Origin: a virus
Length of the DNA: 26,397 bases
Strand: one strand, 5' to 3'
Virus record (IMG/VR): IMGVR_UViG_3300030012_002724
Coordinates: 1-26,397 of that record
The notes beneath the pieces were generated by a model. The model saw nothing but the letters and a program-made list of their open reading frames with translations. It had not been told where the DNA came from and made no database searches. Within the stretch, counting starts at the first letter, position 1, and each line of letters opens with the position of its first letter. A program made the translations under genes and the position numbers. Positions 1-26,397 of this stretch are shown one piece after another.

Positions 1-766
1 TTCTGCATTCCATCATTCAAGTAACTATTATAACTAAATCTAAAGTTATCTGGTGTAAAAGCTGGTTTGCTAAATTGCGAAGTGGCAGAATACTCTCCGT
101 TTTCATATTTATATCTATATGCAAAAGATACAATTCTTTCTTGTAAAAAATCATCAGTTTGACCTACAACAGTAAGAGTAGAAATAGTAGGTGCAGAACT
201 CGGTGGAGCTTTAATTACTAAAAGTTCTCTCGAAGAAATACCATCTAAATAATTAATGTTTGGGTCACTGTAAGATTTGTTTATATCTATAAAACGTGGT
301 GGATTTAGGTTGTCTGTAAAAAATATCAAATTATCTATTAAGTCTACACCTGTAATTAAATAATATGGACTAAAATTTAAAGTAGTATTTAAATCACCAC
401 CGTCATTTATACTTATAACATGATAATTAGTTGTAGCTTTTATAGTGTTGTAAGAAACAATTAAATCTAGTTTACTTGTAGCGCCTAATGTAAAAGATGG
501 GTCATGAATAAACCAATATATAGTTTCATTAGCGCCATCTTCTATAGCTCCTATACACCTAGCATTATTACTTAAACTAGCTCCATTATATTGAATAGTA
601 GTAAGAAGCGTGTTTCCTTTAGAGTTTTCAACAGAACCTATCTCCGTGTCTTCTGTAGAACCCAGTCTAACATTAAGAGCATCTACATATTCGCCATTTG
701 GCAAAAGCCTTTCATCAAGGGCTTTATTCATACGGCCACGAATAAAATTTCTTTGAATGTTTGCCA
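1..766 (-). CDS. Muzzle / tail stabilisation-like virion protein (N-terminal part; runs off the left edge)
   Basis: Open frame from an ATG at 766 to the left edge, about 255 codons, no stop, so the C-terminus lies outside. The protein opens MANIQRNFIRGRMNKALDER and continues LLPNGEYVDALNVRLGSTED, a start I associate with the large stabilisation/muzzle protein of crAss-like and other Bacteroidota podoviruses, which sits at the tip of the short tail and has P22 gp10-like beta-propeller features. The visible rest is beta-rich (repeated YWFIHD, LIVSYNT, FFTDNLNPPRFIDI strands), as expected of a propeller. It starts 3 bases after the stop of the ring-like protein gene and has no promoter of its own. 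Assignment is from memory of the family; the order ring then muzzle supports it. Confidence 0.7.
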
Positions 767-768
767 TT

Positions 769-1698
769 TTATTTAATCCACTTATTCTCTCCTCGTATAT
801 TCATAATTAATCTACTAGGGTGAATATTGCTCATTCTTATTTTTGCATTTCTTAACAATGCGCTTTTTGTTTTTTTTGCTCTAGTAACAATATATTCTTG
901 TACATTAAACTTATTGCTTAAAATAGCATAGTTTATGTAAGCATATATGTAATCTTCAAACAATTTATTTACTTGTATTTGAGAGTCATCTCCACCTTCC
1001 ATACCGTCTGAAATATATTCTAATATACAATTTTCGTTCACCATTGTGGAATCAAAATTAATAACACCTGCTTTTTTATCTATTCTAAATGTAGGATTTA
1101 TGTTGGCAGTTTCTGTATTTAATCCATACCTAGCTCCGATTTGGTAATCAGCATAAAAATTAGCTCTGGTATCTAAAGGAACATCATCATTATCGTTATC
1201 TTTATTTAAATATATACTTTTTTGTTGCCCATTTTTTCTCTGTGTATCTAAAGTTGACTCATCTACAGTAGCATCATTATCAGTAAAATTAGGTATACCA
1301 GTGTTTGGAAAATTAGAATTGGGTTGTGAATAAGATAAAGCAGAGTTAACTTGTATATTTTCAACCATAGGCCTGATAAAACCATCTTTATATAAAGATA
1401 ATTTTACCCAATTAACATAGTCTGACGGTAAGATAAATATCAAGTCATCATACACTGTCAACTCTAAAGCTTTTATTTCTTTAAAAGCATCGTAATTTAA
1501 TTCTTGTATACCTCTTTTAGCATGAAACAATATTTTATATCTTTCTTCATTATTTACTAAAGAGTGATTTCCTGAATACATTAATAAATAATTATTTATA
1601 ATATCTTCTAAACTAACATATTGATACGAACCCCAATTTTTATTTGTTGGTGTTACGTTATCATTTGTGTAATATTTTTTTTGATTTATATAACTCAT
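769..1698 (-). CDS. Ring / head-tail connector protein, crAss-like type
   Basis: 309 residues. The N-terminal third holds YVSLEDIINNYLLMYSG, then YKILFHAKRGIQELNYDAFK and a strand ending ILPSDYVNWVKLSLY. This helical-then-strand arrangement is the one I recognise in crAss-like phage ring (tail tubular A-like) proteins that join the portal to the tail. The middle (about 125-185) is Asn/Asp-rich and low complexity; the C-terminal helices contain KNKFNV-like basic stretches. The gene lies 1 base from the end of the upstream connector gene and 3 bases from the muzzle-like gene, so the three form one transcription unit. No membrane segment or signal peptide. Function as a neck ring is inferred from similarity and position. 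Confidence 0.65.
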   Translation of the reverse strand: MSYINQKKYYTNDNVTPTNKNWGSYQYVSLEDIINNYLLMYSGNHSLVNNEERYKILFHAKRGIQELNYDAFKEIKALELTVYDDLIFILPSDYVNWVKLSLYKDGFIRPMVENIQVNSALSYSQPNSNFPNTGIPNFTDNDATVDESTLDTQRKNGQQKSIYLNKDNDNDDVPLDTRANFYADYQIGARYGLNTETANINPTFRIDKKAGVINFDSTMVNENCILEYISDGMEGGDDSQIQVNKLFEDYIYAYINYAILSNKFNVQEYIVTRAKKTKSALLRNAKIRMSNIHPSRLIMNIRGENKWIK

Positions 1699-1699
1699 A

Positions 1700-2662
1700 T
1701 TATTTGTCTTCAGATTGTTCTTGTTTTTCTATAACTTGCCCAAATTGTACAGCTTGTATTTCTCTTATAGACGCACCTGCGTACTGAAGTATCCTTGACA
1801 CTAAATTATTAACATCATCTTCTGGTAACTCAAAATCTTGATAATCTGGTTGTGATTGGTCAAATATAGGCTCTCCTCCAGTAAGTGAAACATATGTCCA
1901 TTTTGGGTCTTTTGGGTATCTCACATACTGACAAACAACTCTACCTGTGTCTTGTATAGTGTCTGGATACAATGCTATTAAATTTCCTTCTAAAGTATAA
2001 GCTGGAAACGTTACATTTGGAGTTGTAAGTAATGATTTATTTAACATTGTAATTTTGGTATGAGATACCTGCTCTGCTTCATTTGTTAAATCATTTTTTT
2101 TATAGATAGAATATTGTAAACTGGTTGTTGTTAATTGCGATGAGTTTAATGTAAGTTGTGTTTCACTATCCACACTTAAAACTACAAAATTCGATACAAC
2201 ATTATTACTTATTATAATTGAAACAACATCTCCTTCAGCTACACCTTTTGTAATAAAAGTTTGGCTAGAATCAATAAGAGCTGTATTACCACCCCCAGTT
2301 GCAGATGTTATACCTGATGTTACAGTTTTTTTGTAAATCAAAATTTTATTTAAAAGATAATAATCTGAACCTGTTGTTGAAGAAGTGGGTACAATATAAT
2401 TATTTAAACTGCTTCGTGATAAACTTGCTGTAACAGAAAAAAAATCTATAACCTCTTCTATGTTTTTTAGTATATCAGCATAACCTTCACCAGAAACTCT
2501 TGCGTTTTCTTTATTAACTTGACTATTGTAAGTTAAAAAATATTCATCAAAAATATCAAGTTGAGCCTGCTTTGCAAATAGATTAAAATCCGCAGGGGAT
2601 ATATAGCCATAATTATTTTTGTTTAGTATAGCTAAAACAGTATTTCTAACAGCATTAATCAT
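1700..2662 (-). CDS. Putative head-tail connector / neck protein
   Basis: 320 residues. The first 75 residues are helical (YISPADFNLFAKQAQLDIFD, then a region ending IEEVIDFFSV), followed by a Ser/Thr-rich beta region (about 110-190) with an insert resembling a small beta domain (ITSATGGGNTALID, VSIIISNNVVSN). The C-terminus is acidic and helical (ELPEDDVNNLVSRILQYAGA). This layout is common in uncultured marine Bacteroidota phage contigs beside ring and muzzle proteins, and I read it as a second neck component. It is the first gene after a terminator/promoter pair, so it heads the connector-ring-muzzle unit. No catalytic motif is seen. The exact role in the neck is not established from sequence. 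Confidence 0.5.
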   Translation of the reverse strand: MINAVRNTVLAILNKNNYGYISPADFNLFAKQAQLDIFDEYFLTYNSQVNKENARVSGEGYADILKNIEEVIDFFSVTASLSRSSLNNYIVPTSSTTGSDYYLLNKILIYKKTVTSGITSATGGGNTALIDSSQTFITKGVAEGDVVSIIISNNVVSNFVVLSVDSETQLTLNSSQLTTTSLQYSIYKKNDLTNEAEQVSHTKITMLNKSLLTTPNVTFPAYTLEGNLIALYPDTIQDTGRVVCQYVRYPKDPKWTYVSLTGGEPIFDQSQPDYQDFELPEDDVNNLVSRILQYAGASIREIQAVQFGQVIEKQEQSEDK

Positions 2663-2676
2663 CTATAAGTTTTTTA

Positions 2677-2684
2677 CAAAGATA
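2677..2684 (-). promoter_or_regulatory. Bacteroidota -7 box TATCTTTG
   Basis: Minus strand reads TATCTTTG, an exact TAnnTTTG match, 15 bases before the ATG at 2662 and directly after the terminator of the previous gene. It would drive the connector, ring and muzzle genes. No clear TTG -33 box was found. Confidence 0.65.
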
Positions 2685-2686
2685 CG

Positions 2687-2719
2687 TAAAAAAAAAGAGG
2701 TCATTAATTTTGACCTCTT
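2687..2719 (-). terminator. Rho-independent terminator after the 252-residue gene
   Basis: On the minus strand a 9-base stem AAGAGGTCA / TGACCTCTT with a short A/T loop is followed by a run of about ten T. It starts about 16 bases past the stop of the gene ending at 2735. It overlaps the upstream part of the next promoter, so the two units are punctuated within 60 bases. Confidence 0.8.
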
Positions 2720-2734
2720 ATTGAATAATGTTTT

Positions 2735-3493
2735 TTAAATATCCGATTCTAAAACTTTTTCTAGTAGTTTTAATGATTCTATACCATCATCACTTTGCAA
2801 ATAAGATGAGACTATAAATATTGCATCTTCTCCGTATGGAACAGTCAACATTTTAGTTTTATTGGTTTTCAAATTAAACCACACTTCCTTATTGTTTTTT
2901 CTGAATGATAGGAGTCCTTTATCAAAAAATAACTTTACTTGTGATTGAAGTTTTAACATAGGGTCATTAATCATCTTCATAAATTCAACTGGGTTGTTTC
3001 TAACAAAAACTAAAATATCTCTTCTTAATTCAGCAGTTGAAACTCTTGATGTATCAGCCCCTAGTAAAACACGTGCAATGTTTTCGACTTGCGTCACGTC
3101 TAGCTTTCTAGCTTCTATTAAAGCATCAACCTCACTGTTGAAATTTTCAACTTCTTTAGCTGCATCTTTTTCCTCGTTTACTTCAACGAATTTTCTGCCG
3201 TTTAGTGGGTGATAATATAAAAACTCTTGTAATATAGGATTATCTTTAGGAACTCTTAAAAACCCGTCTTCAAAAACAATAGGCTCCATGATTACATTTT
3301 CATCTTGCTCATCTTCAAAAATTGATTTTTGATTTCTTGAATATCGCATACTTCTATTAACACCTTTTTCTTCATCAAAATGAAGTAAAGGCATTCTTCG
3401 ACTATGTCTTGTGGGCAGCAAATAAGATAATGGTGCTGCGTCTCTGGTAAGCTTGTAGATTTTATCTACAAATACTTTTTTATTTTTTTTCAT
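2735..3493 (-). CDS. Conserved virion protein next to the major capsid gene, function unknown
   Basis: 252 residues, basic N-terminus (MKKNKKVFVDKIYKLTRDAA). Central part is helical and acidic (EVENFNSEVDALIEARKLDV followed by ENIARVLLGADTSRVSTAELR). The C-terminal half holds LRRDILVFVRNNPVEFMKMI, then short strands with basic residues (KEVWFNLKTNKTKMLTVPYG) and a final helix DDGIESLKLLEKVLES. I recall similar proteins in T4-like and other marine phages but not a proven role. It is transcribed alone, between the terminator after the capsid gene and its own terminator, which suggests a dose set separately from capsid. A head completion or internal head role is a guess from position. Confidence 0.5.
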   Translation of the reverse strand: MKKNKKVFVDKIYKLTRDAAPLSYLLPTRHSRRMPLLHFDEEKGVNRSMRYSRNQKSIFEDEQDENVIMEPIVFEDGFLRVPKDNPILQEFLYYHPLNGRKFVEVNEEKDAAKEVENFNSEVDALIEARKLDVTQVENIARVLLGADTSRVSTAELRRDILVFVRNNPVEFMKMINDPMLKLQSQVKLFFDKGLLSFRKNNKEVWFNLKTNKTKMLTVPYGEDAIFIVSSYLQSDDGIESLKLLEKVLESDI

Positions 3494-3508
3494 TAGATTA
3501 AATTTTAT

Positions 3509-3516
3509 TAAAGTTA
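3509..3516 (-). promoter_or_regulatory. Promoter -7 box variant TAACTTTA
   Basis: Minus strand TAACTTTA, one base off TAnnTTTG, 16 bases before the ATG at 3493 and immediately after the capsid terminator. The leader that follows (AAAATTTAATCTAATG) is shared with the leader of the scaffold-like gene at 6158, which supports it being a real promoter. Confidence 0.5.
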
Positions 3517-3543
3517 AAAAAGGGAGGTTTTTACACCTCCCTT
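3515..3543 (-). terminator. Rho-independent terminator after the major capsid gene
   Basis: Minus strand stem AGGGAGG... / ...CCTCCCT (core GGGAGG/CCTCCC, loop TGTAAAAA) followed by a T run. It lies about 12 bases beyond the capsid stop at 3555. Confidence 0.8.
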
Positions 3544-3554
3544 ATTAAATATTA

Positions 3555-4976
3555 CTACTCTTGGAATAAAAAGAAGTTGTTAGCACCCATGGTACAAACA
3601 GCTCTTTCAGACAAAAAGTTGACCTCCATTGCATCTAAATCAGAAGTTGCAGCACCGCCAGCAGAACCTGTAATCCAAGTTTTGTAACGTCTGTCTTCAG
3701 TTTCAGAAGCTCTGTATCTTACATGTAAGAATGGTCTCTTAGCATTTTTACCCAAAATTTGGTCATACACAGTAGTTGAGCCAGCTGGCACAAGAAGACC
3801 ATTTATTCTTCCTGAGTTTGCACCAGTTGGTAAACCTCCACGCATAGATGGGTCATTTAAATATTTCCAGTCAGACTTATAAAAATCATAACCTCTTCTA
3901 AACCCAGTAAAACCTAAATTTAATGCCATATCCTTATCGTTATCAAATAGTCCATAAGATGTACCACCAGCTCCGTAAGAGTTTTGTGCAGCTAACATAT
4001 CATCTATATCAAAACTAAAGTCTCTATCAACGAAAATTACATTCTCTTCAATACTACCTTGTTTATCAAGTCTTGATATCACAGCATCAAAATCTGCTAA
4101 CGCAGTTGGGTTTCCACCACCCCAGACATTTCCTCTATTTTCTACAACATAGAATATACCTTCAGAACCTTTGTTTCCAACGTCTCCAGTAACAGCTATT
4201 GCACCAGAATTTGCTTCTGCTGGTACAGCTTCTATCATTGCAGTTTCAAGATAATCATCAAATCTAAGTCTTGTTTCATGCTCAGACTTCAAATACCATA
4301 GGTATCCTGTTGCACCATTTTCAGTTGTAACTTCTATCCAACCTATTTGTGCCATATCAGAACCACTAACAGCATATTTATCTTTTATAATGATTGGTGA
4401 ATTAGAAAAGATATTGTCATCAGCTTCAAGAGAACCTGACATTCCGTTTGCACCTTTTTTAAATTCAGAACCATAAATAAATACTGTTCTAGTTAATCCT
4501 GTTCCACCAACTTGTCCACCTGCTTCGTAGTATGCAACGTCAAATGTTCCATTTGCTGTGTCAACACTAGTAACTATTCCTTTGTTAGCACCAGAACCAG
4601 CATTATCAGTTATCATTACAGTTTGTCCGACTCTGATAGCTATACTTCCTGAACCTGGCACTAAAGTGTCATTTACAGTAATAGTAGCAGTGTCAGCAGC
4701 TGCATTAGCACCTGATGCACAGTTAGTGTATTTTACATGTAGTCTTCCTTGCTCTGCCCATTTTATAAGGTCAGAGTTAGATGGCATTTCTGCCCCTACC
4801 ATTCTTAAAAAACCAGCAATAGTTCTATTGCCGTATCTTTCGAACTCTTTTTCAAAAGTATCTGGAAGATACTGATTTAAAAAGTCGAAATTTGTTATAT
4901 AGTTTGAAACCAACGGAACTTGTTCCGCACTTGGTTGTAAAGCAAACCCTGGGGTTGCTTGAACTGCTCCAGCCAT
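3555..4976 (-). CDS. Major capsid protein (HK97-fold type)
   Basis: 473 residues. The start, with TPGFALQPSAEQVPLVSNYI and DFLNQYLPDTFEKEFERYGN, then TIAGFLRMVGAEMPSNSDLI, matches what I know of major capsid proteins of marine Bacteroidota phages related to the crAss-like group. Residues about 86-168 form a Gly/Thr/Ala-rich beta segment (TATITVNDTLVPGSG, IRVGQTVMITDN) that looks like an inserted surface domain. The rest has the long beta-rich body with a P-loop-like C-terminal part (RPFLHVRYRASETEDRRYKT). Gene order terminase, portal, scaffold-like, capsid supports the call. It follows the scaffold-like gene by 12 bases without a promoter and is closed by a strong terminator. Confidence 0.8.
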   Translation of the reverse strand: MAGAVQATPGFALQPSAEQVPLVSNYITNFDFLNQYLPDTFEKEFERYGNRTIAGFLRMVGAEMPSNSDLIKWAEQGRLHVKYTNCASGANAAADTATITVNDTLVPGSGSIAIRVGQTVMITDNAGSGANKGIVTSVDTANGTFDVAYYEAGGQVGGTGLTRTVFIYGSEFKKGANGMSGSLEADDNIFSNSPIIIKDKYAVSGSDMAQIGWIEVTTENGATGYLWYLKSEHETRLRFDDYLETAMIEAVPAEANSGAIAVTGDVGNKGSEGIFYVVENRGNVWGGGNPTALADFDAVISRLDKQGSIEENVIFVDRDFSFDIDDMLAAQNSYGAGGTSYGLFDNDKDMALNLGFTGFRRGYDFYKSDWKYLNDPSMRGGLPTGANSGRINGLLVPAGSTTVYDQILGKNAKRPFLHVRYRASETEDRRYKTWITGSAGGAATSDLDAMEVNFLSERAVCTMGANNFFLFQE

Positions 4977-4988
4977 AATTTATAATTT

Positions 4989-6158
4989 TTATTTTTTGTT
5001 AATACTTTTAATTTTTAGGCCTCTCCCCTGTGAAGAAGAAAGTGACCTGACTTGCAATCCTCCTTTATTAGTTACTTCAGGTGCTTTGCGTTCTGTCATA
5101 TTTATATTTTTAGTCTTACGCATTACATCTTCCGTAGCTTCAGATTTACCTTGTTCATAAAAAAACTTGGCAAATTTGTCAGGATTCATTGCTATTGATA
5201 AAGCCTTGTGATAATCTTTTGCATTTTTTAAAAACCCTTTATCATCTAAAAACTTGTTCATAAAGTTCATAGGTGTTGATTGGTTTTTTTTAATTACATC
5301 AGCTTCCCCTGGAGAATAAGTGATTTTTTTATCGTCAAGCACGAAATCAAAACCTTTGAAATCATTATCAAATATCTCGTTAGTTTTTTTTACAAACCAA
5401 CCACTTTTCAGCTCATCCTCTTTTTGTTGGGTTTTCACAGACTCTAAGTATTGCCTATACTCTATTAACTCTTCATTTGCAGCAGGATTATCAACTGAAC
5501 TTGACTCAAGTGGTTGTTTGTATTTTTCCTTTTGCTCATTAAAGTATTTTTTTGCTTTGGCAATAGTTCGTTTCTTTGATAGTTTTATTTTTCTAATAGC
5601 TGCTTCATCATCAATTTCAGAATCATAAGTATAATCCTCCATAAGAGAATTGATATCTTCATCATCCAAACCTTCACCTTCTGTAGCTTTTAGATAATTT
5701 CTAAGCAAAGAATTATCAGGCATGTCATCAAAATTTTGTTGTAAATGAACATAATCTTGAATACCTCTGCCTGTTTCTTGTTTGTATTTCAAGTAAGCGG
5801 CAACATCTTCAGGAAGAGGGTCTGCCTCTTTTCTTTCAGCTGTTAATTCATCAAGTGAATTTATTTGCTTACCATACCTTTTTTCAATAAATGAAAGAAC
5901 ATTTTTTTCATCTAACTCCTTTTCAGATTCTTCTGAAGGAGCTTGATTCTTTATTTCATTTTCAGTTGTATCTTCAACTGTATTTTTTTTCTCCTCAAAA
6001 TCTATTTGTTGTTGTGGAGATTCTGTTTCTTGCTTTGGAGTTTCCTCTACATTCTTTGCATCGGTTTCCTTTTGCTCATGTTTGTCTAACAACTCTTGTT
6101 CGACTTCTTGTGTTGATTTTTCACCTGGGGATTCAACTTCCCTTACTTTTAATTCCAT
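4989..6158 (-). CDS. Scaffold-like acidic coiled-coil head protein
   Basis: 389 residues, very rich in Glu, Lys, Gln and Asp. The first 90 residues are almost entirely charged (EVEQELLDKHEQKETDAKNV), and the middle is predicted helical with acidic clusters (GLDDEDINSLMEDYTYD). The C-terminal 30 residues become basic (GRGLKIKSINKK), a pattern seen in scaffolding proteins whose basic tail binds capsid. It lies between portal and major capsid genes, the usual scaffold position. No protease motif was seen, so it does not look like a fused protease-scaffold. It has its own promoter and precedes capsid by 12 bases, so the two are co-transcribed. Sequence recognition is weak; position and composition carry the call. 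Confidence 0.6.
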   Translation of the reverse strand: MELKVREVESPGEKSTQEVEQELLDKHEQKETDAKNVEETPKQETESPQQQIDFEEKKNTVEDTTENEIKNQAPSEESEKELDEKNVLSFIEKRYGKQINSLDELTAERKEADPLPEDVAAYLKYKQETGRGIQDYVHLQQNFDDMPDNSLLRNYLKATEGEGLDDEDINSLMEDYTYDSEIDDEAAIRKIKLSKKRTIAKAKKYFNEQKEKYKQPLESSSVDNPAANEELIEYRQYLESVKTQQKEDELKSGWFVKKTNEIFDNDFKGFDFVLDDKKITYSPGEADVIKKNQSTPMNFMNKFLDDKGFLKNAKDYHKALSIAMNPDKFAKFFYEQGKSEATEDVMRKTKNINMTERKAPEVTNKGGLQVRSLSSSQGRGLKIKSINKK

Positions 6159-6173
6159 TAGATTAAATTTTTA

Positions 6174-6181
6174 CAAAGTTA
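6174..6181 (-). promoter_or_regulatory. Bacteroidota -7 box TAACTTTG
   Basis: Minus strand TAACTTTG, exact TAnnTTTG match, 15 bases before the ATG at 6158. It follows the portal terminator and would drive the scaffold-like and capsid genes. Confidence 0.65.
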
Positions 6182-6182
6182 A

Positions 6183-6211
6183 ATAAAAAAACAATGCTCT
6201 TTTTAAGCATT
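6183..6211 (-). terminator. Terminator fused to the portal stop codon
   Basis: Minus strand stem AATGCT / AGCATT with loop TAAAAAG, then GTTTTTTT. The hairpin begins inside the portal TAA stop (6210-6212), so ribosomes ending the portal gene would cover its first arm. Confidence 0.6.
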
Positions 6212-8645
6212 ATCGAGGTTCAAATTCCGCTAAATCAAATCCATCTAAAGTGTCTTCATTGGATTCAAAATTTTGAGGTGGTAAATTATTTTTACGTTGA
6301 TTTATAAGTTGTGATTGTTGAGTGTTTTGTTGACTGATACGTTTTTTCTTTGCTTCTTCTCTAGAATCTTCTCTATTAGACAATGCTTGTTCACTTATGT
6401 TTCTTAATTGTAAATTGTAATTAAATTCTTGCTCCATCAATTGAGCTTTAAGTTGAGCTTCGGCTTGTTGTTTTTCTATTTCAAAAGCTATTTCTGCTTG
6501 TTTTACTTGTATTTTGCCTTGTGTTTCAGCCTGCATTTTTTGCATTGCAACTTGAGCAGCCATCTCTTGAGATTGGATTTGGTTTTGGCTAATCATTGCT
6601 TGTTTTTGTAATTCTTGCTGCTGGTCTTGCTCTTGTTTAGATTTGCGTTTTACCTTTAATAATTGGTTTGCAAGTTTTATATTTTTGATTTCACGTATAT
6701 CTATAGCATCTTCCAAATTTATATCTTGCTTCGATAATGCCATTTGAATATTTTGCTCCAACATAGCTTTTTGCTCTTCATCTGGAGCTAACTCTATAAA
6801 GACACCAAAATCATATATATAAAGTTCAGATATTTCACCTAATATACTAACATTAAATTTCCCAATTTTATTAATAAAATCTTCTTTAAAATCTGAATAT
6901 TCTAAGATGTCCGCAACTCTGTATGTTATTGCTTCTGAAAGCCCTCTGTATATATACAGACTTCCATCTAAAATATGTCTTGTTGCTGTATTAGAATTTA
7001 GAGCTGCTAATTTTTGAACTCCAACCAAAGACTCAGGAGAAGGTGTGCTTCCATCACGAGCTTCATTCAAACCTGTAACTGCACGTATCATATCTAAATA
7101 ATGGTTGTAATTAGCAATAAGCATTTGTGTTTTTGATGCTCCTGAATTAGAAGTTAGTTGCTGGATAGGAACTCTACCTTGGTTAAAATCTCCTTCTTGA
7201 GTATAACTTCTACCCACCACACTACCAGTTTGAAAATATAGTCTTAAAGCATCTTCTGGATTATATGCCGAACCTGTTCCTAAATCTACCTCATTAAGTC
7301 CATCAGCATCAATATATACCCCATCAGGAACAGTTCGGGCTATAACTTGTTGTAGTTTTAAATGTGTTATTTGTATCAAGTCAGCAAAAGGTATCATTCT
7401 TCTAACTAAAGATTCTATAACTCCTTTATACATTCTTGGTGCTACCGCTATGTAATTAGGTAATGCATGCTGAGAAGATGATTGAGGTCTTACCATATTT
7501 TTAGCAAGCTCCCATTTTAATATGATATTTGTACCCATAACCATAATACCCTCATACCAAACATCAATTGTTTTTTCTAATTTTTCAAACTTACCTTCTT
7601 CCATCATTTCTTTTGGTGGATTAAAAGTATCATCTTTTTCAATAACTCTTGAACCACCACCATCTAGCTTTCTTTTTTTATAAACCATTTTTTTAGTGGT
7701 TTTATAATTAAAGTACATTAAGGTGCAAGTGTCTCTGTAAAATATATCATTTTCGTAAAACTGTGCAACATTATAATAATTATACCAGCTTTGGCTATAT
7801 TTAGTTATTTCTTCTAAATCTGCATTGGTAAGTTTTGGGTCTATTTTTAAAAGTTCAACTACAGGTAAAGTTTTGATTTCACCCCAATAAAAACAATCTT
7901 TGAAATGTGGGTCTTCGGTATAGCTATAAACCACATTTGCTGGGTCAACATAAGATATTTTAACACCAGCGCCAGGTAAAAACTCATGTTTTGCAACCGA
8001 CATACCTAGAACTGTACTATCATAGTCTATTTGTTTTCTGATATCATCGTAATGATTTTCTTCAAAAACAGTATTGATTGCTTGCTCTTCTGCAATTTCA
8101 ATAGCTGGTTTGTAGTTTAAATTCATGTATAAATTTAATTCTTCATCGTTTTCTGGTAAATCATCAGGATTCATAGTAAAAGGATTGAAACCTGTTGTGT
8201 CTTGTACTACCGACAAAACATCTTTAGCGGCCATTTGACCTTCTACCATATCTTGATATTTACTTCTTTTTGATTGAGACAATGCATCTTGAGCAAAAGC
8301 TTTTACTTTAAACTCTCTATCTTGCATCCCGTTTACAACGATATCTACAAATTTTGGTAATATAGGAACTGGTGTCCAATCTAAATTTAAATAAGATAAA
8401 TCACCATCTACAGCTAACTCATTTTTATACTTAGCAATAGACTGTTCTCCTCTAGCATATAATCTTAAACGGTGAAAATCTCTCCATTGATTATAATACC
8501 TACAATTATTTCCATCTTTTTTAAACCATTCGTACTGAATAGCCTGCCCTATTTGAAGTCCAAACTCATCTGTAGCTTTTTCTGCATCAGAAACAAATTG
8601 ACTAGGGAAGCCAACAGATGATATATCTATAGTAACATCCTTCAT
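6210..8645 (-). CDS. Portal protein
   Basis: 811 residues, the size of portal proteins in crAss-like and related podoviruses. The N-terminal part has NLDWTPVPILPKFVDIVVNG and QDREFKVKAFAQDALSQSKR, then a helix-rich body with VDPANVVYSYTEDPHFKDCF. A clip/stem region around residues 440-560 includes DLIQITHLKLQQVIARTVPD and MIRAVTGLNEARDGSTP. From about residue 655 the chain is Gln/Glu/Lys-rich and coiled-coil (QEQDQQQELQKQAMISQNQI onward), which would form the helical barrel inside the head. It starts directly after the terminase stop, as is usual for portal genes. No promoter between the two; a terminator closes the unit. Confidence 0.8.
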   Translation of the reverse strand: MKDVTIDISSVGFPSQFVSDAEKATDEFGLQIGQAIQYEWFKKDGNNCRYYNQWRDFHRLRLYARGEQSIAKYKNELAVDGDLSYLNLDWTPVPILPKFVDIVVNGMQDREFKVKAFAQDALSQSKRSKYQDMVEGQMAAKDVLSVVQDTTGFNPFTMNPDDLPENDEELNLYMNLNYKPAIEIAEEQAINTVFEENHYDDIRKQIDYDSTVLGMSVAKHEFLPGAGVKISYVDPANVVYSYTEDPHFKDCFYWGEIKTLPVVELLKIDPKLTNADLEEITKYSQSWYNYYNVAQFYENDIFYRDTCTLMYFNYKTTKKMVYKKRKLDGGGSRVIEKDDTFNPPKEMMEEGKFEKLEKTIDVWYEGIMVMGTNIILKWELAKNMVRPQSSSQHALPNYIAVAPRMYKGVIESLVRRMIPFADLIQITHLKLQQVIARTVPDGVYIDADGLNEVDLGTGSAYNPEDALRLYFQTGSVVGRSYTQEGDFNQGRVPIQQLTSNSGASKTQMLIANYNHYLDMIRAVTGLNEARDGSTPSPESLVGVQKLAALNSNTATRHILDGSLYIYRGLSEAITYRVADILEYSDFKEDFINKIGKFNVSILGEISELYIYDFGVFIELAPDEEQKAMLEQNIQMALSKQDINLEDAIDIREIKNIKLANQLLKVKRKSKQEQDQQQELQKQAMISQNQIQSQEMAAQVAMQKMQAETQGKIQVKQAEIAFEIEKQQAEAQLKAQLMEQEFNYNLQLRNISEQALSNREDSREEAKKKRISQQNTQQSQLINQRKNNLPPQNFESNEDTLDGFDLAEFEPR

Positions 8646-10892
8646 TTATGTTAACAATTCACTTACTGTTCCTTTATTAGTATACCTTGCAAAGTTAAGC
8701 TTTATTTTTGATTCTTTTTTTTGCGGTAAATACATATGTTTTTGATTTGCCATAATAGCCAAACCTGAACTTATGGTGGCATCATATTGAGTTCTATTAC
8801 TTATATCAAATTTAGCCCAATCTTCTAATGTCCTGGTAAACAACATAGAACCCATTGTATCACTTTCTCTAAACTGACCTTCAAAATCTAAACCTACGTT
8901 TTTCTCTATATAAGATTCTATTGCTGCCGCATGAGACTGTTTGACATCTTCCGAAGAGTTTGGTATACCACCTAGCTCCTTTTCACTTTTAGATAATTTA
9001 TTAAGATGTTTATCGGGTCTGTTCATACAAAAACCCCTATAACCTCTATTTTTAAAATGATACAACAGTCTAGGTTTGTTGTTTTCTATAAGAATAGGCA
9101 TGCTGTAAAAAACACAAGCCATCAAAACCTCTTCAAAAAATATCTCTGCTGTTTGAGGTCTAGCTATGTATTCTAGAAAAAACTCATTACTGGGCGCATC
9201 CTCCATGCTAAATTTTGTTAAACCATGTAAAGCACCATTTGAACCTCTTCCTCCAACAGTTCCAGATATATCATATGAATCACACCCAAACGCACCAATA
9301 TGTTCGTTCATTGGAAATTTACCATTTCTTCTATCAAGAACTTTATTTTGAAGTGATTTTGGAGGAATCCAGCTCACTTGAAACCTACCACTTTTATCAG
9401 GTCTAAATATAACCTTACTGTCTTTTATACCATTGTCCCAGTAAAAACTACCTCTAGTTATATGATGTTGCATTATCAAAGAATCATTGTAGTCTATTTG
9501 TTGATATATTTTTGTTAAATTAAACAAAGAACCTTTACTCTCATCTCTGAACGCATGAGACTCAGAACGTGGAAACTGTCTGTAATATTCATTCAAAGCA
9601 TCAGCGTCAGATTTTAATGATTCTACTTCAGCTTTCCAATAATCGACAGCCCCGTTGTATATCCATTCATTATCAACTCCTTTAACTTTGTCATGAGGTT
9701 TATTTAAAACTGGTTGACCGTATATGTCAATAAAACCTTCCATGTTCCATTCCATAGGTATAAATAAACTATATAAACCACTTTTTGTTTGACCATTAGC
9801 ATTTCTAGACTTTACATTAGAATCTTCATATAGTTTTTTAAAGTTATTGCCACCTTTATCTAAAGCATTTGAAGTTGAACCCATCAAACACTTGCCAATT
9901 ATTTTACTACCTAATCTCAAACAGGTTTTAGTGACTCTCCAGTTGTTTAAAATGTTATTTGGTTTTATCCATTTTCCACTTTCGTCATGCACTAATAGTA
10001 AAAGTTTTTCCCCATCATAAGAGTTATCATCTGTGTTTTTCCAATCTATCGTAGTATCTAACCCTGTTAGTTCATCATCAAATATTTCGTGCATATTTTT
10101 TTTGGTAATTTTTGAAGCGGGAACTCTAAAAGCTAGCTCTGTTTTTGGTTTGTCCATACCATCTTGTATTGGTTTAAAAAAGAATGGAAGTCGGTTTGCT
10201 ATTGGAACAACTTTGTCTGTAAACATTTTTTTTGAATCAGCTCCTGTTTTAGATAGTATCCCAACTCTAGAATCTTTAGCTAATGTTCCTGTGTTAACAC
10301 ACTCTGATGAACCCATAAAAGAAAAACCAGACCTTCTTATTTTTAAATATATCATTCCAAAACTTCTGGTATCAGCTTTACATGCTTCCCAAAATATGTA
10401 AAATAACCTATTTGCTTCACGATAATCTGGGTATCCCACATCTATAGTAGACCATTGTAAATACATGTAATGAGCTCCTGTAATATATGTGGGTCTCCCA
10501 TTATTCATAAACCAGTAGCCTAATTCTCTATTATCGAATTCTTCTTCTATATACCCCACCCATTTTTGCTTGAACAATGAAGGCATTTCGTTCCATTGAA
10601 ATATAGACTGAATTTTGCCTAAATCTTTAGGTAAATCTTTTCTTTGCCAATATTGTTCTTTTTTGTTTACACTGCGTGCATAGCATTTTTTTGGTGTGGG
10701 TGGTAGAGCTATGATTAAATTAGATATAGAAATTATATTACCTATCTGCCCTGTTTTTGATATATTGATAAATTCATATTTGCTGTTATATCCATACTCC
10801 CAAGTTTTAGCTTTGTTTTTTCTAGTTAAAACTGAGGATGGTATATAACCTGAAAGTTTTCTATAAATACTATTTTGACCTTCGTTCTGCAA
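8646..10892 (-). CDS. terL: Terminase large subunit (packaging ATPase and nuclease)
   Basis: 748 residues. ATPase motor first: a variant Walker A at about 184-192 (KIRRSGFSF), Walker B at about 297-304 (LLLLVHDE, ending D303-E304), and a motif III-like MGSTSN near 337-342. Nuclease domain in the C-terminal part, with a likely metal-binding aspartate in GAFGCDSYDISG (about 533-544). The protein cuts and pumps phage DNA into the prohead through the portal, whose gene follows immediately. The start overlaps the small upstream gene by 23 bases, supporting translational coupling. The Walker A lacks the canonical GKT/S and has an RRSGFS core, as in several large terminases of this phage type. Longer than typical 450-650-residue terminases because of an extended N-terminus. 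Confidence 0.85.
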   Translation of the reverse strand: MQNEGQNSIYRKLSGYIPSSVLTRKNKAKTWEYGYNSKYEFINISKTGQIGNIISISNLIIALPPTPKKCYARSVNKKEQYWQRKDLPKDLGKIQSIFQWNEMPSLFKQKWVGYIEEEFDNRELGYWFMNNGRPTYITGAHYMYLQWSTIDVGYPDYREANRLFYIFWEACKADTRSFGMIYLKIRRSGFSFMGSSECVNTGTLAKDSRVGILSKTGADSKKMFTDKVVPIANRLPFFFKPIQDGMDKPKTELAFRVPASKITKKNMHEIFDDELTGLDTTIDWKNTDDNSYDGEKLLLLVHDESGKWIKPNNILNNWRVTKTCLRLGSKIIGKCLMGSTSNALDKGGNNFKKLYEDSNVKSRNANGQTKSGLYSLFIPMEWNMEGFIDIYGQPVLNKPHDKVKGVDNEWIYNGAVDYWKAEVESLKSDADALNEYYRQFPRSESHAFRDESKGSLFNLTKIYQQIDYNDSLIMQHHITRGSFYWDNGIKDSKVIFRPDKSGRFQVSWIPPKSLQNKVLDRRNGKFPMNEHIGAFGCDSYDISGTVGGRGSNGALHGLTKFSMEDAPSNEFFLEYIARPQTAEIFFEEVLMACVFYSMPILIENNKPRLLYHFKNRGYRGFCMNRPDKHLNKLSKSEKELGGIPNSSEDVKQSHAAAIESYIEKNVGLDFEGQFRESDTMGSMLFTRTLEDWAKFDISNRTQYDATISSGLAIMANQKHMYLPQKKESKIKLNFARYTNKGTVSELLT

Positions 10893-11145
10893 ATCCTTGT
10901 TTTGTTTCTATGTTATTATCTAAAACGCTGTTTATATTTTCCTCCTCAACATCTATTTTATTTAGTATATCGAATGCATCAAATATTGCCAGCTTTTTTG
11001 TAGCCGCTGCATTTTTTAATCTGTCAGCAGCTAGTTCATCTTCGGGGTCTGGTTTTATAATATCTTCACGTGCTACCTTAATAAGCTGTTCAACAGCTTT
11101 TCTTCCAGCTTCAATTATTTTTTTCTTTAAATCTTCTGATTTCAT
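10870..11145 (-). CDS. Putative terminase small subunit
   Basis: 91 residues, almost all helical: EDLKKKIIEAGRKAVEQLIK, then AADRLKNAAATKKLAIFDAF, with a variable acidic tail. It overlaps the large terminase gene by 23 bases and the upstream gene by 4 bases. Size, charge pattern and place directly before terL suit a DNA-recognising small terminase subunit, but no helix-turn-helix stands out, so the call rests mainly on context. Alternative: a small packaging accessory protein. Confidence 0.5.
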   Translation of the reverse strand: MKSEDLKKKIIEAGRKAVEQLIKVAREDIIKPDPEDELAADRLKNAAATKKLAIFDAFDILNKIDVEEENINSVLDNNIETKQGFAERRSK

Positions 11146-11705
11146 AGTTTCACAGTTATATGATTATCAAACATTCTATATAATTTTTCACCATCTACAG
11201 TAAACTCATATTCAGACTCAGGTTTGAAACATATCTTATCTCCTTGTTTTAATCCTTTTCCTTTTAGATATTTATTTAAATATTTTAATTCACCCATCAA
11301 AGGTTCTTCAGCAAAAGGTTTAAATATATAAGATTCTGTAGCTTTTATTGGTTTTACAAAACAATACTTGTCATGAGCAAACCATTTATTTTTTCTTTTG
11401 TATAAAAAAAACTGGTCATTGTCAACAAAAAAGAGGTCATCCATAAAATAACTTCTTCCGCTTTTTTGATTTCCTTTCATGTCATTATAAAATTTAAAAA
11501 CATTATGATGAACCAATAAGATATCTCCCGCAACAATGTCTCCTTTATAATTTAACGGTGTTGATACAACTACTGCCTCTCTGTTAGAAGCTAAGTGATT
11601 TTCTTCAGATGTGTTGGTTATTAAATCTACATTTTCTACCTCTTTACTGTTTGTATACCTTTTACCATGTAAAGGTTTGACGATAAAATAAAAAGGTGAC
11701 CTCAT
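11142..11705 (-). CDS. GroES-fold protein candidate, extended co-chaperonin-like
   Basis: 187 residues. Two stretches read like a co-chaperonin barrel: near 59-72 YKGDIVAGDILLVHHNVFK, comparable to the V-GD-V-F strand pair of GroES, and the last 33 residues, GDKICFKPESEYEFTVDGEK then LYRMFDNHITVKL, comparable to the GroES end (GD-V, DGE, E-DI-AV). An insert of about 80 residues (FYNDMKG to EEPLMGELKY) separates them. The N-terminus (FYFIVKPLHGKRYTNSK) fits the first GroES strand. The gene overlaps its neighbours by 1 and 4 bases in the packaging operon, far from the groEL/groES operon. T4 gp31 is a precedent for a divergent phage co-chaperonin used in capsid folding. Fold is inferred by eye; function is a hypothesis. 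Confidence 0.5.
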   Translation of the reverse strand: MRSPFYFIVKPLHGKRYTNSKEVENVDLITNTSEENHLASNREAVVVSTPLNYKGDIVAGDILLVHHNVFKFYNDMKGNQKSGRSYFMDDLFFVDNDQFFLYKRKNKWFAHDKYCFVKPIKATESYIFKPFAEEPLMGELKYLNKYLKGKGLKQGDKICFKPESEYEFTVDGEKLYRMFDNHITVKL

Positions 11706-11929
11706 TAAAAGTTTATATTATATTCTAATGACACTGGCATTGTGTGATTGTATTCTTTCCATAAAAATATTTCATTACCCTTTTTTATCCAAATCTGTAG
11801 AGTATCTGATTCTTTATTATGTTTTATCAAATGTATTGTATGTGAGCCGCCTAGTATTTCTTGTCCTACAAAATAATGAATAGCTCCTGATTTATAATCA
11901 GGGCCAATAGAAAGTTTTCTTATATCCAT
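11705..11929 (-). CDS. Small conserved phage protein, function unknown
   Basis: 74 residues: MDIRKLSIGPDYKSGAIHYF, then strands VGQEILGGSHTIHLIKHNKE and LQIWIKKGNEIFLWKEYNH. Likely a small mostly-beta protein; no cysteine, membrane or catalytic motif. It is the first gene of the packaging operon, preceded by an exact TAnnTTTG box, and its stop overlaps the start of the GroES-fold candidate by one base. I recall similar leading small proteins in marine Bacteroidota phage contigs, without known function. Confidence 0.55.
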   Translation of the reverse strand: MDIRKLSIGPDYKSGAIHYFVGQEILGGSHTIHLIKHNKESDTLQIWIKKGNEIFLWKEYNHTMPVSLEYNINF

Positions 11930-11949
11930 TATGTTAAATTAAATTATAA

Positions 11950-11957
11950 CAAAGATA
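11950..11957 (-). promoter_or_regulatory. Bacteroidota -7 box TATCTTTG for the packaging operon
   Basis: Minus strand TATCTTTG, exact match, 20 bases before the ATG at 11929, directly after the stop of the small basic protein gene. Predicted to drive the 74-residue gene, GroES-like gene, terS-like gene, terL and portal. Confidence 0.65.
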
Positions 11958-11965
11958 GGAATAAT

Positions 11966-12100
11966 TTAACGGCCTTGTTTGCGATATTTTTTCTTGTATA
12001 GTTTTGAAGACTTTAATCTAGATGTTTTACTTTTTGCATGAACACCTGGTCTCTTTTTTTTATTTCTACCACGAAAAACAAAAGCTACACTTTTAGCCAT
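11966..12100 (-). CDS. Small highly basic phage protein
   Basis: 44 residues, not reported by length-limited ORF finders. It reads MAKSVAFVFRGRNKKKRPGV and then HAKSKTSRLKSSKLYKKKYR, ending KQGR. Nearly half the residues are Lys or Arg. I recall close look-alikes (RPGVHAK, SKLYKKKY, GQGR core) as a recurring small protein in marine phages. Its start overlaps the end of the holin-like gene by 8 bases and it is the last gene before the packaging promoter. A nucleic-acid-binding or internal head role is plausible but not shown. Confidence 0.65.
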   Translation of the reverse strand: MAKSVAFVFRGRNKKKRPGVHAKSKTSRLKSSKLYKKKYRKQGR

Positions 12101-12578
12101 TTTTGTTCATCATTTGTGTTTTATGTTTTGAGCCCATGGAGCTTCCAAAGTAATATCCAATAACTTGAGTAAAAGCTGCAACAACTGCTCCAAAACCCAT
12201 ATCAAATAATCTTTGCGATTCTTTAGGTATTTCCCAAAGCCCTATTGCTCCTGCTACTACCGCAACAAAAGATAATGTTATACCCCATCCAACAGTTTTA
12301 AAAAGGATGTCATTTGAGCCAGCTTGTATTGCAGCCATCTCTCTTTGTCTTGCTGAAGCTCTATCTTGTACTTCTGCTTCGTAAGCTTCGAGAATCATCT
12401 CTTGTGCTTTTATTTTATCTTCAACTGGAGCATCTGCATTTTTGATAGAAGATATAACTTCTTCTACAGACATCTCACCCTGTATCAAAGACCCTAATGT
12501 TGGATTAACCAAACCTACTGCACCTTTTAATATTTTACCTACTGTTGTTTGCCCAAACTTTTTCCTTGGTTTACTCAT
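12093..12578 (-). CDS. Holin-like membrane protein (3-TM GTA holin family type)
   Basis: 161 residues. A basic N-terminus is followed by an amphipathic region (about 10-30), a charged helix with the run EVQDRASARQREMAAIQAGS (about 69-88), and two clear membrane segments at about 96-115 (VGWGITLSFVAVVAGAIGLW) and 126-146 (MGFGAVVAAFTQVIGYYFGS). The charged helix plus two C-terminal TMs is what I associate with the holin family of gene-transfer agents and marine phages. It overlaps the endolysin gene by 4 bases, which fits a holin that releases it. It could also be an anchoring membrane protein. Confidence 0.65.
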   Translation of the reverse strand: MSKPRKKFGQTTVGKILKGAVGLVNPTLGSLIQGEMSVEEVISSIKNADAPVEDKIKAQEMILEAYEAEVQDRASARQREMAAIQAGSNDILFKTVGWGITLSFVAVVAGAIGLWEIPKESQRLFDMGFGAVVAAFTQVIGYYFGSSMGSKHKTQMMNKNG

Positions 12579-13036
12579 ATTAAAATATATTTAGATTTAC
12601 CATTTTCTTTTATGGCTTTCAACAGCCTGCCTCTGTTACCATCTAAAGAATCAAAACTAACGTGCACCCAAGCTGGGTTATTGTCATTTCCAAACTCCCA
12701 AATCATTTGGTCAAAATTTAAATTATTTTTTATATAGTGAAACATTTCTGCGTTTGTTTTATATCCAAATGTATCATCTATATCTATCGCTCTGCCTTCA
12801 CAATGTTGTGAACGCTTACTCCCACCTATAGCTCTATTTAATTTAGGGCATCTGTAAAAAGAATTTATTTTGATTGGGCCTCCTACCCATAATCGTAAAG
12901 GTTCAAATATATTGTGTGCTACACCTGTCATGTTCGTTAAGGAAACCTCATCTGGTGTATTGTCTATATTTAATCGTAAAGCGGTGTTGGATTTTATAGC
13001 TTCTTTGTACGAAATATGTTTACTTATTTTTTCCAT
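12575..13036 (-). CDS. Endolysin, peptidase M15A family
   Basis: 153 residues, typical for a single-domain M15A peptidase. The zinc site is visible: SQHCEGRAID gives H78 and D85 in the H-x6-D pattern, and WVHVSF gives H125. The stretch INSFYRCPKLNRAIGG before it is the usual substrate-side strand. Such enzymes cut peptide cross-links of the cell wall, here for release of progeny. No signal peptide, so export needs a holin: the holin-like gene overlaps its 3' end by 4 bases and a one-TM protein overlaps its start by 17 bases. The start at 13036 is kept because the first residues (MEKISKHISYKEA) fit the family. Confidence 0.85.
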   Translation of the reverse strand: MEKISKHISYKEAIKSNTALRLNIDNTPDEVSLTNMTGVAHNIFEPLRLWVGGPIKINSFYRCPKLNRAIGGSKRSQHCEGRAIDIDDTFGYKTNAEMFHYIKNNLNFDQMIWEFGNDNNPAWVHVSFDSLDGNRGRLLKAIKENGKSKYILI

Positions 13037-13175
13037 TCATTATATACCATTTATGCAATGTATATCCAATAGAAACTAAAAGTAATATAATTTTTAACAA
13101 AACATCAATTTGTGTCATAGATATTCCTAGAACAATTCCATTAATACTTAATATTTTTATATCACTAATTGACAT
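13020..13175 (-). CDS. Small one-TM protein of the lysis cassette
   Basis: 51 residues, below usual ORF cut-offs. It opens MSISDIKILSINGIVLGISM and has one membrane segment VLLKIILLLVSIGYTLHKW followed by a short basic tail. It overlaps the endolysin start by 17 bases and is the first gene after a TAnnTTTG promoter. Proteins with this start and LKIILLLVSIGYT core recur next to lysis genes in marine phages as I remember them. It may be a pinholin, antiholin or a tail-attached membrane protein; sequence cannot decide. Confidence 0.65.
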   Translation of the reverse strand: MSISDIKILSINGIVLGISMTQIDVLLKIILLLVSIGYTLHKWYIMNGKNK

Positions 13176-13246
13176 TAGGTTTTATAATTATATATTCAAC
13201 TTGGAGTTCGGTTAGTGTAGTGTTGGTTTGATAGTAATCCATTCAG

Positions 13247-13254
13247 CAAAGATA
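13247..13254 (-). promoter_or_regulatory. Bacteroidota -7 box TATCTTTG for the lysis cassette
   Basis: Minus strand TATCTTTG, exact match, 71 bases before the ATG at 13175. It sits just past the end of the adhesin gene at 13272, with no clear hairpin between. It leaves a long untranslated leader of about 65 bases compared with about 10-20 at the other promoters. Confidence 0.55.
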
Positions 13255-13271
13255 AGTAATTATTTTTTTAT

Positions 13272-14195
13272 TTATGTGATGCCGTATTTTCCCTTTTGTG
13301 CGTCATACTTAGCATCTAGTTCACTTGCTGTAAAAACGGTGTCGTAAGCTCTTATCTCTCCTAAATAACCATAACCACCGTATGGGCCACCATTGTCATT
13401 TAGTAAATTGATATCAGTGTCTGTGGTGTATTGTGGTGAAACAGTAGTTGAAATAGAATTGTTATAATTGGTTTTACCAGGCTGATATCTGTTTATACTC
13501 CATTGATTATTAGGAAAGTCATAACAACCAACAACCATAAACCAATCATTAGTAGTAACACTTCCAACATAATTGGCAGCTACATCTGCATTTCCTGATG
13601 AATCATAAACATAAAAATTGAAACCTTGTATGCTTGGGTTATAATATCTGAAAGACGCTTGTGTATTACCGCTACTGTTGTTTCCATATAAAATAGCATT
13701 TAAGCCATTTACACCTGAAGGTATAGAAGTCATTCTCATCCAAAGTAAATATGTTAATGTCTTTCCTGATTTTAAACTTAATGCTCCTCCATGTGTAGCG
13801 ATAGGTATTTGAAAATAATCAGCTCTACTTGATAAATTTAAATAAGTTGCGCCATTTACAGTTCCTGTAGAAGGAACAGGAGTAACTATTGTTGCATCAT
13901 AATTATTACTAGTTAAATCAAACCAAGTGTTTCCGCTGCCAGTCCAAGAGTTAGGGTTATTAGCATCCAACCATAGTATTTGATTTGGCTCTAATGGCAC
14001 TATGGACTCATCATCTATTTGAAACCAATTTGCACCATCATAATACTCAACTCTATTGTCATCAGTATTATATCTCCATTCTCCTGCAACTGCTGAAGAT
14101 GGTCTTGAATTTGTATCTCCACTAGGTAAACGTAATGCATCTGTTAAACTGTTTAGCTCAAAAAGCTTCGGGTTTGTTATTTTTGTTAATCCCAT
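13272..14195 (-). CDS. Tail fibre/adhesin with LamG-like (concanavalin A-like) domain
   Basis: 307 residues. An N-terminal part of about 70 residues has the phage fibre motif GEWRYNTDDNRVEYYDGANW. From about residue 76 a LamG/ConA-like beta sandwich begins: WLDANNPNSWTGSGNTWFDL is the signature start of such domains in marine phage and bacterial proteins, followed by repeated strands (KTLTYLLWMRMTSIPSGVNG, TNDWFMVVGCYDFPNNQWSI) and a closing YGGYGYLGEIRAYDTVFTAS. These domains bind glycans, so a role in recognising the host surface is likely. The gene follows the glycine-rich adhesin gene by 2 bases. The same N-terminal motif recurs in the neighbouring adhesins. Confidence 0.7.
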   Translation of the reverse strand: MGLTKITNPKLFELNSLTDALRLPSGDTNSRPSSAVAGEWRYNTDDNRVEYYDGANWFQIDDESIVPLEPNQILWLDANNPNSWTGSGNTWFDLTSNNYDATIVTPVPSTGTVNGATYLNLSSRADYFQIPIATHGGALSLKSGKTLTYLLWMRMTSIPSGVNGLNAILYGNNSSGNTQASFRYYNPSIQGFNFYVYDSSGNADVAANYVGSVTTNDWFMVVGCYDFPNNQWSINRYQPGKTNYNNSISTTVSPQYTTDTDINLLNDNGGPYGGYGYLGEIRAYDTVFTASELDAKYDAQKGKYGIT

Positions 14196-14197
14196 AA

Positions 14198-15367
14198 TTA
14201 TACTGTATATGTTCCGCTATCTTTAAATATAAAGATTCGAAAATTATTATTATCACTAGCCAAAAAACTTTCAACAGTTCCTGAACTAGCTGCTGTCCCT
14301 TTATTTGATTCTAATACTCTTATAATAACAACACCTTTTCCTCCTGACCCTCTGTTAGAAAGACCTGTAACTGTGTTATTAGAACCACCAGAACCGCCCC
14401 CAGAATAATCTATTCCGTTATTTCCTACAATGGGAGAAGCACCTCCTACTCCATCACCTCCACCGCCTTTTCCGCCAGGGGCGTTAAATGTAGCAGAAAA
14501 ATTATTTTCAGAGCCACCTCCTCCACCTCCACCAAAATATACATTGCCGCCATCTACTAGAGAGGCTGAAATGTAAGTTGATACGTCCGAAGTGCTTAAA
14601 ATTGTAGAAACAATACCGTCTCCTCCAGCTCCACCATATCCAGCACTGTTTTGAGTGGGACTACCAGCTGTACCAGCGCCTCCGCCACCAGCACCAACAT
14701 AAAAGCAACACGGGGAATTAACTCCAGAAGTAGCGCCACCATTATTACCGTGACCTGTTAAATTACCTTCACTACCATTTTGATTTGTTTGCGTAGATGT
14801 GCCTTGTCCTGAATCTGAGCCTCCAATGCCATAACCACCATTACCACCACCAGAACCACCGTTGCCTGTGGATTGACCACTGTTATTAGCACCACCACCG
14901 CCTCCACCATCTGCGGTATATGTAGTTCCTCCGCTAATAGCAAGGACTGTATCATCCCCATTAACACCTACAGTTGCATAAGTCTGAGAACCATTCCCAG
15001 AGCCTCCATTGCCTACTGTTATGGCAATCTGTGTGCCTTTGTCAATTGTTAAGCTTCCTGTTAGAATGCCTCCAGCTCCACCTCCGCCTCCTCCAGCGCT
15101 TGTTCCTGTTCCACCGCCGCCTCCTGCCATCAATACTTCAAAAGTTGCTTGAGGTGTGATATTTACAAAATTCTTCCAACTAGAACCGTTATAGTGTTGC
15201 ATTGTGCTGCTTGCTCCTTCGGAAGTTTGATTAGTATCGTTTCGAATCATCCCTTGAACAGCGTTTTCGCCACTAGGAAATGCTGTACCGCTAGGCATTT
15301 TTAATCCTTTTGTATTTCCTGTCGAATTTAAATCGACCATTTCGCCACGTACTTTATTCAGAGCCAT
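14198..15367 (-). CDS. Glycine-rich tail adhesin 1
   Basis: 389 residues. Residues 1-70 form an attachment part with a fibre motif (MIRNDTNQTSEG, then MQHYNGSSWKNFVNI). From about residue 75 the chain is packed with Gly tracts (AGGGGGTGTSAGGGGGGAGG and similar) separated by short variable segments, ending KGVVIIRVLES. Such Gly tracts form polyglycine-II helices in the Salmonella phage S16 adhesin gp38, where the loops between them bind the host receptor. The C-terminal VVIIR strand repeats in the paralogue at 16078. It overlaps the 240-residue gene upstream by 14 bases. Role as receptor-binding tip is inferred from this architecture. Confidence 0.7.
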   Translation of the reverse strand: MALNKVRGEMVDLNSTGNTKGLKMPSGTAFPSGENAVQGMIRNDTNQTSEGASSTMQHYNGSSWKNFVNITPQATFEVLMAGGGGGTGTSAGGGGGGAGGILTGSLTIDKGTQIAITVGNGGSGNGSQTYATVGVNGDDTVLAISGGTTYTADGGGGGGANNSGQSTGNGGSGGGNGGYGIGGSDSGQGTSTQTNQNGSEGNLTGHGNNGGATSGVNSPCCFYVGAGGGGAGTAGSPTQNSAGYGGAGGDGIVSTILSTSDVSTYISASLVDGGNVYFGGGGGGGSENNFSATFNAPGGKGGGGDGVGGASPIVGNNGIDYSGGGSGGSNNTVTGLSNRGSGGKGVVIIRVLESNKGTAASSGTVESFLASDNNNFRIFIFKDSGTYTV

Positions 15368-16076
15368 GTTTATCTTCTTTAATTTTCCAATTTACATTAT
15401 TTTCATCCCAAACATACATAGATATTGGGTTTTCTGCATTTAAAGATTCTTCATCAGGACACTTTACAGGAGCATACCAACCTTCTTTTAATTCATTATT
15501 GTTAATATAATCACCATTCCATGATGGTTTTTTTGTATCGTGTATCCAACTTTTAAAAGGTTTATTAGGATAATCTACCCATTCTAAAGTTTTTTCATTC
15601 CAAAACGCTTCACCAGTAAAGGGTTCTGGAGCTTCCCACTCGCAGGTGTCTTCGTTTAATATCCAACTAGCATAAGGTTGTTCACCATAAAATGCATCTC
15701 TAACAGGGTCGTATAAATGTCCTATACCTGCGTAATTTTTTCTAAAAGGAGTGCCTCCAAACTTATGAACGCCTGCTCTTGTATTATATGAAGTTCTTTT
15801 ACAACCTCCATATACACCCTCCCAATATTCTGTGTTATCTTTTCCTTCAAAATCTTCTTTGTTTTTAGGTGTATATTCATCTACTCCTGTTATAACTCCT
15901 GTTACTCTACATATTGAATTTTTTATGTTTTCACATAATGATGTTATTTGTTCATCTATTTCATCTGTAGACTCCATATTTGCTTCTAAAAGGTCTTTTT
16001 CATATCTAAGCTCATCTATCTTAGCCCTTTCGTTTTTAGTAAACTCTATATTGGATATTCTTGCGTAGTGTGCCAT
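15354..16076 (-). CDS. Conserved marine-phage protein with Trp-rich repeats
   Basis: 240 residues. The first 60 are helical and charged (MAHYARISNIEFTKNERAKI; DLLEANMESTDEIDEQI). Then GGTPFRKNYAGIGHLYDPVR leads to a motif very common in marine phage proteins (DAFYGEQPYASWILNEDTCE). The rest repeats a Trp pattern, W-x(5-8)-W with acidic or Asn residues before it (LNEDTCEWEAP, FWNEKTLEWVDYP, VWDENNVNWKIKE). No known enzyme motif. It lies between two glycine-rich adhesins, so I take it as a fibre-associated or fibre-assembly protein. Function unknown. Confidence 0.6.
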   Translation of the reverse strand: MAHYARISNIEFTKNERAKIDELRYEKDLLEANMESTDEIDEQITSLCENIKNSICRVTGVITGVDEYTPKNKEDFEGKDNTEYWEGVYGGCKRTSYNTRAGVHKFGGTPFRKNYAGIGHLYDPVRDAFYGEQPYASWILNEDTCEWEAPEPFTGEAFWNEKTLEWVDYPNKPFKSWIHDTKKPSWNGDYINNNELKEGWYAPVKCPDEESLNAENPISMYVWDENNVNWKIKEDKHGSE

Positions 16077-16077
16077 A

Positions 16078-17277
16078 TTAAGTAAATTTAATTAATCCGT
16101 CCCCAGATTTAAAAACTGATACCCTTTCTCCAGTGGATAATGTATATGGTGAGTTAAGTGGTTGACCTAGGTTACCTGAAGTTACATTTAATGTTATACT
16201 GCTCGGGTATCTTAAAATAACTACCCCAGAGCCACCTGCTCTAGTATAAGTGCTAGAGCTTTGATTAGAACCTCCACCACCTGCGCCGCCTCCTGTGTTA
16301 TCTTGTCCATCTTCAGGTGAATAAATTTGGGTTGCGTTCCCACCTCCACCATTTCCGCCGCCGCCTGTACCACCAGCGCCGCCGTAGTTTGGTACGCTAC
16401 CAGGAGCAAAATTATTAAAAAAACCGCCGCCGCCGCCGCCTGCATAATAAACATCAGTTCCTGAAATTTCTCCTACGTCAGCATCAGTTGATACTGCTTC
16501 TGTGTGCGGTAATATATTTACTGCCACACCTGTGCCACCATTTCCACCTGTGGCATAGCTCGTAGCATTAGCTCCAGAATTATAAACAGTGCTTGCACTA
16601 CCTACTACGCCTGCACCTCCGCCGCCGCCGCCGCCCTCTATGTTGGTACTGCCTGTTGCGGGGATTGAGCCATAAACGCCTCCTGCAAATCCTTGGTCTG
16701 TTTCTCCATCTCCTGGTGCAACTTTTGATAGAGATGAAGACCCACCTCCACTACCAGAGCCACCATCATTTCCTGTTGTTGGAGGGACATTTCCTTTAAC
16801 TCCTCCACCTCCGCCTTTCGAGATTATTTCTGCTCCTACTACACCAAACTTACTATCTTCACCATCACCACCGTCTGCTGAGCTTGATGCAGCATTCGCC
16901 CCGCCGCCTCCTACAGTAACGGTATAATTTGTGTTGAGGTTTACATTAAATTTATTTTCAGCGCTAGCTCCTCCACCAGATGCAGAAAAAGACGTGCGCA
17001 GCCCGCCTGCTCCTCCGCCTCCTGTTCCACGATTAACACTAGCTCCTCCCCCTCCAGCAACCACTAAAAAGTCTATTTCTGTAATTAAATCCGTTTCTTT
17101 TAATTTTCTCCATTCAGAACCGTTGTATACCTCAACTCTATCTGAATCTGTGTTTTCCCTTAAATCACCTGTATTTGGTGAACCAGGTCTTTGAGCGTCT
17201 GTTCCTTGAGCCCATGTTAGCCCTCCATCGTTGCCACTCAAGTCAATTACATCAGTAGTTACTTTTGTTTCTGCCAT
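16078..17277 (-). CDS. Glycine-rich tail adhesin 2 (paralogue)
   Basis: 399 residues with the same plan as the adhesin at 14198. The N-terminus has the fibre motif GDLRENTDSDRVEVYNGSEW (about 37-56). Then come a short strand region LITEIDFLVVAGGGGAS and many Gly tracts split by variable segments, and the end is GGSGVVILRYPSSITLNVTS. Two tracts are coded by near-perfect GGC repeats (16424-16440 and 16618-16635), very GC-rich for this genome. A short gap of 1 base separates its end from the 240-residue gene and 11 bases its start from the upstream fibre gene. Inferred role: polyglycine-helix adhesin on the tail fibre. Confidence 0.7.
   Translation of the reverse strand: MAETKVTTDVIDLSGNDGGLTWAQGTDAQRPGSPNTGDLRENTDSDRVEVYNGSEWRKLKETDLITEIDFLVVAGGGGASVNRGTGGGGAGGLRTSFSASGGGASAENKFNVNLNTNYTVTVGGGGANAASSSADGGDGEDSKFGVVGAEIISKGGGGGVKGNVPPTTGNDGGSGSGGGSSSLSKVAPGDGETDQGFAGGVYGSIPATGSTNIEGGGGGGGAGVVGSASTVYNSGANATSYATGGNGGTGVAVNILPHTEAVSTDADVGEISGTDVYYAGGGGGGFFNNFAPGSVPNYGGAGGTGGGGNGGGGNATQIYSPEDGQDNTGGGAGGGGSNQSSSTYTRAGGSGVVILRYPSSITLNVTSGNLGQPLNSPYTLSTGERVSVFKSGDGLIKFT
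16424..16440 (-). repeat. (GGC)n coding triplet repeat
   Basis: Plus strand shows a CCG/CGC run; on the coding strand it is a GGC run giving poly-Gly in adhesin 2. In-frame slippage would change tract length without breaking the frame. Confidence 0.7.
16618..16635 (-). repeat. Second (GGC)n coding triplet repeat
   Basis: A further GGC run in adhesin 2, coding GGGGGG, about 180 bases from the first. The two tracts are close to identical and could recombine. Confidence 0.65.
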
Positions 17278-17288
17278 TGAGTGTTATT

Positions 17289-17969
17289 TTATGCGATTAC
17301 TATTATCTGTATACCATTAGCTGCTGTAACAGGTGGGTTAAATGCGAAAGTTAAGGTGTTTGATGATACTGTCCAATTAGGAGTTGTCCCATCGGACTGA
17401 AAATAATTTTGAGTTACCCCACTTATACTAACCATACAGTTTTGTGCAGATGTTGGTGTAGAGCCTAATGTTAATGCCCCTAAAGCTGAACCAGTTCCTG
17501 TAAATTGATTTAACGAACCAAATCCTCCACCACTGCTAGCAATTGTTATTTCTGTACCTGAAGTTTGTGTTAAAGTTATTCCTGAACCTTCGGTCAAATT
17601 TACAGTAGAATCCTGTCCAGTGTTTGCGTCTAATTGTAATGGCACGCTAGAACCTGCTTTTGTTCCAGCACCCAATGTGTAAGTATCTCCTACCGCTGTT
17701 GATGCAATAGTAAATCCATTACCTGCTCCATCCTCGGTTAAAGTAATATTAGTACCTTTTGTTATAAGCACTGAGTCTGTTGTAGAATCCGAACCTGTTA
17801 ATGTAACGTTTACGTTATCTCCACTTTGTGATGTAGATATACCGTATGTGGTGTTGGCAGACACCAATCCTATTGGTATTTGCACATTATCGGAAGCTTT
17901 ATATCCTACTAAAAAATCTATATCTCCTACCGTTGAGCCCGATGTAAATTGTGAAAATTTTACTGCCAT
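17289..17969 (-). CDS. Tail fibre protein, beta-rich
   Basis: 226 residues with Thr/Ser/Gly-rich beta repeats: VGDIDFLVGYKASDNVQIPI near the start, SQSGDNVNVTLTGSDSTTD, GAGTKAGSSVPLQLDANTGQ, then VNLTEGSGITLTQTSGTEIT. This repeated pattern (D-tripeptide, V/I-rich strand, G-turn) is typical of trimeric fibre shafts in marine phages. The C-terminal 60 residues form a separate piece (VSISGVTQNYFQSDGTTPN; LTFAFNPPVTAANGIQIIVI). One base separates its start from the stop of the tiny gene upstream. Part of the adhesin block. Confidence 0.65.
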   Translation of the reverse strand: MAVKFSQFTSGSTVGDIDFLVGYKASDNVQIPIGLVSANTTYGISTSQSGDNVNVTLTGSDSTTDSVLITKGTNITLTEDGAGNGFTIASTAVGDTYTLGAGTKAGSSVPLQLDANTGQDSTVNLTEGSGITLTQTSGTEITIASSGGGFGSLNQFTGTGSALGALTLGSTPTSAQNCMVSISGVTQNYFQSDGTTPNWTVSSNTLTFAFNPPVTAANGIQIIVIA

Positions 17970-17970
17970 A

Positions 17971-18105
17971 TTATTCTGTTATTAAATTATCTAATGTTTC
18001 ACTTACCATTCTTGAATTTTGTTCAGTTACTATTTCTTGACTACCAAACGGAATATTTGATGATTTAAGTCCGTCTATTGCATTAGTAATCCAAATTGCT
18101 ATCAT
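17971..18105 (-). CDS. Tiny 44-residue gene in the fibre block, function unknown
   Basis: 44 residues: MIAIWITNAIDGLKSSNIPF then GSQEIVTEQNSRMVSETLDN, ending LITE. Probably one or two helices. It fills the gap between two fibre genes, with 1 base to the next start and 19 bases from the previous stop. No homologue recognised. Tight packing is the main support. Confidence 0.45.
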   Translation of the reverse strand: MIAIWITNAIDGLKSSNIPFGSQEIVTEQNSRMVSETLDNLITE

Positions 18106-18124
18106 ATCTTTATGCTTATAATTA

Positions 18125-18394
18125 TTACCACAATGCTACAATATTAGTGGCGCTTGTTCCTGTGCTATGTACTTTTGTAACCTGTACAGGTATAAATGTT
18201 CCCGAACTAATACCATTAAATGTAACTTCATCCCCTCCTACCGTTGTAACTTTAATATTTCCAGCTCCTCCAACAAAAAGAACGCATCCGTTATTTCTGT
18301 TAGCTCCAGGGTCAGTAGATACACTGGGTATATTAGCCGTGTCACTTGGCGTGACCGCTGCTGCTCTTCCTGCTTGTAATTTTTGATATGACAT
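18125..18394 (-). CDS. Small conserved structural protein
   Basis: 89 residues, opening MSYQKLQAGRAAAVTPSDTA, then NNGCVLFVGGAGNIKVTTVG and GISSGTFIPVQVTKVHSTGT. The start MSYQKLQ-R-(5)-PSDT is one I recall in many marine phages, where the protein is taken as a tail or head decoration component. All-beta look, no charged tail, one Cys. It lies 2 bases after the stop of the Cys-rich 54-residue gene. Role uncertain. Confidence 0.6.
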   Translation of the reverse strand: MSYQKLQAGRAAAVTPSDTANIPSVSTDPGANRNNGCVLFVGGAGNIKVTTVGGDEVTFNGISSGTFIPVQVTKVHSTGTSATNIVALW

Positions 18395-18396
18395 AT

Positions 18397-18561
18397 TTAT
18401 TTTTTATATGGGAATATTCTATTTAACGTATCTCTTCTTTCTTCACATCCACATGGTCTACCAGTTATTTTAGAAACCTTATCCACTACCGCTTTTATAC
18501 CCGTAGCTGTGGTTAATTTATGAATACTGTCTCCAAGTCCAATTGACTTTACCTTTTGCAT
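18397..18561 (-). CDS. Small protein with CGC motif
   Basis: 54 residues, below most ORF cut-offs. It starts MQKVKSIGLGDSIHKLTTAT and ends with TGRPCGCEERRDTLNRIFPY. The core TG-x-x-CGC-x-x-R-(5)-LN-x-x-FPY is a pattern I recall in small proteins of Bacteroidota phages. CGC could bind a metal or form a disulphide. The helix VDKVSKITG precedes it. Starts 13 bases inside the Cys-rich peptide gene upstream. Function unknown. Confidence 0.6.
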   Translation of the reverse strand: MQKVKSIGLGDSIHKLTTATGIKAVVDKVSKITGRPCGCEERRDTLNRIFPYKK

Positions 18562-18656
18562 GTGCATATATTATTTTTACAAGAAGACATGGTAAAAGAT
18601 AAAAAAAGTAGTACTTTATTCCAGTGACATTTAATATTATATAAAACCTCTTTCAT
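18549..18656 (-). CDS. 35-residue Cys-rich peptide, possible lipoprotein
   Basis: The start ATG shares a base with the TAA stop of the preceding gene (TAATG), which argues for real translation. The peptide MKEVLYNIKCHWNKVLLFLS then FTMSSCKNNICTCKR has a short hydrophobic stretch ending in MSSC, a weak lipobox, and three more Cys. It overlaps the CGC-motif gene by 13 bases. It could be a tiny outer-membrane lipoprotein or just a coupled leader. The lipobox is imperfect. Confidence 0.4.
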   Translation of the reverse strand: MKEVLYNIKCHWNKVLLFLSFTMSSCKNNICTCKR

Positions 18657-18868
18657 TATTTTAAATGATTATGTGTTTTAAAATGATAAGTGTGTCTGTA
18701 AGACATACCGTCATCACTTCCGTAAGCATGACCATGTCTTTTCTTTTCCATTGCTTTACTTTCATTTCTTCTGTCTTTAAGGCTTTGAGAATGTGGGCCT
18801 TTATGTTTATTTCCTAACGACTCATCAAGTCTGTCGTTATATCCTTGTTTATAAGTTACCGTAGGCAT
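18656..18868 (-). CDS. Small charged phage protein, function unknown
   Basis: 70 residues: MPTVTYKQGYNDRLDESLGN, then KHKGPHSQSLKDRRNESKAM and a His-rich tail (KKRHGHAYGSDDGMSYRH; HTYHFKTHNHLK). Strongly hydrophilic with many Lys, Arg and His. The first 45 residues (GYNDR-DESLG, SLKDRR-ESK-MEK) match a small protein I remember from marine phages. The His-rich end could bind metal. First gene after a TAnnTTTG box, so it heads the fibre block. Confidence 0.55.
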   Translation of the reverse strand: MPTVTYKQGYNDRLDESLGNKHKGPHSQSLKDRRNESKAMEKKRHGHAYGSDDGMSYRHTYHFKTHNHLK

Positions 18869-18895
18869 AGTTTAAATTTTTAAGATTATTAAATA

Positions 18896-18903
18896 CAAAT
18901 ATA
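18896..18903 (-). promoter_or_regulatory. Bacteroidota -7 box TATATTTG for the fibre block
   Basis: Minus strand TATATTTG, exact TAnnTTTG, 27 bases before the ATG at 18868, just next to the stop of the 96-residue gene. It would drive genes from 18868 down to the adhesins. Confidence 0.55.
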
Positions 18904-19194
18904 CTAATATTTTCCTTGTCTATTTTTTGGTGAGCTCTTCGTTGAGCCTCCTGGGCCTGACCATAATTTTTTACACGCCCAATACCTAGCTGTAAATTTA
19001 GAACTAGCACTGCTACATTTATGTCTAGCACGAAATGATTTCCTGGCAGCAGCAGAATAATTGTGACCATACCCTTTAGCGCCAAAGTGTATAAGCTTTT
19101 CTTTACCACCCTGACAAGCTTTGACCATTTTCTTTTTACCTGGCCTATCACTTCGAGTGACCACATTACACTTCATTCTGCTTTTATCAGCCAT
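18904..19194 (-). CDS. Cys-containing basic phage protein (DUF5872-like)
   Basis: 96 residues, strongly basic. The core KKMVKACQGGKEKLIHFGAK is followed by AAARKSFRARHKCSSASSKF and TARYWACKKLWSG. I recall this chain (ACEGGKEK-I-FG, RKSFRARH-C, LTARYWAC) in T4-like cyanophages and many marine phages, where it is of unknown function; four Cys may form a metal site. The name DUF5872 is from memory. The C-terminus is a basic tail (PKNRQGKY). It lies 4 bases after the fibre gene upstream. Confidence 0.65.
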   Translation of the reverse strand: MADKSRMKCNVVTRSDRPGKKKMVKACQGGKEKLIHFGAKGYGHNYSAAARKSFRARHKCSSASSKFTARYWACKKLWSGPGGSTKSSPKNRQGKY

Positions 19195-19198
19195 TGTT

Positions 19199-19756
19199 TT
19201 AGTTTAGTGAAACCCAAGCAGTTCCATTATACCCTTGAAATTGGGGATTACCACCACCATCACCATCTGAAACAAAAACGACCATACCTGCTTGCGGTGA
19301 GGTAATATCTGCGTCTCTTCCAGTTGTATTAGCGTAAACTTGTAACTGTAATCCTCCTGCAAAGCTTTTGTTGCTTAATGTTTGTGTGCCTGTATCGGAA
19401 ACTAATGTTGCATCAGAATCACCTATTGTTGAACCGCCTGGTAAAACAAGTGTGTTGTTTGCTGATTCAGAATGGGGTTGAGATGCAATTTTTTGTCCAT
19501 GTGAGTTAACACTACAATTTAACTGTAGTTTACCTACATCAGATGCATTATCACCCTTGATTTCTACAACATGTGTAGCGGGGTTTAAAATTAAATTACC
19601 CGCCGCTGTGATAATTTCACTAAAAAATGGTGAAGATAATAATTCTTGAATTGTATATGCCCTCCTAAGAGAGTTTGTTAGTTCTGAACCCTTATCCTCG
19701 GTGTTTACTGTGGAGTCTATTCCATGAAAGGTTGTTCCTTGTGGTACTGTTGACAT
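19199..19756 (-). CDS. Tail fibre-like protein
   Basis: 185 residues. It opens MSTVPQGTTFHGIDSTVNTE; a helix LRRAYTIQELLSSPFFSEII is followed by beta repeats (LILNPATHVVEIKGDNAS; GGSTIGDSDATLVSDTGT). The last 45 residues hold the fibre end motif GMVVFVSDGDGGGNPQFQGY with NGTAWVSLN. Same end pattern as in the other adhesins (Y-N/D-G-x-x-W). Two bases after the basic 77-residue gene. Likely a short fibre or shaft piece. Confidence 0.6.
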   Translation of the reverse strand: MSTVPQGTTFHGIDSTVNTEDKGSELTNSLRRAYTIQELLSSPFFSEIITAAGNLILNPATHVVEIKGDNASDVGKLQLNCSVNSHGQKIASQPHSESANNTLVLPGGSTIGDSDATLVSDTGTQTLSNKSFAGGLQLQVYANTTGRDADITSPQAGMVVFVSDGDGGGNPQFQGYNGTAWVSLN

Positions 19757-19758
19757 AA

Positions 19759-19992
19759 TTATGCGTTTTTAACTGTTTTTGTATTACTAATAAATTGTTT
19801 TTTGCCTCCAGAAGCTTTCTTCTTTTTGGCTGTTGCTGCAAGAGCTTTTCTACTTAATCTTCTAGCTTTAGCTAAAGGCAAACACCTGTCAGGGTTTTTT
19901 TTATTTTTACTTGTTCCACATGGCCCTTTGATTTTACCATCTGTTCCAATCCTAACCCATTTTTGGTCTCGCCATTTTTTAAGCTCTCCCAT
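19759..19992 (-). CDS. Basic small phage protein
   Basis: 77 residues: MGELKKWRDQKWVRIGTDGK, then IKGPCGTSKNKKNPDRCLPL and AKARRLSRKALAATAKKKKA. I recall this pattern (KW-QKWVRIGTDGKIKGPCG, DRCLPLAKA) in marine phages including cyanophages, function unknown. Highly basic and with two Cys spaced like a small metal or nucleic-acid binder. The start overlaps the end of the 38-residue gene by 14 bases. Confidence 0.6.
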   Translation of the reverse strand: MGELKKWRDQKWVRIGTDGKIKGPCGTSKNKKNPDRCLPLAKARRLSRKALAATAKKKKASGGKKQFISNTKTVKNA

Positions 19993-20095
19993 ATTTTTTC
20001 TTCCTTTTCAAAGCCTTGAAATCAGCTCCAGTAATTTTATTATATGGTGGAGCTGCTTTAGCTATTTTTTTTTGTCTATTAGTTAGTTTACTCAT
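19979..20095 (-). CDS. 38-residue basic protein
   Basis: Reads MSKLTNRQKKIAKAAPPYNK then ITGADFKALKRKKKYGRA. Too short for most gene finders, but the QKKIAKAA-P-NKIT-ADFKALK pattern is known to me from marine phages. Overlaps both neighbours (4 and 14 bases), which supports translation. Likely nucleic-acid binding by charge; no proof. Confidence 0.55.
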   Translation of the reverse strand: MSKLTNRQKKIAKAAPPYNKITGADFKALKRKKKYGRA

Positions 20096-20211
20096 TTCTT
20101 TTTAGATTTTAAATTTTTTAACATTTTGTCAATCTTTACAGCTTGACCTTTGTGCATAGCTGAAGCTTTTCTAAGCTGCGAAGCTATTTCTCTAAGTTTT
20201 TTTGCATCCAT
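20092..20211 (-). CDS. 39-residue basic helical protein
   Basis: Chosen start is the ATG at 20211, giving MDAKKLREIASQLRKASAMH then KGQAVKIDKMLKNLKSKKK. A longer frame exists upstream, but those residues are out of character and overlap the neighbouring gene. The short form matches a small amphipathic protein common in marine phages (MDAKK-REIA-QLRKAS-HK-QA). Overlaps the 38-residue gene by 4 bases and lies 1 base after the 51-residue gene. Confidence 0.55.
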   Translation of the reverse strand: MDAKKLREIASQLRKASAMHKGQAVKIDKMLKNLKSKKK

Positions 20212-20212
20212 T

Positions 20213-20368
20213 TTATTTAGATTTTTTTGCGTAGTTAGGGTCTTTACAATATTTACTTGCTGCCATATTTGCATAAGCAGAAGGGTACTTGTCAAAAGTA
20301 CGCTTGGCCCATGCAATTCCAGCGGGGCAAATTTTATTTCCTTTTTTTTTTCTTCTTTTAGTAGCCAC
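20213..20368 (-). CDS. 51-residue basic protein, GTG start
   Basis: GTG start at 20368, giving (M)ATKRRKKKGNKICPAGIAW then AKRTFDKYPSAYANMAASKY and CKDPNYAKKSK. The core GNKICPAG-AWAKRTFD-YPSAYAN is a familiar small protein in marine phages, which supports this frame despite the GTG start. Its start overlaps the end of the 54-residue gene by 11 bases. Two Cys, high Lys/Arg. Confidence 0.6.
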   Translation of the reverse strand: MATKRRKKKGNKICPAGIAWAKRTFDKYPSAYANMAASKYCKDPNYAKKSK

Positions 20369-20522
20369 CTGTTTCTGTCATTTTTTTATCTGGGTTCATA
20401 CTTATTTTTCCGTTCATTGTTTTGGCAAATTCCACTGCTTGTGGAACTCCAACTGCATTATATGGAAATGTCTTAGTTTTTAATTTTCCGCTATCCATGC
20501 ATTTATATTTTACTGTAGGCAT
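20358..20522 (-). CDS. 54-residue protein, function unknown
   Basis: Reads MPTVKYKCMDSGKLKTKTFP, YNAVGVPQAVEFAKTMNGKI, SMNPDKKMTETGGY. A small alpha/beta protein by eye: strand, Cys, then a helix (PQAVEFAKTM). It lies 3 bases past the stop of the membrane/coiled-coil gene and overlaps the next gene by 11 bases. I recall PTVKYK-starting small proteins with this FPYNA-G-AEAFAK region in marine phages. No function. Confidence 0.55.
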   Translation of the reverse strand: MPTVKYKCMDSGKLKTKTFPYNAVGVPQAVEFAKTMNGKISMNPDKKMTETGGY

Positions 20523-20525
20523 AAA

Positions 20526-20900
20526 TTATTTTTTTTTATTATAGATTGTGTCAAAAGCCGAAGCTCCTAGAAGTGTAAGTTTATCAATAATATCTTCTTG
20601 TATTTTAATAATCATAGCTTCTAGTTGGTCATTTCTTTTTTCCATTTGGTCACACAAAGATTGTAAAGATTGATTTTTCTTTTGTAGTTGTGCCACTTCA
20701 TCTGGGTTTTTTCCAATGACTGCGTATATAACAACAGACAGTGAGCCCACTATCATACCTGTAATAGATACAAAAATGTCTTTGTTGTCTGCTGGTATTT
20801 GGTGAAAAGATAAAAACAATAGTAGTAATATTACAAGTAAAAATACTCCTACTGCCCCTATGTAATGTCTTATATCTCTATTTCCGTTCATTATTTTCAT
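20526..20900 (-). CDS. Two-TM protein with C-terminal coiled coil (holin- or spanin-like)
   Basis: Start taken at the ATG at 20900; the longer frame needs a TTG at 20930 that lies within the promoter. About 124 residues. Two membrane segments (about 13-33, IGAVGVFLLVILLLLFLSF; about 42-62, IFVSITGMIVGSLSVVIYAV) are followed by a coiled coil of about 40 residues (VAQLQKKNQSLQSLCDQMEK onward) and a hydrophobic end (KLTLLGASAFDTIYNKKK). It could be a second holin, a membrane anchor for lysis, or a superinfection-exclusion protein. It diverges from the winged-helix-like gene. Confidence 0.55.
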   Translation of the reverse strand: MKIMNGNRDIRHYIGAVGVFLLVILLLLFLSFHQIPADNKDIFVSITGMIVGSLSVVIYAVIGKNPDEVAQLQKKNQSLQSLCDQMEKRNDQLEAMIIKIQEDIIDKLTLLGASAFDTIYNKKK

Positions 20901-20917
20901 TGTCAATATTAAATAAA

Positions 20918-20925
20918 TATCTTTA
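20918..20925 (+). promoter_or_regulatory. Promoter -7 box variant TATCTTTA for the plus-strand gene
   Basis: Plus strand TATCTTTA, one base off TAnnTTTG, 25 bases before the ATG at 20950. A TTG is 15 bases upstream, shorter than the usual 19-21 spacing. Confidence 0.4.
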
Positions 20926-20927
20926 TG

Positions 20928-20935
20928 CAAATTTA
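20928..20935 (-). promoter_or_regulatory. Bacteroidota -7 box TAAATTTG for the minus-strand gene
   Basis: Minus strand TAAATTTG, exact TAnnTTTG. A TTG lies 17 bases upstream on the minus strand. It is only 2 bases from the plus-strand -7 box, so the two promoters cannot be used freely at once. Confidence 0.45.
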
Positions 20936-20949
20936 ATAAATAAAATTCA

Positions 20950-21384
20950 ATGCAATCTGACTACCTAAAGTACTGGAGAGTAATAAGATATTTTATTCGT
21001 GCTAAATACAAATTAACCACAGCAGATATAGAAACATTGCTTTTTTTAAAGACGGAATCTTATTTTGGTAAAGATAAATTTTTAGAGTTTAGCAAACTTC
21101 TTAGTTGGGATAAATCTAGATTTGAAAGACTTCAAAGAGATGGGTGGATACAGGTTTTTAGAAAAAGAACAGGTCAATCAAAAACTTTGTATTGTTTGTC
21201 TTACAAAAGCAAACGTGTGATAAACTCTGTTTATAAAAAACTAAATGGGGAAGAAATACCTACTTCCCCAAGTCAAAATCCATTGTTCTTAAAAAACGTA
21301 TCCTATACGGATAGAGTTTATAGAAGCATGATTAAAGATATGAATAAATTTATAAAACAACAACGACATCATTCTGAGATATAA
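20950..21384 (+). CDS. Winged-helix-like DNA-binding protein, lone plus-strand gene
   Basis: 144 residues. A helix-rich N-terminal half (YLKYWRVIRYFIRAKYKLTT then ADIETLLFLKTESYFGKDKF) leads to FSKLLSWDKSRFERLQRDGW, which suits a recognition helix, and a beta wing (IQVFRKRTGQSKTLYCLSYK). The layout is MarR/PadR-like but no confirmed family. I recall near-identical proteins in marine Bacteroidota phages. The gene is opposite to its neighbours: it diverges from the two-TM gene at 20900 and runs 35 bases into the groES 3' end. It is a candidate regulator of the minus-strand late genes. Confidence 0.6.
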   Translation: MQSDYLKYWRVIRYFIRAKYKLTTADIETLLFLKTESYFGKDKFLEFSKLLSWDKSRFERLQRDGWIQVFRKRTGQSKTLYCLSYKSKRVINSVYKKLNGEEIPTSPSQNPLFLKNVSYTDRVYRSMIKDMNKFIKQQRHHSEI

Positions 21385-21607
21385 TTGTATAGGCTTTACC
21401 TTCAATCAACATAGTATACCCAGCACGTTTATCGTAATAAATATTATCTCCTTCTTTTATAACATCGACATCAGTCCCTGGTTTTACCACTATCCCTTTT
21501 TTGTATCTTAATTGATTTGCGTCTTCTGAAGAGAGTAAAAGCCCAGATGATGTTTTTATCTCCTCTTCTATCGTTTCTATAATTATATTTCTTCCTATTG
21601 GTTTCAT
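21350..21607 (-). CDS. groES: GroES-type co-chaperonin
   Basis: 85 residues, close to the 95-97 of cellular GroES. It opens MKPIGRNIIIETIEEEIKTS, then SGLLLSSEDANQLRYKKGIV (SGLLL stands where GroES has the mobile-loop GGIVL). Next comes GDNIYYDKRAGYTMLIEGKA and a final strand VVVVL, corresponding to GD-V, DGEE and DILAIV of GroES. It caps the GroEL ring. The gene ends the chaperonin operon; three small genes separate it from groEL. Its 3' end overlaps the plus-strand winged-helix gene by 35 bases. Confidence 0.85.
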   Translation of the reverse strand: MKPIGRNIIIETIEEEIKTSSGLLLSSEDANQLRYKKGIVVKPGTDVDVIKEGDNIYYDKRAGYTMLIEGKAYTIISQNDVVVVL

Positions 21608-21610
21608 TCA

Positions 21611-21823
21611 TCAGTGAAATTTAACATCGTAGTATCTAAAATAAGGGGCAACTTTTTTAACAGAACTTGTTTCAATCCACTCGCCAAGCTTATCATAAGA
21701 TTCTACAGAGGTAATAATTATTTTATGAGAGTCTCCAGGCCCAAACTCTTGATAAGAATAAGAACTAGGAGACACCTCAAAATGTCCAACTGGTTTACCT
21801 TTGATAGCTAAAGTTGTCTTCAT
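21611..21823 (-). CDS. Small beta-rich protein in the chaperonin operon
   Basis: 70 residues: MKTTLAIKGKPVGHFEVSPS, SYSYQEFGPGDSHKIIITSV, then ESYDKLGEWIETSSVKKVAP. Looks like a single small beta domain. No recognised homologue. It lies 3 bases before groES and overlaps the secreted-protein gene by 29 bases, a long overlap that supports both starts or suggests a later start. Confidence 0.5.
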   Translation of the reverse strand: MKTTLAIKGKPVGHFEVSPSSYSYQEFGPGDSHKIIITSVESYDKLGEWIETSSVKKVAPYFRYYDVKFH

Positions 21824-22058
21824 AAATTTTTTCCATTACCACCAAGAAAGCTCTGTTGTAGCCATCTTTATACCCAGTCATAAAAGGGTCGGCAGGAAGA
21901 GGGCATGGGGGCACAGGTACTAAAGATGATGGATACGTAGCTCCATAAGCATAGTCCCATCCAGCGATGTAACCATCCTCCCAGCCTTTACAATAGTCTT
22001 TTTCTGATATAGATGTGAACGAGACACATAATATAAATATTAATAATAAATGCTTCAT
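21795..22058 (-). CDS. Small predicted secreted/periplasmic protein
   Basis: 87 residues. The N-terminus MKHLLLIFILCVSFTSISEK is a signal peptide by eye (basic n-region, hydrophobic core, small residues near 15-18; FILCVS could also be a lipobox-like site). The mature part has paired Y/G-rich elements: YCKGWEDGYIAGWDYAYG and FMTGYKDGYNRAFLVVMEKI. G-Y/W-x-x-G-Y repeats like these appear in small exported proteins of marine phages. Starts by a 4-base ATGA overlap with the 44-residue gene. Confidence 0.6.
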   Translation of the reverse strand: MKHLLLIFILCVSFTSISEKDYCKGWEDGYIAGWDYAYGATYPSSLVPVPPCPLPADPFMTGYKDGYNRAFLVVMEKIYEDNFSYQR

Positions 22059-22189
22059 AGTGATGTTGTTGGTTTTTCTTCTACTAACTTAGTTACTTTG
22101 TATCCGTTTTTTTCTAACAAAGTTTTTGCTTCATGTATTTTTCTAAGGACATTACTTTCGTCATCCCAAATTTGATTATGTATTACCAT
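22055..22189 (-). CDS. 44-residue protein between groEL and groES
   Basis: Reads MVIHNQIWDDESNVLRKIHE then AKTLLEKNGYKVTKLVEEKP, ending TTSL. Helical, with a pattern of a small adaptor. It starts 11 bases after the groEL stop and joins the next gene by ATGA. Support is tight packing; function unknown. Confidence 0.5.
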   Translation of the reverse strand: MVIHNQIWDDESNVLRKIHEAKTLLEKNGYKVTKLVEEKPTTSL

Positions 22190-22199
22190 TTTTGTTTAT

Positions 22200-23810
22200 T
22201 TATTTATTTGTTATTTCTCTTGCCATAGTTACTATAGCGTTGGTTGATAAAATAGTTATAGCTACAGAAACAGCATTTTGAAGTGCGGTCTTTGTAACTT
22301 TCATAGGGTCTATAATTCCCATTTTCAGCATGTCTCCATAGACATGTTTCTTTACATCGAACCCTTCATTATTTTTTTCGGGTGGATATATTTGTTCCTC
22401 CTCAAGTCCAGCATTTTTAAGTATCTGTACGAGGGGAGCACGAAGTGCACTTGACAAAACTGCGTAAGCAGTTTTTTTTGCCGAATAAACACTCTCGTGT
22501 CCTGACAACTGATTATAATAATCGTAGTAATTGTACAAAGCTAATCCGCCACCAGGTAGTATTCCTTCTTGTAATGCGGAACGCACCGCACAGACTGCAT
22601 CATCGACTCTATCATAAAGTTCCTTCTGCTCTAGGTCAGTGTTACCGCCAACGTATATAACACCAATCCCTCCTGTCAACGATGCGATTCTCGACATTAT
22701 AAAATCTTTATCAGCTTTTTTTGTTGCGAGCTTATTTGCATCCCATAATTGTTTTACTCTCTCTTTCACCTCTGGGGTTTGTTTTTTACTATCTTTCAAA
22801 ACAATTGTGCTGTCTTTCGATACAATCACTTTATTAGCATGACCCAAATCATTAAAAGATATTATACTTAAATCATCTCCTGTCTTCTCTGAAAAATAAG
22901 TAGCACCAACCGAGAGGGCTATATCCTGCATCAGTTCATGTTGTTTGTAACCAAAGGAGGGTGGAGTAATGTTACAAATCTTCAAACTATTCTTCATGAC
23001 ATTAGCTGCCAACGTGTTTATCACGTTTGTAGAACAGGGTGCTACTATTAATAATTTCTTTCCCTCGGCTATGATTGGTTTTAAAACATTCTCGATGTTA
23101 AGCAGGTTTACAATCTCCGCATCTGATACCAAGATGTGCACATCATCTAAAATACACTCATCCTTTTTGTGGTTATTGATAAAAAGAGGAGAGGTGTAGC
23201 CTCTATCAATTTTCAATCCATCTGTGGTTTCATTATACGTTTCTGAAGTTTGTGAACGCTCTACTGTAACAATACCATTTTTACCAACCGAGTTGTAGGT
23301 GTCTGCAATAATCTTACCAACATCTTGGTCGTTGTTCGCAGATATAGTAGCTACATCTTTCAGCATTTGTTTTGTAACTGGTTTACTATCTTTTTTAAGT
23401 CTTTTGATTAATTCTTTTGTTTCATTCAAAAGCTCTCTCAATATCTCTGTCTTGTTATCGAACTGACCTATGAGCTCCATACCTGATTTTACCAATGCCT
23501 CTGTTAGAACAATTGCAGTGGTCGTACCATCACCTGCATTGGTTGCTGTTCTATCAGCAGCTTCACGCATCATACGAACAGCTAGGTTCTCCACAGAATC
23601 TAAAAGTGCAATAGACTTTGCAACTGTTACCCCATCCTTGGTGACAGTTATTCCGTGAGTGTGTTCTGGTGATTCAATTATGACAGTATTACCCATTGGC
23701 CCAAGCGTGCTTTTCACAGCCTGCGCCATTTTGCTAATACCATTGATTAGCTTTTGTTGTGCCTCAGAACTAAAGTGTAATTCTTTTGGCGAGTATCCCC
23801 CTTGCTCCAT
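22200..23810 (-). CDS. groEL: GroEL-type chaperonin (phage-encoded)
   Basis: 536 residues, near the 548 of E. coli GroEL. The ATP site is intact: TLGPMG at about 35-40, TKDG at 57-60, GDGTTT at 93-98, RVDDA with D404 matching the catalytic D398, and PGGG at 419-422. The apical region has IDRGYTSPLFINN and PSFGYKQHELMQDIA, which in cellular GroEL bind GroES and substrate. The C-terminal GGM tail is missing and several conserved residues differ (for instance TLGPKG to TLGPMG), so this is a divergent phage copy rather than a recent host copy. First gene of an operon that ends with groES. Confidence 0.9.
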   Translation of the reverse strand: MEQGGYSPKELHFSSEAQQKLINGISKMAQAVKSTLGPMGNTVIIESPEHTHGITVTKDGVTVAKSIALLDSVENLAVRMMREAADRTATNAGDGTTTAIVLTEALVKSGMELIGQFDNKTEILRELLNETKELIKRLKKDSKPVTKQMLKDVATISANNDQDVGKIIADTYNSVGKNGIVTVERSQTSETYNETTDGLKIDRGYTSPLFINNHKKDECILDDVHILVSDAEIVNLLNIENVLKPIIAEGKKLLIVAPCSTNVINTLAANVMKNSLKICNITPPSFGYKQHELMQDIALSVGATYFSEKTGDDLSIISFNDLGHANKVIVSKDSTIVLKDSKKQTPEVKERVKQLWDANKLATKKADKDFIMSRIASLTGGIGVIYVGGNTDLEQKELYDRVDDAVCAVRSALQEGILPGGGLALYNYYDYYNQLSGHESVYSAKKTAYAVLSSALRAPLVQILKNAGLEEEQIYPPEKNNEGFDVKKHVYGDMLKMGIIDPMKVTKTALQNAVSVAITILSTNAIVTMAREITNK

Positions 23811-23824
23811 TTTACTAATTTATG

Positions 23825-23832
23825 TAAAAGTA
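23825..23832 (-). promoter_or_regulatory. Possible groEL promoter -7 box TACTTTTA
   Basis: Minus strand TACTTTTA, similar to TAnnTTTG, 15 bases before the groEL ATG. The G is missing and a TTG is only 10 bases upstream, so this is a weak call. Confidence 0.25.
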
Positions 23833-23879
23833 GAAAAAAAAACAAAGAAAACCGAAAATGTCAAAAATAATTTTCTCTA

Positions 23880-23923
23880 TTATATATATATATATTATTA
23901 TTATTATTATTATTATAATAATA
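23880..23923. repeat. (TA)n followed by (TTA)n microsatellite
   Basis: About seven TA units run into about nine TTA/TAT units, followed by ATAATAATA. It lies 70-110 bases upstream of the groEL start, in the 284-base gap between groEL and the next gene. Length may vary between genomes and alter promoter spacing or melting. Confidence 0.8.
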
Positions 23924-23948
23924 CTGAAATGGTTTTGAAATTGGTATA

Positions 23949-24040
23949 TCGACATCTTATTGATTATCAATTACTTAATTGACACTAAATCGACACTAAA
24001 AAAAATATATCGACACTAAAAGATATAAGTTGACACAAAA
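23949..24040. repeat. Phased direct repeats, core TYGACACTAAA
   Basis: Copies start at 23949 (TCGACATC, partial), 23979 (TTGACACTAAA), 23990 (TCGACACTAAA), 24010 (TCGACACTAAA) and 24030 (TTGACACAAAA). Starts are 30, 11, 20 and 20 bases apart, close to whole turns of DNA. This suggests a protein bound in a line on one face of the helix: operator array, iteron origin or packaging/partition site. Lies between the groEL promoter area and the terminator of the gene to the right. Confidence 0.75.
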
Positions 24041-24066
24041 AGAAAAGGTAGCCCAAAACTACCTTT
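24038..24066 (-). terminator. Rho-independent terminator of the 24.1-24.5 kb genes
   Basis: Minus strand stem AAAGGTAG / CTACCTTT with loop TTTTGGG, then TCTTTTT. It lies about 29 bases past the stop at 24095 and borders the phased repeats. Confidence 0.75.
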
Positions 24067-24094
24067 CCATCATAAACCAACTCAAAACAAATAT

Positions 24095-24319
24095 TTAGAG
24101 AAGACCTCTAAATTTCTTCATATCTTCAGCTCTTTCGATTCCGTCTGCAATTCTTTTAATTTTTCTGTCTTCCTTAATTATTCTTTTCATATTAGCTGCT
24201 TGCTGAATACCTGTCATAGAGTTCATCCTGCCATTTATCAACCTGCCGTTCTTAATATAAAGACCATCAACAAAATTGTCTTCAGAACCTGTTCTCAAAT
24301 GTGTGTGTCCGTGTGCCAT
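24095..24319 (-). CDS. Small conserved phage protein, function unknown
   Basis: 74 residues: MAHGHTHLRTGSEDNFVDGL, YIKNGRLINGRMNSMTGIQQ, then AANMKRIIKEDRKIKRIADG. The N-terminus has HGHTH, a possible metal-binding cluster; the C-terminal half is a long charged helix. Starts 1 base after the stop of the 44-residue gene and ends before a strong terminator. Confidence 0.55.
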   Translation of the reverse strand: MAHGHTHLRTGSEDNFVDGLYIKNGRLINGRMNSMTGIQQAANMKRIIKEDRKIKRIADGIERAEDMKKFRGLL

Positions 24320-24320
24320 A

Positions 24321-24455
24321 TCAATACATTATTTTAATACTTATAAGTCCAAGATAAATTGTTATCTCAGAGTAATCATAATCCTTGTCACTAGAATAAT
24401 ATGACCACCCAATTGCAAATCCAACACGTAGTCTGTTATGAATCTCTAGCTCCAT
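24321..24455 (-). CDS. 44-residue hydrophobic-tail protein, likely leaderless
   Basis: Reads MELEIHNRLRVGFAIGWSYY, SSDKDYDYSEITIYLGLISI, KIMY. I recall the pattern (E-H-R--IG-A-GW-YY---D-DY-E--IYL-LI) as a small protein of marine phages. Alternating polar/hydrophobic strands; C-terminus hydrophobic. Only 3 bases separate its ATG from a TACCTTTG box, so its mRNA may start at or next to the ATG. Confidence 0.55.
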   Translation of the reverse strand: MELEIHNRLRVGFAIGWSYYSSDKDYDYSEITIYLGLISIKIMY

Positions 24456-24458
24456 ACA

Positions 24459-24466
24459 CAAAGGTA
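24459..24466 (-). promoter_or_regulatory. Bacteroidota -7 box TACCTTTG
   Basis: Minus strand TACCTTTG, exact TAnnTTTG, 3 bases before the ATG at 24455. A 13-base palindrome (24481-24493) lies just upstream, near where a -33 box or operator would be. Confidence 0.55.
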
Positions 24467-24479
24467 GTAAATTTTATTA

Positions 24480-24495
24480 GACACTTATAGTGTTT
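24480..24495. promoter_or_regulatory. Palindrome with GACACT half site
   Basis: GACACTTATAGTGTTT contains a perfect inverted repeat ACACT-TAT-AGTGT (24481-24493). The half GACACT is the same core as in the phased repeats at 23.95-24.04 kb. It lies about 14 bases upstream of the minus -7 box, a usual operator position. Confidence 0.5.
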
Positions 24496-24844
24496 AGGTT
24501 ACTATATGATATACGCAGCGCCTGGGCAAACCCCAAACCGATTTTTTTTTGCGCTGGGGTTGTTGTTTCCTGTTGTTGTTTGTGATTTTTTTAGCTTTTT
24601 GTATTGTAAACTGTGTCAGACCTTGTATTTACTAACAAAAACCTAGGTAAATGACCTTCCCTCAGCTAAAGTTTAAACTTCTAGAGATGTCAGTTAGGGC
24701 ACGTTCCAGTTCAAAAAGTTATTAACAAAATTAAGGGAATTCATTCCACGTAAAGTCTTTATTCATAAGGGATAAGAACATCTACTACTAAAAACGCTAA
24801 AAACAAAAGAAAACTTGCTTGTTTTATTGCATTAATATGTATAA

Positions 24845-24873
24845 CTTACACAATGTAAGCACGAGGCTTACAC
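24845..24873. promoter_or_regulatory. Triple half-site dyad upstream of the 287-residue gene
   Basis: CTTAC-acaat-GTAAG (24845-24859) is followed by GTAAGC-acgag-GCTTAC (24855-24871), so the central GTAAG can pair with either side. CTTACAC repeats 22 bases apart. Position 25-50 bases before the ATG suggests an operator or an mRNA switch. Confidence 0.5.
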
Positions 24874-24897
24874 AAATACTAACTTAAAATTTTAAAT

Positions 24898-25761
24898 ATG
24901 GCAAGAAATTTATTACAAATCGAGACAGACTTTATCCGACAAGAGGATATCGCCGAAGGTCTGCAATTGCGAAAGGTCAATGCGACAATTCGTACTATGA
25001 ACAATCATGGTTTTACTAGATTTAACAAAGCTTTAGGTCTAGCAAAACTTATGCTAGAGGTCAAGACATGGTTTGAGACTGATAGTACACAAGCTAAATT
25101 CAGCGAGGCTGGTATTAGCTGGACAATTGGAGACTTAGCTGACAAAATATTCCACAAGGATAGAAGCTGGTTTACTAGAGGTTGTCAAGTTGCGACAATC
25201 CATGATACTAGAATTGAGGCATACATTGAGTCTATCAAGTATATTCAATCTAAAGGTTTTACTTGTAATCCATCAATAGAGAAAGCTATCAAATACCATA
25301 AAATTTTCTCCAATATTGAGGAGTATACTCCGATACTGCAAGCTTACATGAGCCAAATAACTCCGTATGCTGAGCATGAAAATCTAGCTAACGTTATGTT
25401 CATTCCATTAAACTGGAAAGAGATTGAGAGAGTTATAGCTGAGCACAATGATACTGCGACTTCAAGTAGTAATTCTGAAAATACGCTCTCCAGAGAAAGC
25501 ATTTCTGGAAATACTAATGAAAACCAAGTATCTGCAAGGGCTGAAGTTGAGTCCAATGATGCGCCACGCACAAGCACAATTCCAAATCAATTAAGAGGTT
25601 ATGTAACTCGACAAGACATTGAAAATTTGGTAAGCTTATCAGCTGACAACAAGACTAATGTTCTTGAAATGATGATGGAACATATGTCTGATACAGAGAG
25701 ATATGCGATGATTGAAAAGATGTGTACTAGATTTGATTTAACCTTAAATATTGAAGCATAA
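24898..25761 (+). CDS. Unrecognised 287-residue protein, first of the plus-strand operon
   Basis: No family recognised. The first 160 residues look helical with a possible DNA-binding part (ISWTIGDLADKIFHKDRSWF, then TRGCQVATIHDTRIEAYIES). Residues about 182-225 are Ser/Asn/Glu-rich and probably unfolded (TATSSSNSENTLSRESISGN). The C-terminal 60 residues are helical again (YVTRQDIENLVSLSADNKTN; MMMEHMSDTERYAMIEKMCT). The two-domain layout with a flexible linker is common in regulators or replication factors. Strand and position after a dyad-rich region suggest an early gene. It overlaps the amidoligase-like gene by one base (TAATG). Confidence 0.6.
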   Translation: MARNLLQIETDFIRQEDIAEGLQLRKVNATIRTMNNHGFTRFNKALGLAKLMLEVKTWFETDSTQAKFSEAGISWTIGDLADKIFHKDRSWFTRGCQVATIHDTRIEAYIESIKYIQSKGFTCNPSIEKAIKYHKIFSNIEEYTPILQAYMSQITPYAEHENLANVMFIPLNWKEIERVIAEHNDTATSSSNSENTLSRESISGNTNENQVSARAEVESNDAPRTSTIPNQLRGYVTRQDIENLVSLSADNKTNVLEMMMEHMSDTERYAMIEKMCTRFDLTLNIEA

Positions 25762-26397
25762 TGGGACTAATATATACTTTAACTGGAGAGACTGCTAGAG
25801 CACAAATACGTGGTTATGGGAACTCTCCTAGAGAACTAGCACTTCACCGAGGTGCAATGGAAGATGATGTGAAAAACATCAAAACCAAAGTCCACAAATG
25901 CAATGATGCTGGGACAATATACCAGTCAAACTTTAGCATAGGCTTTGAGATTGAGAAAAACAATTTTTTAGGTCGTAGCAGAGTTATGGCTGGTGTTACT
26001 GAATACGAAATGTTCAGAGGTTACGAGAGAGATGGTAGTTGTGGAGTTGAAGCAATAACACATGTACTACCTCTTGTACCGCCATCTCCATGGAGAAACA
26101 AAGTTTTCGATATGTTCTACAAAGCTAGACCAATTATTGAAGACTCGCATTCTCCAAGTAACATCAGTTGCGGTGGTCACATTACGATTGGATTATCTCC
26201 TAATTGCGAATTGTCCACAAGAGAGTTTTGGGCTCGTTTAAGACCCTTTACTGGACTTTTGATGTCCCTGTACCGAAAGAGGCTAAAGAACTCTTATTGC
26301 AATACTAATTTACGTATGGGTGGACATGAGACTGGAGTTGCTGACAACATCGGTAGCTTTCACTACAAATACCAGTTTGCCCTCTTAAAGAGTAGTG
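25761..26397 (+). CDS. Amidoligase-like protein (partial, runs off right edge)
   Basis: ATG at 25761 overlaps the previous stop as TAATG; 212 codons, no stop in window. Visible motifs: SIGFEIEKN (about 59-67), the type of G-x-E-x-E strand that binds Mg-ATP in amidoligases; YERDGSCGVEAITHVLPLVP (about 88-107), like the E-x-D-x-S...E.-P element; and CGGHITIGLS (about 137-146), like the G-H-x-H/G strand. Then a helix ARLRPFTGLLMSLYRKR. This matches the amidoligase_2 plan (COOH-NH2 ligases of the glutamine-synthetase fold), known in peptide-tagging and wall-linked gene sets. Substrate unknown. Confidence 0.55.
   Translation, partial: MGLIYTLTGETARAQIRGYGNSPRELALHRGAMEDDVKNIKTKVHKCNDAGTIYQSNFSIGFEIEKNNFLGRSRVMAGVTEYEMFRGYERDGSCGVEAITHVLPLVPPSPWRNKVFDMFYKARPIIEDSHSPSNISCGGHITIGLSPNCELSTREFWARLRPFTGLLMSLYRKRLKNSYCNTNLRMGGHETGVADNIGSFHYKYQFALLKSS

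What the first reader, a model, noticed from the sequence alone, without database searches (positions are those of the whole stretch)
24898..26397. Coupled pair: unknown 287-residue protein and amidoligase-like enzyme
An amidoligase-like enzyme in a phage, translationally coupled to an unknown two-domain protein, could modify a protein, peptide or cell-wall component. The motifs (GFEIE, ERDGS...E, GGH) are visible but the family call is by eye, and the C-terminus is missing. The next genes, beyond the window, may include a glutamine amidotransferase partner as in some amidoligase gene sets.
Basis: partly seen in the sequence, partly recalled or inferred. Interest (0 to 1): 0.6.

Follow-up and report, generated by a model that had tools for sequence, protein, structure and literature searches.

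The report
Phage amidoligase with glutamine amidotransferase partner
A bacterial virus carries a very divergent enzyme of the glutamine-synthetase fold, predicted to join an amine to a carboxylate, beside a protein of unknown role; in related viruses an ammonia-supplying partner enzyme lies close by, so this looks like a slimmed-down version of a known but, as far as I found, biochemically unexplained phage gene set.

Summary
A 287-aa gene (24898-25761) overlaps, as TAATG, an ORF with amidoligase motifs. The window ends because the 27,395-base record has a 10-N assembly gap at 26398; the rest of the enzyme (GVIEFRIP...) follows it. No Pfam, PHROG or NCBIfam model detects it. Three tests agree it belongs to the glutamine-synthetase-like amidoligases: (i) 48 relatives compared with phage Amidoligase_2 proteins give hhalign score 60.5, against at most 24 for 43 controls; (ii) an AlphaFold2 model (pLDDT 93.9) of an intact relative finds only glutamine synthetases in its 50 best PDB hits; (iii) 36 of 37 near-invariant residues are kept across the gap.

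The predicted glutamine amidotransferase is real in relatives: all 67 related loci with at least 2.5 kb downstream encode a class-II glutaminase, in nearly all fused to a gamma-glutamyl cyclotransferase, with intact catalytic residues. An unrelated phage (C75C1) pairs the same fusion with a bona fide Amidoligase_2, and Chitinophaga carries an overlapping amidoligase-GATase pair. This is a reduced relative of the phiEco32/LUZ24 "peptidoglycan modification" cassette, without ATP-grasp or PF14395. Amidation is likely; the substrate is unknown (cell-wall peptide favoured). The upstream family has no solved fold and unknown function.

The parts
24898..25761 (+). 287-aa protein of unknown function, first gene of the rightward operon; member of a family of about 180-290 aa (helical N-terminal domain, linker, small C-terminal beta-beta-alpha domain in the family model)
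   Evidence: ORF; family in 81 of 84 loci, directly upstream of the amidoligase-like gene with no gene between in 70 of 81; AF2 of relative L009 pLDDT 90.5; no PDB fold match at E<=0.001
25759..25763 (+). TAATG stop/start overlap, likely translational coupling
   Evidence: sequence read directly
25761..26397 (+). N-terminal two thirds of a divergent glutamine-synthetase-like amidoligase; continues beyond the assembly gap at record 26408-26731
   Evidence: family HMM E=5.6e-73 for this part and 5.4e-38 for the part after the gap; hhalign to phage Amidoligase_2; AF2 and Foldseek on an intact relative
25941..25958 (+). GFEIEK motif (predicted metal/ATP-site strand, by analogy)
   Evidence: I68, G69, E71, E73, K74 (P0006 numbering) at 97% or more in the family, kept in the window; aligns with GIEVELE of phage Amidoligase_2
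26025..26054 (+). ERDGSCGVEA motif
   Evidence: E92, D94, S96, C97, G98, E100 invariant in 80 relatives; aligns with DGSL..G.E of Amidoligase_2
26169..26180 (+). CGGH motif
   Evidence: C140, G141, G142, H143 invariant in 80 relatives; aligns with CSTHVH of Amidoligase_2

Best explanation
The second gene encodes an ATP- and Mg-dependent amidoligase of the glutamine-synthetase-like fold: the E/D/H/R motifs bind metal and ATP, activate a carboxylate as an acyl phosphate and let an amine or ammonia attack it. In intact relatives the ammonia is most likely supplied by a class-II glutaminase encoded close downstream. In nearly all of them the glutaminase is fused to a gamma-glutamyl cyclotransferase-like domain that could trim gamma-glutamyl products. 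The unit is a reduced version, lacking ATP-grasp and the PF14395 ligase, of the amidoligase cassette of phiEco32/LUZ24-type podoviruses. Its most likely target is a carboxylate of host cell-wall peptides, altering the envelope early in infection. The 287-aa protein, made from the same message, is probably an accessory or specificity factor. Shown here: homology to the amidoligase superfamily, predicted fold, conserved residues, gene linkage in relatives. Inferred: catalysis, ammonia transfer, substrate, role of the 287-aa protein. My estimates: amidoligase fold and superfamily 0.93; glutaminase-fed amidation 0.65; cell-wall substrate 0.35. The overall figure below refers to the enzyme class and its partnership, not to the substrate.
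For: hhalign score 60.5, E 1.2e-7 over 188 columns with the motifs in the same order, versus at most 24.0 for 13 other families and at most 22.6 for 30 column shuffles; AF2 pLDDT 93.9, pTM 0.92; the 50 best PDB matches are all glutamine synthetases or a close relative (GmaS), best E 2e-4; BFVD matches include many named amidoligases, e.g. Pseudomonas phage tf I2FLP2; 36 of 37 near-invariant residues kept in the window protein across the gap. Partner: GATase-family gene in 67 of 67 loci with at least 2.5 kb downstream, glutaminase residues C2, R, H, N, G, D and GGCT residues YGTL, E invariant in 64 of 64, Pfam GGACT 7.5e-18 and GATase_4 6e-5 for the MW202828 protein. Independent pairings: phage C75C1 with a true PF12224 protein (E 3.5e-30) plus the same fusion at 41% identity; Chitinophaga overlapping pair L123; second pair in L002. 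Known cassette: and PMC5498523.
Against: No direct Pfam match for any of 49 members, and no PHROG or NCBIfam match for the window protein. Foldseek TM-scores to glutamine synthetases are low (about 0.3), so the likeness is remote. The 84 loci are related phages with conserved gene order throughout, so constant linkage in them is not by itself proof of joint function. The amidotransferase is not visible in this record. There is no direct evidence for any substrate.
Confidence: 0.75

Rival explanations
1. A soluble metabolite enzyme: the set makes or turns over gamma-glutamyl amides or small peptides (glutathione-like compounds, nitrogen salvage) as an auxiliary metabolic module.
For: GGCT and glutaminase domains are glutamate/glutamine enzymes; a deep-sea Planctomycetes phage with amidoligase, GATase, glutathione synthase and GGCT is discussed as aiding nitrogen use (PMC10945688).
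Against: No relative of the phage ATP-grasp ligases in 15 records, with LUZ24 ringing as positive control. The published growth effect was not traced to single genes in the passages read.
Confidence: 0.25
2. A protein-modifying system: amidation or peptide conjugation on a host or phage protein, with the 287-aa protein as substrate or adaptor.
For: Almost strict adjacency of the 287-aa family and the enzyme (70 of 81) and TAATG coupling in the window.
Against: The 287-aa family is variable (mean column identity 28%), more than a substrate with a fixed modification site would suggest, and in L003 and L002 the two genes are apart.
Confidence: 0.2
3. DNA or nucleotide hypermodification, with the amidoligase adding an amine to a modified base.
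For: Only that the genes lie in the early region beside replication and recombination genes.
Against: No base-modification genes were noticed among the conserved neighbours; this was not tested systematically.
Confidence: 0.06
4. The motifs are chance or the fold is unrelated.
For: No Pfam match.
Against: Profile-profile scores, fold matches and conservation in 80 relatives.
Confidence: 0.03

Closest known systems
Amidoligase_2 (PF12224) phage enzymes: phiEco32 gp84, LUZ24 gp18, UFV-P2 ORF23, phage C75C1 WJE88166
   Same: Order of motifs (GxExE, DGS..G.E, C..H, R, EFR), homology by profile-profile comparison, glutaminase and GGCT genes nearby
   Different: Not detected by the Pfam model; own conserved block SCGxEA...LPL...WR...SPS...CGGH; about 14% identity in the alignment
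'Peptidoglycan modification cassette' of RIO1-like, phiEco32 and LUZ24 podoviruses (PMC5498523, PMC3890496)
   Same: Amidoligase, class-II glutaminase and GGCT encoded together in the early region
   Different: No ATP-grasp ligase and no PF14395 ligase found; glutaminase and GGCT are one fused protein in nearly all relatives; unrelated 287-aa-family gene in front
Glutamine synthetase
   Same: Predicted fold (best PDB hits)
   Different: Much smaller; no sequence-level PDB match; low TM-score
Chitinophaga eiseniae amidoligase-GATase pair (L123)
   Same: Homologous amidoligase (A5 model E 6e-14) and overlapping class-II GATase
   Different: Chromosomal; no GGCT domain; resembles the second pair of L002 more than the window's family

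Membership tests
Pfam Amidoligase_2 (PF12224) | Match to the curated HMM above 22 bits | tested here: not met
   No match for the window protein or any of 49 members at E<=1; not filed as a PF12224 member
Glutamine-synthetase-like amidoligase superfamily | Statistically supported homology to known amidoligases | tested here: met
   hhalign 60.5 against a control maximum of 24.0; 84.0 when bridging sequences are added
Glutamine-synthetase-like amidoligase superfamily | Glutamine-synthetase-like fold | tested here: met
   AF2 of intact relative, Foldseek against PDB and BFVD; remote, TM about 0.3-0.5
Glutamine-synthetase-like amidoligase superfamily | Conserved metal/ATP residues in the complete protein | tested here: met
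   36 of 37 near-invariant positions kept over the two halves; their catalytic roles are inferred by analogy
Glutamine-synthetase-like amidoligase superfamily | ATP-dependent amide-bond formation | not testable with these tools
   needs enzyme assay
Podovirus peptidoglycan modification cassette | Class-II glutamine amidotransferase in the cluster | tested here: met
   in relatives only: 67 of 67 testable loci; this record ends too early
Podovirus peptidoglycan modification cassette | Gamma-glutamyl cyclotransferase | tested here: met
   in relatives only: fused to the GATase in 64 full-length proteins with invariant YGTL and E; absent from the L002 GATase
Podovirus peptidoglycan modification cassette | ATP-grasp ligase | tested here: not met
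   none in 15 records with LUZ24 as positive control; one marginal hit, E 0.0037, in a flank of L005 was not confirmed on that whole record
Podovirus peptidoglycan modification cassette | PF14395 COOH-NH2 ligase | tested here: not met
   phmmer with LUZ24 gp16 and phiEco32 gp86 found no hit in the related loci, which are flanks of up to about 10 kb rather than whole genomes

The most novel reading that the evidence does not exclude
A separate amidoligase family of phages, possibly infecting Bacteroidota, works with the co-translated 287-aa family as a dedicated two-component modifying enzyme, the small protein supplying the substrate or its recognition, on a target different from that of the phiEco32-type cassette.
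Probability: 0.2. Interest if true: 0.6.

Novelty: new variant of a known kind. Interest (0 to 1): 0.42.

Why it matters
Phage amidoligase cassettes recur in very different phages, yet I found no paper in the held library that establishes their substrate biochemically. This family strips the cassette to an amidoligase plus a glutaminase-GGCT fusion, which makes it a simpler unit for finding the product. It also identifies an unannotated family encoded in at least 80 environmental phage contigs.

Tried and rejected
Pfam, PHROG and NCBIfam scans found no family for either window protein, nor did Pfam for 49 relatives of the enzyme or Pfam and PHROGs for 44 of the 287-aa family. The weak DUF3818 and phrog_9577 hits of the 287-aa protein (E 0.013 and 0.0045) are not shared by relatives and were rejected as chance. 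PDB sequence search gave nothing. Folding a central member of the 287-aa family gave a confident model but no PDB match at E<=0.001. The idea that this family equals LUZ24 gp17, the gene before the LUZ24 amidoligase, was rejected (hhalign probability 0.2%). A RimK (PF08443) scan of whole records was discarded because LUZ24, which has one, did not ring; it was replaced by a phage ATP-grasp profile with LUZ24 as positive control. The single window sequence alone does not reach Amidoligase_2 by hhalign (probability 1.4%); the family alignment is needed. The 'Erythrobacter' contig L122 holds only a fragment beside masked bases and was not used. A count of Bacteroidota-type -7 elements was only weakly above chance and was not used. 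A search of plasmids for the enzyme found nothing.

Full report
Observation. The window is the first 26,397 bases of a 27,395-base viral record. A 287-aa ORF (24898-25761) is followed by an ORF starting at 25761 that shares one base with its stop codon (TAATG). The second ORF is open at the window's end because the record has ten N at 26398-26407. After the gap a 108-codon stretch ending in a stop (record 26408-26731) reads GVIEFRIPNRVQ.... Each half matches the family model on its own, at model positions 5-206 and 208-299. Taken literally the ten N would put the two halves out of frame, so the run is best read as a placeholder.

Relatives. A single-sequence search found one viral contig (L002) and one GenBank phage, MW202828. 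A three-member alignment then found 219 candidate relatives in IMG/VR, of which 80 loci were kept. The family has near-invariant residues in the blocks IGFExEK, ExDxSCGxEA, LPL, WR, SPS, CGGH, R174, N183, ExR (218-220), RY (234-235) and Y268, numbered on the L002 protein. The window protein keeps 36 of 37 positions conserved at 97% or more, over the two halves.

What it is. No Pfam, PHROG or NCBIfam model matches. I therefore built an alignment of phage Amidoligase_2 proteins from phiEco32, LUZ24 and UFV-P2, whose membership Pfam confirms, and their relatives. hhalign against 48 members of the new family gave probability 94%, E 1.2e-7 and score 60.5 over 188 columns, with the motifs in the same order. 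The E-value is for one pairwise comparison, so controls matter: thirteen other families scored at most 24.0 and thirty column-shuffled versions at most 22.6. Adding C75C1, MEP402, Chitinophaga and the L002 paralogue as bridges raised the score to 84. An AlphaFold2 model of the intact L002 protein has pLDDT 93.9 and pTM 0.92. The fifty best PDB matches listed are all glutamine synthetases or the related GmaS, and many viral matches are named amidoligases. TM-scores are low (about 0.3 for PDB, 0.3-0.5 for named viral amidoligases), so the relation is remote. The four closest BFVD entries carry no name in the tables at hand.

Neighbourhood. In 84 loci (including the window and its own record) the enzyme is present by construction and the 287-aa family occurs in 81. 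In 70 of those 81 the two genes are directly adjacent. A third family encodes a class-II glutaminase, in nearly all members fused to a gamma-glutamyl cyclotransferase domain. It is present in 67 of 67 loci with at least 2.5 kb downstream (in L002 it lies upstream, next to a second amidoligase). Catalytic residues of both domains are invariant in 64 of 64 full-length fusions. Because these phages share gene order broadly (GroEL, replication genes), this constancy alone is weak evidence of joint function. Independent pairings are stronger. Phage C75C1 pairs a bona fide Amidoligase_2 (E 3.5e-30) with the same fusion. Chitinophaga eiseniae has an overlapping amidoligase-GATase pair, homologous to the second pair of L002. 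MEP402 has an overlapping pair. LUZ24 and phiEco32 carry both genes. ATP-grasp was not found in 15 records, with LUZ24 as positive control, and PF14395 relatives were not found in the flanks.

The 287-aa family. It is variable (mean column identity 28%). The model of a central member shows a helical N-terminal domain, a low-confidence linker and a beta-beta-alpha C-terminal domain, with no PDB match at E<=0.001. The window's protein is one of the divergent members (mean identity to others about 21%) and has an expanded C-terminal part. Its function is unknown; an accessory role is inferred from adjacency only.

Mechanism. By analogy with glutamine synthetase, the enzyme should phosphorylate a carboxylate with ATP and transfer ammonia or an amine, the ammonia coming from glutamine via the partner. 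The GGCT domain may remove gamma-glutamyl groups. Literature on the larger cassette proposes changes to peptidoglycan peptides that block superinfection (PMC5498523; PMC10580990, citing Iyer et al. 2009, which is not held). That is a prediction in those sources, and nothing here identifies the substrate.

Host. Suggestive only: the GroEL's nearest named relatives outside this group are Flavobacterium phages at 38% identity, and the only chromosomal relative accepted is in Chitinophaga.

Verdict. It is a known kind of phage system in an unrecognised, reduced variant; the new points are the divergent family, the tight pairing with a small protein family of unknown fold, and the glutaminase-GGCT fusion as its regular neighbour.

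Noticed in passing
L002:7010-8218 and 8245-9156: A second, paralogous amidoligase next to a class-II GATase without a GGCT domain, in the same phage as the main family member.
   Followed up: partly
L123:9479-11448: Chromosomal overlapping amidoligase-GATase pair in Chitinophaga eiseniae; in a sample of 199 genomes of its order it was the only one with a match.
   Followed up: partly
L124:4216-6897 (phage C75C1): A true Amidoligase_2 occupies the slot upstream of the same glutaminase-GGCT fusion, suggesting exchange of the ligase around a kept partner.
   Followed up: yes
L003:19269-21032 (MW202828): The amidoligase carries an extra N-terminal part of over 200 residues without a family match.
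   Followed up: no
window 20950-21384: A rightward gene among leftward late genes, apparently the family conserved in 66 of 84 related loci (cluster 5) and called 'repressor protein' in MW202828; possible regulator.
   Followed up: no
window 21350-23810: Phage-encoded GroES- and GroEL-like genes, divergent from the early operon; GroEL is kept in 72 of 84 loci.
   Followed up: partly
window 24042-24068: Hairpin with a T run (minus strand), terminator-like, between the GroEL gene and a small ORF at 24095-24319; the scan found no more such sites than expected by chance.
   Followed up: no
L122:2341-2802: A fragment of the same enzyme in a contig binned as Erythrobacter, next to masked bases; probably a chimeric or contaminated contig.
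   Followed up: no
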